Shown here in pieces: positions 1 to 64,000 of a stretch of DNA of 64,000 nucleotides. Both the position numbers and the translations under genes were made by a program. The stretch's first letter is position 1; the number at the start of each line of letters is the position of its first letter. Source of the stretch: Gemmatimonadota bacterium (lineage in GTDB: Bacteria > Gemmatimonadota > Gemmatimonadetes > Longimicrobiales > Gaopeijiaceae); contig SLBA01000103.1 of the NCBI GenBank assembly GCA_007126575.1, positions 1-64,000 on the forward strand, written 5' to 3'. Under the pieces are notes generated by a model. It saw only the letters and a list, made by a program, of their open reading frames with translations, searched no databases and had not been told where the DNA came from.

Positions 1-134
1 AGATTCCCCGAGGGAAACCAGTCACGCAGGGGGCCCCCGACCAGGTGGATCGGGAGGAGGGCCAGGAGAACGAAGGCCGAGAGGGCCAGGAGGACGACCC
101 CGAGGATCTCACGCTGCTGCTCCGGCTTCACCAT
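1..134 (-). CDS. ftsK: DNA translocase FtsK, N-terminal fragment (cut by window edge)
   Basis: Only the first 44 codons are inside the window. The ATG is at 134-132. After a short polar start (MVKPEQQRE) comes a strongly hydrophobic segment of about 20 residues, then a short loop ending in DWFPSG. This fits the first membrane helix of the FtsK/SpoIIIE N-terminal domain, which anchors the septal DNA pump used in chromosome segregation. The motor and gamma domains lie outside, so the call rests on the N-terminal pattern and on position: it follows comB by 52 bases in the same direction. It could be another multi-helix membrane protein. Confidence 0.6.
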   Translation of the reverse strand, partial: MVKPEQQREILGVVLLALSAFVLLALLPIHLVGGPLRDWFPSGN

Positions 135-186
135 CGACGACTCCCGGGCTCCGCTCTGTCCCGCCCCCCGGATCCCCCGGCGACGT

Positions 187-924
187 TCAGGAGGACTCCT
201 TCGCCGTCCGGATCATGCGGTCGTGCATTTCGGGAATCAGCGCATGGCGATCCCGATCGGCACAGACCTCGAGGTCCGGGTCGAGGCCGATCCCGACCAG
301 GGCAGCTCCCGCCGCGGTCCTGCGCAGGAAGAGGGGGTCGGCCGGGAAGGCGTCGGCAAAGGCGAGCGACGCACGCCCCTGGTCGTTCAGCTCGAGTTCG
401 GGAACCTCGCCGTGGAGCCCGGATCCGATCCCCTGGAGGATCAGTCCGGCGCACAGGGCGTCGTCGAGCGAGAACGCCCCCTCCTTCCCGGCACAGATCA
501 GCGTCAGCGCATCGGCTGCGAGCGCTTCGCGAGTGATGGCCGAGAGGTTGAGCAGCGAGCCCGCCAGGACCCGTTTCGCCCCCTGCGCGGCCAGGAAGGC
601 GCGCGTGCCGTTGGTGGTGGTCATCACCAGCCGTCGGCCCTCGACCGCCTCCGGGGTGAACTCCCTGGGGGAGTTGCCCAGGTCGAAGCCCTCGACCTTG
701 AGTCCCTTTCGCTCGCCACAGAGGAGGGTGTCCTCGCGCCCCAGCGAGTTCGCCAGCCGGATCGCCTCCTCGGTGGAGTGGGTCGGATAGATCGCGCGGG
801 CCCCGGAGGCGAGCGCCTGGACGATGACGGTGGTCGCCCGGATCACGTCGATCACCACGGCGGTGCGACCCTGGTAGTCCCGGCCCTCGGCCTCGGCAGC
901 CGAAAAGTAGACGTCGACCCTCAT
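187..924 (-). CDS. comB: 2-phosphosulfolactate phosphatase family protein (ComB)
   Basis: A 245-residue protein matching the ComB family, which in methanogens removes phosphate from 2-phosphosulfolactate during coenzyme M synthesis and uses Mg2+. Family signatures visible are IDVIRATT (residues 25-32), GERKG (70-74), DLGNSP (81-86) and TTNGTRA (103-109). Length is normal for the family. The start codon overlaps the accC stop as ATGA (924-921), so the gene is translationally coupled to accC. Bacterial ComB proteins often occur without the rest of the coenzyme M pathway and their substrate is uncertain; no comA or comC is in this window. Confidence 0.88.
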
Positions 925-2285
925 GCCTTGCCGGCCTCGGACCGCTCGAGCAGGAAGCGCTCCACAAAACGGGTGTCCACCTCGCCCCGCTGGAACCGTT
1001 CGTCCTGGACCAGCTCCGCCAGGAAGGGGATCGTCGTCTTGATCCCCTCGATCACGAAGGAGTTGAGCGCGTAGCGGGCCCGCACGAGCGCCTCCTCGCG
1101 GGTGCTTCCACTCACGATCAGCTTGGCGAGCAGGGAGTCGTAGTACGGGGGCACCATGTACCCGTGGTAGGCGTGCGTGTCGAGCCGGACCCCCGGTCCC
1201 CCGGGGGGGTGGAAGGCCGTGATCCGACCGGGAGAGGGCCGAAACGCGTGGTCCGGGTCCTCGGCGTTGACCCGGAACTCGATCGCGTGACCACGGAGCT
1301 TGAGCGGCTCGTCGGGAAAGGAGAGCGGCTGGCCCGCGGCCACCTGAATCTGCTCCTTGACCAGGTCGAAGCCCGTCACCACCTCGGTGACCGGATGCTC
1401 CACCTGGATCCGTGTGTTCATCTCGATGAAGTAGTAGGATCCGTCCTCGTCGAGGAGGAATTCCACGGTGCCCGCCCCCACGTAGTCGATCGCCTCGGCC
1501 GCCCGGGTGGCCGCTTCACCCATCGACGCGCGCAGCTCGGGGGTGAGCGCGGGAGACGGGGACTCCTCGACCAGCTTCTGGTGCCGCCGCTGAAGCGAGC
1601 AGTCCCTCTCCCCCAGGTGCACCACCCGTCCCTGCTGGTCCCCGAAGACCTGGATCTCGACGTGCCGCGGCTTCAGCAGGCACTTCTCGAGGTACACGGT
1701 GGGATCGCCGAAGGCGGCGCGGGCCTCGTTGCGCGCCGCATCGAAGTGGCGGGGGAAGGTCTCGCGGTCCGGAGCGACCCGCATCCCCTTCCCTCCCCCC
1801 CCGGCCGAGGCCTTGATCATCACCGGATAGCCGATCTGGTCGGCGAGCTCCCGCGCGGATTCGACATCGGCGACGGGACCGTCCGAGCCGGGGACGGTGG
1901 GCACCCCGGCCTTGCGCATCATGTCGAGCGCGGTGGCCTTGTCGCCCATCGCCCGGATCTGGTCCGGGGTGGGTCCGATGAAGGTCAGGTTCGACTTCTG
2001 GCAGATCTCCGAGAACTCGGCGTTCTCGGCCAGGAACCCGTAGCCCGGATGGATCGCCTCCGCGCCGGTGATCTCGGCGGCGGCGATGATCCGGGGGATG
2101 TTCAGGTAGGACTCGGTCGAGGATGCGGGACCGATGCACACCTCCTCCCCCGCGAACCGGACATGCAGCGACTCCCGGTCCGCCTCCGAGAAGACGGCGA
2201 CGGTCTCGACGCCGAGTTCCTGGCACGCACGAATGATTCGAAGGGCGATCTCGCCCCGATTTGCGATGAGGACCTTCTTGAACAC
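921..2285 (-). CDS. accC: Acetyl-CoA carboxylase, biotin carboxylase subunit
   Basis: ATP-dependent carboxylation of biotin on AccB, the first half-reaction of malonyl-CoA synthesis. The frame is open upstream to 2423, but the family N-terminus ([13 protein letters not shown]) begins at a GTG at 2285 preceded by the purine-rich AAGGGGAAGG, so I place the start there (454 aa, typical length). Visible motifs are the ATP-grasp glycine loop SAGGGGKGM (about 160-168) and [14 protein letters not shown] (288-301) in the active site. It lies 76 bases after accB and overlaps comB by four bases. Confidence 0.96.
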
Positions 2286-2361
2286 CGCGGCCTTCCCCTT
2301 CCTTGAGTCTACGGAGACGCGCTTCGCGTCAGTGGCGTCCGGAGTTTCGTCGCGGCCGGGG

Positions 2362-2868
2362 TCAGGCGGGTTGAATGCGGAACAGCACCTGGCCGTATTC
2401 CACCGGCTCCCCGTTCTCGACACAGACCTCGCGAACGGTGCCCTCGACCTCGGCCTCCAGCTCGTTCATGAGCTTCATCGCCTCGATGATACAGAGAACA
2501 TCGCCCTTCGATATCCGCTCGCCCTTCTCGGTGAAGGCATCCGCGTCCGGAGACGGGGACCGGTAGAAGGTGCCGACCATCGGCGAGGTGATGTCGACCA
2601 GATTCGAATCCGGTACCGACCCTTCCGCGTTGCCAGCCGCCTCCGATTCCGCCGCCCTGGGCGCCGGGTTCGAACTCGACGCCGCGGAGGGTGCCGGATT
2701 CGAGGGCTGGGCCACCGCGGGAGGGGCGGAGTAGACCATCGGGGCTCCGGAGCCATCGGGGGTCTTCGCCAGTCGGATCCGCGTTCCCCCCCGCTCGATC
2801 TCGATCGAGTCGAGACTGCTCTCATCCATCGAACGGATCAGCTTTTCTACGAATTCCAGATCAATCAT
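2362..2868 (-). CDS. accB: Acetyl-CoA carboxylase biotin carboxyl carrier protein
   Basis: A 168-residue carrier whose biotin is carboxylated by AccC and then serves the carboxyltransferase in fatty acid synthesis. The C-terminal biotinyl domain holds the EAMKLM motif with the acceptor Lys at residue 132. An N-terminal domain (1-40) is joined by an Ala/Pro/Ser-rich linker (about 45-85), as in E. coli BCCP. The ATG overlaps the efp stop by one base (TGATG at 2870-2866), so efp, accB, accC and comB read as one operon. Confidence 0.96.
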
Positions 2869-3428
2869 CAGACTCGCTCCAGGTACTTGTCTTCGCGGCG
2901 ATCCACTCGGAGAACCTCTCCCTCTTCGATGAACAGCGGCACCTGAATGACGGCACCGGTCTCCAGGGTGGCGGGCTTGGAGCCCCCCTGCGCGGTATCA
3001 CCACGTACCCCGGGATCGGTCTGGGTCACCTTGAGTTCGACGAAGGCGGGCAGCTCGACCGAGATCACCTTTCCGGCGTGCACCAGGCCCTCGCACTCCA
3101 TGTTCTCCTTCAGGTACTTGAGTTGCTCCTCTCCGATCAGCTCGCCCGAGATCGGAATCATCTCGAAGGTCTGCTGATCCATGAAGAAGTACAGCTGTCC
3201 GTCGGTGTAGCTGTAGTTCACCGGTCGGCGCTCGAGCCGCACGTCCGTCACCTTCTCTCCGGCCCGGAAGGTCTTGTCGACCACCTGGCCCGTGAGAACG
3301 TTCTTGAGCTTCGTGCGAACGAAGGCGCCCCCCTTTCCGGGCTTCACATGCTGGAAGTAAGTGATGGTCCACAGGACGCCGTCGATATCCAGGACCATTC
3401 CGTTTCGAAAGTCGGACGTTGAAGCCAT
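2868..3428 (-). CDS. efp: Elongation factor P
   Basis: A 186-residue EF-P, the tRNA-shaped factor that rescues ribosomes stalled at polyproline. The three-domain length is normal. The tip loop reads KPGKGG, so the residue that is modified in many bacteria is a lysine (Lys32), as in E. coli (lysylated) or Bacillus types, and not the arginine that EarP rhamnosylates. No epmA/epmB/epmC or earP gene is in the window. Polyproline-rich proteins such as the TolA/TonB-like protein at 21955-22743 are plausible clients; that link is inference. Confidence 0.96.
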
Positions 3429-3515
3429 GGGTGTTGATTTCCCTCGTGAAAGGTGCCGGCGTGTCGGACCGGGCGTGTGTCGGTTCCGTTGGACTCGATG
3501 CGGGGCCGGAGACGA

Positions 3516-3950
3516 TCAGTCCCGCAGGTGCGCGTAGAGCCCCCTCAGCCCCAGAAGATAGCTTTCGGAGCCGAATCCAAAAACCACCCCGGTCGCGACG
3601 TCCGCGAGAAAGGAGTGGTGCCGGAAGGGCTCCCGAGCCTTCGGGTTCGACAGATGGACTTCGACGAAGGGCCGATCCACCGCCAGAAGCGCGTCGCGCA
3701 GAGCGACCGAGGTGTGGGTCAGCGCCGCGGGATTCACGAGAAAGCCGTCGACCCGGTCTGCAACGGCCGCAATCCAGTCGAGAATCCTTCCCTCGTGGTT
3801 CGACTGGAAGACCTCGAGGCCGGCCCCGAGCTCCTCGGCCAGTGCGGTGAGAGCGGTGTCGATGTCCTCCAGGCTCCGGGTCCCGTAGAGTTCGGGCTCC
3901 CTGCGTCCCAGCAACGCCAGGTTCGGGCCGTGGATCACCCCGATCCTCAC
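3516..3950 (-). CDS. aroQ: 3-dehydroquinate dehydratase, type II
   Basis: Shikimate pathway enzyme that dehydrates 3-dehydroquinate. The family start RIGVIHGPN follows a GTG at 3950-3948 whose last bases form the stop of the upstream TPR gene (GTGA overlap); an ATG seven codons earlier (3971) is in frame but less likely. Type II landmarks are Tyr22 in ELYG, the SNHEG segment (50-54), NPAALTHTS (73-81) and EVHLSN (97-102). The 144 aa length is typical. Confidence 0.93.
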
Positions 3951-5596
3951 GATCGAAGTCCCCTCAGCCAATCCTGGAAGTCGTCGAGTCCACCCTCTCC
4001 ACCCTCGACCGCGGCCGGGTCGGGGTCCGGGGAGGCCGATCCGGGCTCCCCGTCATCGGGATCCGCCGCAGCGCCGCCGGGTGCGAGGGCCTCGATCGGA
4101 ACCGTCTCCGGATCGAGCGCCTCGATGGGGATGGCACCGGGCTCCCATGCGCGCAGGTCGCCCAGGTAGTCGGCGATCGACCGACCCTCAGGCGCCGGAG
4201 CGGTCTCATCGGGCGACTCCTGATCCTCGGGATGCTCGGCCCGGTTCCAGGCGAAGGGAGTCGACATCTCGAGCGAGGGGTCCTCGTCGGTCTCGTCCGT
4301 CCATTGTGGCGCTCGCTCCTCCGACTCCAGCTCCTCCGACCCCGGCTCGTCCGGCTCCAGCTCCTCGGCCGTCTGCTCCTCGAGCGTCTGCTCCTCGGTG
4401 GGTCGGTCGACCTCGCTCCGGATCTCCTCGAGTCGCTGACGGAGGGCCTCGTCGCCGGGGCTTCGACGCACCAGCTCCTCGTAGACCTCGATCGCCCGAA
4501 CCGAGAGCCCCTGCCGAAAGTAGAGCTCGCCGAGGGTGCGGGTCACTGTCGGAGAGTCATCGGAGGGGCCTGCTTCCGGTGCCGCAGGCTCCGCGGAGTC
4601 CGGCAGCTCGGGCTCCAGCTGATCGGAGTCCGGAGGAGGCAGCTCTCCCGAGGGTTCTCCCTCGAGGACGACCTCCCGATCGGCATCGGAGAGCGCGGAC
4701 GATCCGGTGCCCGGGGACCATCCCGCGGCGTCCGGGATCGGCGAGCCTCGCTCCGTCTCCAGCAGCGCCTCGGGCGAGAGCTCGGGATCGGAGAGTGTGC
4801 CGTCCCCGGCCTCGAGCTCGTCCACTAGAAGGGGGTCCTCGTCGTCGGCCGGGATCTCCTCATCAGCCGTGGGCTTTTCTTCCCAGGCCAGGTCGAAGGG
4901 GTCTCCCGCGGACGGATCCTCCTCTTGGGACAGCGTCACCGCCCCGAAGTCGTCGATGCGGAAGTCGTCGTCCGGGTCGGTGGCCACGGACTCCGTGTCG
5001 GCATCGAGGTCGCCGCGGATGTCGTCCACGATGTCGTCCCGAAGATCGGACTCGGGGCCGTCGGGATCGAGCTCTTCGTACTCGGGGCCCGGCGCGGGGT
5101 CCGCGTCGAAGCCGGACTCGACCTCGGTGTCGGGCTCGGCCGCCATAGCCGCCTCGGAGCTGCGGGTCGAGCCGGAGGGCGCATCCATCTCGAGTCGGGT
5201 GATCCGGCTCTCGAGATCGTCGTATTCGGGATTCGACGCCAGCGCCCGACGGAACGCGTCGAGAGCCTCGCGGGGCTTCCCATCGGCCTCCAGGACTTCT
5301 CCGAAGAGACGGAGGCCCGCGGCGTTGTCCCCGTCGATCTCGAGAAGCCGCTCGACCGACGACCGGAATGCCTCGTCGTCGCCCCGGGCCCGGTGTACGC
5401 GCGCGGCGATCAGGTGGCCGGAGGTGAAGTCCGGAATCCGACCCAGTCCATCCTCGAGAAGGGCGTGCGCCTCGTCGAGGTCTCCCTTTCTCAGGTAGGC
5501 GTCCGCGAGGGGCGCGAAGGCGCGTCCCTCCGGGTCCCGTTCGGACCAGAAATGGGCTCGAAGGGTCCGGATCTCGTTTTCGAGGGCCTCAGACAA
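3947..5596 (-). CDS. Acidic TPR protein with long low-complexity linkers
   Basis: About 549 residues, function unknown. Residues 1-140 form TPR-like helices ([28 protein letters not shown]). A long Asp/Glu/Ser/Pro-rich stretch follows, then one more TPR unit (about 350-395, [20 protein letters not shown]), another acidic stretch, a short internal duplication (IPIEALDPE / VPIEALAPG) and a tail ending [12 protein letters not shown]. No signal peptide or membrane segment is seen, so it is probably cytoplasmic. I choose the TTG at 5596, which has GGGAG eight bases upstream; the frame is open to 5719, but that lies in the -10 box of the promoter at 5718-5747. It overlaps aroQ by four bases. It resembles the gene at 9683-11698 in design. 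Confidence 0.75.
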
Positions 5597-5717
5597 GGGC
5601 TCGACTCCCGGAGCTTGGGTCGGTTTCGTGGAGCGGGCGCGTGGGCCTCTTCGGCCATCGCGAACAGGACGAAATGGTCGCGGAACGCCTCTGCACCCTG
5701 AAGAGAGGTATCGCGGC

Positions 5718-5747
5718 AAGATACCCGTGCCCGGAACCGGGTGTCAA
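5718..5747 (-). promoter_or_regulatory. Sigma-70-like promoter for TPR-aroQ-efp-accBC-comB operon
   Basis: On the minus strand: a perfect -35 TTGACA (5747-5742), an 18-base spacer and a -10 TATCTT (5723-5718). Transcription would begin near 5711, leaving a leader of about 115 bases before the TTG at 5596. The same -10 hexamer occurs at the promoter at 28272-28300. Confidence 0.7.
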
Positions 5748-5835
5748 CGAGCGGGGGTATCACCAACATATCGGACTTCTTCGCAGCGGGTGGATCCACA
5801 CCCCTCGACGGACCCTTCGAGTACCGCTCCGGCGG

Positions 5836-5864
5836 TTGAGAGGGGCTCGCGGGTCCGTTAGCTT
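5836..5864 (+). promoter_or_regulatory. Probable sigma-70-like promoter for ppiD
   Basis: TTGAGA (5836-5841), a 17-base spacer and TAGCTT (5859-5864). Five of six -35 bases match consensus, but the -10 is weak. The expected start near 5871 leaves a leader of about 75 bases before the ATG at 5946. Confidence 0.45.
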
Positions 5865-5945
5865 AGGGTTTCCCTTCCGGCATGGGTGGATTCCGCTCCT
5901 CCCGCCGGGATCGACGTTCGCGCCGGGCAGGAGGAATGTGGCGCC

Positions 5946-7793
5946 ATGATGCGGCAGATGCGACAAAACACGAAGATCATCATGCTGGTGACGGCGCTTG
6001 CGTTCGTCGCCCTCATGGTCTTCGAATGGGGAATGGACATGAGTGGCCAGACCGCCGGTGGCGATCTGGGCCGTGTCGGCAGCACCACGGTGACCCCTCA
6101 GATGTACCAGCAGGTCCAGACTAATATCCGGGACCAGGTGCAGAGGTCCCAGGAGGACCCGATCTCCCCTGCCCAGCAGAGAGAGATCGACGACCTCGCC
6201 TGGAATCAGGTGGTCAACCAGATCCTGATCCAGATGGAGCTCGAGAACCGGGGGATTCGGGTAACCGATGACGAGATCATTCAGGCGGCACGGTTCTCGC
6301 CCCTTCCCGAATTCCGGGAAGACCCCCAGTTCCAGGACGAGGACGGTCGGTTCGATTTCGATCTCTACCAGCAGTTTCTCGCCCAGCAGATGCAGATGAA
6401 CCCGATGCTCCGGCAGGAGCTCGAGCGGTACTATCGGGAAACGATTCCGCGCGAGAAGCTGCTTCGACAGGTGACGGCCGGGATCTATGTTTCGGACCGC
6501 GAGCTCTGGAGAGACTTCCGCGACCGGAACGAACGCGTCGACGTGCGGTTCATCGCACTCTCTCCGCAGAACCTGGTCGCCGACGACGAAGTCACCGTGA
6601 CCGACGATGAGGTGCAGCAGTACTATCGTCAGAACGAGGAGAGCTTCCGGGTCCCCGCGAGTGCCGATGTGCGGTACACGTACCTGGACCAGGCGCCCAC
6701 GGCCGCGGACTCCGTCGCCTCGCGCGACGTCGCGGTGAGCATCCGCCAGGAGATCCTCGACGGAGCCCCCTTCGCGGAACTCGCCCAGCTCGAGAGCGTC
6801 GATCGCGCCTCGGCCCAGCAGGGCGGCGAGATGGAGCCCTTCTCCGAAGGCGAACAGGACCCCGCCATCGAGGAGGTCGCCTTTTCGATCCCGATCGGGG
6901 AGCTCAGTGAGCCGATTCGCGGAGAGGCGGGCTTCCATATCATCGAAGTCCTTTCCCGGGAGGACGGTCAGGTTCGCGCGCGGCAGATCCTCATCCCCTT
7001 CGAGCGCAGCACCGAATCGGAGATCGAACTCCTGACGATGGCCGACTCCCTGGAAGCCCTCGGTCGGAACCTGACCGTGCAGCAGGCGGCGGCCGAAATG
7101 AACCTTCCGGTCATGGAGGGTGAGCTCACCCAGGACTTCGCGGTCCTCGCCGGCGTCGGTGTCGCGATCGAAGGCGAGGAGTGGGTCTTCGAGGATCGCG
7201 AGGGCGTGGGCGCCGTGAGCCCGGTCTTCGAGACCGAGGACGCCTTCTACATGCTGGAGATCCTTTCGGAGTCCCCGGCACGAACCCTCTCGCTCGACGA
7301 GGTCCGCGACGAGATCCGTGAAACGCTGCGGGCCTCCAAGAAGGCGGAGCGGACCCTCGAGCTCGCCCGCGGATACGTCTCGGAGGTTCGGGACGGGTCG
7401 GTGACCTTCGAGGAACTCGCCGAGCGCGAGGGCTTCTCGGTCACCCAGACGGGCATGTTCAGCCGGATGGAAAACGTGTCCGGGCTGGGCCAGGCCAACG
7501 CGGCGATCGGCGCGGCGTTCGGGAGCTCGGTCGGCGGGATCGCCGGTCCGGTCCGGCGCGGAGACCAGGTGCTCGTGATGCAGGTCCTCGATCGCGAGGA
7601 GGCCAGCCGCGAGGCATGGGAGGCCCAGAAGGATCTCCAGCGGGCCCAGCTGACCGCCCAGATGCGCCAGCAGCGACTTCAGCTCTGGCTCGAGGGGCTT
7701 CGCGAGACCGTTCGCGTGGTCGACGCCCGGGCGGAGTTCTACCGCCAGGTCGAGGAAGCCTCCGACGGACCGCAGATCCCGATGTTCTTCTGA
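5946..7793 (+). CDS. ppiD: PpiD/SurA-type periplasmic peptidyl-prolyl isomerase
   Basis: A 615-residue membrane-anchored folding factor. The N-terminus has charged residues then one transmembrane helix (about 10-30), followed by a SurA_N-like helical region (DDLAWNQVVNQILIQME, then DDEIIQA), and a parvulin-type PPIase domain around 220-340 with EMEPFSEGEQDPAIEEVAF and AGFHIIEVL. A second, degenerate parvulin-like repeat lies near 420-460 (VSPVFETEDAFYMLEIL). It probably works at the periplasmic face of the inner membrane, near SecYEG, on outer-membrane proteins leaving the translocon. I start at ATG 5946, with GGAGG about 11 bases upstream; the open frame begins earlier at 5886. It is the only plus-strand gene and has its own promoter and terminator. 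Confidence 0.88.
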   Translation: MMRQMRQNTKIIMLVTALAFVALMVFEWGMDMSGQTAGGDLGRVGSTTVTPQMYQQVQTNIRDQVQRSQEDPISPAQQREIDDLAWNQVVNQILIQMELENRGIRVTDDEIIQAARFSPLPEFREDPQFQDEDGRFDFDLYQQFLAQQMQMNPMLRQELERYYRETIPREKLLRQVTAGIYVSDRELWRDFRDRNERVDVRFIALSPQNLVADDEVTVTDDEVQQYYRQNEESFRVPASADVRYTYLDQAPTAADSVASRDVAVSIRQEILDGAPFAELAQLESVDRASAQQGGEMEPFSEGEQDPAIEEVAFSIPIGELSEPIRGEAGFHIIEVLSREDGQVRARQILIPFERSTESEIELLTMADSLEALGRNLTVQQAAAEMNLPVMEGELTQDFAVLAGVGVAIEGEEWVFEDREGVGAVSPVFETEDAFYMLEILSESPARTLSLDEVRDEIRETLRASKKAERTLELARGYVSEVRDGSVTFEELAEREGFSVTQTGMFSRMENVSGLGQANAAIGAAFGSSVGGIAGPVRRGDQVLVMQVLDREEASREAWEAQKDLQRAQLTAQMRQQRLQLWLEGLRETVRVVDARAEFYRQVEEASDGPQIPMFF

Positions 7794-7855
7794 TCCGGAG
7801 CTGACACCGACCGGGCCAGGCCGTCATTCGGCCCCCCGTCGGAGGTCACGGCAAG

Positions 7856-7893
7856 GAAAAAGGGCACCCTCCTCGCGGGGGGTGCCCTTCTTT
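7856..7893. terminator. Bidirectional Rho-independent terminator
   Basis: GGGCACCC (7862-7869) pairs with GGGTGCCC (7880-7887), and extra inner pairs make a stem of about 10 bp with a tetraloop. On the plus strand it is followed by TTCTTTC; on the minus strand the flank reads as a run of T. It sits between convergent ppiD (ends 7793) and tatA (ends 8000), so it can stop both. Confidence 0.85.
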
Positions 7894-7999
7894 CATGCCG
7901 GTCGACTCCGTGCCGGTCGATCCCGACGCCCTTCGAAAGCCCGCTCCGTGGGGAGCTCGAACGACGTGGTCGAGTGACGCCGCCTTCCGCGGCCCGCAC

Positions 8000-8257
8000 C
8001 TACTTCGACGTCGTCAGGCGGCGCGGCTCTCCGTTGTTCTCGTCGTCGGACGAGGAGTCGTCATCCTTGCCCTTCCGATCCGACGATCGATCCTCCGGAA
8101 GCTTCATCTCGCCCTCGAGCTCCCGAAGCGAACCCTTGAACTCGCGGATTCCCTTCCCCAGCGAGGACCCGATCTCGGGCAGGCGCTTCGCGCCGAACAG
8201 GAGGAGGACCACCAGGAAAATCAACACCAGCTCGGGCATTCCAAGGCCACCAAACAT
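8000..8257 (-). CDS. tatA: Twin-arginine translocase subunit TatA/TatE
   Basis: An 85-residue subunit of the Tat pore that exports folded proteins. It has the family plan: one N-terminal membrane helix (about 8-22, LVLIFLVVLLLFG), the FGAKRLPEIG hinge, an amphipathic helix (GSSLGKGIREFKGSL) and a charged, probably unstructured tail. A strong Shine-Dalgarno (GAGGGAGGAG) precedes the ATG. It lies downstream of the DUF4321-like gene. The partner tatC is 9 kb away at 17499-18317, so the Tat genes are not one operon here. Confidence 0.95.
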   Translation of the reverse strand: MFGGLGMPELVLIFLVVLLLFGAKRLPEIGSSLGKGIREFKGSLRELEGEMKLPEDRSSDRKGKDDDSSSDDENNGEPRRLTTSK

Positions 8258-8292
8258 TGTCTATCTCCTCCCTCAAAGGGGAACGTGCCGCA

Positions 8293-8577
8293 TCAGATCA
8301 GAGACCTGGAGACCGTCGCGACGAGCGCGATGCCGACCAGGGTCAGAACATTGAGACTCAGGACCAGAGGCCCGAGTGTGATCGCGACGGCGACCAGGTC
8401 CAGGTGAAAGGGACCCAGCGAGGCCGCAACCGAAGTGATGAGAAAATCCCGGGCCGCGCTGTCCGGGAGGAAGAGCTCACTCAAACGTGAGAGCAACCCG
8501 CCCAGAAAGAGCCCGAGGATCAGGATCCAAACGGCCCTCGAGCTGCCGCGTCTTCGATTGTCCAGCAGGTTGCTCAC
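8293..8577 (-). CDS. Small membrane protein, DUF4321-like
   Basis: 94 residues, GTG start with GGGAG nine bases upstream. It has two hydrophobic helices: one near 16-33 containing LGLFLGGLLSRL, and a longer Leu/Val-rich one from about 60 to the end. Length and the first helix pattern resemble the DUF4321 family of unknown function; this assignment is from memory of the pattern only. It lies between the polyprenyl synthase and tatA in the same direction, 35 bases before tatA. Confidence 0.6.
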   Translation of the reverse strand: MSNLLDNRRRGSSRAVWILILGLFLGGLLSRLSELFLPDSAARDFLITSVAASLGPFHLDLVAVAITLGPLVLSLNVLTLVGIALVATVSRSLI

Positions 8578-8634
8578 GTACTCACTCTCCCAATCCCTGG
8601 TGTGTGGGTGTGTGCTTTCCCGGGTCGGACGTCT

Positions 8635-9642
8635 TCAACGACTTCGTTCGATCGCGTAGGCGATCGCGGCGCGCAGGGCATCCATCGCCTCGCCCTCGGC
8701 CCCGACCTCATCGAGGGCCGCCTCGGCCTGATCGGCGTAGAATCGAGCCCGGCCCCGCGCGTACTCGAGCCCCCCGGACTCCCGCACGATGGCGACGATC
8801 TCTTCGATCTCGTCGTCGGAGGGGTCGAGCAGGGTGAAGAAACTCCGAATTCGATCCCGCCCCGCGTCGTCGACCACCCGCAGGGTTTCCACCAGGGGAA
8901 GTGTCACTTTTCGCTCCCGGAGATCGTGCCCGACGGGCTTTCCGGTGACCGCCTCGGAGCCCTCGTAGTCAAGAAGGTCGTCGGCCACCTGGAAGGCCAT
9001 CCCCAGCGCCTGGCCATAGCGCCGAAAGGCCTCCCTCCACCGCTCCACCCCCACCACCGCCCCCATTTCGCACGCGGCCGCCATGAGCGACGCCGTCTTG
9101 CACGAAATCAGACGCGTGTAGTCATCTTCATCGAAATCGAGAGCGTCGTAGGAGGTCAGCTGTCGCAGCTCCCCGACGCTCATCTCGTTGGAAGCCCTGG
9201 CCAGCGACCGGATCGCCTCGAGGCGTCCGAGTCGAGCCAGCTCCATCACCGAGCGGGAGTACAGGTAGTCGCCGGTGATCACGGCGACCTGATGCGACCA
9301 CAGGTGATTCACCGTCGGCATGCCCCTGCGGAGGACCGAATGATCCACCGCATCGTCGTGGACGAGCGTCGCCAGATGAACGAGCTCCACCACGGCCGCG
9401 AGGGAAACCGCGTCGTCGTGAGGCCTCCCACCCACTTCGTTGACGAGCAGAAGAAGGGTCGGTCGAAAGAACTTCCCCCGCATCCGGAGGAGAACGTCGT
9501 TGACCTCCTCGATCATGTCGAAGTCGCTCAGGACGATTCGTTGAATCTCGTCCATCACCCCGTCAAGCCGAGCCTTGACCGGCTCCTGAATCGGAACCAG
9601 GCGGGAGGTGGCGGAGGGCGGCGCAGTGATGGCGTGACTCAT
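8635..9642 (-). CDS. Polyprenyl diphosphate synthase (trans-type)
   Basis: Chain-elongating prenyltransferase that builds the long isoprenoid tail of menaquinone or ubiquinone from IPP. Both aspartate-rich motifs are present: DDAVD (96-100) and DDLLD (221-225), with GKFFRP (about 56-61) and KTASL (182-186) as expected. I start at ATG 9642 (335 aa), the usual length; the frame is open to 9828. Chain length cannot be read safely from the sequence. No menaquinone ring-pathway genes are in the window. Confidence 0.92.
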   Translation of the reverse strand: MSHAITAPPSATSRLVPIQEPVKARLDGVMDEIQRIVLSDFDMIEEVNDVLLRMRGKFFRPTLLLLVNEVGGRPHDDAVSLAAVVELVHLATLVHDDAVDHSVLRRGMPTVNHLWSHQVAVITGDYLYSRSVMELARLGRLEAIRSLARASNEMSVGELRQLTSYDALDFDEDDYTRLISCKTASLMAAACEMGAVVGVERWREAFRRYGQALGMAFQVADDLLDYEGSEAVTGKPVGHDLRERKVTLPLVETLRVVDDAGRDRIRSFFTLLDPSDDEIEEIVAIVRESGGLEYARGRARFYADQAEAALDEVGAEGEAMDALRAAIAYAIERSR

Positions 9643-9682
9643 GATTCCGACCGGGGCGGAGGATAAACCGGGAGCAGGAACG

Positions 9683-11698
9683 TCATCGAAGCCCCCTGAG
9701 ACGCTCCGTGACATCCTTGAAGTTGATATCGAGGGAGAAGACCTTCTCATAGAACTCCCTCGCATCGTCGGGGTTCCCGGCCCGCTCGTGCGCCGCGGCC
9801 AGGTAGTAGTAGATCCCGAGCAGGTCATCCTCGATCGGACGCGAGAGGTCGAGCGCCCGGGAGAGAACCCGGACGGCCATCTTCGGCTCGTCCTTGTCGA
9901 GGAAACACTGCCCCATCATCTCGATCGCGCCCAGATGGGTGGGCTGCGCACGCAGCGCCGCCTGAAACATCGAGATCGCCTCGTCCAGGAGCCCCATCTC
10001 CTTGTAGGCGGCCCCAAGATCGTACCGTGAGCTGCTGTCCTCATGATCCAGATTCCGGGCCACCTTCTTCTTGAAGTCCGAGAGCATGCTCGCGAAATCC
10101 ATCCCTTCATCGCCACTCGGTTCGTGTCCGGGCGCGACCCAGCGCGTGGTCCCGACCTCGTCGTCGTCGAGGATCATCGCCCCGAGGTCGACGAAGCTCT
10201 CGGTCGGCGGGGTCTCCGGCTCGGGGGTGGAAGCCGGGCCCGGCTCCTCCGAACCGTCGTCGGGGGCTGCGAAGGAGTCCTCGACTTCGAGTTCGATCTC
10301 CTGCTCCTCAGACGCCTCGAGATCGACCGGATCCGCGTCGAAGCCGACCGGCTCGACCGAGCGCCCGAGGGCGTCGAGGGCGACCGGGTGGCTCGGGTCC
10401 AGCTGAAGCACCTGCTCGTATACCGATGCGGCCTTCTCCATCGAGCCCGAGCGTGCCAGCGCACCGGCGAGTCCCACGAAGGCGGAGAGGAGGAGGCCCC
10501 GGTCGTTCGTTCGATAGGCGAACTCCACCAGCTCCTCGTGCCGATCGGGGTCGTCGGGGTCGGCCGCGATGCGCTCCCGGATTCCTTCGAGGGAGTCCAC
10601 CTCTCCCTCATCGGCGGCGGTGTCCTCCGCCGTCCCGAAGTCGAACTCGTCGTCGGCGCCCAGAAGGGGGAGCGGGTCCGCGGATTCCGGAACCTCGTCC
10701 TCGTCCTCCTCGGCGTCCAGCTCCTCGGTCGCCACCTCGCCGGGCTCGATCGCGCCGAACTCGAAGTCCCCTCCGGTGGCCTCGAACCCCTCTACCGGAG
10801 ACGCCCCCGGCTCCTCCTCGACCTCGTCCTCCTCGATCCCGGTCGACTCCACTCCGAGTTCCGGCTCCGGCGCGTCATCGGCCAGGTGAAACTCGTCGAA
10901 CTCCTCTTCGAAGTCGCCGCCGAAATCGTCGGCGAGCCCTTCCGCGGGCTCCACATCGATCACCTCGTCCTCGGAGAGGCCCGTCTCGCCGAGCCCCGTG
11001 GACTCGAAGGCGTCCAGCCCGGTGAGGTCGACGTCCTGCTCATCGAGCCCGTCGCTCGTCTCTTCGGGAGGCGCATCCGCAGCCGGAAATCGCACCCCGG
11101 GATCGATCGACCGGATCCGCTCCGCGAGTTCTTCGGAGCGATCGGCGGCATCGGCCCGCTCCAGGACCTTCCAGGCATGCAGCAGATGAGGGATCCCTTC
11201 GTCCTCGCGCTCCGACGAGACCAGCTGCTCCCCGAGGAAGACCCGGGTCTCGACGTCGTCGGGGATCAGGGTGACCAGTTCGGCCAACGCCTCGAGCGCC
11301 ACCTCGCGCTCGCCTCGAGCCTCCATCATTTCGGCATACGTCAGATAGCTCTGGCGCGCGTCGACCACGAACCCCTGCTTCGCCCGAATCTCCCCCATGC
11401 GACGGAAGATCTCGGGACGACCGGGCGCGTTGCGGATCATCTTGCGGCAGATGGCGATCGCATTGTTGGGCAGCTCCGACTCCAGGTAGAGGTCGATCGC
11501 CTCGTCGTACGTCTCGATCGCGGCATCCAGGTCACCGTTGCGCACCTGGAGGTCCGCCATCCGGTTCAGGAGGGCGATGTCCGGCTCCTCGGCCTCCTCG
11601 AGCGCGTCGGCGGCTCGCCGGTAGAGGGAGAGGGCCTTGCCCCATTCCTCGGCCAGCTCGTGCTCTCTCGCCTGCTGCTTCAGGGTGTCGATCTTCAT
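9683..11698 (-). CDS. Large acidic TPR protein
   Basis: 671 residues, function unknown. TPR helices fill residues 1-170 (EEWGKALSLYRRAADALEEA, GDLDAAIETYDEAIDLY), then comes a very acidic linker (about 190-370), a middle TPR unit (about 370-445), a second acidic linker with LDLEASEEQEIELEVED-like sequence, and three C-terminal TPRs (about 556-671). No signal peptide. The ATG at 11698 overlaps the formimidoyltransferase stop as ATGA, so the two are coupled. The TPR / acidic linker / TPR plan matches the protein at 3947-5596; they may be paralogous scaffold proteins. Confidence 0.8.
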   Translation of the reverse strand: MKIDTLKQQAREHELAEEWGKALSLYRRAADALEEAEEPDIALLNRMADLQVRNGDLDAAIETYDEAIDLYLESELPNNAIAICRKMIRNAPGRPEIFRRMGEIRAKQGFVVDARQSYLTYAEMMEARGEREVALEALAELVTLIPDDVETRVFLGEQLVSSEREDEGIPHLLHAWKVLERADAADRSEELAERIRSIDPGVRFPAADAPPEETSDGLDEQDVDLTGLDAFESTGLGETGLSEDEVIDVEPAEGLADDFGGDFEEEFDEFHLADDAPEPELGVESTGIEEDEVEEEPGASPVEGFEATGGDFEFGAIEPGEVATEELDAEEDEDEVPESADPLPLLGADDEFDFGTAEDTAADEGEVDSLEGIRERIAADPDDPDRHEELVEFAYRTNDRGLLLSAFVGLAGALARSGSMEKAASVYEQVLQLDPSHPVALDALGRSVEPVGFDADPVDLEASEEQEIELEVEDSFAAPDDGSEEPGPASTPEPETPPTESFVDLGAMILDDDEVGTTRWVAPGHEPSGDEGMDFASMLSDFKKKVARNLDHEDSSSRYDLGAAYKEMGLLDEAISMFQAALRAQPTHLGAIEMMGQCFLDKDEPKMAVRVLSRALDLSRPIEDDLLGIYYYLAAAHERAGNPDDAREFYEKVFSLDINFKDVTERLRGLR

Positions 11699-12750
11699 CG
11701 GGTTTCGTCCCGCTCCCCGGAGCCCGAAAGCTCCTCGGAGAGTCGTGTGAGTTCGTCGTTCAGTGCGGTCGGAATCGCGTCGACCGAAGCTCGCGCAGCC
11801 TCGAGCACCCGCTCGGCAGCCGCTTTCAGGCGTGCAACGCGATGCTCCGCCACCCGAGAGGATAGAACCTTTGGGGGTGTCCGGTCCAGCGTCGCCAGCC
11901 GATCGGCACCAGCCCGGGCAACCAGTTCGTCGGGGCACATGCCGATGATTTCCGTTCCCGCCAGCCGCCCCCCTTCGGCCTCGACCCTCTCCTCGATCCG
12001 TCGGAACACCGCGAAGGCATCGCGCCGACCGGCGTCCTCCAGGTTCATCGAGATCTGCATCCGACCCTGATGGGGCAGCTCCAGCCCGAGCGTTCGAAGC
12101 CCCGGGATGCCTCCCCGGCTGCCCCGCAGCTCGGCCGCGATCCGCTTCAGCGCGCCCGCATCCAGTCCGTCGACATCGATGTTCCAGGCCAGAAGCAGGG
12201 GCCTCGCGCCGACGCAGGTGACCCCCGCGGTCGGGTGTACCCGGATCCCCGGAGTGAGGTCGGGGCCCGGGTGCCGGGTCCTTCCCGATCCCGGGTGCGC
12301 GTCGGCCACCAGAGCCTCGAATCCCCCTCTGCGAAGGTCGGCCAGTCGTCGCCCCGGAGGCGTCGATGCTTCGCCGTAGAAATATATGGGGACCCCCACC
12401 TCGTCGGCGATGCGGGCCCCCACGCGACGGGCCGAGCGGATCGCGTCCGACATGTCGAGTCCGGAGATCGGAACGAGGGGGAGGACGTCGAGGGCGCCGA
12501 TTCGAGGGTGGACCCCTTCGTGGTCACGCAGGTCGATCGCACCCACCGCCCATCGGGCCAGCGCGACCGCCGCCGACTCCACGTGAGCTGGCGAGCCGAT
12601 GAAGGTGACCACCGAACGGTTGTGGTCCGGATCCGAGGAGTAGTCGAGGACTTCCGCACCCTCCCCGGCCACGAGCTCGACGCATCGCTCCAGCAACGCC
12701 GTATCCCGCCCGAAACTGAGGTTGGGCACCGCCTCCAGGACGGGCATCAT
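11695..12750 (-). CDS. Glutamate formimidoyltransferase (FTCD N-terminal type)
   Basis: 351 residues matching the formiminotransferase half of vertebrate FTCD, which moves the formimino group of N-formimidoyl-glutamate to tetrahydrofolate in histidine breakdown. Landmarks are EAVPNLSFGRD at the start, DPDHNRSVVTFIG (41-53) and DHEGVHPRIGALDVLP. The cyclodeaminase half is absent; instead there is a helical tail of about 50 residues. No other hut gene is nearby. Start is ATG 12750 (or the next codon). There is no Shine-Dalgarno, and a TATACT box ends nine bases before the ATG, so translation is probably leaderless. Confidence 0.88.
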   Translation of the reverse strand: MMPVLEAVPNLSFGRDTALLERCVELVAGEGAEVLDYSSDPDHNRSVVTFIGSPAHVESAAVALARWAVGAIDLRDHEGVHPRIGALDVLPLVPISGLDMSDAIRSARRVGARIADEVGVPIYFYGEASTPPGRRLADLRRGGFEALVADAHPGSGRTRHPGPDLTPGIRVHPTAGVTCVGARPLLLAWNIDVDGLDAGALKRIAAELRGSRGGIPGLRTLGLELPHQGRMQISMNLEDAGRRDAFAVFRRIEERVEAEGGRLAGTEIIGMCPDELVARAGADRLATLDRTPPKVLSSRVAEHRVARLKAAAERVLEAARASVDAIPTALNDELTRLSEELSGSGERDETR

Positions 12751-12758
12751 AGGCCCGG

Positions 12759-12764
12759 AGTATA
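12759..12764 (-). promoter_or_regulatory. -10 box giving a leaderless formimidoyltransferase mRNA
   Basis: TATACT on the minus strand (12764-12759) matches five of six consensus bases. Eight bases separate it from the ATG at 12750, so the transcript should begin at or next to the start codon. The -35 region is poor (TTGTGC at 17 bases). Confidence 0.5.
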
Positions 12765-12836
12765 GCGTCCGGGCGAAGTGGGCACAACAAGATCATGCGC
12801 CTGACCGCACCCCCGGCACCGGCACCCCCGCTTCGC

Positions 12837-13997
12837 TCAACGCGCCGAGCGCTCCCCGACCGTCGAGAGCGCCGGGTTCCCGGGCTGAAGTTGAAACGCC
12901 CAGTCGAAGAGCGCGATCGCCCCGTCCTGCGCAAAGCCGACATGGGTGACCCGTATGACACCGTAGTTCCACTGCCCGCCACTCGCGGGAACGCGCAGGA
13001 CATAGCTGTATCCCGGGGTCATCGCGAGATCCCCCTGGTGGTAGCCTCCACCCGGGGCGAACCGGAGGTCGGTGCACCCGGCATCGGCCGCCGGGCCGCA
13101 TCGAAGGGCCGTGGTGGCGAAGGCCTCGCCGTGCACTTCGACCCCCGGGCCGGGCACGAGCCACCAGCCCTCGCTGTCGACTTCCATTCGGAAGTGCCGA
13201 TCGCCGCTGGCGCCCGGAACGATCGGATCGGTCGCCTCGGCCTCCTGGAAGCGGAACCCGGAAAGCGCCGGGCGATCCTCGAAGGCGTAGATGAACTCTC
13301 CGTGAAAGTCGGGTCGCGGCGTTCCCTCGGCCAGGGCGCTGCCACCACTCTCATGGCCGAGATCATCGACCGAGGTCACGAAGTATCCGTAGGTGCTCCC
13401 ATTTTCGACCAGCAGGTCCAGGAACCCCTCGGAGTCGGTCTCGCCGAGAAAAACGACCTGGCCGTCCCCGCCCTCGAGGTACACCCGGTAGAAGGCGAAG
13501 TCGTCGGCCGATCTAGCGAGGTCATCCCACGTCAGGAAGATCGCGTTGTCGAGGGGGACCGCGTCGATGCTCCCCGGTGCGGGGGGAGCCACCGGCTGCG
13601 GAACGAAGACCTCGACGGCGAAGTCGCTCGCCGTCTCCGACCCGCTCCGTGTGTCGAACGAAGCCACGTAATATTCGTAGCTTCGGCCCGGACTCAGGTT
13701 GATGTCGGAGTAGGAGCACAGGCCGTCGCGGCAATTGCTCACCTCGGCGACCAGGTAGTAGTCCCGATCCGTGGTCCGCTTCGCGTAGACGCGAAAGGCT
13801 TCCCCGTCCCACCCCGAGTGCAGCTCCCACTGGAGGTTCACGGCCTGCGCGTAGTACCAGACCTGCAGATCGACCGGTGGGGCCGGACCGGCCCCCGACC
13901 ACGTGCTTCCGACCTCGTCACATCCGGCCGCGACGATGGCGAGTGCGGGGAGCAGGATCGCCCTGCGGATTCGACGGGTGAAGCTCGGGCTCAACAT
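12837..13997 (-). CDS. Secreted lipoprotein with fibronectin-III-like domains
   Basis: 386 residues, function unknown. A basic N-terminus and hydrophobic stretch end in AAGC (Cys about 25), a lipoprotein signal. Two segments look like FN3 folds: one begins PPVDLQVWYYAQAVNLQWE, the next PPAPGSIDAVPLDNAIFLTW; both contain the Tyr-rich YEYYVASFD / YGYFVTSVD strand. The C-terminal third has several Trp and Tyr residues and four Cys pairs are possible in the whole protein. The ATG at 13997 has GGAG seven bases upstream. Probably surface or periplasmic; similar proteins in this type of genome are unannotated. Confidence 0.7.
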   Translation of the reverse strand: MLSPSFTRRIRRAILLPALAIVAAGCDEVGSTWSGAGPAPPVDLQVWYYAQAVNLQWELHSGWDGEAFRVYAKRTTDRDYYLVAEVSNCRDGLCSYSDINLSPGRSYEYYVASFDTRSGSETASDFAVEVFVPQPVAPPAPGSIDAVPLDNAIFLTWDDLARSADDFAFYRVYLEGGDGQVVFLGETDSEGFLDLLVENGSTYGYFVTSVDDLGHESGGSALAEGTPRPDFHGEFIYAFEDRPALSGFRFQEAEATDPIVPGASGDRHFRMEVDSEGWWLVPGPGVEVHGEAFATTALRCGPAADAGCTDLRFAPGGGYHQGDLAMTPGYSYVLRVPASGGQWNYGVIRVTHVGFAQDGAIALFDWAFQLQPGNPALSTVGERSAR

Positions 13998-14050
13998 GGT
14001 TCGACTCCTTCGAAGCGGGCGAACTCGCACGGGGACTCCTGGTCGGCCTT

Positions 14051-14075
14051 CCGGCGGAAGCCCTCTGTCCGCCGG
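14051..14075. other. Stem-loop in the leader of the FN3 lipoprotein gene
   Basis: CCGGCGGA (14051-14058) and TCCGCCGG (14068-14075) form a perfect 8-bp stem with a 9-base loop, 54 to 78 bases upstream of the ATG at 13997. There is no T run. It could affect RNA stability or translation. Confidence 0.4.
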
Positions 14076-14170
14076 TCGCCCTTCCGACGTCTCAGTGCAG
14101 GAGGCATGCCGCGATGGAATCGGCCCATCGCCGCCTGCGACAACGCTTCGCGGGAGGTGGACCCGGGCGA

Positions 14171-14192
14171 GGTGTCCTCGGTTCAGGACACC
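14171..14192. terminator. Possible terminator hairpin downstream of lptD
   Basis: GGTGTCCT (14171-14178) and AGGACACC (14185-14192) form a perfect 8-bp stem with a 6-base loop about 50 bases after the lptD stop. It lacks a clear T run, so termination may be partial or it may protect the mRNA end. Confidence 0.45.
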
Positions 14193-14244
14193 CCGCGTCC
14201 GCGAACGGGCTCAGCCGACCGCGGCCGAACGCTGGTGCCGCCGA

Positions 14245-17200
14245 TCAGAACCCAGCGGGCAGGCCCTCTCCGGGACCACCGAGTCGCCCGTCGACGTTGC
14301 GCTGCTCGTAGTCGAAGCGCAGATCGCGATTCGCCCTCAGCGAAACGTCGAACTGGAAGCTCCAGTTCCCACTGGCCGTCTGCCGGAAGCCGAACGAGGC
14401 TTCCCACTCGTGAAGGTCCCGCCGCAGCCGTAGAATGTGGTCGTTGAAGCGGGCCTCCTCGACGTCGTACGTCGTCTGCCAGGTTGCATCCCAGTTCTGG
14501 GTGGGCTGGAAGGAGAGCGAGGCGGAGACCATCTGCGAGCGCAGCGCCGTCGACCCGGGCTGCTGAGCCTGAGTTCCCGCCGCCGAGCGAGGGCGCCGCA
14601 ACGAGTACGAGAGCCGGGCGTCCCACCCCTGTCGTCGGGGTCCCGCGGCGGCGGGGCCTGCCGAAGAGCCCGGCATGACCCGATTCTCGTCGAACCCGTC
14701 GGATCCACCGAAGGGGTCGTCCTCGTCGTCGAACCCACCGGAGGCACCCTCGGGCGCTCCCGGCTGACCCGGTCCGGGACCGGCGTCGGACGGCTCCGAA
14801 GCTTCGATGCCGAGGACACTCGCCACCCTGCGGACGATCCCTGAGCGATGGTCGAGCGAGAACCCCACCGAGAGCTGCTCGAGGTGCGGGGCGAACTGCC
14901 GGAGCTGCCCCTCCGATCCCACCGCCGGCTCCTCGAAGAGCGAGTGTGCGAAGGAGAGGCTGAGTCCCCGCAGGTAGTCGGAGCGAATCGTGTTGGTAAG
15001 GCGAGTCGTCGTGAACCCGTCGATGAACCGACCGGTCGAGTCGGCCTGGACGATGTCGTACGACACCGCCGAGGTGTTCAGGCCGAGCAGGGTCACCACC
15101 CGGGACTGCGGGGCCCGTCGCGGCCCGTCGTCATCGTCGTCGGGGAGGTCTCCGACTCCTTCCATCTCGTCGGTCTCCGCGTCCTCCGAGAGAAGGGGGA
15201 GCGGGTCGTCGACATCCGCGTCGGGATCGTCCTCTCCGGGGGGCGGGGCCGCCGCGGGATCCAGCGCATCCGCGGGCTCGGTGGCACCCGGCCGCGCAGG
15301 CTCGGGCTGCCGCTCCTCTTCCTGGACCCGCGCCTCGAAGGTCTGGTTCAGGGTGAGGCTGACCTGGTTCTGGACCCTGAGATTCCTGGATCCGAACACG
15401 CGATCCTGCAGCGCGGTCGGCTCGGTCGCCGGAGAGTAGCTGTAGTTGATTTGCGGAGACAGCTTGTGACGGATGGCCTCGAAGCCCGCGAACCCCGGAT
15501 AGAACCCGAAGATCTCGGTCCGTGCGCCCACCCCGAGGCTGACCCGCGTGGGGGCCGTCACGAAGGCGGTCGCGTCGGGAATGCTGTCGACGCGCGCGAG
15601 GTTGCCACTCAGGCTCAGCGACGGGGTGATCGTGCTGTTGCCCATGAGACGCTGCTGGTATCCCAGCGAGACATTCCAGTCGGCCGTCGCGTCGCTGAAG
15701 GCCACGAGCTCTCCGGTCTGCGGGTGCACGCTAGAAAACGACGACCCCGGCTGTCCGGGCGCGAACCCGGAGCCCGGGCCGAATCCCGGCAGGACCGCCA
15801 TCCCGTCCGCGCCCGGCTCGAGCAGCTCCGCCGGCACCTCGGGGAAGACGGTCTCGCGGAAGTTCAACTGGCTCGAGAGGCTGAGATTGCCCAGCCCGAC
15901 CGATCCGCGGGCGCGAGCCTGCGTCCGGGTGTTGTCGGCCCGGTTGAAGCGGAAGAGCGTATCGGGCTGGACGGGAAACTCGCGCACGTCGCGACTGAAG
16001 CTGGTCGACCCGCTCAGCGAGACATTGTTGTACCAGCTGGCCTGCTGGGGCGGCGCCGAGAAGAGGGTGCGGGTGTTCAGCGAGAGCGAGGCGTTCGGCA
16101 GGGTCATCTCGAGCCGGTCGTCGCTCAGAAACTGCTGGCGACGGGCCGAGACCGAGAGGCTGCCCCATCCGAACCGATGCTGTAGACCGGCATTCGAGTC
16201 GATCGACGAGGTGAGCTCCCGGGGGTCGAGCGAGGTCTGCCGCACGAGACGAGTGTTCGTGACGTAGTTGCCCGAGAGGGAGACGCGGGTGCGCTCGGTG
16301 GCCTCCCAGTTGTTCCGGGTCGAGATGGCGAAATCGCGGGCTCCGGTATCACGCCAGAAGCGGCGCATCGAGACATCACCCTGCAGGAACTGCCGGGCCC
16401 ACCGGTACCGCAGTGACCCCGTGAGGGCCGTATACTGGTTCGACCACCAGTCCATCGCCAGCGATGCGTCGGAGTAGTCCGACATCGCCCAGAAGAATCC
16501 CACGTTCGAGATCCGTCGATTGTATCCGGCCGAGGTACGCACGATGTCGTTGACCGAGAACCGGGGCGTCAGGATCCCGCTCGACCGCCCCGACTGCAGC
16601 GGCTGCGCCATGAAGGGGAGCCAGGCCACCGGGACATCGTCGAAGTAGAGCCGAACCGAGCGGGCGACGAGGACCCGATCCGCCACGATCTTCATCGCCT
16701 CGGCCTCGAAGTACGAGTGGGGTGGATCGTGATCACACGAGGTGAACCGGGTACTGCTTCCGAACAGGAGGCCGTCCTGCACGGAATCGAGGTTTCCGCG
16801 AACGATCCAGTTTCCTGCTCCCTCGGAATACGTCGTCTCTGCGTCCAGCGCGGTGGCCCTGCGGGTCGGGACATCGTAGACCATCGACGAGCTTCGGACC
16901 GGATCCCCGCGCTGTGAGGTGAGGAGGGTGGAGCCGATCGTGCGCACGCGCCCCGAGGCTTCGTCGTAGACGATCGAGGAGTCCGCCTCGACCTCGACTC
17001 CCTCTCCCGCGAACCGGGCCGCATTCGCTTCCGACCCGGTCAGGGTCAGGCGCCGGTCGAGCGCAGTGAAGTCCGCCCTGGCGCCGGAGTAGGTGGCGAT
17101 GTTGTAGCCCGACAGACGCGACAGCGCCTGCATGACCGAGTCGGCCCCCGAGGGGAGCCGCACCTGAGACGAGGTCCGGCCCGACTCCTGGCCACCGGCT

Positions 17201-17502
17201 GGAGGCGGGGCGCCGGGACGGGCGGTGGTATCCGCGCCCGGAGGTGCCACGCGGTCCGGGTCTCCGGTCTCGTCGGGCGGCAGGGAGTCCACCGGGGGCA
17301 GGGCGCCGTTGCGTCGGACTCGGTCGAGGATCCGCGCGCGCACCGAATCGGCTCGAGTGGTCAGTGTATCGCCTCCCCCTTCCACAGACAGGAAGGGGCC
17401 CGGCGCGATGTCGATCCCGATGCCACCACTCGCACCCAGAACCGAGGCCCCTGGACTCAGGAGCAGCGCTCCGAGCACGAACCCGACGGCCCACAGCCTC
17501 AC
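14245..17502 (-). CDS. lptD: Putative LPS assembly outer-membrane protein LptD
   Basis: 1085 residues. The start is GTG 17502-17500, overlapping the tatC stop as GTGA, which puts a signal peptide (RLWAVGFVLGALLLSPGASV) at the N-terminus; the frame stays open to 17580. After a Pro-rich linker comes an LptA/OstA-like jellyroll (about 130-270, TLTGSEANAARF, YDEASGRVRTIG), then a large beta-barrel from about 280, opening with FTSCDHDPPHSYFEAEAMKI and VPVAWLPFM, the part most like other LptD. Two acidic, low-complexity insertions (about 750-810 and 930-985) are probably extracellular or periplasmic loops. It inserts LPS in the outer leaflet. No lptE is visible. Confidence 0.85.
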   Translation of the reverse strand: MRLWAVGFVLGALLLSPGASVLGASGGIGIDIAPGPFLSVEGGGDTLTTRADSVRARILDRVRRNGALPPVDSLPPDETGDPDRVAPPGADTTARPGAPPPAGGQESGRTSSQVRLPSGADSVMQALSRLSGYNIATYSGARADFTALDRRLTLTGSEANAARFAGEGVEVEADSSIVYDEASGRVRTIGSTLLTSQRGDPVRSSSMVYDVPTRRATALDAETTYSEGAGNWIVRGNLDSVQDGLLFGSSTRFTSCDHDPPHSYFEAEAMKIVADRVLVARSVRLYFDDVPVAWLPFMAQPLQSGRSSGILTPRFSVNDIVRTSAGYNRRISNVGFFWAMSDYSDASLAMDWWSNQYTALTGSLRYRWARQFLQGDVSMRRFWRDTGARDFAISTRNNWEATERTRVSLSGNYVTNTRLVRQTSLDPRELTSSIDSNAGLQHRFGWGSLSVSARRQQFLSDDRLEMTLPNASLSLNTRTLFSAPPQQASWYNNVSLSGSTSFSRDVREFPVQPDTLFRFNRADNTRTQARARGSVGLGNLSLSSQLNFRETVFPEVPAELLEPGADGMAVLPGFGPGSGFAPGQPGSSFSSVHPQTGELVAFSDATADWNVSLGYQQRLMGNSTITPSLSLSGNLARVDSIPDATAFVTAPTRVSLGVGARTEIFGFYPGFAGFEAIRHKLSPQINYSYSPATEPTALQDRVFGSRNLRVQNQVSLTLNQTFEARVQEEERQPEPARPGATEPADALDPAAAPPPGEDDPDADVDDPLPLLSEDAETDEMEGVGDLPDDDDDGPRRAPQSRVVTLLGLNTSAVSYDIVQADSTGRFIDGFTTTRLTNTIRSDYLRGLSLSFAHSLFEEPAVGSEGQLRQFAPHLEQLSVGFSLDHRSGIVRRVASVLGIEASEPSDAGPGPGQPGAPEGASGGFDDEDDPFGGSDGFDENRVMPGSSAGPAAAGPRRQGWDARLSYSLRRPRSAAGTQAQQPGSTALRSQMVSASLSFQPTQNWDATWQTTYDVEEARFNDHILRLRRDLHEWEASFGFRQTASGNWSFQFDVSLRANRDLRFDYEQRNVDGRLGGPGEGLPAGF

Positions 17503-18317
17503 CCCTGTGCCTCCACCGAGCCCGGGGGTGGATCCGTACGGGGCTTCAGACGCTCCTCTTCGGCGCGCTCGCGCTCCCACTTGCGCCGGTAGATGACGCT
17601 GGAGAGAAAGATGCTGACTTCGTAGAGGATCAACATGGGACCAATCATCAGGAGCGTGGAGGCCAGGTCTCCCGGGGTCACCAGGCTGGCCAGAATCGTG
17701 ATGGCGACAATCGCGTGTCGGCGCTTTTCCTTCAGGAACGCGGGGGTCACCAGCCCCAGCGCGGAGAGAATCATGACCACCACCGGCAGCTCGAACACGA
17801 GGCCGAACGCCACGAGCAGGCGGGTCACGAAACCTAGATACTCTCCAACCTCGATCGCGGACTGGAGGAACTCCGACTGGAACCCCATGAGAAAGAGGAG
17901 CGCCAGCGGGAGAACCCAGAAGTACGCCAGAGCCACTCCCGCACAGAAGAGGAAGAGCCCGAAATAGAGGCTGGGTACGACGACCTTCTTCTCTTCCGCT
18001 TCCAGCGCGGGCGAGAAGAACGCCCAGACCTGATACACTACAACAGGAGCCGCCAGAATGATCCCGACGACCAGCGCGAGCTTCAGTGTGACGAAAAACG
18101 GAGTGGCCGGGTTGAAGAACATGAGCTCTTCGCCGGTCAGGAAGGGGCGGACCGGTCGGATGAGCAGCTCGAGAACCCCGAAGTACTGGACGATCAAAAA
18201 TCCCGCCACGGTCCCCACGGCCACCGCCACGACCGACCAGAAGAGCCGCCAGCGCAGCTCTTCCAGGTGATCCAGAAATGGCATCTCCCCGATGGGGTTC
18301 GGCGGCCTTCGCGGCAT
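17499..18317 (-). CDS. tatC: Twin-arginine translocase subunit TatC
   Basis: 272-residue Tat receptor with six predicted membrane helices. The family N-terminus FLDHLEELRWRL (14-25) carries the invariant Glu, and FFNPATPFF and VYQVWAFFSPAL follow in the first periplasmic and cytoplasmic loops. It recognises twin-arginine signal peptides. A charged C-terminal tail follows the last helix. It starts 17 bases after nrdR and overlaps lptD by four bases. Confidence 0.96.
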   Translation of the reverse strand: MPRRPPNPIGEMPFLDHLEELRWRLFWSVVAVAVGTVAGFLIVQYFGVLELLIRPVRPFLTGEELMFFNPATPFFVTLKLALVVGIILAAPVVVYQVWAFFSPALEAEEKKVVVPSLYFGLFLFCAGVALAYFWVLPLALLFLMGFQSEFLQSAIEVGEYLGFVTRLLVAFGLVFELPVVVMILSALGLVTPAFLKEKRRHAIVAITILASLVTPGDLASTLLMIGPMLILYEVSIFLSSVIYRRKWERERAEEERLKPRTDPPPGSVEAQG

Positions 18318-18334
18318 TCTTCCCGGCTCCGGGT

Positions 18335-18832
18335 TCAGAAGGGGAACTCGGCCTGGTGCTTCTGCTGAAGCTCTCGGCGGCCCCGTTCGTTCATCTCGTC
18401 GACGAACTCCTGGAACTCGTCGACGTCCTGGAAGTTGCGGTACACCGACGCGAATCGAACGTACGCGACACGGTCGAGCGGCTTCAGGCCATCCATGACG
18501 AGCTCCCCGATCATGGAGCTCTGGACTTCGACCCCCGCCTCACGGGTGATGCGGTCCTCGATCCCGTCGGCGATCGTCTCGATCTCGGTCATCGAGACCG
18601 GGCGTTTCGCGCAGGCGGTCCGGATCGCGTGCAGCAGCTTCGTCCGATCGAACTCCTCGGTGCTCCCGTCGCGCTTGAGCACCTGCACCGGGCGCTCCTC
18701 TACATACTCGTACGTGGTGAAGCGAGTCGCACAGTCGGAGCATTCCCGGCGTCTGCGGACCGCGCGCCCTCCCCGACTCGTGCGGGTATCGACCACACGG
18801 TTTTCGGGGGAGTCACAGGAAGGGCAACGCAT
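18335..18832 (-). CDS. nrdR: Transcriptional regulator NrdR
   Basis: 165 residues. An N-terminal zinc ribbon (Cys3, Cys6, Cys31, Cys34) is followed by an ATP-cone domain (RDGSTEEFDRTKLLHAI). NrdR represses ribonucleotide reductase genes according to dATP/ATP. No nrd gene is in the window, so its targets lie elsewhere. It follows cpoB after a 98-base gap with a stem-loop and precedes tatC by 17 bases. Confidence 0.97.
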   Translation of the reverse strand: MRCPSCDSPENRVVDTRTSRGGRAVRRRRECSDCATRFTTYEYVEERPVQVLKRDGSTEEFDRTKLLHAIRTACAKRPVSMTEIETIADGIEDRITREAGVEVQSSMIGELVMDGLKPLDRVAYVRFASVYRNFQDVDEFQEFVDEMNERGRRELQQKHQAEFPF

Positions 18833-18867
18833 GGGTGCTCAGTGGTGGGTGGGAGCCGTGCGAATGA

Positions 18868-18898
18868 CCCCTGCTCGGCCCGAGTTCGGGAACAGGGG
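18868..18898. other. Stem-loop between cpoB and nrdR
   Basis: CCCCTG (18868-18873) pairs with CAGGGG (18893-18898), and the loop contains a smaller CCCG/CGGG hairpin. It may mark the 3' end of the Tol-Pal transcript, but there is no T run. Confidence 0.35.
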
Positions 18899-18930
18899 CC
18901 GGAGGGATCCGGGGGGACCCTCGGTGGAAT

Positions 18931-19737
18931 TCACCCGATCTGCTGAAGCAGCTGACGCGCCAGATCGGCGACTCCCTCGTCCCCCCAGGTGTTCACGACG
19001 CGCTCGAGGTACTCCCGGGCCCGCTCGGACTCACCGGCCTCGTAGTAGAGTCGACCGACCCTGTACAGCGCATGGGGCACGCGCTCCGCCGAGGGATGAT
19101 ACTCCTGAACCCTCAGGAAGGCTTCGATCGCATCCTCGGGCTCACCCTGCTCGACCAGGATTTCGCCGATGTAGAACCGGGCCTCCGGGGTCAGGGCATG
19201 ATTGGGATACCGCTCGATCAGCTCGTCGAAGCCGATCCGGGCGGCCGTGTAGGAACGCCGCCTGAACTGGTCGAGCGACTCGTCGTACAGCTCCGCCGCC
19301 TCGCCCGTCTGCTCCGGCCCGGAGAACCCACCTCCGGCGGGGCCGGGGGCCGCCGGCCGGCTCGCCAGCTGGTCTCGCATCGCCGCGAGCTCCTGCTGGG
19401 AGAGTCCGGTCAGTTCCCGCAGCAGCTCCACTTCGGTCTGAAGGGTCGCGATCCGCTGCAGCAGCGTACCGCGCATGTCCGCCTGCGCGGACTTGAGGGT
19501 CCGCACGGAGTCGTTCAGAGCGCGCTGCTCCTGCCGCAACTCCTGGATCAACTCCCGTTGTTCGTCGTTCTGGACCCGGATGTCGGCACCCAGGTCCCGG
19601 ATGTCGGCCTTGGTCGCGCACCCCGAGGCGAAAAGGGCCAGGGCAAGGGCCAGGAACAGACGGACCCCTCCCCCGCTCCTCCGACCTCGCGGGTGGATCC
19701 ACGTGAAGGCGGTGGGGGGGGGAGGGGTCTCAGCCAT
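18931..19737 (-). CDS. cpoB: Tol-Pal system coordinator CpoB (YbgF-like)
   Basis: 268 residues. After a 24-residue polar extension there is a hydrophobic signal ending FASGC (Cys40), so it may be a lipoprotein here. Residues 50-120 form a heptad-like coiled coil, and 140-268 hold TPR units (DESLDQFRRRSYTAARIGFD, ARFYIGEILVEQG). CpoB links Tol-Pal constriction to peptidoglycan synthesis in E. coli. A GGAG lies eight bases before the ATG at 19737. It is the last gene of the tolQ-R-A-B-pal-cpoB set. Confidence 0.9.
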   Translation of the reverse strand: MAETPPPPTAFTWIHPRGRRSGGGVRLFLALALALFASGCATKADIRDLGADIRVQNDEQRELIQELRQEQRALNDSVRTLKSAQADMRGTLLQRIATLQTEVELLRELTGLSQQELAAMRDQLASRPAAPGPAGGGFSGPEQTGEAAELYDESLDQFRRRSYTAARIGFDELIERYPNHALTPEARFYIGEILVEQGEPEDAIEAFLRVQEYHPSAERVPHALYRVGRLYYEAGESERAREYLERVVNTWGDEGVADLARQLLQQIG

Positions 19738-19792
19738 CTCTACTGCTCCTGTTCAGCGCCTGAACGGTTGGAACGATCCCCGAAGGAATCGA

Positions 19793-20380
19793 TCACATGC
19801 TCGGCGGGTTGATCTGGTCCGCGCCCGCCGTGATCACGAACTCGACGCGACGGTTCTGAGCCCACGCGGCCTCGTCGCTCCGGTTCACGAGCGGACGCTC
19901 TTCACCGTACGAGGTGGTCTCGAACCGGTCCGAGGACAGACCGAACTGGACGAAGAACGCACGTACGCTCTCGGCCCGTCGGTTGCCCAGCGCCTGGTTG
20001 TACTCGACCGAACCTCTCTCGTCCGTGTGGCCCTCGAGCCGGACCCGAACGTTCGGGCTGGCTTCGAGGATCGAGACCTTCTGACGCAGAACCTGCTCGG
20101 CCTGAGGCGTGATGGCGGACTCGTCGTACTCGAAGAACACCATCTGCTCAAGCGTCGCCCGGGCGTCGGCCTGCGCTCTCTCGAGCTCCGCCTGACGTCG
20201 GGCCGCTTCCTCGGCGGCGGCGATGGAGTCCTGCACGCGCTGCAGGGAATCCATGTCGGGGCCCGGATCCGGCTGCTCCTGCGGCGGTGCCGGCGGCTCC
20301 GGAGATTCACGGCGGCAGGCGCCGAGGGTCACGGCGCCGAGCACCGCGAACACGAAGAAGAGACGACGATAGTGCATCAT
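19793..20380 (-). CDS. pal: Peptidoglycan-associated lipoprotein Pal
   Basis: 195 residues with a lipoprotein signal (TLGAC, Cys22), a Pro-rich then helical linker, and an OmpA-like domain from about 80 to 190 (FEYDESAITPQAEQVL, EGHTDERGSVEYNQALG, RRVEF). It anchors the outer membrane to peptidoglycan and binds TolB. Two ATG codons are adjacent (20380, 20377); the second has the better spacing from AGGAG. A promoter is likely in the 184-base gap behind tolB. Confidence 0.96.
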   Translation of the reverse strand: MMHYRRLFFVFAVLGAVTLGACRRESPEPPAPPQEQPDPGPDMDSLQRVQDSIAAAEEAARRQAELERAQADARATLEQMVFFEYDESAITPQAEQVLRQKVSILEASPNVRVRLEGHTDERGSVEYNQALGNRRAESVRAFFVQFGLSSDRFETTSYGEERPLVNRSDEAAWAQNRRVEFVITAGADQINPPSM

Positions 20381-20517
20381 TGCTCCTGGGAAGGTGATGG
20401 TTCCAACGTGTGAACTCGTGATCCCACTCGACCATCGGCCACGACGGGATTCTTCCCCCCGATGGCCGACATGCCTCGCCCCGGACGGGACCGGATGCGA
20501 GAACTATTTCATTTATT

Positions 20518-20546
20518 CATATACACCAAAGGGTTCCGGGCCGCAA
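20518..20546 (-). promoter_or_regulatory. Possible promoter for pal-cpoB in an A+T-rich island
   Basis: On the minus strand, TTGCGG (20546-20541), 17 bases, TATATG (20523-20518). The run around 20500-20530 is clearly A+T-rich against a high-GC background. The leader to pal would be about 130 bases. Nothing else is seen in the 20381-20564 gap. Confidence 0.4.
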
Positions 20547-20564
20547 CGGTTGACATGTCCGGCA

Positions 20565-21962
20565 TTATCGGTCTTCAGCCATTCTAGGTGCCAGAGATGG
20601 AGACCATGACGGTACATTCGCACGCACGCCCGATACCAGGGTCCGCACGTTTCCGGTCACCGCATCGACGATGAAGAGGCCTCGCCCCCAGCTCCGCTCA
20701 CCGACGAAGACGAGATGCCGTCCGTCGGGAGCCCAGCTGGGATCCTCGTTGACCCCCTCGCTCGTCACCCGGACGATCCGGTTTCGCTGGTCAAGCTCCG
20801 AAATCAGGATCTGGTGCACCCCACGCCGCTCGACGCGACCATGGTAGGCCACGCGATTCCCGAGGGGTGACCACTCGGGGGAAGTATAATACCCCGGACG
20901 CCCGAAAGCATATGGGGAGAGCAGTTCGGCGGAGCCCCCGTTGGTCGGACGAACATAGATCTGGGGAGCCCCCACCCCGAGCCGGTTCGAGCTGAACGCC
21001 ATTCTCGAGCCGTCGGGAGAGAAGGTGGGCGACATGTCCTCGTAGGCGCCCTCGCTGATGTTCGCGAAGCAGCAGTCTCTCGCCAGGTTGTAGCTGAACA
21101 GACCGGACCGCCCGCTGCCCACGATCGAGAAGACCACCGACTCTCCGTCGGGTGTGTAGGCGGGGGTCAGGTAATCTCCGGACCGGGGCGCCGGAACCAT
21201 CTTCTCGGCACCGGTCTCGAGGTTCAGTTCGTAGATCCGCGGGAGCCCGGTCCGGTACGAAAGATATACCACCCGCCTCCCGTCCGGGGACCAGTCCGGC
21301 GACATCGAGATGCTCTCATGGTTCGTGAGGCGCCGACGGTTCTCGCCATCGGAGTCGACGATCCACAGGTCCTGGTTCCCGTCGTCCATCCGCTGCGAGT
21401 AGATGATGCGGGTGGCGGCGATCCCGGGCTCCCCGGTGGCCCACATCACCACCGCGTCGGCCGCCACGTGTGCTGCCATCCGGAAGTCCTGACTCTCCGG
21501 GTTGGGCAGCGGGAAGCGACCACGGTCGACGACCTCCCGATACACGACGTCGTGGAGCTCAAGGACCAGGGTCGAGGTCGTCCCCGCGCCCTCCACTCGT
21601 CCGGTCACCAGGTAGTCGGCACGCATCTGATCCCACAGTCCGTAGTCGACCTCGTCGGCCGAAAGCGACGCGGGAAGCTCGTCGAGCACCTGGAAGCGGT
21701 TCGAGTAGCGAAGGTCTCTCCCGATGATGTTCTGTACCCGCTCGGCGATGTTCTCGCCGCCGAGACGACCGGTGAAAGGCTGAATCGCGAGTGTCGCCGC
21801 CTGCCGGCCATCGTAGGTGATCCCCAGCGATACGCCGGGGAACCGCTCCTCGACGTCCTGAGCCGCCAACGCCGTGGTGCCCATGGCACCCGACAGCAGA
21901 AGCGCGCCCAGGACCCGGACCGCCCACGGCCACCCTGCTCCTCTCAATCGTTGATCACGCAT
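20565..21962 (-). CDS. tolB: Tol-Pal system beta-propeller protein TolB
   Basis: 465 residues from ATG 21962 (the frame stays open to 22148). Signal peptide ends around ALAAQ. An N-terminal alpha/beta domain (FTGRLGGENIAERVQNIIGRD region, about 65-180) precedes a six-bladed propeller built from WD-like repeats (MSPDWSPDGRRVVYLS, LTPAYTPDGESVVFS, MSPTFSPDGSRMAFSS, TSPEWSPLGNRVAY, EDPSWAPDGRHLVF). It is the periplasmic partner of Pal and TolA. It overlaps the preceding gene by eight bases. Confidence 0.95.
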   Translation of the reverse strand: MRDQRLRGAGWPWAVRVLGALLLSGAMGTTALAAQDVEERFPGVSLGITYDGRQAATLAIQPFTGRLGGENIAERVQNIIGRDLRYSNRFQVLDELPASLSADEVDYGLWDQMRADYLVTGRVEGAGTTSTLVLELHDVVYREVVDRGRFPLPNPESQDFRMAAHVAADAVVMWATGEPGIAATRIIYSQRMDDGNQDLWIVDSDGENRRRLTNHESISMSPDWSPDGRRVVYLSYRTGLPRIYELNLETGAEKMVPAPRSGDYLTPAYTPDGESVVFSIVGSGRSGLFSYNLARDCCFANISEGAYEDMSPTFSPDGSRMAFSSNRLGVGAPQIYVRPTNGGSAELLSPYAFGRPGYYTSPEWSPLGNRVAYHGRVERRGVHQILISELDQRNRIVRVTSEGVNEDPSWAPDGRHLVFVGERSWGRGLFIVDAVTGNVRTLVSGVRANVPSWSPSLAPRMAEDR

Positions 21963-22743
21963 CGTATTCGTCCCCTCTCGGGCTGAATCTGAATTCCACC
22001 TGGAGCGCGTCGACCGGGAATTCGGCCGGCAGGGCACCCAGACGTCCGGCCCCCGCGCATTCCACGGCTCCGACCGCGGCGATATCGAACCGGGAGTTCC
22101 CCGACGGCTGGTGAATCCGGATGCTCCGTCCCGGAATCGAGCCGTCACGCTGAATTTCGAACCTCAGCACCGCCGTCACCCCGGTGACTCCCGGGGGTTC
22201 GCGGAGGCACCGCGCCACCGCGGTCTGAATCTCGGCGTAGTACTGAGGGAAGTCCCTCCGCAACCCCTCCATCCGTATGTTGACATCCTGACTCGCGACA
22301 TCCTGAGCCTCGGTCTGCGGAGGGGGGGGCTCGGCCGGGGGATCCGCCGGTGGATCCGGGGGCGGCTCCCTCTCCGGGGGCGGATCCGGCACGACCTCAG
22401 GGGGCTCCGGATCGGGCTCCGGCGGAGGGAGGGGGTCCGGCTCCGGGAGCGGCTCGGGCTCGGCCACCGGCTCGGGCTCCGGAGGCGCAGGGTCCTCGGG
22501 TGTCTCGATCACCAGGTCGTCGGGCTCGGGAAGGCTGAAGTCCTCGAGGTCCTCGGGCGCGACCGCGACCATCTCGACCTGGTACGCCACGAACTCGATC
22601 GGCTCGAACGCCTTGTGATGCGCATACAGCGCCACGAGCACCACCACCACGTGAAGCGCGATGGAGGTGATCAGGGGCCTGCGGCCCGGGCGTCGGGGAT
22701 CCAGCTCGGAAGGTGTCATCGGTACTCGCTGATACGACGGCAC
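21955..22743 (-). CDS. TolA/TonB-like energy transducer with proline-rich span
   Basis: 262 residues. One N-terminal membrane helix (about 24-40, ITSIALHVVVVLVALYAHH), then a long Pro/Glu/Asp-rich stretch (about 75-150), then a C-terminal domain with DFPQYYAEIQTAVARCLREPP and AVLRFEIQRDGSI that resembles the TolA/TonB C-terminal fold. Position in the tol operon makes it the TolA equivalent, but the rod is of the proline-rich TonB kind, not the Ala/Lys helix of E. coli TolA. The start may be GTG 22743 or ATG 22719. Confidence 0.85.
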   Translation of the reverse strand: MPSYQRVPMTPSELDPRRPGRRPLITSIALHVVVVLVALYAHHKAFEPIEFVAYQVEMVAVAPEDLEDFSLPEPDDLVIETPEDPAPPEPEPVAEPEPLPEPDPLPPPEPDPEPPEVVPDPPPEREPPPDPPADPPAEPPPPQTEAQDVASQDVNIRMEGLRRDFPQYYAEIQTAVARCLREPPGVTGVTAVLRFEIQRDGSIPGRSIRIHQPSGNSRFDIAAVGAVECAGAGRLGALPAEFPVDALQVEFRFSPRGDEYDA

Positions 22744-22788
22744 GGGGTCTTTGGGTCCCCCGGAAGCAATTCGAGCGCGGGGATCCGC

Positions 22789-23232
22789 TCAGCCATCGGT
22801 CTCCGAATCGGCGACGATCAACAGCTGCCCTCCCCGTTCCCACGCCTGTGCCTGCGCGATTCCCATCACCCACGTCACCACTCCGTGCGTGGCCTGCGCG
22901 TCCCCCCGGATGTAGATGTCCCGGGCGCCGGCCGCATCCATCAACTGGGGAAGCGCGGCCCGGAATTCCTCTCGGGTGAAGGGCGATTCGGAGATGTAGA
23001 TCGTTCCCTCGGCATTGATCGAGACCATGAAGGGATCGTCCTGTGCCGTGATCGCACGGACCTGCGCTTCGGGAAGCTGCAGTTCGATCCCTCCCTGCAG
23101 CGCCGGCGCGGTGATGATGAAGATCACGAGCAGGGTGAACGCCACGTCGATCAGTGACGTGACGTTGATCTCGGCGTGAGCCGAGGGCTCCCCGCGGCGT
23201 CCCTGACGCCTCCGACGGCCTCCCGGGGTCAA
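22789..23232 (-). CDS. tolR: Biopolymer transport protein TolR/ExbD
   Basis: 147 residues. One membrane helix (about 24-42) carries the conserved Asp in INVTSLIDVAFTLLVIF, which takes part in proton flow with TolQ. The periplasmic domain follows (ELQLPEAQ, IYIRGDAQATHG). The start overlaps the tolQ stop by four bases. A very basic N-terminus (MTPGGRRRRQGRRG) faces the cytoplasm. Confidence 0.95.
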   Translation of the reverse strand: MTPGGRRRRQGRRGEPSAHAEINVTSLIDVAFTLLVIFIITAPALQGGIELQLPEAQVRAITAQDDPFMVSINAEGTIYISESPFTREEFRAALPQLMDAAGARDIYIRGDAQATHGVVTWVMGIAQAQAWERGGQLLIVADSETDG

Positions 23233-23951
23233 ACCCGTCCCTCTCGGGCCAGCGTCCCGATGAACTCGGCCGAGAAGCCCTCCAGCTCTCCGGAGACGAG
23301 GTTCATCCGGCTGGTGAAGTAATTGAAGCCGATCACGGCCGGGATCGCCACGGCGAGGCCCACGACGGTGGTGACCAGCGCTTCGGCTACCCCCGGAGCC
23401 ACCGCGGTGATGTTCGTCGAGCCGGTGGCCACGATTCCCAGGAACGCGTTCATGACGCCGATCACGGTCCCCATGAGGCCGAGGAGGGGAGCGATCGAGC
23501 CGATCACGGCGAGCCAGGTCAGGCCCACCCCCAGCTCCTCACGCTCTTCGGCCTCCTCCTTCTCGAGGACCATCCGCAGCGTCTCGAGCTGAGTCAGCGA
23601 CAGGCCATCGGTCTCGGGCGCCCCCTCGCGAAGGGCTCCAGGCCGCAATTCCGAGAAAAAATTCACCCCCTGCCGGAAGACTCTTCCGTACGGGGAGTCC
23701 GGGAGGGTCAGGATCACTCGGTAGGCGTCTTCGAGGCGCTGCGCCCGTTCCATCGCCTCGAGGAACCGGTCCCCCTCCTGTCGGATTTCTCTGAAGAGCT
23801 TCCATTTCCAGAAGATGATCACCCAGCTCATGACCGAGAAGATCACCAGGATCACCAGGATGATCTGGGTCGGAAGCGAGCCCCGGAAGATGAGGTCCAT
23901 CGCGGACTCGGGGGGAACACGAGTCTGAAGTGAGAGCAGCAGTTCGATCAT
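23229..23951 (-). CDS. tolQ: Tol-Pal proton channel protein TolQ (MotA/TolQ/ExbB)
   Basis: 240 residues with three membrane helices: about 25-47, then, after a large cytoplasmic loop, 145-170 (LAVIGSIAPLLGLMGTVIG) and 185-205 (ALVTTVVGLAVAIPAVIG). With TolR it uses the proton gradient to drive the Tol system during cell constriction. It overlaps the epimerase gene by four bases and tolR by four bases. Confidence 0.95.
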   Translation of the reverse strand: MIELLLSLQTRVPPESAMDLIFRGSLPTQIILVILVIFSVMSWVIIFWKWKLFREIRQEGDRFLEAMERAQRLEDAYRVILTLPDSPYGRVFRQGVNFFSELRPGALREGAPETDGLSLTQLETLRMVLEKEEAEEREELGVGLTWLAVIGSIAPLLGLMGTVIGVMNAFLGIVATGSTNITAVAPGVAEALVTTVVGLAVAIPAVIGFNYFTSRMNLVSGELEGFSAEFIGTLAREGRV

Positions 23952-25024
23952 GGAGTGGCCTCCGGCGCCGTCGGAACGGCGCCCTCGGTCGGGGGGGCCT
24001 CGGCCGTACGGCTCTGAATCCAGCGAAAGGTCTCACGCAGGCCGTCGGCGAGCGACGTGCCCGGTGCCCACCCCGCATGCTGGAGGCGCGAAGGATCGAG
24101 CGAGCTGTATCGCAGTTCGCCCTTCCGCGCCGCCCGGAAGCTCCGACCGTGCCGGAGACCCGAGACGGACTCCAGAATGTCCGCCAATCGATTCACGCTC
24201 GTCTCGACGCCGGTGCCGACATTGAAGCCGCGGCTGTCGAGTCCGGTGCCCTCGGGAAGTCGAAGTCCGGCAGCGAGCAGGTTCGCCCTCACCACGTCGC
24301 CGACGAAGATGTAGTCGCGGGTCTGTTCTCCATCACCGTAGATGAGGAGTTCCTCGCCCGCCAGGAGCCGCTGGGAGAAGATCGCGACCACGCCGGCCTC
24401 CCCGTGGGGGTCCTGCCTCGGGCCATAGACGTTCGAGTAGCGGAGGGCCACGTACTCCATCCCGTGGATCTCGCGGTAGTAGTTCAGATAGTACTCCCCG
24501 GCAAGCTTCGACACCCCATACGGAGACCGCGGAAGCTTGGGTGCCGACTCGGGCGTCGGGCGCTCCTCGGGCTCGCCGTAGACCACGCCCCCGCTCGAGA
24601 TGTAGATCACCCGCTCGACCTCGGCCAGGCGGGCTCCCTCGAGCACGTTGAGAAGGCCGATTACATTCGTGCGCGCGTCCCGGGCCGGATCGGTCACCGA
24701 GACCCGGACGTCGATCTGCGCCGCGTGATGGCTGATCACGTCGAACCCGATCTCGGCGCACAGGTCGCGCAGGCCGGGATCCTCGATCGCCATCTCCACG
24801 AAGGTCGCCGCCTCCTGGACGTTCTCGCGCTTGCCGCTTGAGAGATCATCCACGACCCAGACCTCGTCTCCTCTCGCCAGGAACGCATCGACCACGTGGC
24901 TTCCGATGAACCCGGCGCCTCCCGTGACCAGTACTCTACGGGGACGCCCGGCCCGATCCAGCGTACCTCCGCTCATCGTCTCCTCTCCCGAGGCTGAAGA
25001 ACCCGCCTCGCTTCGATTCATCAT
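23948..25024 (-). CDS. NAD-dependent epimerase (UDP-glucose 4-epimerase-like)
   Basis: 358 residues, extended SDR family. The NAD site is GGAGFIG (35-41); the catalytic set is the S in ISSGG and YGVSK (about 166-170). NVYGPRQDPHGEAGVVAIF and TRDYIFVGDVV are typical of GalE/WbpP-like enzymes acting on nucleotide sugars for LPS. The exact sugar is unknown. ATG 25024 overlaps the hemA stop (ATGA); an internal ATG at 24976 has a good GGGAG and is an alternative. It sits between hemA and tolQ. Confidence 0.85.
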   Translation of the reverse strand: MMNRSEAGSSASGEETMSGGTLDRAGRPRRVLVTGGAGFIGSHVVDAFLARGDEVWVVDDLSSGKRENVQEAATFVEMAIEDPGLRDLCAEIGFDVISHHAAQIDVRVSVTDPARDARTNVIGLLNVLEGARLAEVERVIYISSGGVVYGEPEERPTPESAPKLPRSPYGVSKLAGEYYLNYYREIHGMEYVALRYSNVYGPRQDPHGEAGVVAIFSQRLLAGEELLIYGDGEQTRDYIFVGDVVRANLLAAGLRLPEGTGLDSRGFNVGTGVETSVNRLADILESVSGLRHGRSFRAARKGELRYSSLDPSRLQHAGWAPGTSLADGLRETFRWIQSRTAEAPPTEGAVPTAPEATP

Positions 25025-26409
25025 TCGACCACTCCGTGCTGGGGATCCCTGGTGGGATGGGGAGCTCGTTCTCCCTGTCTCCGCGGTTCCCGGTCGGCTC
25101 GTTCTCGTTCGGTATTCGGTGGTGACGGCTGGCGGTCCTCGATTCCGTACAGGAACCGGACCGCGTCGACCAGCTCGGCCCCACCCCCCCGGGCCATCCC
25201 CTTCCGGAGACGGACCGTGGGATCATGCAGCAGCTTGTTCAGAAGACGGCGAGAAAATTCCTCGACCCGTCCACGCTCCTCGGGATCCAGGGTCTCCAGG
25301 CTCCCGAAAAGCCTCTCCAATTCGGCGGCCCGGTGCACCTCGGCCTGTTCCCTCATCCGTCGAATCACAGGCACCACCTCTCTGGATGCATACCAACTGC
25401 GAAATTCACGCCACCGTTCGTCGATGATCCGGTTCGCGGCCGGTATGGCCTCCGAGCGGAGCTCGACGTGCTCGTCCACGATTTTCCGAAGGTCGTCCAC
25501 GTTGTACAGGAACACCCCGTCGGCGTCTCCCACCCTCGGCTCGACATCTCGCGGGATCGCGATGTCGATGATGAGCAGTGGCCGATGCCGTCCGTTCGGG
25601 AAGGCCTCGTGAAATCGCTCCTTCGTGAGGACGGGGTGCGGGGCCGCCGTCGAGGCGAGGATGATGTCGGCCCGGGGAAGCCCTTCGGTGAGACGCTCGA
25701 TCGGAATCGCCCGGCCCTCGAGTCGCTCGGCGAGCTCCTCGGCCCGGCTGTAGGTGCGGTTCGCGACGAGGACACCCCGAACGCCCTCGCGAGCCAGCGC
25801 CTCGACCATGAGCTCCGCCGTCGCTCCGGCACCCAGGATCAGGATCCGCTTCTCCTTCAGCTGTCCGAAGATCTTTCGGGCCAGCTCGACCGCCACCGAT
25901 GCCACCGACGCCGTGCCCTCGTTGATCGACGTCTCGGCGCGGATCTGACCGCCGACTGCGAGGGCGGTCTGAAAGAGGCGATTGAGGACCGGACCCGTCA
26001 GCGCCGGCTCCCGCCCGTCACCGGCCGAGCGCAGATACGCGTCCCGGACCTGGCCCTGGATTTCGGCCTCGCCGGTCACCATCGAGTCGAGGCCGGCGGA
26101 CACCCCGAAAAGATGGCGGACGACCGATTCTCCCTCCCTCTGAAAGAGATACTCGTCGGCCGGCCGTTCCAGCCCCTCGGCCTTCTCGGCGAAGAGGCGC
26201 TGAGCAGCCTCGAGGCACTCCGCCTCGAGGACCGGATAGAGGTAGACCTCGGTCCGGTTGCAGGTCGAGAGGAGAACGGCCTCCTCGATTCCGGTCCGTG
26301 CACGAAGGGTCAGAAGCGCGCGCGCGGCGTCGGAGTCCGAAAACGCCATTCGCTCCCGAACCTCGACCGGGGCCGTGTGGTGGCTGACGCCCACCACGGC
26401 GATCGGCAT
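25021..26409 (-). CDS. hemA: Glutamyl-tRNA reductase
   Basis: First committed enzyme of C5 heme synthesis: reduces glutamyl-tRNA to glutamate-1-semialdehyde. The active-site Cys50 is in LLSTCNRTE (47-55), the NADPH fold in ILILGAGATAELM (about 190). ATG 26409 follows the hemX-like stop by two bases; the frame is open to 26565. 462 aa, longer than usual because of a basic, polar tail of about 45 residues after the dimerisation helices. Confidence 0.96.
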   Translation of the reverse strand: MPIAVVGVSHHTAPVEVRERMAFSDSDAARALLTLRARTGIEEAVLLSTCNRTEVYLYPVLEAECLEAAQRLFAEKAEGLERPADEYLFQREGESVVRHLFGVSAGLDSMVTGEAEIQGQVRDAYLRSAGDGREPALTGPVLNRLFQTALAVGGQIRAETSINEGTASVASVAVELARKIFGQLKEKRILILGAGATAELMVEALAREGVRGVLVANRTYSRAEELAERLEGRAIPIERLTEGLPRADIILASTAAPHPVLTKERFHEAFPNGRHRPLLIIDIAIPRDVEPRVGDADGVFLYNVDDLRKIVDEHVELRSEAIPAANRIIDERWREFRSWYASREVVPVIRRMREQAEVHRAAELERLFGSLETLDPEERGRVEEFSRRLLNKLLHDPTVRLRKGMARGGGAELVDAVRFLYGIEDRQPSPPNTERERADREPRRQGERAPHPTRDPQHGVVE

Positions 26410-26411
26410 CT

Positions 26412-27221
26412 TCAGAGGAAGAGCCCCGCTCCGCCCACGGTGAGGCGAAGTGCCAGATAGCTGCAGATCACCACGGCGAATCCGATCACGGCGGCCATCG
26501 CACCCCGATAGTCCGTGCGTCCGGTCCCCCGCCGAGCCACGATGATGGCCACGAAGATGAACCACGACAGGACCGCCCAGATCACCTTGGGGTCACCGAC
26601 CTCGAGGGAGCCCCGGTTCGCGGTGGTCCAGGCCCAGCCCAGCCCCAGCGCCAGGGAGAGCATGGCGAAGCCGGCCCACACCCCGACCCGACCCAGCAGG
26701 TCGAGGGTCGCCAGGGGCGGGATGAAGCGAAAGAACCGCCCGAGACGCTTCGACTTGAGCTCGTGATGCTGGATCAGGTAGAGGATCCCGGCGGCGAACG
26801 CGAGCGCCAGCCCCTGGTACCCGAAGAAGGCGAAGGTCACGTGAAGGACGAACCCCACACCCTGGAAGTCGACGCTGAGGGGCGACGGCTCGATCCCGAG
26901 AATCATCGCGATCCCCAGGCAGATCGTGATGAACGGGAGCAGGGCGATTCCCACCCTCGCCGCCTCCCTCAGGGGGATCGTGGCGAGCAGGGCGAGCCCT
27001 CCGATGAAGGCCAGCGACGACAACGCGGCCCCCGGCCCGACGAGGGGAAGCTCCTCGTAGCGGACCCAGTAATCTCCCAGGGCGATCGCGTGCACGACGA
27101 CCGCCGCCCCGGCGATCGCCGACGCGAAGGTTGGACCCTCGCCTCGCGACCCCTTCACGAGGAAGTGGATCCAGAGAGAAAAGGCGCCTACGTAAAGGAG
27201 AAATGCGAGAAGATGTATCAC
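26412..27221 (-). CDS. HemX/CcsA-like cytochrome c assembly membrane protein
   Basis: 269 residues with about eight membrane helices and the CcsA/CcmC-family pattern (HVTFAFFGYQGLALAFAAGILYL is split across helices, and TLDLLGRVGVWAGFAML, GLGWAWTTANRGS). The His residues and Trp-rich segment are as in heme-handling proteins. Bacillus HemX controls HemA level and also sits beside hemA, which fits the 2-base spacing to hemA here. It could instead be a cytochrome c maturation factor. Confidence 0.82.
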   Translation of the reverse strand: MIHLLAFLLYVGAFSLWIHFLVKGSRGEGPTFASAIAGAAVVVHAIALGDYWVRYEELPLVGPGAALSSLAFIGGLALLATIPLREAARVGIALLPFITICLGIAMILGIEPSPLSVDFQGVGFVLHVTFAFFGYQGLALAFAAGILYLIQHHELKSKRLGRFFRFIPPLATLDLLGRVGVWAGFAMLSLALGLGWAWTTANRGSLEVGDPKVIWAVLSWFIFVAIIVARRGTGRTDYRGAMAAVIGFAVVICSYLALRLTVGGAGLFL

Positions 27222-27246
27222 GCCACCCCATCCCGGGGGAGAGGTC

Positions 27247-28212
27247 TCAGGGCATGGCCCGTGTCAGGACCACGGTCATCCCCGGCCGGATCGCACTCGG
27301 AAGTCGGGACTGAAGGATGCGGAGGGTTGCCGTACCATCGCGGAGCCCCACCACCTGGAAGTCTCCGGCGTCCGCACCCTCCCATCCATCGGCCGCACCT
27401 GCCATGGCGCGAAACTCGTCACCGACCGCGAGGCCATCGGCCGCGCCGGCGTCGATGAAGAGCCGGTCTCCGGGGAGATACAGCTCCTTCCTCTCCTCGA
27501 ATGCGAGAACACGTGCCGAGAACCGACTCGGGGTATCGCCGGGGTATACGCCGGCCTCGAGGGGGAAGGTCCGCATGGGTACGATCTGGTTTCCGAGCTC
27601 GACCTTGGAGTAGTCGCGCACCAGCCGGGCCACCGCCCCGGAGTCATCGACCCGTTGCACCTCGAGGACCCCGGTGGGGATCATCACCTGCCCGACATGC
27701 TCGATCTTTCGCGAGGCGCGCACCGCCAGGAGCTGGTCTCCCGGCTGCACCGAAACGCCCTCGTCGAGGTGCAGGCGCACATCGTCGTAGGGGAGCACCG
27801 TGCTGCGACCCAGCCGCACGTCCTGGCCACCCGAGAAGTAGCGGACCTCTCCCAGCGATTCCGAGGGTGCGTCGGGATGGACCAGCCAGCTCGCCGCCTG
27901 GAAGGTCGCCGGGGAGAGGGTCGGAACCTCGGAGGGGGGAACCAGGAGCACCTGGCTGCCCTCGGCGACCTGGCTGGCCCGGACGCCGTAGAAGAGCGTG
28001 CGCTCTCCCGTGTAGGGAGGGGTCGCCTGGGGGACGAAGGGTCGCCGCCGCAGGAGAGCCCGTCGCCCCTCGGGAGTCGTCAGATCCAGGGTGTCGAGAG
28101 CGATCCCGGTCAGGGTCGCTCCGGGAGCGGGATCCTGGGCATGGGCCGGTGAGGCTCCCCCGACCGCGAGGAGGATCACGAAGGATGCGAGTACCGCCGT
28201 CGACCTGAGCAT
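27247..28212 (-). CDS. Secreted protein resembling the SH3-like C-terminal part of LysM proteins
   Basis: 321 residues, not assigned to a pathway. ATG 28212 begins a clear signal peptide ending SPAHAQ; an upstream ATG (28266) lies at the predicted start of transcription and is unlikely. The middle and C-terminal parts (LHLDEGVSVQPGDQLLAV; YLPGDRLFIDAGAADGLAVGDEF; then GTATLRI) resemble small beta-barrel modules found after LysM domains, but no LysM motif is visible. It heads the hemX-hemA-epimerase-tol gene run. Confidence 0.6.
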   Translation of the reverse strand: MLRSTAVLASFVILLAVGGASPAHAQDPAPGATLTGIALDTLDLTTPEGRRALLRRRPFVPQATPPYTGERTLFYGVRASQVAEGSQVLLVPPSEVPTLSPATFQAASWLVHPDAPSESLGEVRYFSGGQDVRLGRSTVLPYDDVRLHLDEGVSVQPGDQLLAVRASRKIEHVGQVMIPTGVLEVQRVDDSGAVARLVRDYSKVELGNQIVPMRTFPLEAGVYPGDTPSRFSARVLAFEERKELYLPGDRLFIDAGAADGLAVGDEFRAMAGAADGWEGADAGDFQVVGLRDGTATLRILQSRLPSAIRPGMTVVLTRAMP

Positions 28213-28271
28213 GACGGCTCCCGGGTCTGAAATCGAAACAGGAGGCGGGCAGAGGTGCACCGCCATCGTCG

Positions 28272-28300
28272 AAGATAGGCCAGCCTGCCGGGTGGGTCAA
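28272..28300 (-). promoter_or_regulatory. Sigma-70-like promoter for the hemX-hemA-tol gene run
   Basis: On the minus strand, TTGACC (28300-28295), a 17-base spacer and TATCTT (28277-28272). Transcription would begin near 28265, about 50 bases before the ATG at 28212. The -10 is identical to that at 5718-5723. Confidence 0.65.
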
Positions 28301-28311
28301 TCAGCCCGACG

Positions 28312-29310
28312 TCAAATGTTTATCTCTGCGAAGCGGCGAGCCCAGTACGTGAGGATCAGGTCGGCCCCCGCTCTTCGGATCGAGAGAAGGGCTTCCGTCA
28401 TCGCCCGCTCCTCGTCGAGCCACCCCCGCTCGGCCGCCGCCATGATCGCGGAATACTCGCCGGATACGTGGTACGCCGCGACGGGCACGTCGGTACTCTC
28501 TCGCACGGCCCGGATGATGTCGAGGTATGCGAGCGCGGGCTTCACCATGACGATGTCCGCCCCTTCCTTCAGGTCCGCACGGACCTCGCGCAGCGCTTCG
28601 CGTGCATTGGCGGGGTCCATCTGGTAGCCTCGGCGATCTCCATGTTCCGGAGCGGACTCCGCCGCGTCGCGGAAGGGCCCGTAGAATGCCGATGCGTACT
28701 TTGCCGCGTAGCTCATGATCGGAAGCTCCGGAAAGCCCTCGGCATCGAGCGCCGCACGGATCGCCGCCACCCGCCCATCCATCATGTCCGAGGGCGCCAC
28801 CAGATCCGCGCCCGCCCGGGCATGGCTGACCGCCGATCGGGCGAGCCTCTCCAGGGTGGGATCGTTGAGCACCCGCCCCCCCTCGAGGACCCCGCAGTGC
28901 CCGTGATCGGTGTATTCGCACAGGCATACGTCGGTCACGACCAGGAGCCCGGGCGCCACGGACTTCAGCGCCCGGACCGCCTCCTGCACGACGCCGGACT
29001 CGTCCCACGCACCGGAGCCCTCGGGGTCCTTCGACTCCGGGACGCCGAAGAGGATGACGCCCCCGATCCCCAGCTCGGCCAGTCGGGGGCCTTCGGCGGC
29101 CACCTCGTCCACCGAAAGCTGCTCCACCCCGGGCATCGAGGCCACGGGTCGCCGGATGCCTTCACCCGACACCACGAAGAGGGGAAGGATCAGCTGTTCC
29201 GCCGAGAGTCGGGTCTCGCGAACGAGGGCTCGCAGCGCCGGGCTCCGGCGCAGCCTCCGGCCCCGGTGGAAGGGAAGGGGCGTGATGCGGGGGTCCGATG
29301 ATTCGGTCAT
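28312..29310 (-). CDS. hemB: Porphobilinogen synthase (delta-aminolevulinate dehydratase)
   Basis: 332 residues; joins two 5-aminolevulinates to porphobilinogen. The zinc-site cysteines are Cys129, Cys131 and Cys139 ([14 protein letters not shown]), so it is the Zn-dependent type. The Schiff-base lysines are Lys204 (YAAKYAS) and Lys257 (VMVKPAL). It ends the rel-uvrB-tsaE-tsaB-rimI run and is followed by the promoter at 28272-28300. Confidence 0.97.
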
Positions 29311-29323
29311 GATGGCTCGGTGG

Positions 29324-29785
29324 TCAGGAGGCTCGGGAGAGATCGACGTCGAAATCCAGTTGCAGCACGATGGCGTCCTCTCGGGGATTCACATAGTAGT
29401 TTCGGCGCTCTCCGACCGCCTCGAAGCCCCGGCTGCGATAGAGTCGGTGGGCCGCCTCGTTCGACTTTCGCACCTCGAGGAAGACGCGAAGAACCCCATG
29501 GAGGGCGACCTCGGCGAGCAGCACGTCCAGAAGGCTTCCTCCGACCCCCTTCCCGCGGGCCGAGGGGGCGATCGCGAGGTTCGCGAGTTCGGCCTCGTCG
29601 AAGACCCACCAGATGATGCCGTGGCCGATCAGCTCCCCCTCGTCGTCTTCGGCCACACGGAAGATCACGGTGTGCCGGGCCAGCAGCGAGAGGAAGGTGT
29701 GACGGCTCCAGGGGGTCGAGAAGGAGGACGACTCGTTTCGCACCACCGCATCTAGATCTGCGGTGGTCGCGGGCCGGATCTTCAC
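29324..29785 (-). CDS. rimI: Ribosomal protein S18 alanine N-acetyltransferase RimI
   Basis: 153 residues, GNAT fold. The acetyl-CoA loop is [10 protein letters not shown] (about 77-86), and the C-terminal part reads [19 protein letters not shown], typical of RimI. It acetylates the N-terminus of S18. It overlaps tsaB by four bases, the usual tsaE-tsaB-rimI neighbourhood. Confidence 0.9.
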
Positions 29786-30567
29786 GCTCCGCTCACCTCG
29801 GCTTCCCGCTCCGGCTGCGAGGGCCGCAGGTAGTCGGGCTCCCAGCGGGAGCCCGCGGGTTCGGGCGCTGCGTCCGGGTGCAGCGCGTGAATCCGGAGGA
29901 GGCCCTCGGCGGTGGGGAGCCCGGCCGGGAAGGGCAGGATCCGATGGCCCTCACCGTCGAGCACCTCGGCGTGCCGATGGGCCCCGTCCCCGCAGAAGAG
30001 GACGTTTTCGGGCAGGTCCCGCCGCAGCAGGTCGTCGAGGGTGATCGCCTCGGGAGCCACCGTCTCTTCGACGACCCCGGGGAGGAACCGGTAGCAGGCG
30101 GCGTAGAGCCGATCCGCACGGGCGTCGAAGAGCACGTACCGGGGCCAGGCCTCGGCCTCGTCGGGGAGGTCGAGCCGGCGGGGCACGGCGTGCGCGCGCA
30201 GTGCGGCGGGGATCTGCGCCCGGTAGGAGGCCGCGGCGCCCGCCAGCGACGACCAGGTCCACAGCGGGACTCCGAGCCCCCTGGAGAGCCCGCGGGCCGT
30301 GGCCGCCGCGATCCGGACCCCCGTGAAGGATCCGGGGCCCCGCCCCACCACGATCCCGGTAAGGTCGGTCCGAGCGACCCCCGCATCCTCGAGAACCCCC
30401 TCGATGGTGGGCACTAGGAGGGCAGCCTGCTCCCCCCTCCGCAGGAGGAGCGCCCGGGCCCGAACCTCGTCCCGCCTCGAGACCGCGACCGAGCCGAAGC
30501 CCGACGAGGTGTCGATCGCGAGCAGCACCGAGCCCGCAGCGGGGGTCGATCGGGAGCTTCTGCCCAT
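29782..30567 (-). CDS. tsaB: tRNA t6A modification protein TsaB
   Basis: 261 residues from ATG 30567 (TGATG overlap with tsaE; frame open to 30765). ASKHA fold with LLAIDTSSGFGSVA at the N-terminus and GRGPGSFTGVRIAAATARGL, the TsaB signature. It forms the TsaBDE complex that adds threonylcarbamoyl to A37 of tRNAs. tsaE is adjacent; tsaD and tsaC are not in the window. Confidence 0.94.
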   Translation of the reverse strand: MGRSSRSTPAAGSVLLAIDTSSGFGSVAVSRRDEVRARALLLRRGEQAALLVPTIEGVLEDAGVARTDLTGIVVGRGPGSFTGVRIAAATARGLSRGLGVPLWTWSSLAGAAASYRAQIPAALRAHAVPRRLDLPDEAEAWPRYVLFDARADRLYAACYRFLPGVVEETVAPEAITLDDLLRRDLPENVLFCGDGAHRHAEVLDGEGHRILPFPAGLPTAEGLLRIHALHPDAAPEPAGSRWEPDYLRPSQPEREAEVSGA

Positions 30568-31031
30568 CACCCCCGCTCCAGCGTGACGGGGAAACCCGGC
30601 AGATGCGGGGGGGCCCCCACTCGATGGACCTGAACCATGCGGAGCGAGGATCCGGGCTCTGGCGCGGTCAGGTGAATGTCCCACCGGTCGCCGGGAAGAT
30701 GCTCCCCGGCGCGCTCCGGCCATTCCACCATGACGAGCTCGGCGTCCTGCCCCAGCTCCTCCCACCCCAGCTCCCAGAGCTCGTCGGGCTCCCGCAGCCG
30801 ATACAGATCCAGGTGCACGACCTCGGCCTCTCCCCGTGCGGGGTAGCGGAAGAGGAGGTTGAAGGTCGGCGACGGCATCGCGCCCTCGACCCCGGCCCCG
30901 CGTGCGATCGCTCGCGCCAGCACGGACTTTCCGGCCCCCAGCTGCCCGCGAAGGCCCAGAAATATCGGGAGTTCGACCGCTGCCCCGACCTGCTCGCCCC
31001 AGTGGATGAGGTCCCGCTCCGATAGCATCAT
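30567..31031 (-). CDS. tsaE: tRNA t6A modification ATPase TsaE
   Basis: 154 residues. P-loop GQLGAGKS, then MPSPTFNLLFRYP and HLDLYRLREPDELWELG, as in YjeE/TsaE, which powers the TsaBD complex. The start is one of two adjacent ATG codons (31031, 31028), just after the uvrB stop (31036); the frame is open to 31106 inside uvrB, which I reject. Confidence 0.94.
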   Translation of the reverse strand: MMLSERDLIHWGEQVGAAVELPIFLGLRGQLGAGKSVLARAIARGAGVEGAMPSPTFNLLFRYPARGEAEVVHLDLYRLREPDELWELGWEELGQDAELVMVEWPERAGEHLPGDRWDIHLTAPEPGSSLRMVQVHRVGAPPHLPGFPVTLERG

Positions 31032-31035
31032 CGCC

Positions 31036-33069
31036 TTACTTCCTCGCCGAAGTCGAGGGCCTCTTCGACGAGCCGTCCAGCCGCGACCGGACCTCGAAGA
31101 GCTCATCTCTAAGGCGCGCCGCTCTCTCGAAATCCATGGCGGCCGCCGCCACCTCCATCTCCGCCTCCAGCACCTTGGCCATCTCCTCGAGGTTGATCTC
31201 GTCCTGGTAGCTGCCGATTTCGTCGAGCTGCTCGGCCACCTTCAGCGGAGCCAGCACCCGCGCGTCCGCCACCCGGGTCGAGAACTCGATCTCCTCGATG
31301 CTCTTGCGAATCGTGGTCGGGGTGATCCCGTGTTCGAGGTTGTGGGCGACCTGGATCTCGCGCCGCCGCTCGGTCTCGTCGATGCACCGGCGCATCGACT
31401 CGGTGATCCGGTCGGCGTAGAGGATCGCCCGCCCCTGCTCGTTGCGGGCCGCCCGTCCGATCGTCTGGATCAGCGAACGGTGGTTGCGCAGGAAGCCCTC
31501 CTTGTCCGCGTCGAGGATCGCGACGAGCGAGACCTCCGGCAGGTCGAGCCCCTCCCGCAGGAGGTTGATGCCCACCAGGACATCGAACCGCCCAAGGCGG
31601 AGCCCCCGGATGATCTCCATCCGCTCGATGGTGTCGATGTCGGAGTGCATGTAGCTCACCTTCACCCCCACCCCCTGCAGGTACTCAGACAGGTCCTCGG
31701 CCATCCGCTTCGTGAGGGTGGTCACCAGCACCCGCTCGCCCCGCTCCTCGCGCAACCGGATCTCGGAGAGGAGGTCGTCGACCTGGCCTGAGACCGGGCG
31801 CACCTCCACCTCCGGATCCACGAGTCCCGTCGGACGGATGATCTGCTCCACGACCACGCCACCCGAGAGCTCGAGCTCCCGGTCGGCCGGGGTCGCCGAG
31901 ACGAAGATCGCCTTCTCCAGCATGCCCAGCCACTCCTCGAACTGGAGGGGCCGGTTGTCGAGCGCCGACGGGAGCCTGAATCCGTGCTCGATCAGCGTCT
32001 CCTTTCGCGAACGGTCCCCCTTGTACATCCCCCCGATCTGGGGGAGCGACTGGTGGGACTCGTCCACGATGATCAACCAGTCCTCGGGGAAGTAGTCGAG
32101 CAGGCACGACGGGCGCTCCCCCGGCTTCCTCCCCGACATGAACCGCGAGTAGTTCTCGATCCCCGGGCAGGTGCCGATCTCGAGCATCATCTCGATGTCG
32201 AACTTCGTGCGCGACTCGATCCGCTGGGCCTCGAGCAGGCGCCCGTGCCGCTGGAAGTGCTTGACCTGCTCCTCCATCTCGGCCCGGATCTCGGGCACCG
32301 CCTCCTCGATCGTCTGGCGATGCGTGACGTAGTGCGAGGCCGGGTAGATCGCCGTGCGTTCCATCGCCGTGATGATCTCGCCGGTCAGCGGATCAAAGCG
32401 GGTGATCCGCTCCACCTCGTCGCCCCAGAACTCGATCCGGATCGCCTGTTCCTCGTAGGCGGGGAGGACTTCCACGGTGTCTCCACGCACGCGGAAATTT
32501 CCCCGTTCGAAGGCGATGTCGTTCCTCCGGTACTGAATGTCGACGAGCGCCCGGAGGAGGTCGCCCCTGCCCATCTCCTCGCCGACGGTGACCTCGAACA
32601 TGAGGGACCGATAGTCCTCGGGGTTCCCCAGACCGTAGATGCACGAGACCGAGGCGACCACCACCACGTCCTCGCGCTCGAAGAGCGACGAGGTGGCGCG
32701 CAGCCGCAGGCGGTCGATGTCCTCGTTGATCGCCGAGTCCTTCTCGATGTAGGTGTCGGTCGAGGGGACGTAGGCCTCGGGCTGGTAGTAGTCGTAGTAC
32801 GAGACGAAGTACTCCACCGCGTTCGAGGGGAGCAGCCCCTTGAGCTCCCCGTAGAGCTGGGCGGCCAGCGTCTTGTTGTGCGACATGACGAGGGTGGGTC
32901 GGCGGTGGTTCGCGATCACGTGCGCCATCGTCAGCGTCTTTCCGGTGCCGGTCGCCCCCAGGAGGGTCTGGAAGCGGTCTCCCCGCTCCAGTCCCTCGGT
33001 CAGCTCGGTGATCGCCCGGGGCTGATCGCCCTTGGGCTCGTAGGGCGCCTCGATTCGGAAGTCGGGCAT
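31036..33069 (-). CDS. uvrB: Excinuclease ABC subunit B
   Basis: 677 residues. UvrB verifies DNA damage in nucleotide excision repair. Walker A is GATGTGKT (38-45); the beta-hairpin carries [12 protein letters not shown] (about 91-102); helicase motifs include SATPADREL and [19 protein letters not shown]; the C-terminal UVR domain ([20 protein letters not shown]) binds UvrC. Full length. It lies seven bases after rel. Confidence 0.98.
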
Positions 33070-33076
33070 TCGGCGG

Positions 33077-35344
33077 TCAGTCCCTTTCCACGTCCAGAAG
33101 GTCGGAGTCGACGAACGACTCCCTTCGCTCCACCGAGATCACGCCCTTGATGCGGGTGATCACCTTGACCACCCGGTTCAGGTGCTGGAGGTCCCGGACC
33201 TCGACCACGAACTCCCCGAGCATCCCGTCGTCCACGGCGCGGATGTCGGCGTGCTGGATATCGGTCCCCGTCTCGGTGATCGCCTTCGCGATGTCCGAGA
33301 GGAGGCCGCGGCGGTCGGTGCCCCGCGTGTAGAGCTTCACGAAGAAGCGTTCGCCCTGCTCCGCAGACCACTCGATCTCCATGCGGCGGTCGGGGTCCTG
33401 CGAGAGGTTCAGGACGTTCGGGCAGTCCTTCCGGTGGATCGAGACCCCCCGGCCCGCGGTGATGTAGCCGATCACGTCGTCACCGGGCACCGGCTGGCAG
33501 CACTGCGAATAGCGAACCATGAGGTTGTCGATCCCCTGGATGCGCACCCCCTTGTCCGAGCGCCGGATCTTGCGGGCGATCCGCTGCAGGGGTGAGTCCG
33601 CCTTCCGCTTCGCCTCCTGCACCTCCTGTTCGGGGAGGATCTCCTTGAGGACCGCCGACGGACCGACGTCGCCCCGACCGAGCGCGGCGTAGACGTGCTC
33701 CCAGTCCGGGTAGTCCAGCGACTCCGCCGCCGCCTCCAGGACCGAGGGGTCGGGGAGGCTCACCCGCAGCTTCTTCAGTTCGCGATCCAGGAACTCCTTG
33801 CCCAGCTTCATCGACTGCTCGTGCTCCTCGGCCCGGATCCACTGCCGGATCTTCTGGCGAGCCCTCGACGTCTTCACGAAGGCGAGCCAGTCGCGCGACG
33901 GGCTCTGCTTCTGCGAGGTGAGCACCTCGACGGTGTCCCCGTTCTTGAGCTCCCTCGAGAGCGGGGCGATCCGCCCGTTGACCTTCGCGCCCGCGCAGTG
34001 GAACCCCACCTCGGTATGCACGGCGAAGGCGAAGTCGATCGGGGTCGCGCCCACGGGAAGCTGCTTGACCTCTCCCTTCGGGGTGAAGACGAAAATTTCC
34101 CCCAGGAAGAGGTCCATCCGGAGGAACTCCATGAACTCCTCGGGCTCCGACGCCTCCTGCTGCCACTCCAGCACCTGGCGGAACCAGGAGAGGGCCTCGT
34201 CGAACTCGTCCCCCTTGTCCGCTCCCTCCTTGTAGCGCCAGTGCGAGGCGATTCCGTACTCGGCGGTCCGGTGCATCTCCTCGGTCCGGATCTGGACCTC
34301 GTAGCGGCGCCCTCCCGGTCCGAAGACGGTGGTGTGGAGGGACCGGTACATGTTCGACTTCGGGGTGGCGATGTAGTCGTGGAAGCGCTCCTGGATCGGG
34401 GTCCACCGCGAATGGATGAGGCCGAGCGCGGCATAGCAGTTCTGGACCGTGTCCGTCGTCACCCGCATCGCCATCAGGTCGTAGATCTCCTCGAAGGGCT
34501 TCTCCCGTTTCGAGATCTTCCGATGGATCGACCAGAGGTGCTTCGGCCGCCCGGTCACCTCGCCCGGGATCCCCGACTCTTCGAGCAACTCCTCCAGCGG
34601 CCGCTGCATCTCGAGGATCTGACGCTCCCGCTCCTTGCGGCGCTGCTGGACCATCCGCCGCAGCTCCTCGTACTCGTCCGGCTCCAGGAACTTGAAGCAC
34701 AGGTCCTCGAGCTCCCACTTCACCTGCGCCATTCCCAGGCGGTGCGCGAGGGGGGCGTAGATCTCCCGCGTCTCCAGCGCGATGCGCTGCTGTTTCGGCC
34801 GCGGCAGGTGCTCGAGGGTCCGCATGTTGTGAAGACGGTCCGCGAGCTTGATCAGGATGACCCGCGCGTCCTCGGCCATCGAGAGGAGGAGCTTCCGGTA
34901 GTTCTCGGCCTGCCGCTCGGTCTGCGAGCGGAACTTGACCTTCCCGATCTTCGTCACCCCGTCGACGATCGCCGCGACCTCGGCCCCGAAGCGCTCCTCC
35001 ACGTCGGTGAGCGAGAACTCGGTGTCCTCGACCACGTCGTGGATGAGGCCCGCCACGATCGAGTCCGTGTCCAGGCGAAACTGCCCCAGGATGATCGCGA
35101 CCTCGACGGCGTGGTTCACGAAGCTCTCGCCACTCGCCCGGGTCTGCCCGGAGTGCGCGGAATCCGCGAGCTCCCAGGCCCTGCGGATCCGGTCCACGTC
35201 CAGCCGCGAGGCATACGCCTCCAGCTCCCTCGCCAACGGACGGGGGAGGCCCCGGATGGTCGGGGACGCAGGCTGGGCGGTGCCGGATGGGAGAGCCATA
35301 AGAGATCCAGTACCCGAGGGGCTTCTCGATGCTCCGTCCATCAT
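33077..35344 (-). CDS. rel: Bifunctional (p)ppGpp synthetase/hydrolase Rel/SpoT
   Basis: 755 residues, all four domains present: HD hydrolase with HDVVEDT (102-108), synthetase ([14 protein letters not shown], then [19 protein letters not shown]), TGS ([20 protein letters not shown]) and C-terminal ACT ([20 protein letters not shown]). The HDxxED motif is intact, so hydrolysis is expected. Two ATG codons (35344, 35341) have GGAAGG close upstream and give the full length; an internal ATG at 35299 is a weaker alternative. It precedes uvrB. Confidence 0.97.
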
Positions 35345-35413
35345 ACACCTTCCCCCGGCCCGGGCAACGGGAAGGTCGCCGAGGGGGCGCCCCGGGGACT
35401 CGCCGCCGGCCCC

Positions 35414-36001
35414 CTACCGGTCCGACCCGGCCCCGAGAACGATCGGGCGCGGATAACGGATCGGTCCCAGCGAGGTCTCGATCGTCGGGAGGATCTCCAT
35501 GCGGAGATTCACGGGCGCTCCCTCGACGCCCGCCAGCGAGGCGGCCAGGTTCACGAGCTCCTCGAGACCCCCGTCGAAGAATTCGAGGAGGTCGAGCCGG
35601 GCCCCGACGGGCACCGTGGTGGCTTCGCCCGAGACCATCCGGACCGCTTCGGTCAGCCCTCCGGACACGGTCTCCCGGCCTTCCAGAAAGAGGGTCCAGT
35701 CCATCGCCACGAGGCTGGCCTCGGGGTTGTCCGCAGGATTGTCCGCCCGTAGATCGATCGTCAGCTCGAGCGGAAGGCGGCGATCCGAAAGTGCGAGGCC
35801 CAGCCGCAGGACGTCTCGCGCGCTCACATCCCCGTACCCGCGAACCCCGTCGAGCGGGACGCCGGCCAGGCTGACCTGATGCACCCGATCGAGAGAGAAG
35901 TCCACCTGGCCGAGGGCCAGCAACGACTGGAAGGCCGCGCAGGAGGGCAGGACCAGGACCAGGGCGACCACCATCACGAGCGAACGGATGCGGGAGAGCA
36001 T
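35414..36001 (-). CDS. Lipoprotein with a LEA14-like domain
   Basis: 195 residues, function unknown. The ATG at 36001 has GAGG six bases upstream; the signal ends LPSC (Cys near 21). The body (VDFSLDRVHQVSLAGVPLDGV, then LELTIDLRADNPADNPEASLVAMDWTLFLEG in parts, then TTVPVGARLDLL) is like the LEA type-2 beta fold, which often sits at the membrane. It is read from its own promoter (36044-36072) and may be the first gene of the rel operon, 69 bases before rel. Confidence 0.7.
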   Translation of the reverse strand: MLSRIRSLVMVVALVLVLPSCAAFQSLLALGQVDFSLDRVHQVSLAGVPLDGVRGYGDVSARDVLRLGLALSDRRLPLELTIDLRADNPADNPEASLVAMDWTLFLEGRETVSGGLTEAVRMVSGEATTVPVGARLDLLEFFDGGLEELVNLAASLAGVEGAPVNLRMEILPTIETSLGPIRYPRPIVLGAGSDR

Positions 36002-36043
36002 GAACCACCTCGGGAAACGCTGGGAAGGGGCGGAGCGCACCTC

Positions 36044-36072
36044 ACGATAACGCTCCCGCGGGACTCTGTGAA
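36044..36072 (-). promoter_or_regulatory. Sigma-70-like promoter with a palindromic spacer
   Basis: TTCACA (36072-36067), 17 bases, TATCGT (36049-36044) on the minus strand. The spacer holds a perfect 10-bp palindrome, TCCCGCGGGA (36054-36063), which could be an operator. Transcription would begin near 36037, with a leader of about 36 bases to the lipoprotein ATG. Confidence 0.5.
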
Positions 36073-36129
36073 TCCGGGCGTCCTCGGGTCGACCTGCGGG
36101 GACGACCCCGGTGGCTCCGCGACCGGTCG

Positions 36130-36834
36130 TCAGGCCACGCTGCGTGTGCCGGCCTCGCCCGCCGCCGAACTCCAGCCCCGTTCCCCGACCACCAGGTGGT
36201 CCAGCACCCGAATCCCCATCGTCCGACCGGCCTCGCTCAGCTGCCGGGTCACCGCACGGTCTTCGGGTGACGGGGTCGGATCGCCCGAAGGATGATTGTG
36301 GACGAGCACCACCGACGCGGCGTTTTCGAGGATCGCGGGACGAAACACCTCGCGCGGGTGGATCAGCGACGCATCCAGGATCCCGCGGCTCACGAGGGCC
36401 ACGCGCAGCACCCGGTGCTGCGTGTTCAGGAGGAGCGCGTGGAACTCCTCGTGCGGAAGGTCCCGCAGACGGGGGGCCATCAGGCGATAGACATCTTCGG
36501 GGCCCCGGATCCGCATCCGGTCCGGCACCTCCTCCGCCGCCGCCCGACTCCCGAGTTCCACTGCCGCGAGGATCCGGGCGGCGGTCGCCCGGCCGACCCC
36601 GGGAATCTCCTCGAGGGCCGCGGGATCGAGGCCGGAGAGCGAGCGGAGACGTCCGCGGCAGCGATCCAGGACGCGGTCGGCGACCTCGAGTGCCGACGCC
36701 TGTCGCCCTCCGCTCCCGATGACGAGCGCGATCAGCTCCCGGGCCGGAAGCACCCGGACCCCCAGGGTGCGCAGTCGCTCCCGGGGACGCTGACTGCTGG
36801 GAAGCTCACGGATCGGCGGGTGGGACGGGTTCAT
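36130..36834 (-). CDS. radC: RadC/JAB domain protein
   Basis: 234 residues. N-terminal helix-hairpin-helix (LEEIPGVGRATAARILAAVE) and a JAB/MPN domain with the metal motif HNHPSGDPTPS (about 193-203). RadC-type proteins are widespread; a direct role in repair is doubtful and the substrate is unknown. The JAB motif is complete, so it may be an active metallohydrolase. It lies between the inverted repeat at 36863-36904 and the lipoprotein promoter. Confidence 0.93.
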   Translation of the reverse strand: MNPSHPPIRELPSSQRPRERLRTLGVRVLPARELIALVIGSGGRQASALEVADRVLDRCRGRLRSLSGLDPAALEEIPGVGRATAARILAAVELGSRAAAEEVPDRMRIRGPEDVYRLMAPRLRDLPHEEFHALLLNTQHRVLRVALVSRGILDASLIHPREVFRPAILENAASVVLVHNHPSGDPTPSPEDRAVTRQLSEAGRTMGIRVLDHLVVGERGWSSAAGEAGTRSVA

Positions 36835-36862
36835 GCCTGGAAAGGTGATCGGGCGACCTCAT

Positions 36863-36904
36863 CGCGGCATCATCGCTCGCCGGACGAAGGGCGATGATGC
36901 CGCG
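36863..36904. repeat. 14-bp perfect inverted repeat between the outer-membrane gene and radC
   Basis: CGCGGCATCATCGC (36863-36876) and GCGATGATGCCGCG (36891-36904) are exact reverse complements around a 14-base loop. It lies 15 bases after the stop of the outer-membrane protein gene and 28 bases before radC. There is no T run, so it is either a terminator of another kind, an mRNA end structure or a protein-binding site. Confidence 0.75.
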
Positions 36905-36918
36905 GGACCGCTCCCCGC

Positions 36919-38960
36919 TCAACGGGGCAGGACCACTCCGAAGAGGAAGCGGTGGTCGTCGTAGAATCCCACGCCCTGATGCTCCGCGAAGAGGCGTGGG
37001 GAATATCCGCTGGCCCCCTCCTCACGAAGGTTGAAGCGCACCCCGTACCCTGCATTGAGGGAGACGAAACGGCGATTGGTGATCGCGATGCCCCCGAGCA
37101 GGTACGGCTCGAATGCGCGTGCACCTCCCACCTCGTACCCGAACCGGGCATTCATCCCGAGCAGGAGCGACGGGTCGCGCTCTCCCAACCCGAACGCGAT
37201 CTCGGGTACGAGCTCGACCGGCACGAGGTCACTCAGCTCTCCCAGATTGGTCCGCAGGGCGAAGAGCATCTGGGTGGGTGCCGAGACCTGGAAGCCCGAG
37301 TACGGCTCGAGCGCCTCGAGTCGGCGTGTCGACGGGATCCTCCCGGGATCGACGGAGGGGTCCTCGAGCACGCGCATGGGGATCGGTTCTCCGGGCCGCA
37401 CACCCATGAGCCTGAGCTCTTCCCGGACGATCTGCCGAACGAGCTCGGGGAGCCGGGCGTCGGCGCCCTCCCGCGAGAGCGCTTCGAGGATCCGGCGCTC
37501 GAGGGCGGCGAGATCGGCCGGATCGACTCCCTCGACCCGGTCGGGCGCCCGGACGGCGTACTCCGCACCGAAGCGGAGGATGATCTCGCCTACCTCGGGC
37601 ACGGGGATCGTCATGGTCCGCCGGCCATCGAGGGTATCGAGGCCGAGCCGAGCCTCGCGGGCCAGCTCGATCTCGCGAATCAGCTCCGCCCGCAGCTCGG
37701 CGTCCTCGGTGGTTTCGGCCCGCTCCCTCAGAACCTGCTCGGCGGCCTCCGAGATCGGGGCGGGCCGGGCGGGACGAGGTTCGTCCGGCTCAGCTCGGGC
37801 GATCCCGGGAGCCCCAGCGCGGACTCCCGGACGCCCTCCCAGAGAGAGCGAAAGCCCGGCCGAATAGAGCCAGTTGCTCCGCAGGTCGTCGGGCTCCGTG
37901 ACATCTTCGAGTTCCGACTCGATCGTCATCAACAGGTTCCGGGCGCCGACCTCGAGTCGAAGTCGATCTCCCATCCCGATCCCCAGTCCTCCACCGAGCA
38001 CGAGATGGTTGAGGTTGGCCCGCTCCATCCCTTCGAGGTGTTCGAAGCCGTCGCGGAAACGAAGCTGTCCGCCCCCGGCGACGAGGAAGGGGACCACGCC
38101 ACTCCCGGTTCCGAGATTGAACTGCATCTCGCCCCCAAGACCCTCGATGGGCTGGGTCTCGGAGAAATCGGAGTCCACCCCACGCCACCCCCACGCCCGG
38201 AGCCCCACGTTCCGATTCAGGTCGACCCCGGCCCGCACGCCGGCCAGCTCCTGCCGGGCGAGCCCGAAGTCCCCGTGAAAGTCCAGCCGGCCCGCGAAGG
38301 GCTCGACGAAGACCCCGGGAAGGATTCCCGGGCGAGGGCCGGAGGTCGTCGAGACGCCTCCCACGGGGATCCGCAGTCCGGTGCCGAGGACCAGGGAGCT
38401 CACCACCCCGTCCTCGGGGAAGTCCTCGGGCTCGACGGCGCCGGCGATGAAGGGCTCGGGCAGGCGCACGGCCTGGCTTCTCGCGAAGAGCTCCGCGGCG
38501 ACCCGGTCGGTCACCGCGAAGGCGACGCCCCCGCCGGCACGCAGAAGGATCCGGTCCCGGCGATCCTCCATGTCATCCTCGGTGCGCAGGAGCCCTCCGC
38601 CCGCCGTGACGAAGGGGCGCAGGGTGCCCGAAGCCAGATTCACCTGGAGATCGGCGCCGAAGCTTTCGGCCCGGTATCGGTCCGAGACGCCATCAGGGGC
38701 GGTCAGCCCCTCGCGCAGTCCGATGCCCGTGGCCCGCGAGTAGAAGGGCTGCAGTGAGAAGAGGGGCCCGAAATCGATCGAGAGCCGGCCCCCGAGGGTG
38801 CGCGTGTGCTCGAGCCCGAAGGCGTCGTCCCAGCGAACCTCCTCGTACGTCGGCACCACGGTCCACGAGACCTCCTGGGCGTGGGCCCCGCTCGCCCCGA
38901 ACAGGAGCATGCAGCCGGTCAGGCCGGCCAGGAGGACCCCGGCGAGCCTCCCGGGGACGT

Positions 38961-38964
<4 letters not shown>
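36919..38964 (-). CDS. Outer-membrane protein with several barrel-like segments
   Basis: 681 residues, not recognised beyond outer-membrane type. The start is TTG 38964-38962, with GGGAG six bases upstream, overlapping the secA stop as TTGA; it begins a signal peptide ending SGAHAQ. Three segments rich in alternating strands follow: about 30-190 (FVTAGGGLLRTED), 200-385 (FLVAGGGQLRFRDG, VGARNLLM) and 540-681 (FGYEVGGARAFEPYLLGGIA, ending FLFGVVLPR). Between the second and third lies a helical, charged segment (about 415-530; EAAEQVLRERAETTEDAELR). A barrel domain with periplasmic helical insert is likely. Function unknown; position suggests it is made with SecA. Confidence 0.7.
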
Positions 38965-42263
<3,299 letters not shown>

Positions 42264-42267
42264 AGCT

Positions 42268-42888
42268 CTACACGTACAGCTTGGCTGCCTCGATGATCCG
42301 CCGAACACTCTCGGGGACCAGGTAACGAATGGAATGTCCCGCCCTCACCCGTTCCCGGATGAGGGTGGAGGACAGATCGAACCGGATCACGGGAACCTCG
42401 ATCCTCGGAGGCTCATCACCTCCCGGAAATCCGGGCTCCAGCGCCCCGGCACCTTCACCCTCGCGGGTCATTACGACAATGGATGCCATCCTGGCGACTT
42501 CCCAGGGCTCCCGCCACTGGCCGAACGCACTCCACTGGTCCGCTCCCATGATCAGGTGGTAGTGCGCCCCACCGGCCTCCTCACGCAGGCTTCGAAGCGT
42601 GTCGACCGTGTACGACGGCCCCTCGCGGCGAAGCTCCAGGTCCGACACCTCGAATCGGGGATCCTCCTCGACACCGGCTCGGACCATCCGCAGCCGAAGC
42701 CCCGCAGGGGTCAATTCCTCGGGGTCCTTGTGCGGAGGGGTACCCGAGGGCATGAACACTACCCTGCTGAGGCCGAGTCTTTCCAGTACGTCCTGCGCGG
42801 CCGCGAGGTGGCCGAGGTGGAACGGGTCAAAGCTGCCGCCGAAGAGCCCGATGCGCTCGGAGCCGCCTCCCCCGTCCGCTTCGGTCAC
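42268..42888 (-). CDS. nadD: Nicotinate-nucleotide adenylyltransferase
   Basis: 206 residues. It makes deamido-NAD from nicotinate mononucleotide and ATP. The nucleotidyltransferase motif is GGSFDPFHLGHL (17-28) and the C-terminal motif SSTLIRERVRAG. Both are characteristic. It overlaps bamD by four bases (ATGA) and precedes secA by four bases. Confidence 0.95.
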   Translation of the reverse strand: MTEADGGGGSERIGLFGGSFDPFHLGHLAAAQDVLERLGLSRVVFMPSGTPPHKDPEELTPAGLRLRMVRAGVEEDPRFEVSDLELRREGPSYTVDTLRSLREEAGGAHYHLIMGADQWSAFGQWREPWEVARMASIVVMTREGEGAGALEPGFPGGDEPPRIEVPVIRFDLSSTLIRERVRAGHSIRYLVPESVRRIIEAAKLYV

Positions 42889-43715
42889 GCGCTTCCGTCC
42901 GCCAGTTCCTGCGCCGCTTCCGATTCCGGATAGTTGTCGAGAAGGCGCTGTCGTGCGCGCTGCGCCTCATCGCTCCATCCGATCGCGGTATAGGATCGGT
43001 AGAGTGCCGCCAGACCCTCTGCGGCCCATCGAGTCTGGGGGTAGAAATCGACGAGGTCCTGAAAATAGAGGATCGCGGAATCGTGGAAGTTGCGCCGCTG
43101 ATAATGGCGACCCTGGAGAAAGAGGCTCTCGGCGAGCCGGTCGAACATCTGGTTCTGAAGTTCCCGTGCCTGCTCGGCCACATTCATCCCCTCGAACTCC
43201 TGCCGGGTCGCCCGGCAGGCATCGACGGCCCGCTGCGTATACTCCTGGTCTCGCTGGGGGTGCGGAGCGAGCCGGGCATAGCTGCGACAGATGCCGAGGG
43301 ACGCCTCCGGAGCCAGACCATGGCTGGGGTACCGCTGGAGGAATCGGTCGAACTCCGCAGCCGACGTGATGAACTCCTCCTTGCCGAAGTGCGCCCGTGC
43401 CAGATACATCCGGGCCTCGGGAAGCCGCTCGTAGGAGGGATTCTGGAAGATGAGGGTCTCGAACGTGCCGATCGCGTCGTCCCAGTCTTCGTCATCGTAG
43501 GCCGCCACCCCGAACTCGAAGAGGGCGTCGCCACTCATCCCCGCCCACGCCGGCCCGGATCCACACCCGACCAGAAGGAGGACCAGGAGCCCGAACAGGG
43601 CCAGGCCTCCTCGACGCGTCCGGGCCCGGACGGCCTCTCCGGGAAACGGAACCGCCGCTCCCGAGACCCCGATCCTCTCGGCACCGCTCACTGTCTTGTC
43701 CCCGCTCGATCCCAT
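42885..43715 (-). CDS. bamD: Outer-membrane assembly lipoprotein BamD
   Basis: 276 residues from ATG 43715 (a GTG at 43691 is also possible; the frame is open to 43784). A basic stretch leads to a hydrophobic signal ending LLVGCGSG, the lipid-anchored Cys. The rest is TPR-like (ALFEFGVAAYDDEDWDDAIG, YLARAHFGKEEF, DLVDFYPQTRWAAEGLAAL), the BamD fold that with BamA folds outer-membrane proteins. No bamA is in the window. Confidence 0.88.
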   Translation of the reverse strand: MGSSGDKTVSGAERIGVSGAAVPFPGEAVRARTRRGGLALFGLLVLLLVGCGSGPAWAGMSGDALFEFGVAAYDDEDWDDAIGTFETLIFQNPSYERLPEARMYLARAHFGKEEFITSAAEFDRFLQRYPSHGLAPEASLGICRSYARLAPHPQRDQEYTQRAVDACRATRQEFEGMNVAEQARELQNQMFDRLAESLFLQGRHYQRRNFHDSAILYFQDLVDFYPQTRWAAEGLAALYRSYTAIGWSDEAQRARQRLLDNYPESEAAQELADGSA

Positions 43716-43770
43716 CCTACCCCTCTCTCCGGACTGGTCATGTGGAAAGCCTCGAACTCTCGTGCAACTA

Positions 43771-43797
43771 CCCCCCGGACGCAAGCGCCCGGAGGGG
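43771..43797. terminator. Imperfect hairpin between the aminotransferase gene and bamD
   Basis: CCCCCCGGACGC (43771-43782) pairs with GCGCCCGGAGGGG (43785-43797) with one mismatch and one bulge. It could end transcription of the nucleotide-sugar genes. No T run. The gap 43716-43883 holds no gene. Confidence 0.4.
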
Positions 43798-43883
43798 AGT
43801 GCCCCGGCCCTAGGTGTTGTACATCGCGGAGGGTCTCAGGTTCGTCTCCCGGCGCGTCGCACGATTCGCCGGGACGATCTCGA

Positions 43884-45017
43884 TCACCCGCGATAGAATT
43901 CGCGGATCGATTCGATCACCCGCTCCATTCGCTCCTCCCCCACCTCTGGGAAAATCGGGAGCGAGAGCACGTCGAGGCAGGCGGCTTCGGCGTGGGGAAG
44001 AGCCCCGGGCCTCCCCCTGAGCTCCTCGAAGCAGGGCTGGAGGTGAAGGGGCACGGGATAGTAGACTCCGGTCCCGATCCCCCGCTCCTGAAGAAACGCC
44101 CTCAACTCGTCCCTGCGCTCGACCCGCAGGGTGAACTGGTTGTAGACGTGATGGTTCCCCTCCAGGACCTCGGGAAGGGTCACCTCGGCCACATCGGCAA
44201 GTCCTCCATGGTACTGGCACGCGTTCGCCCGGCGCGCACGTGCCCATTCATCGAGGTGCCGGAGCTTGACCCGGAGGACCGCCGCCTGAAGCGCGTCGAG
44301 CCGGGAGTTCGTGCCGACCATCTCGTGGTGGTACATCTGGCGGCCGCCGTGGACCCGGAGCTTCCCGACGGACTCCGCCAGGTCCCCGTCGAGAGCGGTC
44401 ACCATCCCGCCGTCACCGAAGCCTCCGAGGTTCTTGGTGGGGAAGAAGGAGAAGGCACCGGCATCTCCCCACGCGCCGGCCATGACCCATCCCTCCCGCG
44501 CCATGGACTCGTCTCCCTTCTGCCGTGCCCCGATGGCTTGCGCACAGTCCTCGAGCACGAAGGCATCGCGGTCCGTCGCAAGCTCGGTGATCTCCTTCAT
44601 CGGGGCCATCTGACCGAACAGATGGACGGGGATCACCGCCCGCGTCCGCTCCGACCACACGGCTTCGAGCGTCTCCCGGGTGACGTTGAAGGTGATCGGG
44701 TCGATATCGCAGAAGACGGGGGTGAAGCCTGCGTTCCACACCGCCCCGGCCGTGGCGAAGAAGGTGAAGGCCGGAACGATGACCTCGTCCCCCGGCTCCG
44801 GTTCGAGGGCCATGAGCGGAAGGAGGATCGCATCGGTCCCCGATGCGCACCCCACGGTGTGGGGAACGCCCAGGTAGTCCGAGAGCTCCCGCTCGAGCGC
44901 CTCGACCTCGGGGCCGAGTATGAAGTACTGGGACTCGACCACGCGCTCCAGCGCGGCGCCGATCTCGTCTTTCAACCCTGCGTACTGGGCCTTGAGGTCG
45001 AGAAGGGGGACCTGCAT
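43884..45017 (-). CDS. DegT/DnrJ aminotransferase, WbpE-like
   Basis: 377 residues, PLP-dependent sugar aminotransferase. The Schiff-base Lys is Lys195 (FSFFPTKNLGGFGDGG); Asp157 (EDCAQA) contacts the pyridine nitrogen; FILGPEVEALE and GCASGTDAI are family marks. Overall it resembles WbpE, which transaminates UDP-3-keto-GlcNAcA in Pseudomonas O-antigen synthesis. A WbpA-like dehydrogenase is nearby (48409-49800) but WbpB and WbpD are not. It begins with GGAG eight bases upstream. Confidence 0.88.
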   Translation of the reverse strand: MQVPLLDLKAQYAGLKDEIGAALERVVESQYFILGPEVEALERELSDYLGVPHTVGCASGTDAILLPLMALEPEPGDEVIVPAFTFFATAGAVWNAGFTPVFCDIDPITFNVTRETLEAVWSERTRAVIPVHLFGQMAPMKEITELATDRDAFVLEDCAQAIGARQKGDESMAREGWVMAGAWGDAGAFSFFPTKNLGGFGDGGMVTALDGDLAESVGKLRVHGGRQMYHHEMVGTNSRLDALQAAVLRVKLRHLDEWARARRANACQYHGGLADVAEVTLPEVLEGNHHVYNQFTLRVERRDELRAFLQERGIGTGVYYPVPLHLQPCFEELRGRPGALPHAEAACLDVLSLPIFPEVGEERMERVIESIREFYRG

Positions 45018-45071
45018 GAATCGTTCTCCGGAAAGTCGGAAAGGGAGGGTGCGTGTCGTCGGACGGGGCGG

Positions 45072-46016
45072 TCAGAACCGGCCCCCGCCTCCACTCGGGA
45101 ATCGGATCGCGTCGATCCTCTCTCTGGCTCTCTCGCGAAGCGCCTGTCCTTCGCCGAGGTCGTCACTGATCACCCGCTCGAAGGCGTTGATGGCCGCGGT
45201 GTTCTGACCGCGATCCGCCAGGAGTTCCCCGGTCCGGAACCAGGCCTGGGCGAGTCGGTTCCGCGGCTCCCCCAGGTCGATCGTGGTCCGGAAGTATCGA
45301 AGCGCGTCGTCGGTATCGCCCCGGTCCCGGGCCTCGACCGCCAGAAGGTAGGAGCAGTTGCCCACGTGCCAGTCCACCTCGGTCCTGCGCGCCGCAGAGA
45401 CCTCGGGGCGCACCTGCTCGAAGAAGGCGAGCGCCCGCTCGCAGTCCCCGAGTTCCTGGTGCGCGAGCGCCATCTCCATGATCACTTCGGGGGTGCTCCC
45501 CGTCGCTTCGGCCAGTGCCTTCTGATAGAAGGGGAGCGCCTTGCCGTACTGGGCGTTGCGAGAGAAGTGTCGGGCGAGGGGGAGTGCCAGTCCGGTCAGG
45601 CTCACACCGGGCCGGAGCTGGATCGCGGCCTCGACGGCGGCCGCCGCCGCGATTCCGTCCCGCCGCTCCACTGCGATCCGAGCAACCCTCAGCAGGTCCG
45701 ACGCCGCGATGTCGGCAACCGACGGGTCCTGTCGGATCGCCGTCTCGTAGTGACGCTGGGCCTCGTCGATCCGACCCACCCGCGCGTATGCCTGCGCCGC
45801 TCGAGTCAGCGTCTCCACGTCGTCTCTCCCCTGCCGAAGGGCGAGGCGATACTCCGCGAGCGCCTCGGGGAAGTCCCCCTGGGCGAAGGCGGCATCGCCC
45901 CGGTGCACGGCCCCTTCCTCAGAGCCGGCGGCGGTACAGGCCGCCGAGCCGACCAGCAGGAGGAGGACGCCGAGGAGCGTCGTACGTCGATCAGAGAGAA
46001 GGTTCATCGTGCGCAT
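45072..46016 (-). CDS. TPR lipoprotein
   Basis: 314 residues, function unknown. The signal ends GSAAC (Cys about 27). The rest is TPR (GDAAFAQGDFPEALAEYRLAL, AQAYARVGRIDEAQRHYETA, YQKALAEATG, LAHQELGDCERALAFFEQV). The ATG at 46016 has no Shine-Dalgarno, and a -10 box TATATT ends six bases before it, so translation is probably leaderless. An internal ATG (46007) is also possible. It lies between the decarboxylase and the aminotransferase in the sugar block. Confidence 0.72.
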   Translation of the reverse strand: MRTMNLLSDRRTTLLGVLLLLVGSAACTAAGSEEGAVHRGDAAFAQGDFPEALAEYRLALRQGRDDVETLTRAAQAYARVGRIDEAQRHYETAIRQDPSVADIAASDLLRVARIAVERRDGIAAAAAVEAAIQLRPGVSLTGLALPLARHFSRNAQYGKALPFYQKALAEATGSTPEVIMEMALAHQELGDCERALAFFEQVRPEVSAARRTEVDWHVGNCSYLLAVEARDRGDTDDALRYFRTTIDLGEPRNRLAQAWFRTGELLADRGQNTAAINAFERVISDDLGEGQALRERARERIDAIRFPSGGGGRF

Positions 46017-46021
46017 GGCCG

Positions 46022-46027
46022 AATATA
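46022..46027 (-). promoter_or_regulatory. -10 box giving a leaderless TPR-lipoprotein mRNA
   Basis: TATATT on the minus strand (46027-46022), five of six consensus bases, with only five bases to the ATG at 46016. A weak -35 GTGACC lies 18 bases upstream (46051-46046). Confidence 0.5.
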
Positions 46028-46087
46028 ACCCGCCCGCGCGGAAAGGGTCACCACCGGCAGGCCCCCGCGTGTGCGTCCGGTCGCGTG

Positions 46088-47053
46088 TCAGGGCAGCGTC
46101 CGTGCCTGGGCGTCATCCGTCTCGATCAGACCCCGGAAGTAGGGGATCGTCCGGATCAGGCCCTCCCTGAGCCCGGTCTCCGGCTCCCAGTCCAGGATCC
46201 TGCGGGCGAGGGTGATATCGGGCTGCCGAACCTTGGGATCATCTTCGGGGAGGGGAAGCCGCTCGACCGGCGACGAGCTTCCGGTGAGTTCTATCACCGC
46301 CTCCGCCAGGTCCCGGATCGTGACCTCGGCGGGGTTGCCCACATTCACCGGCTCCACCCGGTTCGGGTGATGAAAGAGTCGATAGATCCCCTCGACCTCG
46401 TCGTCGACGAAACAGAACGACCGGGTCTGGGAGCCGTCGCCGTAGATCGTGATCGGATCGCCGCGCAGCGCCTGAACCAGAAAATTCGAGACGACCCGCC
46501 CATCGGCCGCCCGCATCCTCGGGCCGTAGGTGTTGAAGATCCGGACGATGCGGGTCTCGAGACCGTGGTGCCGGTGGTACGCCATCGTCATGGCCTCGGC
46601 GAAGCGCTTGGCCTCGTCGTAGACACCGCGAACTCCGACCGGGTTCACGTGCCCCCAGTAGCTCTCGGGCTGCGGGTGAATCTGCGGGTCCCCATAGACC
46701 TCCGACGTCGAGGCGAGCAGGTAGCGGGCCCCGTGGAGCTTGGCCAGGCCGAGGGTGTTGTGCGTCCCCAGGCTTCCCACCTTGAGGGTGGGGATCGGAT
46801 GTTCCAGGTAGTCGACGGGGCTCGCGGGAGAGGCGAAGTGCAGCACGCCGTCGACCGTGTCCGCGACCCGCAGCGGGATCGAGATGTCGTGGTCCACGAA
46901 GGCGAATCGGTCCTCGGCGGACAGCGACTCGATGTTGGCCGGAGAGCCGGTGATCAGGTTGTCGACCCCGATCACCGAATGCCCATCGGCCAGGAAGCGC
47001 TTCGAAAGGTGGTACCCGAGGAACCCTGCGGCCCCCGTGATGAGAACTCTCAT
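46088..47053 (-). CDS. UDP-glucuronate decarboxylase (UDP-xylose synthase)
   Basis: 321 residues, extended SDR. The NAD motif is GAAGFLG (7-13); STSEVYGDP (115-123) and Tyr145-x3-Lys149 (YDEAK) are the active site. [15 protein letters not shown] and [11 protein letters not shown] are hallmarks of UXS. It turns UDP-glucuronate into UDP-xylose. The gene before it makes UDP-glucuronate, so the pair form a UDP-xylose pathway. Confidence 0.93.
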
Positions 47054-47062
47054 GGCCGTATC

Positions 47063-48412
47063 CTACTCGTGTTCGGGAAGGGAGGGGTGTCGCGGGTCCG
47101 CTGTACTGATCGGGGGACGCCCCACCGATTGGTATTCGAAGCCCAGAGCCTCCATCCTCTCGAGGGGAAAGATATTTCGTCCGTCGAAGATCAGGGGACG
47201 CCGCAGGAGAGATCGGATCCGCTCGAAGTCGGGACGACGATAGGGAAGCCACTCCGTATGGATCAACAGCGCGTCGGCTCCCTCCAGGACTTCGTAATTG
47301 TCGGGCTCGAACTCGACCCGATCTCCGAGAATCCTCCGGGCCTCCTCGATCGCGGCCGGATCATGCGCCCGCACCGAAGCCCCTCTCTCGAGCAGCCCCT
47401 CGATGGTGACCAGGCTGGGCGCTTCGCGCATGTCGTCGGTGTTCGGCTTGAATGACAGCCCCCACAGGGCGAAGGTATGCCCACTGAGGTCCTCCCCGAA
47501 TCGAGCCACGACACGTTCCAGGAGCATTCGCTTCTGCGCCGCGTTCACGGCCTCGACCGCTTCGAGGATCATGGGGTCCAGCCCGAGCTCACGAGAACTG
47601 CGGATCAGCGCCTGCACATCCTTCGGGAAGCACGAGCCCCCGTATCCCACCCCGGGAAAGAGGAAGCTGGATCCGATCCTCGGATCGCTTCCGACCCCTG
47701 CGCGCACGGCGTCGATGTCCGCCCCGGTGCGCTCGCAGAGGCTCGACATCGCGTTCATGAACGAGATCCGGGTGGCCAGCATCGAGTTGGCCGCATACTT
47801 GGTCAACTCCGCCGACGGAAGGTCCATCACCAGGATCGGATTCCCCGTGCGCAGGAAGGGGGCGAAGAGCTCGGTCAGGGCATCCCTGGCGACGTCGGAG
47901 TCCACCCCCAGGACGATGCGGTCCGGCTTCATGAAGTCGTCGACAGCCGCGCCCTCCTTCAGGAACTCCGGGTTCGACGCCAGGTGGACCGGGTGCTGGG
48001 TACGGGACTCGATCACGTCCCGGACCAGGCGGGCGGTGCCCACCGGGACGGTGCTCTTGGTCACCACCACCTTCGATTCCTGCATCGCGTCCCCGATCTC
48101 GCCGGCGGCCCCCAGGACATGGCGCAGGTCCGCGGAACCGTCCTCGCCCGGCGGGGTCCCGACCGCGATGAAGATGATCTCCGACGCCCGGACGGCCTCG
48201 GCGGTGTCGGTGGTGAACTGCAGCCGGGAAGCCTCGACGTTGCGTTCCAGGAGCGGCTGGAGTCCCGGCTCGAAGATGGGGACCTTCCCCTCGTTCAAGA
48301 GGGCGATCCTGGAGGCGTCGACGTCGGTGCAGATCACGTCGTTTCCGATCTCTGCGAGTCCCGTTCCGGTCACGAGGCCCACGTACCCGCTGCCGATGAC
48401 CGCGATTCTCAC
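47063..48412 (-). CDS. ugd: UDP-glucose 6-dehydrogenase
   Basis: 449 residues from GTG 48412, which overlaps the stop of the preceding gene as GTGA; the frame is open to 48553. NAD motif [10 protein letters not shown]; catalytic Cys in [28 protein letters not shown] in the C-terminal domain. It oxidises UDP-glucose to UDP-glucuronate. Ugd and the decarboxylase are nine bases apart. Confidence 0.94.
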
Positions 48413-49800
48413 TGTTCCTCTCCGGTGCCCGCCGACGGTGTCGTCCCGGTCTTGACGATCCAGCGCTGCGGCTGGCCCTCGCCCCGGACGTTCGCGATGC
48501 CCCCGGTGGCGTTTCTGGAATCCACCAGGACCGGGGAACGGTCGAAGATCCATTCGAGATCGAAGTCGCGATGATCGGTGACGAGCACCACCAGGTCCGC
48601 CCAGGCCATCGTCTCGTCGTTCAACTCGACGCCCCTCCAGATCGTGCCCTGATCCCGAACCTCGGGCACGTAGGGGTCATGGTAGCGTACGTCGGCTCCC
48701 TCTCGCTCGAGCTCGTGCAGGATATCGATCGCCGGAGACTCCCGGACATCGTCGATGTTCGGCTTGTAGGCGACGCCCAGGATGAGGATCCGGGACCCGT
48801 TGACGGCCTTTCGGCCCGCGTTCAGGGCCTCCCGGACCTTCTGGACGACGAAGCGGGGCATCTCGGCGTTGATCTCGCTGGCGAGTTCGATGAACCGGGT
48901 TCGGAAGTCCAGCGTTCTCATCTTCCAGCTCAGGTAGTGGGGATCCACCGGAATACAGTGTCCTCCCAGACCCGGGCCCGGTGTGAATTTCATGAAGCCG
49001 AAGGGCTTGGTCGCAGCGGCCTCGATCACCTCCCAGATGTCGACCCCGAGCCGGTCCGCGATCTGCGCCGTCTCGTTCACGAGCGCGATGTTCACGGCGC
49101 GGAAGGTGTTCTCGAGGATCTTGACCAGCTCCGCGGCCTCGGGCGACGAGACGGGGACGATGGTATCGATGAAGCGGCGATATGCGGCTTCCCCGGCCGC
49201 AACACATGCGGGGGTGATGCCACCCAGGACCTTCGGAGTGTTTCTCGTCTGCCACACCTCATTGCCGGGATCCACTCGCTCCGGAGAGAAGCACAGGAAG
49301 AACTCGCGACCGACTTCCAGCCCGCGCTCCTCGAACAGGGGGAGGAGCACCTCGCGTGTGGTCCCCGGATAGGTCGTGGATTCCAGCACGATGAGCTGGC
49401 CGGGGCGCAGAGTGTCGGCAATCGCCTGGCCCGCCTGCAGGATGTAGGAGATGTCCGGATCCCTGGTCTTCCCCAGCGGCGTCGGAACGCAGATCGAGAT
49501 CACGTCGCATTCGGCGAGGCGGGCCATCTCGGCCGTGGCTTCGAGGAGGCCCTCCTCGCGCATCTTCGAAACCGACGCGCCCGGCACGTCCTGAATGTGC
49601 GATCGGCCCTGGTTCACGCCATCGACGACAGCGGGCACCACGTCGAATCCGATCGTCCGGATCCCCGATCCCGCGACCTCAATGGCCAGCGGGAGCCCCA
49701 CATAGCCCAGCCCCACGACCCCGAAGGTCAGATCCCCCCGCTCGAAGAACTCGCGGCTGGGGAGGCTGGCGTTCGAGGCGTCCGTATCTGCATTCGTCAT
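48409..49800 (-). CDS. UDP-N-acetylglucosamine 6-dehydrogenase (WbpA/WecC-like)
   Basis: 463 residues, UDP-sugar dehydrogenase. NAD motif [11 protein letters not shown]; catalytic Cys in [27 protein letters not shown] and PERVDPGN as in WbpA/TviB-type enzymes that make UDP-GlcNAcA. Specificity for GlcNAc (or ManNAc) is inferred from the motif type. It overlaps ugd by four bases, so two nucleotide-sugar dehydrogenases lie in tandem. Confidence 0.9.
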
Positions 49801-49851
49801 GGTCGATCCGTGATGCGAAAGGAAAAGTTGAAGTTCGGGACCGCATGAGGG

Positions 49852-50784
49852 TCAGGAGGGTGGCTGCCGGGCCTCTGGACCCTGCCGTTCGGCCAACACG
49901 TCCCGGAGCGCCTCCACCACGCCTTCGAGCGAGTGGGGATTCGCCATCGCGCTCACGGGGAGACCCAGCGCCGCACACTCCCCCTGCGTGGCGGGCCCGA
50001 TCGCCACGATCGGAACCCCCCGGGGCCATGTCGGACTCATTCGTCCTCCGGCACCCTTCGTGCTCCACGCCCCGGCGAGGGCTCGCGCAGCGGACCCGGC
50101 AGTGAGGGGGATTGCATCGATCGTGCCCGCTCGCACACGCTCGACCAGCTCCCCGGCCCTCTCGGGGTTCGGGAGGGTACGGTACGCGGTCGTCAGCGTG
50201 ACCACCGCGCCCGCCTCGGACAGCCCGTCGGGAAGGAGATCACCGCCCTCTTCGGCCCGGGGGAAGAGTATCCGGGCCCCCTCGAGCACCCGCCAGGTCG
50301 GGGCCTCCAGGAGGAGGCCTTCCGCCAGAAACTCCCGCGGCACGCGGTCCGGTGACAGGCCGGCCTCCCGCGCGGCGCGCCCTGTCGCCTCGCCCACCAC
50401 CCACACCTCGAGCCCGGGAAGTCGAAAGGGAGCCCGGAGCCCGCGGGCCTCCAGGCGCAGGACCACGGGCGCCACCGCCCTCTTCGAGGTCAGGAGGAGA
50501 ACGTCGAAGCCGGGCCCGCCGCCCTCCACAAGGCGATCCACCGCCTGATCCAGCAGATCGGAATCCAGGGGCTCAACAATGCGCGTGAGGGGAAGATGCT
50601 GCGGAAAAAACCCCGCGGACCGAAGCATCGCCGTGAAGCGCCCCCCCTCGTCGGGTCGCGTCATCGCCACCACCGGCTTCGCCCCCCTCCCCGAGGACGA
50701 GAACCCTTCCCCCTCAGAATGCGACGAGCCCCCCGTCCCGTGATGGGGATGGGGGGCCGCGTTCGGAGCTTCTGGCGCTGTCAT
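49852..50784 (-). CDS. hemD: Uroporphyrinogen-III synthase
   Basis: 310 residues. The first 35 are a polar extension; then PVVAMTRPDEGGRFTAML starts the HemD fold. Family marks are weak, as usual for HemD: LPLTRI, LLLTSKRAVAPV, WVVGEATGRAAREAG, IPLTAGSAARAL and VAIGPATQGECAALG. It closes the tetrapyrrole ring with inversion of ring D. hemC is not adjacent. It follows rpmB by 49 bases. Confidence 0.87.
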   Translation of the reverse strand: MTAPEAPNAAPHPHHGTGGSSHSEGEGFSSSGRGAKPVVAMTRPDEGGRFTAMLRSAGFFPQHLPLTRIVEPLDSDLLDQAVDRLVEGGGPGFDVLLLTSKRAVAPVVLRLEARGLRAPFRLPGLEVWVVGEATGRAAREAGLSPDRVPREFLAEGLLLEAPTWRVLEGARILFPRAEEGGDLLPDGLSEAGAVVTLTTAYRTLPNPERAGELVERVRAGTIDAIPLTAGSAARALAGAWSTKGAGGRMSPTWPRGVPIVAIGPATQGECAALGLPVSAMANPHSLEGVVEALRDVLAERQGPEARQPPS

Positions 50785-50833
50785 CGGAGGAAACGCTCCC
50801 GCCGTTGGGAATTCCGCCGGAGTCCTTTCCGGG

Positions 50834-51052
50834 TCAGAGTTCGCCGATCGGGTTCACGGCCGGCGCCTTCTTGATCTTCCCCGCCGAAATGCAGGACGTG
50901 CAGACCCGAATGCGCCGCCGCTGTCCATCGTCGTCGAGGACCCGGACCGTCTGCAGGTTCGGGAGCCAGCGCCGCTTCGTCTTGTTGTTCGCGTGGCTCA
51001 CGTTGTTCCCCGTCGAGGGACCCTTGCCACACACCTTGCAAAACCTTGCCAT
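50834..51052 (-). CDS. rpmB: 50S ribosomal protein L28
   Basis: 72 residues from ATG 51052, the usual start [12 protein letters not shown]; the frame is open to 51238 but that part is not L28. It has both zinc pairs (CKVC near 5-8, CTSC near 58-61), the C+ form. L28 lies outside its usual rpmB-rpmG setting here: no rpmG is nearby and hemD follows. Confidence 0.95.
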
Positions 51053-51089
51053 CGTTCTATCTGCCTTTCTCTTCGCGAGAAGTTGCTGG

Positions 51090-51650
51090 TCAATCCTGCG
51101 AGTCAGCGCCGTCGGGATCGGCGACTGCGTCCGCTTCTTCCTGAAGCTCGTCGGGCACCCGAATCTGAACATCGTCCGCAAGCAGATAGTGATCCGCTGT
51201 CGCGGCCATCCCGCGAGCTCCCTCGTCGGGAAGGACACCCACGGCCATCCACTGGTCGAGCAGCTGATCGCTGATCTCGTGGACGCGGCCCGTCAGGTCG
51301 AGCACATCCCCCACCTCGACGCTCACACCCGCTTCCATGAGCTCGAGTTCGAGCCGCACGAGAAAGGGCGATTCGTCCCCCAGATTGAACCAGAAGAGAC
51401 TCGGGCTCGTCACCGAGGAGACGACCAGTCCGTCGAGCTGCACCCGCTGCTCGTCCTCCCGCAGGTTGTCGACCTGCCCCTGAAACGCGGTCAGTCCGAG
51501 AGACACCGCCGGCTGATCTCCGGCCTCCTCCGCCACCGTCACCTGTGTCGGCTCGGAGAAGAGGAAGAGAGCATAGAACAGCCCACCGACGGCCACGACG
51601 GCCAAAAGGGCGAGCGGGAGGGACAGCTTGCTGCGGGTCTGCTGGGCCAT
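51090..51650 (-). CDS. Membrane-anchored protein of unknown function, possible OB fold
   Basis: 186 residues. One N-terminal membrane helix (about 10-31, [21 protein letters not shown]), then a periplasmic domain with alternating beta pattern ([50 protein letters not shown]) that could be an OB-like barrel, as in CcmE or YgiW-type proteins, and an acidic tail. No catalytic residues are visible and the fold is a guess. It lies between rplQ (22 bases away) and rpmB (37 bases), reading the same way. Confidence 0.65.
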
Positions 51651-51671
51651 GTGCCAGATTCTCCTGAAGTG

Positions 51672-52037
51672 TTACGCGTCGACTCGATCTACGAGCTCTA
51701 TGAGCGCCATCTCGGCGGCATCCCCCTTACGGTGTCCCAGCTTCAGGACTCGCGTGTACCCCCCGGGTCGGTCCTCGAAACGAGGCCCGATCTCCGAGAA
51801 GAGCTTCCCGAGAACCTCCCGGTCCGCCACGTGCCGTGCCGCCTGCCTGCGGGCGTGCAGGTCTCCCCGCCGGGCCAGTGTTATCAGGCGCTCCGCAAAG
51901 GGCCGAAGCTCCTTCGCCTTGGCGGTGGTGGTCTCGATCCGCTCGTGGCGGAACAGGGACGTGGCCATGTTCCGCAACGTAGCCTTTCGATGGCTTGACG
52001 TGCGGGAGAGGTTCCGCCCTTTCTTTCTATGCCGCAT
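51672..52037 (-). CDS. rplQ: 50S ribosomal protein L17
   Basis: 121 residues with the family start [19 protein letters not shown] and the usual short form. Last gene of the alpha operon, 55 bases after rpoA. It lines the exit region of the 50S subunit. Confidence 0.97.
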
Positions 52038-52092
52038 GGTGGTCTTTCCCGATGACTTGAGCTACCGATATATCATGGACGAGAGAGAATGT

Positions 52093-53148
52093 CTACTCGT
52101 CCCCTGTCTCCGCCGGCGCCTTCTCCTCCTCGATGAGGAAGATATCGCCGTCTTCTCCAGCCTTCAGCTTCATGCCGAAGTGGAGGTCGTGCTCCGCGAG
52201 GAAGTCCTGGATCTCCTTCAGGGACTTCTTCCCGAAGTTCTCGATCTCGAGCATTTCATCCTCGGTCCGCTGCACCAGCTCGCCGAGCTTCGAAATCTTC
52301 TCCTTCGACAGCGAGTTCCGCGAGCGAACCGACAACTCGGCGAGGTCCTCGATCGGCCGGTGGAAAAGCTCCTTCATCTCATCGGTCACCGCGACCACTC
52401 CGTCCGGTGTCGGGGTGGGCATGCCACCCTGACCGAAGTAAAGAAGATACTCGAGGTGCTTGCGGACGAGCTCCGCAGCGACGCTCACCGCGTCCGCAGG
52501 AGTAACCGACCCGTCGGTCTCGACCTGAAACGACAGGCGATCGAAGTCGGTGCGCTGGCCCACACGGGTCTCGCGAACTTCGAAGTTCGCACGCCGCACG
52601 GGGTTGTAGCTCGCATCGATCCGCACGAGGTCGACCGGCTCGCCCTTGACCTCGGGATGCTGGTCGGCGAGGACGAAGCCACGCCCCTGGTTCACCCGAA
52701 GCTCCATGCGGAACTCACGGTCCTCCTGCAGCGTGAGGATGTGGTGGTCCAACTGACGGACCTGGACACCCGACTTGGCCTGAATGTCCGCGGCCGTGAC
52801 CGCCCCGGCCTTGGATGCCTTGACCTCTAGCTGCGCCGTGTCGACACCCTCGTCGAGGACGATGACCAGGGACTTCAGGTTCTGGATGATCTGGTGCACA
52901 TCTTCGACCACGCCCGGAACCGTCTGGTGCTCATGGACCACGCCGTCGATCCGGAACGACCAGACCGCGGCCCCCCGGAGCGACGAAAGCAGCACACGAC
53001 GCACCGAATTTCCGAGCGTATGTCCGTAGCCACGCTCGAGGGGCTCCACCACGAATTCGGCCACCCGGCCGTCTTCCGACGTGTGAACCGCTTCGACCTT
53101 TTCTGGCAGCACGAGCCCGGTCAGATCAATCTCCACCTTGTCCTCCAT
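52093..53148 (-). CDS. rpoA: RNA polymerase subunit alpha
   Basis: 351 residues. The N-terminal assembly domain (GYGHTLGNSVRRVLLSS) and C-terminal DNA-binding domain (SLSKEKISKLGELVQR region, LKEIQDFLAEHDL) are both present. A slightly acidic tail extends past the usual end. It lies 84 bases after rpsD in the standard order. Confidence 0.98.
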   Translation of the reverse strand: MEDKVEIDLTGLVLPEKVEAVHTSEDGRVAEFVVEPLERGYGHTLGNSVRRVLLSSLRGAAVWSFRIDGVVHEHQTVPGVVEDVHQIIQNLKSLVIVLDEGVDTAQLEVKASKAGAVTAADIQAKSGVQVRQLDHHILTLQEDREFRMELRVNQGRGFVLADQHPEVKGEPVDLVRIDASYNPVRRANFEVRETRVGQRTDFDRLSFQVETDGSVTPADAVSVAAELVRKHLEYLLYFGQGGMPTPTPDGVVAVTDEMKELFHRPIEDLAELSVRSRNSLSKEKISKLGELVQRTEDEMLEIENFGKKSLKEIQDFLAEHDLHFGMKLKAGEDGDIFLIEEEKAPAETGDE

Positions 53149-53232
53149 GCCCCGAGGGGGCCTGCATCGCGAAAGAGAGCCCGTCCCGGCCGGGATACTT
53201 CCGGCCGGGCAGGGCTTTTCAAGTGATATCGG

Positions 53233-53868
53233 TTACTTGGAGTAGAGCTCGACGATGAGCTGCTCCTGGATCTCCGCAGAGATGTCGTCCCGGGTCGGCT
53301 TGCGCACGACTCGGGCGACGCGATTCTTCTGATCCAGCGTAAGCCATTCCACCATCTTCGGCCGCGTCCTGGAGTCCAGCGCCACCTCGACCGGCTCGAT
53401 TTCCTTCGAAGCGGCCCGAATGGCGATGTCGTCTCCGGGGCGGACCTCGTACGACGGGATGTCCACGACCTTCCCATTGACCTGCACGTGACGGTGGCGC
53501 ACCAACTGGCGAGCCTGGTTCCTGCTCACGGCGAATCCGAGACGGAAGATGACATTGTCGAGCCGGGTCTCCAGGTGAACCAGAAGGTTCTCGCCCGTGA
53601 CTCCCTGCTGACTAGCGGCAGAGGAGAAGAGGTTGCGGAACTGGCGCTCCTGCAGGCCATACATCCGCTTCACCTTCTGCTTCTCACGCAGCTGCAGCGC
53701 ATAGTCGGACTGCTTCCGGCGCCGCGCCTGCGCGGGGCCGTGCTGTCCGGGAGGATACGCCCTGCGCTCCACCGGACACTTCTCCGTGTAGCACTTGGCG
53801 CCCTTCAAGAATAGCTTCTGCCCCTCGCGGCGGCAGAGCTTACAGACCGGTCCTGTGTAACGAGCCAT
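53233..53868 (-). CDS. rpsD: 30S ribosomal protein S4
   Basis: 211 residues from ATG 53868 (a TTG one codon earlier is in frame). It is the zinc form: Cys residues at CKLC and C-x6-C in the first 32 residues. S4 is a primary 16S binder and in other bacteria represses its own operon. A palindrome (TTCTCCGGAGAA, 53896-53907) and a small stem are in the leader, but no known S4 element can be confirmed. Confidence 0.97.
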   Translation of the reverse strand: MARYTGPVCKLCRREGQKLFLKGAKCYTEKCPVERRAYPPGQHGPAQARRRKQSDYALQLREKQKVKRMYGLQERQFRNLFSSAASQQGVTGENLLVHLETRLDNVIFRLGFAVSRNQARQLVRHRHVQVNGKVVDIPSYEVRPGDDIAIRAASKEIEPVEVALDSRTRPKMVEWLTLDQKNRVARVVRKPTRDDISAEIQEQLIVELYSK

Positions 53869-53987
53869 CAAGCAACCTGTTTCAAACCGAGTGATTTCTC
53901 CGGAGAACGGAGCGCGCGGGCGACCTCAGGGTCGTCCACCGGCCTCCATCTCTCCAACGTACCTGCTTGCGGAAGCGATCCCGCCCC

Positions 53988-54383
53988 TCAAACCCGCCGC
54001 TTCTTGGGTGGCCGGCAACCGTTGTGCGGGAGCGGGGTGACGTCCTCGATGGACTTCACCTGCAATCCGGCCGACGCCAGCGCCTGAATGGCGGACTCGC
54101 GCCCCGAGCCGGGCCCCTGCACACGCACGGCCACCTTCCGGACTCCGAGAGCATAGGCCTCGCGGCCTGCCAGCTCGCCCGCGGTCGTGGCGGCAAAGGG
54201 CGTGGACTTCTTGGAGCCCTTGAACCCCGCCTTCCCGGCACTTGCCCAGGCGACGACATCACCCTTGGAGTCGGCAATCGTGATGAGAGTGTTGTTGAAG
54301 GTCGCCTTGATGTGGGCGACCCCGTCAGACTCCACCGTCTTCTTGCTCCGCTTCGTACGCGGTGCCTTCTTCTTGTCAGCCAA
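53988..54383 (-). CDS. rpsK: 30S ribosomal protein S11
   Basis: 131 residues, ending in the standard [32 protein letters not shown] and [13 protein letters not shown] are family marks. It lies 18 bases after rpsM and 119 bases before rpsD, in the platform-forming order rpsM-rpsK-rpsD. Confidence 0.98.
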
Positions 54384-54401
54384 CCGTCTCTCCCTTTTGC
54401 G

Positions 54402-54782
54402 CTACTTCCTGGGGGGCTTCTTCTTACCCGTAATCGCCCGCTTCTTCCCCTTGTGGGTACGGGCATTCGTGTGCGTCCGCTGTCCCCGCACCGGCAAGCC
54501 GCGGCGGTGACGGACTCCTCGATAGGAACCGATATCCATGAGGCGCTTGATATTCATCGACACCTCGGTCCGGAGCGCACCCTCCACCTTGAAGCGCTGC
54601 TCAATCTCCCCCCTCAGACGACTCACGTCCTCTTCGGAGAGATCCTGCGTGCGGGTGTCAGGATCGACACCGGCCGCTTCGATGATCTCACGCGCTCTCG
54701 AGTCCCCCACGCCAAAAATGTACGTGAGGGCGATCTCGATCCGCTTGTTTCTGGGGAGGTCGACTCCCGCGATGCGTGCCAT
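54402..54782 (-). CDS. rpsM: 30S ribosomal protein S13
   Basis: 126 residues with [20 protein letters not shown] at the start and the basic tail ([20 protein letters not shown]) that contacts tRNA in the P site. It follows rpmJ, as in most bacteria. Confidence 0.98.
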
Positions 54783-54829
54783 GTTGTTCCCCGTTTCGTC
54801 TCAGACGCCCTCTGGGAGGCCGCGTAAAA

Positions 54830-54946
54830 TTATCCCTGCCGCTGCTTGTGGCGGGGATTGCGTTTGCAAATGATCCGCACCACACCGCGGCGGCGAACCA
54901 CCTTGCAGTGTTCACAGATAGGCTTGATGCTGCTTCTAACCTTCAT
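54830..54946 (-). CDS. rpmJ: 50S ribosomal protein L36
   Basis: A 38-residue gene: starts [17 protein letters not shown], ends [10 protein letters not shown], stop TAA at 54832-54830. Four zinc ligands (Cys11, Cys14, Cys27, His33) mark the C+ form. It sits between map and rpsM; infA, which often precedes it, is absent (only 60 bases to map). Confidence 0.97.
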
Positions 54947-55006
54947 GAGATCCTCACCGTCCGTTCGTTGCAGAGCTTGGAAGTATAACCCCTTTGCCAA
55001 ACCGAC

Positions 55007-55795
55007 TCAAGAGAGGGGCCGGAGGGTGTCCGAAATCCGCTCCCTGGTTCCCGTCAATACCCGGGGTCCATCTGCCGTGACCGCAACCGTGTGCTCGAAA
55101 TGGGCGGACAGGGAGTTGTCCGCCGTAACCATCGTCCATCGATCCGAGAGAGTGCGGATCTTCCACGTACCCACCGCGATCATCGGTTCGATCGCCAGCA
55201 CCATCCCCTCGCGGAGCTTCGTTCCCTCGCCGGGAGAACCCAGATTCGGGACCTGCGGCTCCTCGTGCACCTTGCGACCCACCCCGTGCCCGACCAGGTC
55301 GCGAATGATCTCGAAGCCGGTCCCCCGGACCGTCGTCTCCACGGCATGGCCGATATCCCCGGTGTGCCGGTCCGGAACCGCAACCGCGACGGCCCGCTCC
55401 AGGGCGTCCGCGGTGATCCTGAGCAGGGACTGCGCCTCGTCGCTGACCTCCCCCACCGCGAAGGTCCGGGCGGAGTCGGCACACCAGCCGCGCAGACGTA
55501 CCCCGACATCGATGGAGATGATGTCGCCATCGGCAAGGACGCGCTCACTGCTCGGAATTCCGTGCACGACCTCGTCGTTGATCGAGGTGCAGAGCGTTCC
55601 CGGGAATCCGTACAGCCCCTTGAAGACCGGTGTGGCGCCCTCGTGAGAACGGATGAACTCCTCGGCGAAGTGGTCGAGATCGAGCGTGGACACGCCCGGT
55701 GCCACGCGGTTCTCGAGCTCGAAGAAGAGGGCCCCGATGATCGAACCGCTCTCGGCCATCGCGTCGATCTCGGCGCGACTCTTCAACTCGATCAC
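55007..55795 (-). CDS. map: Methionine aminopeptidase, type I
   Basis: 262 residues. The metal ligands can be read: Asp in SIDVGV, Asp in CADSART, His in GHGVGRKVHEEP, Glu in AIEPMI and Glu near FEHTVAV. It removes N-terminal Met from new proteins. It overlaps adk by four bases. Confidence 0.97.
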   Translation of the reverse strand: MIELKSRAEIDAMAESGSIIGALFFELENRVAPGVSTLDLDHFAEEFIRSHEGATPVFKGLYGFPGTLCTSINDEVVHGIPSSERVLADGDIISIDVGVRLRGWCADSARTFAVGEVSDEAQSLLRITADALERAVAVAVPDRHTGDIGHAVETTVRGTGFEIIRDLVGHGVGRKVHEEPQVPNLGSPGEGTKLREGMVLAIEPMIAVGTWKIRTLSDRWTMVTADNSLSAHFEHTVAVTADGPRVLTGTRERISDTLRPLS

Positions 55796-56466
55796 TGCCC
55801 GTCTCCATCGACCCCGAGCCGCTGCTGGAGCGCGGAGCGGATGGCGCCCTGGACATCGGACATCGAGCGATCCCCATCGACGCGGATGAGTTCGGCGGCC
55901 GTACCGCGATAGAAGTCGACCAGCGGTTCGGTCTGGGCGCGGTACACGTCGAGTCGATGCGCAACCGTCTCGGCGTCATCGTCATCGCGGTGCGTCAGTG
56001 AGCTGCCGCAGGCATCACACCGTCCGTCCACCTCGGGCGGATCGAAGTACGTGTTGTAGAGCTTCCCGCACTCCGCGCACGAGCGGCGCCCACTGATCCG
56101 CTTCACGAGGACCTCGTCGGGGGCCGTGAGTTCGAGGACCCCGTCGACCCCGGACCCCAGCTCGCCGAGGACCTCATCCAGCGCCTCGGCCTGCGGGACG
56201 GTCCGGGGAAAACCGTCGAGGATCACACCACCGCCGGATTCGAGACGTTCGAGCCGTTCACGCACCATGCCAACGATGATCTCGTCGGGGACCAGGTCCC
56301 CCCGGTCCATGTAGCGCTGAGCCTCTCGACCGAGCCTGGTTCCCTCCCGGCGAGCGGCTCGCAGCACGTCCCCCGTGGCCAGTCGATGCCAGCCGAGATC
56401 CTCGGCCAGCATCTCCCCCTGCGTGCCTTTTCCAACCCCGGGAGGGCCGAGCAGAACCAGGATCAT
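55792..56466 (-). CDS. adk: Adenylate kinase
   Basis: 224 residues. P-loop GPPGVGKGT (7-15), DGFPRT, and a LID with four cysteines (CAECGKLYN, CDACG), so the zinc-binding long form. It keeps AMP, ADP and ATP in balance. The ATG at 56466 overlaps the secY stop by one base; a GTG one codon earlier (56469) is also possible. Confidence 0.97.
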   Translation of the reverse strand: MILVLLGPPGVGKGTQGEMLAEDLGWHRLATGDVLRAARREGTRLGREAQRYMDRGDLVPDEIIVGMVRERLERLESGGGVILDGFPRTVPQAEALDEVLGELGSGVDGVLELTAPDEVLVKRISGRRSCAECGKLYNTYFDPPEVDGRCDACGSSLTHRDDDDAETVAHRLDVYRAQTEPLVDFYRGTAAELIRVDGDRSMSDVQGAIRSALQQRLGVDGDGQ

Positions 56467-57779
56467 CACATGTAGTTCTGTCGGCCACGGACCTTGACGC
56501 GCCCCTTCTTCATGAAGCCGTCATAGTGCCGCAGGAGCAGGTGCTGCTGCGCACGCTGCACCGTGTCGAGTCCGACTCCGACCACGATCAGCAGCCCGGT
56601 TCCGCCGAAGAAGAAGGTCTGGATGTCGAAGATGTCGAAGATCCAGAAGGGCAGCAGGGCGATCAGTGCCAGATAGATCGCGCCCGGCAGCGTCACACGC
56701 GTCAGCACCCGGTCGATGTACTCGGCCGTCCGGCTCCCGGGCTTTACGCCGGGGATGAAGGCTCCCTGCTTCTTCAGGTTCTCGGCCAGGTCGACCGGGT
56801 TGAAGATGATCGCCGTGTAGAAGTAGGTGAAGAACACGGTCAGGATGCCGTAGGAGATGTAGTACAACCAGTTCCCCGGCTGGAACATCTCGGCCAATTC
56901 AGAGATGAAGGTGGCAGACGAGAATGCCGCCAGCGTCCCAGGCACGATGATGAACGACTGGGCGAAAATGATCGGCATCACCCCCGCCGCATTCACCCGC
57001 ACGGGGACGAAGCTCTTCTGACCTTCCTGTATTCGTCCCCTTCCCACCACCTTCCGTGGTATCTGTACGGGGATCTGTCGCGCGGCCATGGTCATCGAGG
57101 TCACACCTGCGGTCACACCGATCACGACTCCGAGCAGGGCCACCATGGCGACCGGCCCGATCTCACCCACGGTGAAGGCCTCCCACGTCCGCACGACGGC
57201 GGCCGGGAAGCCCTCGATGATCGAAAAGAAGATCAGGAGCGACATCCCGTTGCCGACACCATGCTCAGTGATCTGCTCGCCGAGCCACATGATGAAGGTG
57301 GCGCCGACGGTGAGCGTCATCACCGTGGTGAAGGTGAAGAGGAACCCGGGATTCTGAACCGCGCCCTCGGTCGACGACAGGAATACGGAGTAGCCGTAGG
57401 ACTGCGCCGCGGAGAGGACCACCGTCGTGTACCGGGTCCACTGCGTGAGCTTCTTGCGGCCCTCCTCGCCTTCCTTCTGCAGCTTCTCGATCGTCGGGAA
57501 GACGGCCGCGAGAAGCTGGAACATGATGGCGGCAGAGATATACGGCATGATCCCGAGCGCGAAAATGGTCGCGCGGGACAGCCCTCCCCCCACGAACATG
57601 TCGTAGACCCCGAAGAGGGTCCCCTCGAGTGCGCCGAACTGCGCCTGCAGCTCCGCCAGGTTCACCCCCGGCGCCGTGATATGGGCACCGATCCTGTATA
57701 TCAACAGGATGAAGAGGGTAAATAGGATCCGGTCCTTTAGCTCAGGAAACCGGAAGAGGTTGGGAATCGGGTTGGACAT
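56466..57779 (-). CDS. secY: Preprotein translocase subunit SecY
   Basis: 437 residues, about ten membrane helices: RILFTLFILLIYRIG-like start, the plug and pore region (AGVNLAELQ, FALGIMPYISAAIM), and the cytoplasmic C5 loop (PGSRTAEYIDRVL). It forms the channel used by SecA at 38961-42263. It occupies the usual place between rplO and adk. Confidence 0.97.
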   Translation of the reverse strand: MSNPIPNLFRFPELKDRILFTLFILLIYRIGAHITAPGVNLAELQAQFGALEGTLFGVYDMFVGGGLSRATIFALGIMPYISAAIMFQLLAAVFPTIEKLQKEGEEGRKKLTQWTRYTTVVLSAAQSYGYSVFLSSTEGAVQNPGFLFTFTTVMTLTVGATFIMWLGEQITEHGVGNGMSLLIFFSIIEGFPAAVVRTWEAFTVGEIGPVAMVALLGVVIGVTAGVTSMTMAARQIPVQIPRKVVGRGRIQEGQKSFVPVRVNAAGVMPIIFAQSFIIVPGTLAAFSSATFISELAEMFQPGNWLYYISYGILTVFFTYFYTAIIFNPVDLAENLKKQGAFIPGVKPGSRTAEYIDRVLTRVTLPGAIYLALIALLPFWIFDIFDIQTFFFGGTGLLIVVGVGLDTVQRAQQHLLLRHYDGFMKKGRVKVRGRQNYM

Positions 57780-57818
57780 GCGTGCGTCGTCCCGTCAGTC
57801 AGCTGGGGCGTCAGTCAT

Positions 57819-58262
57819 TCAGCCGAGCACGGAGGTCGAGCCCCCGGCGGCTTCGATCTTCGTCTTCGCGCTGGCACTGAACGCGTGTGCGGAAACCTTC
57901 ACCGCCCGCGTCAGCTCGCCATCACCCAGGATCTTCAGCGGCTCCTTGAGAGATCCGATCAATCCCCTGGCCTTCAGGAGCTCGGGCGTGATCTCGTCAG
58001 CATCCACCTCGTCGAGGGTGCGCACGTTCACCACCTGGAACTCGACGCGGTTGAGCGGCGTGAATCCCACCTTCGGGATCCTCCGCTGCAACGGCATCTG
58101 TCCACCTTCGAAGCCGGCGGGGATCGACGCACCGGAGCGCGCCTTCTGCCCCTTGTGCCCGCGTCCCGACGTCTTTCCGGTCCCGGAACCCGGCCCACGG
58201 CCGATCCGCTTGCGGTCTCTGTGCGAACCGGGGTTCGGCCGCAGTTCATGTAGCTCTCCCAT
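57819..58262 (-). CDS. rplO: 50S ribosomal protein L15
   Basis: 147 residues. N-terminal basic extension with GRGPGSGTGKTSGRGHKGQKAR (in parts) and the C-terminal fold. It lies 39 bases before secY in the spc operon and binds near the peptidyl-transferase centre. Confidence 0.97.
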   Translation of the reverse strand: MGELHELRPNPGSHRDRKRIGRGPGSGTGKTSGRGHKGQKARSGASIPAGFEGGQMPLQRRIPKVGFTPLNRVEFQVVNVRTLDEVDADEITPELLKARGLIGSLKEPLKILGDGELTRAVKVSAHAFSASAKTKIEAAGGSTSVLG

Positions 58263-58269
58263 GGTACTC

Positions 58270-58464
58270 CTACTCCTCGACCGGGCGGACTTCGACCAGG
58301 TGCTTCACCTGTTCGAGCATGCCTCGAATGGCCGCGTTTTCAGTGTGAATCCGCGTCTGCTGGTTCTTCGTGAAGCCGAGAGCACGAAGGGTGCGCCGGT
58401 GAACGCCCGGCCGCCCGCTCGTGCTTCGGACCTGTGTGATCGCGATCTTCTGTCCGTCAGCCAT
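58270..58464 (-). CDS. rpmD: 50S ribosomal protein L30
   Basis: 64 residues; [25 protein letters not shown] is the family pattern in two halves. The start lies inside the last codons of rpsE (8-base overlap) and rplO begins seven bases after its stop. Confidence 0.95.
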
Positions 58465-58981
58465 GCTTCTTCACTCCCAGAGCCTCGACCGAGATCCCCC
58501 GCTCCCGCGCGACCTGCTCCGCCGTCACCAGGTGGGTGAGGCCGTCCATGGTCGCACGGACCACGTTGATGGGATTGTTCGTGCCCAGACTCTTCGTCAG
58601 GATGTCCGTGACCCCGGCGGCCTCGAGAATCGCTCGCACGGGTCCGCCCGCGATCACACCGGTACCGGGCGCCGCGGGGCGCAGCATCACGCGACCGGCT
58701 CCCCACTCCCCGATGATGTCGTGCGGGATCGTTCCGTTTACGATCGGGACCTCGACCATGTGACGCCGGGCATGCTCCATCGCCTTGCGAATCGCCTCTG
58801 CCACTTCGTTGGCCTTGGCGTGGTAAATCCCGATCGTGCCGTTCTGGTCCCCGACCGCGACGAGTGCGGTGAAGGAGAAGCGTCGGCCACCCTTCACGAC
58901 CTTCGCGACACGGTTGATGTGGATCACGTTCTCTACGAAATCCGATTCCCGTCCCCGGGACTGTCGATTATCTCTGGCCAT
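58457..58981 (-). CDS. rpsE: 30S ribosomal protein S5
   Basis: 174 residues. The RNA-binding domain ([21 protein letters not shown] in parts) and the [19 protein letters not shown] loop are typical. S5 acts in decoding accuracy. One-base overlap with rplR. Confidence 0.97.
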
Positions 58982-59373
58982 CAGAACTTCAGTCCTCCCT
59001 CACGGGCGCCGTCGGCAAAGGCTTGCACCCGACCGTGGTATTTGTAGCCGCCGCGGTCGAACACCACGGACTCGAAACCTTCTGCGAGGGCCCGCTCCGC
59101 CAGGAGCTTCCCTGCGGCGAAGGCCATCTCCACCTTGCGGTTGTCTCCCTCCGCCGTGAAATCGCGAAGATCCGGCGCCAGCGTCGAGACGCCGAGGAGC
59201 GTGCGGCCCGTATCGTCGTCGACCATCTGCCCCTCCATCTGCCGGAGGGAACGAAACACCACCAGTCGGGGCCGTTCCGCTGTCCCGCGAACCTTGCGCC
59301 GCACTCGGAAGTGCCGGCGGGTCCGCTGGAGACGGCGGTTCTTTCTGATCTTGTTCAACTTCAAGCTGCTCAC
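58981..59373 (-). CDS. rplR: 50S ribosomal protein L18
   Basis: 130 residues from GTG 59373, which has AAGGAG six bases upstream; the frame is open to 59670. [21 protein letters not shown] begins the family fold, which binds 5S rRNA. The gene before it is rplF. Confidence 0.96.
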
Positions 59374-59395
59374 CGTATTCTCCTTGCGTTGGCGC

Positions 59396-59935
59396 TTATG
59401 CGCCCGCCGTCTTGCCGGCCTTGCGCCGGATCTGCTCGCCCGCGTACCGCACACCCTTGCCCTTGTAGGGCTCGGGCGGACGGAACCCGCGGATCTCCGC
59501 TGCCACCTGACCGACGAGCTGCTTGTCGGCCCCGCGGACCACGACCTGGGTCTGCGTGGGGACTTCGAGGTCGATGCCCTCGGGTGCCGGATAGTCGATC
59601 GTATGCGAGAAGCCGAGGTGGAGCGTAAGCCCCGTCGCCTTCTTTTCCGCCCGATAGCCGACTCCGACAATCTCGAGCTTCTTCTCGAAACCGTCCGTCA
59701 CTCCCTCCACCATGTTGGCGACCAGGGAACGCGTGAGACCATGAAGGGACCGATGCTCCTTCGCATCGGAGGGCCGCTCGACCGTGATCGACCCGTCCTC
59801 GACCTTGACGGTCATGGCCGGGTGCACATTCAGGGTGAGGGTCCCCTTCGAGCCCTTTACCTCCAGGGCGGATCCGCTCATTCGCGCATCCACTCCCTTG
59901 GGGACCTCCACCGGCATTTTACCGATTCTCGACAT
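59396..59935 (-). CDS. rplF: 50S ribosomal protein L6
   Basis: 179 residues, two repeated L6 domains; [15 protein letters not shown] starts it and [21 protein letters not shown] ends it. It supports the sarcin-ricin loop region. The gene is 36 bases after rpsH. Confidence 0.98.
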
Positions 59936-59971
59936 CGTACTCTCGTTCGCTCGCGTGAGGGGGCTTGTTCG

Positions 59972-60364
59972 TCACCAGACGAGGGCCAGGAGCTCACCAC
60001 CCACACCTTCGCTCCGGGCGCCGCGATCCGACAGCACGCCCTGCGAGGTGGAGAGGATCGCCATTCCCAGCCCATTTCTCACCCTGGGGATGTCCGCGGC
60101 GCCGACGTACTGGCGACGACCGGGGGTGGACACCCGCTGAAGGTGCCGGATCACCGGTTGGCCCTCGTGATATTTCAGATAGATTCGCAGAACCCCGTGG
60201 CGACCATCGTCCAGGACCTTGTAGTCGAAGACGTAATGGTTCTCCTTGAGGATTCTTGCGATCTCGACCTTCAACTTCGAGACCGGCATGTCCGCCCAAC
60301 GGTGTCCGGCCTGTCCGGCGTTCCGAATGCGGGTCAACAGGTCTGCAATGGGATCAGTCATCAT
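59972..60364 (-). CDS. rpsH: 30S ribosomal protein S8
   Basis: 130 residues; two ATG codons are adjacent (60364 and 60361), preceded by AAGGAG at 12 and 15 bases. MTDPIADLLTRIRNA is the family start; the end has ALSTSQGVLSDR-like sequence. S8 is a known repressor of spc operons in other bacteria. Confidence 0.96.
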   Translation of the reverse strand: MMTDPIADLLTRIRNAGQAGHRWADMPVSKLKVEIARILKENHYVFDYKVLDDGRHGVLRIYLKYHEGQPVIRHLQRVSTPGRRQYVGAADIPRVRNGLGMAILSTSQGVLSDRGARSEGVGGELLALVW

Positions 60365-60380
60365 GATTGGATGCGTCTCC

Positions 60381-60566
60381 TTACCAGCTGGCCTTGCGGA
60401 CCCCGGGAATCTCTCCCCGGAGCGCCAACTGCCGGAAGCAGATTCGGCAAATGCCGAACTTCCGGATGTAGGCGCGGGCCCGACCGCAGCGGTTGCATCG
60501 ATTGTAGTCCCGCACGCCATATTTGGCCTTGCGGTTTGCCTTTTCTACGAGCGCCTTCCTGGCCAT
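60381..60566 (-). CDS. rpsN: 30S ribosomal protein S14, zinc type
   Basis: 61 residues, the short zinc form: CNRCGRA and CRICF give four Cys. ATG 60566 is preceded in frame by a TTG. It lies between rplE and rpsH, as expected. Confidence 0.96.
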
Positions 60567-60602
60567 CAATCCCCCAGAACGTTACAGATAGGTGAAGCGG
60601 TA

Positions 60603-61181
60603 TCAGTCGGCCGAGACGCCGATGCTGACCGGGTTCGTCTCGCCCCGGAAGGGAAAGCCCATCTCCCGCAGCAATTCGTACGCCTCGTCGTCCTTGTCGG
60701 TGGAGGTCACGACCGTGATGTCCATGCCGTGAACCGTCTCCACGTCGTCATAATCGATCTCCGGGAACATCAACTGCTCCTTGACCCCGAAGGTGTAGTT
60801 GCCCCGACCGTCGAAGGATCGCGTGGGGATCCCCCGGAAGTCCCTGATCCGTGGCATCGCCACGGACACCAGTCGGTCCAGGAACTCATACATGCGGTCC
60901 CGGCGGAGCGTGACCGAAGCACCCACCGGCATCCCTTCGCGCAGCGAGAAGCCGGCGATGGACTTGCGTGCCTTGGTGACCACCGGCTTCTGACCCGTGA
61001 TCGTGCTGAGCTCTTCGAGCACGGAGTCGAGAAGCTTCTGACTCCGACTCGCCTCTCCGATCCCGACATTCAGGACGACCTTGTCGACCTTCGGGACCTG
61101 GTGAGGGTTCTCGAACTCGAACCGCTCGGTGAGCCGTGGGCGTACCTGCTCTCTGTAATGCTTCTTCAGTCTCGGTTCCAT
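60603..61181 (-). CDS. rplE: 50S ribosomal protein L5
   Basis: 192 residues; [19 protein letters not shown] and [16 protein letters not shown] are family marks. It binds 5S rRNA and the P-site tRNA. The gap to rplX is 21 bases. Confidence 0.97.
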
Positions 61182-61202
61182 CGGATTCCGTTTCCTTGAC
61201 CG

Positions 61203-61568
61203 TTACGGGCGGGGGACCGGGTTGCCGCTCTTCACGGCAATCCGCTCCTTCGCACCGTCTTTCTCGACCCGGATCTTCACCCGGGAGGGCTCACCCGAGG
61301 CGGGGTCGATGAGCATGACGTTGGAGATGTCAATCGGCATCTCCATGGTCACGATCCCCCCGTCCGGGTTGTTCTGTGTCGGACGTTGATGGCGCTTGCG
61401 CATGTTGACTCCTTCGACCACGACCCGGCCTTCGTCGGCCATGACCCGCATGACGGAGCCTTCCATCTCGCGATAGTTGCCGCGGATCACCCGAACCCGA
61501 TCGCCCTTAACGATGTGGCTCTTCCGCTTGGAACGACGCGCGACCTTCATCTCTTTCTTGCTGGCCAT
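61203..61568 (-). CDS. rplX: 50S ribosomal protein L24
   Basis: 121 residues with a basic start (KVARRSKRKSHIVKGDRVRV) and the KOW motif (GDRVRVIRGNYREMEG). The ATG at 61568 overlaps the rplN stop by one base; a GTG one codon earlier is possible. Confidence 0.95.
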   Translation of the reverse strand: MASKKEMKVARRSKRKSHIVKGDRVRVIRGNYREMEGSVMRVMADEGRVVVEGVNMRKRHQRPTQNNPDGGIVTMEMPIDISNVMLIDPASGEPSRVKIRVEKDGAKERIAVKSGNPVPRP

Positions 61569-61936
61569 CACAGCACCTCGGGGGCCAGAGACACAATCTT
61601 CATGTAACGCTTCTCTCGGAGCTCCCGGCCCACCGGGCCGAAGATCCGGGTTCCCCGGGGCTCACCCTGGGGATTGATCAGTACGGCAGCGTTCTCGTCG
61701 AACCGGATGTAGGAGCCGTCCTTTCGGCGCATCTCCTTGGCGGTCCGTACGATCACGGCCTTGGCTACGTCGCCCTTCTTGACGGCCGCATTCGGGATGG
61801 CCTGCTTGATCGTGACCACGATCACGTCTCCCACCCGGGCATAGCGGCGCTTGGAGCCACCGAGCACCCGGATGCAGAGAGCGCGCTTGGCTCCCGTGTT
61901 GTCCGCGATTTTGAGGACGGATTCCTGCTGAATCAT
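61568..61936 (-). CDS. rplN: 50S ribosomal protein L14
   Basis: 122 residues; [17 protein letters not shown] and [15 protein letters not shown] are family marks. It lies 16 bases after rpsQ and overlaps rplX. Confidence 0.98.
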
Positions 61937-61952
61937 TGACCGAATCTCCTCG

Positions 61953-62252
61953 TCAGACGCGCTCGGGGCGCTCGACCAGATCCGTCACCCGCCAGCGCTT
62001 GAGCTTGGACAGGGGCCGGGTCTCCTGAATACGAACCACATCACCCGTACGGAACTCGTTGTTCTCGTCGTGCGCATGGTATTTCTTTGTCCGCTTCATC
62101 GACTTCCCGTACAGGGGATGGGCAAATCGGCGCTCCACCAGCACGACCACCGTCTTGTCCCCCTTGTCGCTCACGACCACACCCTGTCGGGTCTTTCGGG
62201 TCGCGCGCTCGTGGGTCTCCTTCGCACTCGTTTCCATTTCCACCTCACTCAC
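61953..62252 (-). CDS. rpsQ: 30S ribosomal protein S17
   Basis: 99 residues, GTG start overlapping the rpmC stop (GTGA). It has a longer N-terminus (about 18 residues) than most. [19 protein letters not shown] and [17 protein letters not shown] mark the family. Confidence 0.95.
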
Positions 62253-62455
62253 GATTCGGCTCCGGCCATCTCACGCTCCCGGAGGATCGTCTTCATCCGG
62301 GCGATTTCCCGGCGAATGGTCTTCGGCAGCTGGGGGTTCTCGAGCTGCATCATTGAACTCCGGAAGCGCAGGCGGAAAAGCTCTTCCCGCAGCTCACCCA
62401 TACGTTCCAGGATCTGCTCGTCGTTCATCTCTCGAATATCGTCGGCATTCATCAT
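62249..62455 (-). CDS. rpmC: 50S ribosomal protein L29
   Basis: 68 residues, helical hairpin; [20 protein letters not shown] is the family centre. It lies two bases after rplP and overlaps rpsQ by four. Confidence 0.95.
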
Positions 62456-62457
62456 CG

Positions 62458-62880
62458 TCAGACTCCCATCTGCTCTTCACGAACCACGAACCGGGTCGGA
62501 ATCGGGAGTTTCGCCGAAGCCAGCTGCATCGCACGCTTCGCCACCTCGGGGGGCACCCCTTCCATCTCGAACATGATGCGCCCCGGCTTCACCACGGCGA
62601 CCCACTCCTCGGGATTTCCCTTACCCTTACCCATCCGGGTCTCGGCGGGCTTGCGGGTGATCGGCTTGTCGGGGAAGATCCGAATCCAGATCTTTCCGCC
62701 ACGCTTGATGTGGCGGGTCATCGCCACACGGGCGGACTCGATCTGGCGGTTCGTGATCCACGCCGGTTCCAGCGCCTGGAGGCCGTATTCCCCGAAGGAA
62801 ACATTGTTGCCTCGCTGGGCCTTTCCCCGCATGCGACCCTTGTGGGTCTTTCTGTATTTGACGCGCTTGGGCGAAAGCAT
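62458..62880 (-). CDS. rplP: 50S ribosomal protein L16
   Basis: 140 residues; [19 protein letters not shown] and [19 protein letters not shown] are family marks. It organises the A-site side of the 50S subunit. The preceding gene is rpsC. Confidence 0.98.
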
Positions 62881-62894
62881 GGTGTTCCTGAGCC

Positions 62895-63554
62895 TCAGGT
62901 GTCCGTGGAGTAGGTCCGGCCGCGGCGGTTTTCAATCACCTCGCCGAGGAAGACCCAGCATTTGACCCCGACCGTCCCGTAGGTGGTGTGGGCCTCCACA
63001 CTCGCGTAATCGATGTCGGCCCGGAGCGTGTGGAGCGGCACCCGGCCCTCGTTGTATCCCTCGGTCCGGGCGATCTCGGCTCCGCCGAGACGTCCGGCAC
63101 ACTGCACCCGAATCCCTTCCGCACCGGCCCGCTGAGCGGACTGAACCGCGCGCTTCATGGCGCGCCGGAACGAGATCCGGTTCCGGATCTGGTGCGCGAT
63201 GTTCTCGGCCACGAGCCGGGCATCGATCTCAGGTCGCTTGACTTCCTCGACGTTGACCGACACTTCGCTCTTCGTGAGGACCCCGAGTTCGTCACGCAGC
63301 TTGTCGACCTCGGATCCGCGCTTCCCGATCACCACGCCGGGCCTGGCCGTGTGAACGGTCACGACGATCTTCGAGGGCTTCCGCTCGATCTCCACCGACG
63401 AGATCGCCGCGTGGGCGAGCCTCCGGTGCAGATACAGACGAATGGTCTCGTCCTCCTGCAGCAGGCGGGGAAAATCCTTCTCCGCGTACCACCGCGATTT
63501 CCAGTCCTTCAGGACTCCCAGCCGGAATCCGATCGGATGCGTTTTCTGTCCCAT
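62895..63554 (-). CDS. rpsC: 30S ribosomal protein S3
   Basis: 219 residues. KH domain with [16 protein letters not shown] and a C-terminal half with [12 protein letters not shown]3 has an mRNA helicase role at the ribosome entry site. It lies six bases after rplV. Confidence 0.98.
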
Positions 63555-63560
63555 CCAGCG

Positions 63561-63911
63561 TTACTCCTTCGTATCCACGACTACGGTGATGTGGCTCGTC
63601 CGCTTCCGGATTGGGGCGGCGCGGCCCATGGCCGCGGCCCGAAATCGCCGAAGCGTGGGGCCCTCGTTGACATAGGCCTCCCGGATGAAGAGCTCGTCGG
63701 CATCGACGAAGTCCCCCTGGTCCTGGGCCTTGTACTGAGCGTTCGCCACCGCGGAGCGGAGCGTCTTCGAGACCGGCTCCGCAGCCGCTTTCTTGGAGAA
63801 CTGCAGCAGGGCGTAGGCCTCGTTCACGGACTGTCCGCGAATCTGGTCCACGACGAGCCGCACCTTCCGCGGGCTCATTCGAATGAATCGTGCTATGGCC
63901 TTGGCTTCCAT
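63561..63911 (-). CDS. rplV: 50S ribosomal protein L22
   Basis: 116 residues from ATG 63911 (a TTG two codons earlier has a nearer GGAG and is possible). [15 protein letters not shown] and the C-terminal [11 protein letters not shown] hairpin that lines the exit tunnel mark the family. Confidence 0.96.
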
Positions 63912-63952
63912 CTTCAATTCTTCTCCGCCGATCCGGTGCGTAGGTCGAGAGT

Positions 63953-64000
63953 CTATCGGACTTTCGACCGCTTGTCAGCCAACTTTCCACCATGTCCCCT
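63953..64000 (-). CDS. rpsS: 30S ribosomal protein S19, C-terminal end (cut by window edge)
   Basis: The last 15 codons and TAG stop (63955-63953): [15 protein letters not shown]. The GHGG-K pattern is the conserved end of S19, and its place before rplV is standard. The rest of the S10 operon lies beyond the window. Confidence 0.9.

Follow-up and report, generated by a model that had tools for sequence, protein, structure and literature searches.

A conserved -10 box adjoining the start codon of ftcD points to a leaderless ftcD-TPR mRNA in Gemmatimonadota

Leaderless mRNAs are described as being read from a 5' AUG with the help of the initiator tRNA (PMC10783764, PMC12340547). Genes of this kind were reported to carry a TANNNT motif about 12 bases before their starts, counted from the first T (Zheng et al. 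2011, PMC3160421). The text of a later study describes, by experiment, -10-motif genes of Deinococcus-Thermus in which a -10 region adjoining the ORF drives leaderless mRNA, an arrangement found at about 30% of ORFs, and includes, as a supplementary figure, a survey of common phyla (PMC12340547). A word search for "Gemmatimona" in the main text of PMC3160421 gave no occurrence, and an "Other Bacteria" row exists there. Searches by title returned no study of leaderless or Shine-Dalgarno (SD) starts naming Gemmatimonadota, a weak absence given that few subscription journals were covered, and, with the same coverage, none of a leaderless formiminotransferase or dihydrouridine synthase mRNA.

Here we describe a probable start of this type in a Gemmatimonadota contig, analyzed as a stretch of 64,000 nucleotides (the window). 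A first-pass annotation had pointed to a TATACT box shortly before an ATGATG with no SD sequence, and had proposed that a formimidoyltransferase gene and a TPR gene share a leaderless start; box and lack of SD were both confirmed on re-reading the sequence (Table 1). None of AGGA, GGAG, GAGG, AAGG, or GGTG occurs within 20 bases upstream of the ftcD ATG. Given the base frequencies, TATACT would turn up by chance in about 2 of 10,000 cases when five positions ahead of a single start are considered. No Rfam element matched in the window at gathering score, and there was no near match in the plasmid set.

Table 1. Features of the ftcD start region and of the two genes behind it (window coordinates)
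Feature	Position	Strand	Details
-35-like hexamer TTGTGC	12787-12782	minus	17-base spacer to the TATACT box
-10 box TATACT	12764-12759	minus	first T at -14 relative to the start
Box-to-start gap CCGGGCCT	12758-12751	minus	8 bases; predicted 0-2 transcribed bases at most
Start codon ATG1 of ftcD	12750-12748	minus	predicted mRNA 5' end; ATGATG from 12750
ftcD, glutamate formimidoyltransferase-domain protein, 351 aa	11695-12750	minus	Pfam FTCD_N + FTCD
TPR-repeat gene	9683-11698	minus	Pfam TPR families
Overlap of ftcD stop and TPR start, ATGA	11698-11695	minus	sequence

On this layout and the comparisons below, we consider it highly probable that ftcD and the TPR gene form a leaderless bicistronic mRNA made from a sigma-70-type promoter, TTGTGC-17-TATACT, with a start predicted within two bases of the ATG at 12750. 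RNA polymerase would start on A12750 or no more than two bases from it, and ribosomes with fMet-tRNA would begin directly on the 5' AUG of the ftcD message. The TPR gene would then probably be read by termination-reinitiation at the ATGA; among 44 loci examined, 34 had a TPR hit and 25 had the same -4 overlap. As for which ATG is used, orthologs have M, I, V, L, A, T, E, or another residue at codon 2, while ATG1 and the proximity of its box are kept. Since codon 2 varies and ATG1 is constant, ATG1 is the start and the second ATG of ATGATG codon 2; the second ATG was thus ruled out as the start.

We then compared the start region across relatives, with an ftcD match in 106 genomes of the same family (f1) and six of its sister family (f2). 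Seventy-three ftcD loci were examined (69 from f1 and 4 from f2), and 66 were scored by script; the unscored ones were L093, L155, L159, L162, L166, L169, and L182, with no box seen by eye in L093 and L169. A box was defined as TANNNT with its first T 10 to 16 bases upstream of a candidate start (a gap of 4 to 10), and both ATG and GTG were accepted as candidates. This gap was used for ftcD, the shifted ftcD scans, the tatC control, and families f4, f5, f6, and f9, and a gap of 5 to 9 for the second control and for the three other genes discussed below. A box preceded a candidate start in 53 of the 66 scorable orthologs, representing 28 of 32 genera; one of the 53 (L091) was boxed only before a GTG. 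When the scan was displaced 40 to 112 bases upstream, 0 to 3 of 66 were boxed, so that the box is conserved beyond chance. In the same family, tatC was boxed in 3 of 28 scored loci (30 loci, 2 unscored), and a TPR protein gene at 18934-19737, the second control, in 0 of 27 (30 loci, 3 unscored), with an SD in 16 of these 27.

The geometry of the box was also well kept. The gap between box and ATG measured 5 to 9 bases in all 52 aligned orthologs anchored on an ATG (mode 6), in a scan that allowed 4 to 10, which, like the gap of 8 at our locus, would place +1 on or next to the start. The most frequent box was TATCTT (18 of 52), and in 23 of 52 a TTG stood 16 to 18 bases upstream of the box, versus 0 and 2 at shifted positions. 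A conserved SD in relatives had been named in the first-pass annotation as a finding that would speak against its reading; just 7 of the 66 orthologs had a 4-mer SD ahead of any candidate start, and only 2 of these belong to the 53 boxed ones. The box was absent in 13 of 66 orthologs, namely, all nine scored loci of genus g3 and one each in g7, g16, g20, and g36. Because the layout recurs in most relatives, it looks like a stable trait and not an accident. Only 4 of the 20 FTCD loci taken from families f4, f5, f6, and f9 were boxed, most matches there sitting within a longer open frame, which suggests a trait of the ftcD of this order and not of every FTCD gene of the class. Outside Gemmatimonadota, six ftcD loci (L005 to L010) are too few for a judgement: L006 (Planctomycetota) has TATAAT 7 bases before an ATG, L007 (Armatimonadota) has TATACT 9 bases before one, and no clear box was seen in the other four, whose starts are uncertain.

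Close relatives offered a view of the promoter with and without its gene. The nearest named FTCD relative came from a Gemmatimonadales bacterium contig (88% identity). In G002, a genome of the same genus, a single difference was found in the 51 bases running from TGATCTTGTTG through ATGATG, with the preceding ~28 bases clearly diverged; the ftcD coding sequence in this genome is conserved to a degree similar to that of the promoter, and this comparison alone is therefore modest evidence. G001, also of the same genus, has no FTCD match and keeps the neighbor genes in order. It retains TTGTTGTGC and CGCTATACTCCGG, and its alignment with our promoter, with a single difference in the final part, reaches the CCT that stands directly before our ATG. 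There is no ATG at that place in G001; the TPR gene starts ~113 bases further on, and a short match to the 3' end of ftcD lies just before it. In G081 and G082, which likewise lack an FTCD match, the stretch ahead of the TPR gene has TTGTGC followed after 17 or 18 bases by TATGTT or TATCTT; TTGTGC is retained in all three genomes. G082 has an ATG 10 bases after the box, which makes it a less clean case than G001. The three loci contain no N. The fourth and last FTCD-less genome examined at the locus, G086, gave a stretch that ended short of the TPR gene. Separately, by eye, L012, L019, L174, and L176 have in common a AACCCTTG- or AATCCTTG-like stretch about 10 to 15 bases before the -35, present at ftcD loci as well as at ftcD-less ones; it is perhaps a second element.

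The simplest reading of these loci would be that ftcD was lost in G001, G081, and G082 and its promoter retained, with the wide presence of ftcD pointing to loss rather than gain. A promoter kept without ftcD suggests that the promoter function of the box does not depend on the start codon, and we judge it very likely that the TATACT box is a genuine promoter. Together with the presence of the box in 28 of 32 genera, this retention in an ftcD-less relative lends support to the leaderless start first proposed for the pair.

Other explanations of the same region were weighed against these observations. The stop codon of the upstream gene lies at 12837-12839, just 86 bases from the ftcD ATG, and the sole terminator-like site found in between (12810-12795) is weak, so that ftcD could mainly be translated, independently of an SD, from read-through of the LptD/unnamed-gene unit, the box being a minor internal promoter. 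We regard this as improbable: an SD near the start is rare in the relatives, the block conserved in G002 begins just before the -35, and the promoter sequence is kept in the three ftcD-less genomes. A closer variant of the preferred reading has transcription starting at least 3 bases upstream, giving a nearly leaderless mRNA with a short leader and ordinary 30S initiation. Our own 8-base gap, at the long end of the 5-to-9 range, and the pyrimidines directly 5' of the ftcD ATG would suit such a start. The usual -10 to +1 distance, however, puts +1 on the A of the ATG when the gap is 6 or 7, and these are the modal gaps in relatives, which makes a short leader very improbable.

A chance TANNNT match, with the real start or promoter situated elsewhere, deserves mention since shifted windows gave an average of 4.6 among 238 genes of this genome at six positions and a simple scanner found no promoter in 9000-15000. 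The scanner missed the ftcD promoter because TTGTGC matches TTGACA at three of six bases and four are required, and the displaced ftcD scans fell so far short of the 53 boxed orthologs that coincidence seems an exceedingly improbable account.

The first-pass annotation had also called for a genome-wide count of TANNNT boxes before start codons. We used a sample of 310 kb from the same genome (the window plus 20 stretches) with 238 usable called genes, their starts set by a crude caller. A plain TANNNT count at the six positions gave 9 of 238, against the shifted mean of 4.6 (maximum 9), and a second plain count gave 15, against a shifted mean of 8.8 (maximum 13). These counts are weak because the caller misplaces several of the starts concerned, putting them, e.g., 21, 36, and 54 bases past an ATG that has a box. 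Samples of 100 kb from four relatives and 111 kb from G002 gave no clear excess over the shifted means either, with TANNNT before 1 of 91 called starts in G002 (shifted mean, 1.2), 2 of 76 in G046 (0.9), 1 of 65 in G035 (1.7), 1 of 71 in G044 (1.5), and 3 of 60 in G040 (1.6). In a scoring with a matrix of the ftcD boxes, restricted to ATG candidates, 8 starts scored at least 9 versus a shifted mean of 0.6, and 10 versus 2.8 passed a threshold of 6. The TATACT of our ftcD scores 6.8 and falls outside the 8, and the modal TATCTT scores 12.6. The leaderless layout would thus concern a minority of genes, roughly 3% in this genome.

SD sequences were less general than first thought. Among called starts, a 4-mer SD was present before 31 of 65 in the window and before 97 of 238 in the sample, where the shifted mean is 46.9 of 238 (a chance level of ~20%); the original statement that most other genes here have an SD was therefore too strong, and while the absence of an SD at ftcD holds, its contrast with other genes is weaker than claimed. 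Elsewhere in the window, all on the minus strand, TATATT stands 5 bases before the ATG at 46016 of a TPR-repeat protein gene (45072-46016), another likely leaderless start; TAGGAT stands 6 bases before the ATG at 47053 of an NAD-dependent epimerase gene (46088-47053), where an SD-like 4-mer is also present; and TATCTT stands 5 bases before the ATG at 28266 of a gene whose protein has no Pfam match (27247-28266).

Three further genes, encoding a Dus protein (tRNA dihydrouridine synthase, PF01207), an M50 protease, and an RsmI-like protein (PF00590, with RsmI_C below cut-off), were followed in relatives. All three were chosen for a box in this genome, and for this reason only the relatives count as evidence. 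Of 50 Dus loci, 30 in the family and 20 outside (L221 to L250 and L311 to L330), 45 had a box next to an ATG or GTG. Inside the family, 27 of 30 were boxed; outside, the box was found in 16 of 16 loci scored by script. A second script, run on the four others, found the f4 locus boxed, the f8 locus unboxed, and one of the two f11 loci boxed, a doubtful case within a T-rich stretch. Over families f2 to f6, all 17 loci were boxed. Seven genomes of family f7 gave no Dus match. By eye, TTG or CTTCAC often lies upstream at the Dus loci. Of the M50 protease loci that were scored, 24 of 29 were boxed next to the ATG (30 loci, L251 to L280, with L279 unscored), a count in which our own locus, L251, figures as a miss though boxed, having been mis-anchored by the script. 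The RsmI-like gene was boxed in 10 of 20 scored loci (30 loci; 8 were unscored without an anchor motif and 2 without a start). Judging from these comparisons, the leaderless layout, although a minority one, appears to persist gene by gene, in ftcD, Dus, M50, and partly RsmI-like.

The product of ftcD matches both transferase domains of glutamate formimidoyltransferase, the N-terminal part of FTCD, above the Pfam cut-offs (FTCD_N, 2.6e-51 and 174.3 bits versus 27; FTCD, 1.2e-10 and 41.9 bits versus 24). The C-terminal cyclodeaminase domain of bifunctional FTCD was not found in the 351 aa at E 0.001, leaving the two transferase domains only. PMC3223725, citing Jeanguenin et al. 2010, describes, with complementation data, how formiminotransferases take the place of 5-formyl-THF cycloligase. 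A search of 117 genomes of the family detected cycloligase (PF01812) in nine; eight of these have no FTCD match (G001, G068, G069, G070, G072, G081, G082, and G086), and G117 has both. Among the 15 FTCD-less genomes of the family, 7 show no cycloligase either, all less than 90% complete, in a table that counts four family genomes left out of the cycloligase search as lacking it. The exchange is also seen within the genus, where G000 and G002 have FTCD and G001 has cycloligase. Given this nearly complementary presence and the published precedent, the most likely role of the ftcD product is to remove 5-formyl-THF, as a substitute for cycloligase. No clear leaderless start was seen by eye in the cycloligase genes of the nine genomes.

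Whereas counts of leaderless genes are usually made genome by genome, single genes can here be tracked, boxed at the ATG across dozens of genera, and the layout of a box next to the ATG offers a start-codon rule for the annotation of Gemmatimonadota. In the ftcD-less genomes, the promoter stays before the TPR gene as a leadered promoter. A near-identical promoter in leaderless and leadered form thus provides natural operon pairs that would allow a direct test of what leaderlessness does. A more speculative idea, which we judge unlikely, is that Gemmatimonadia keep a small fixed leaderless set because leaderless initiation regulates it, through the state of the 70S ribosome and formyl-Met-tRNA and not through SD competition, with ftcD, whose product would feed formyl-folate back into the pool used to formylate Met-tRNA, sensing its own end product via its start codon. 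The proposed set would comprise ftcD in one order, Dus in the majority of the families tested, and the M50 protease and partly the RsmI-like gene in one family.

Taken together, these comparisons indicate that the layout at the start of ftcD is real and well conserved, of an ordinary kind (a probable leaderless gene) but with an unusually clear comparative record. Like the genes described in the text of Zheng et al. 2011 (PMC3160421), ftcD has a TANNNT box (first T at -14 here) and no SD in a high-GC genome; unlike in that survey, the share of such genes here is low (~3%) and single genes are tracked across genera. With the Deinococcus-Thermus genes, as the text of PMC12340547 presents them, it shares a -10 region that adjoins the ORF, whereas the layout involves a few per cent of genes here instead of ~30% of ORFs and is predicted from sequence. 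Finally, as in the system of Jeanguenin et al. 2010 (as cited in PMC3223725), an FTCD-domain protein occurs in genomes without cycloligase; the exchange proposed here from gene content differs in being seen within one family and one genus.
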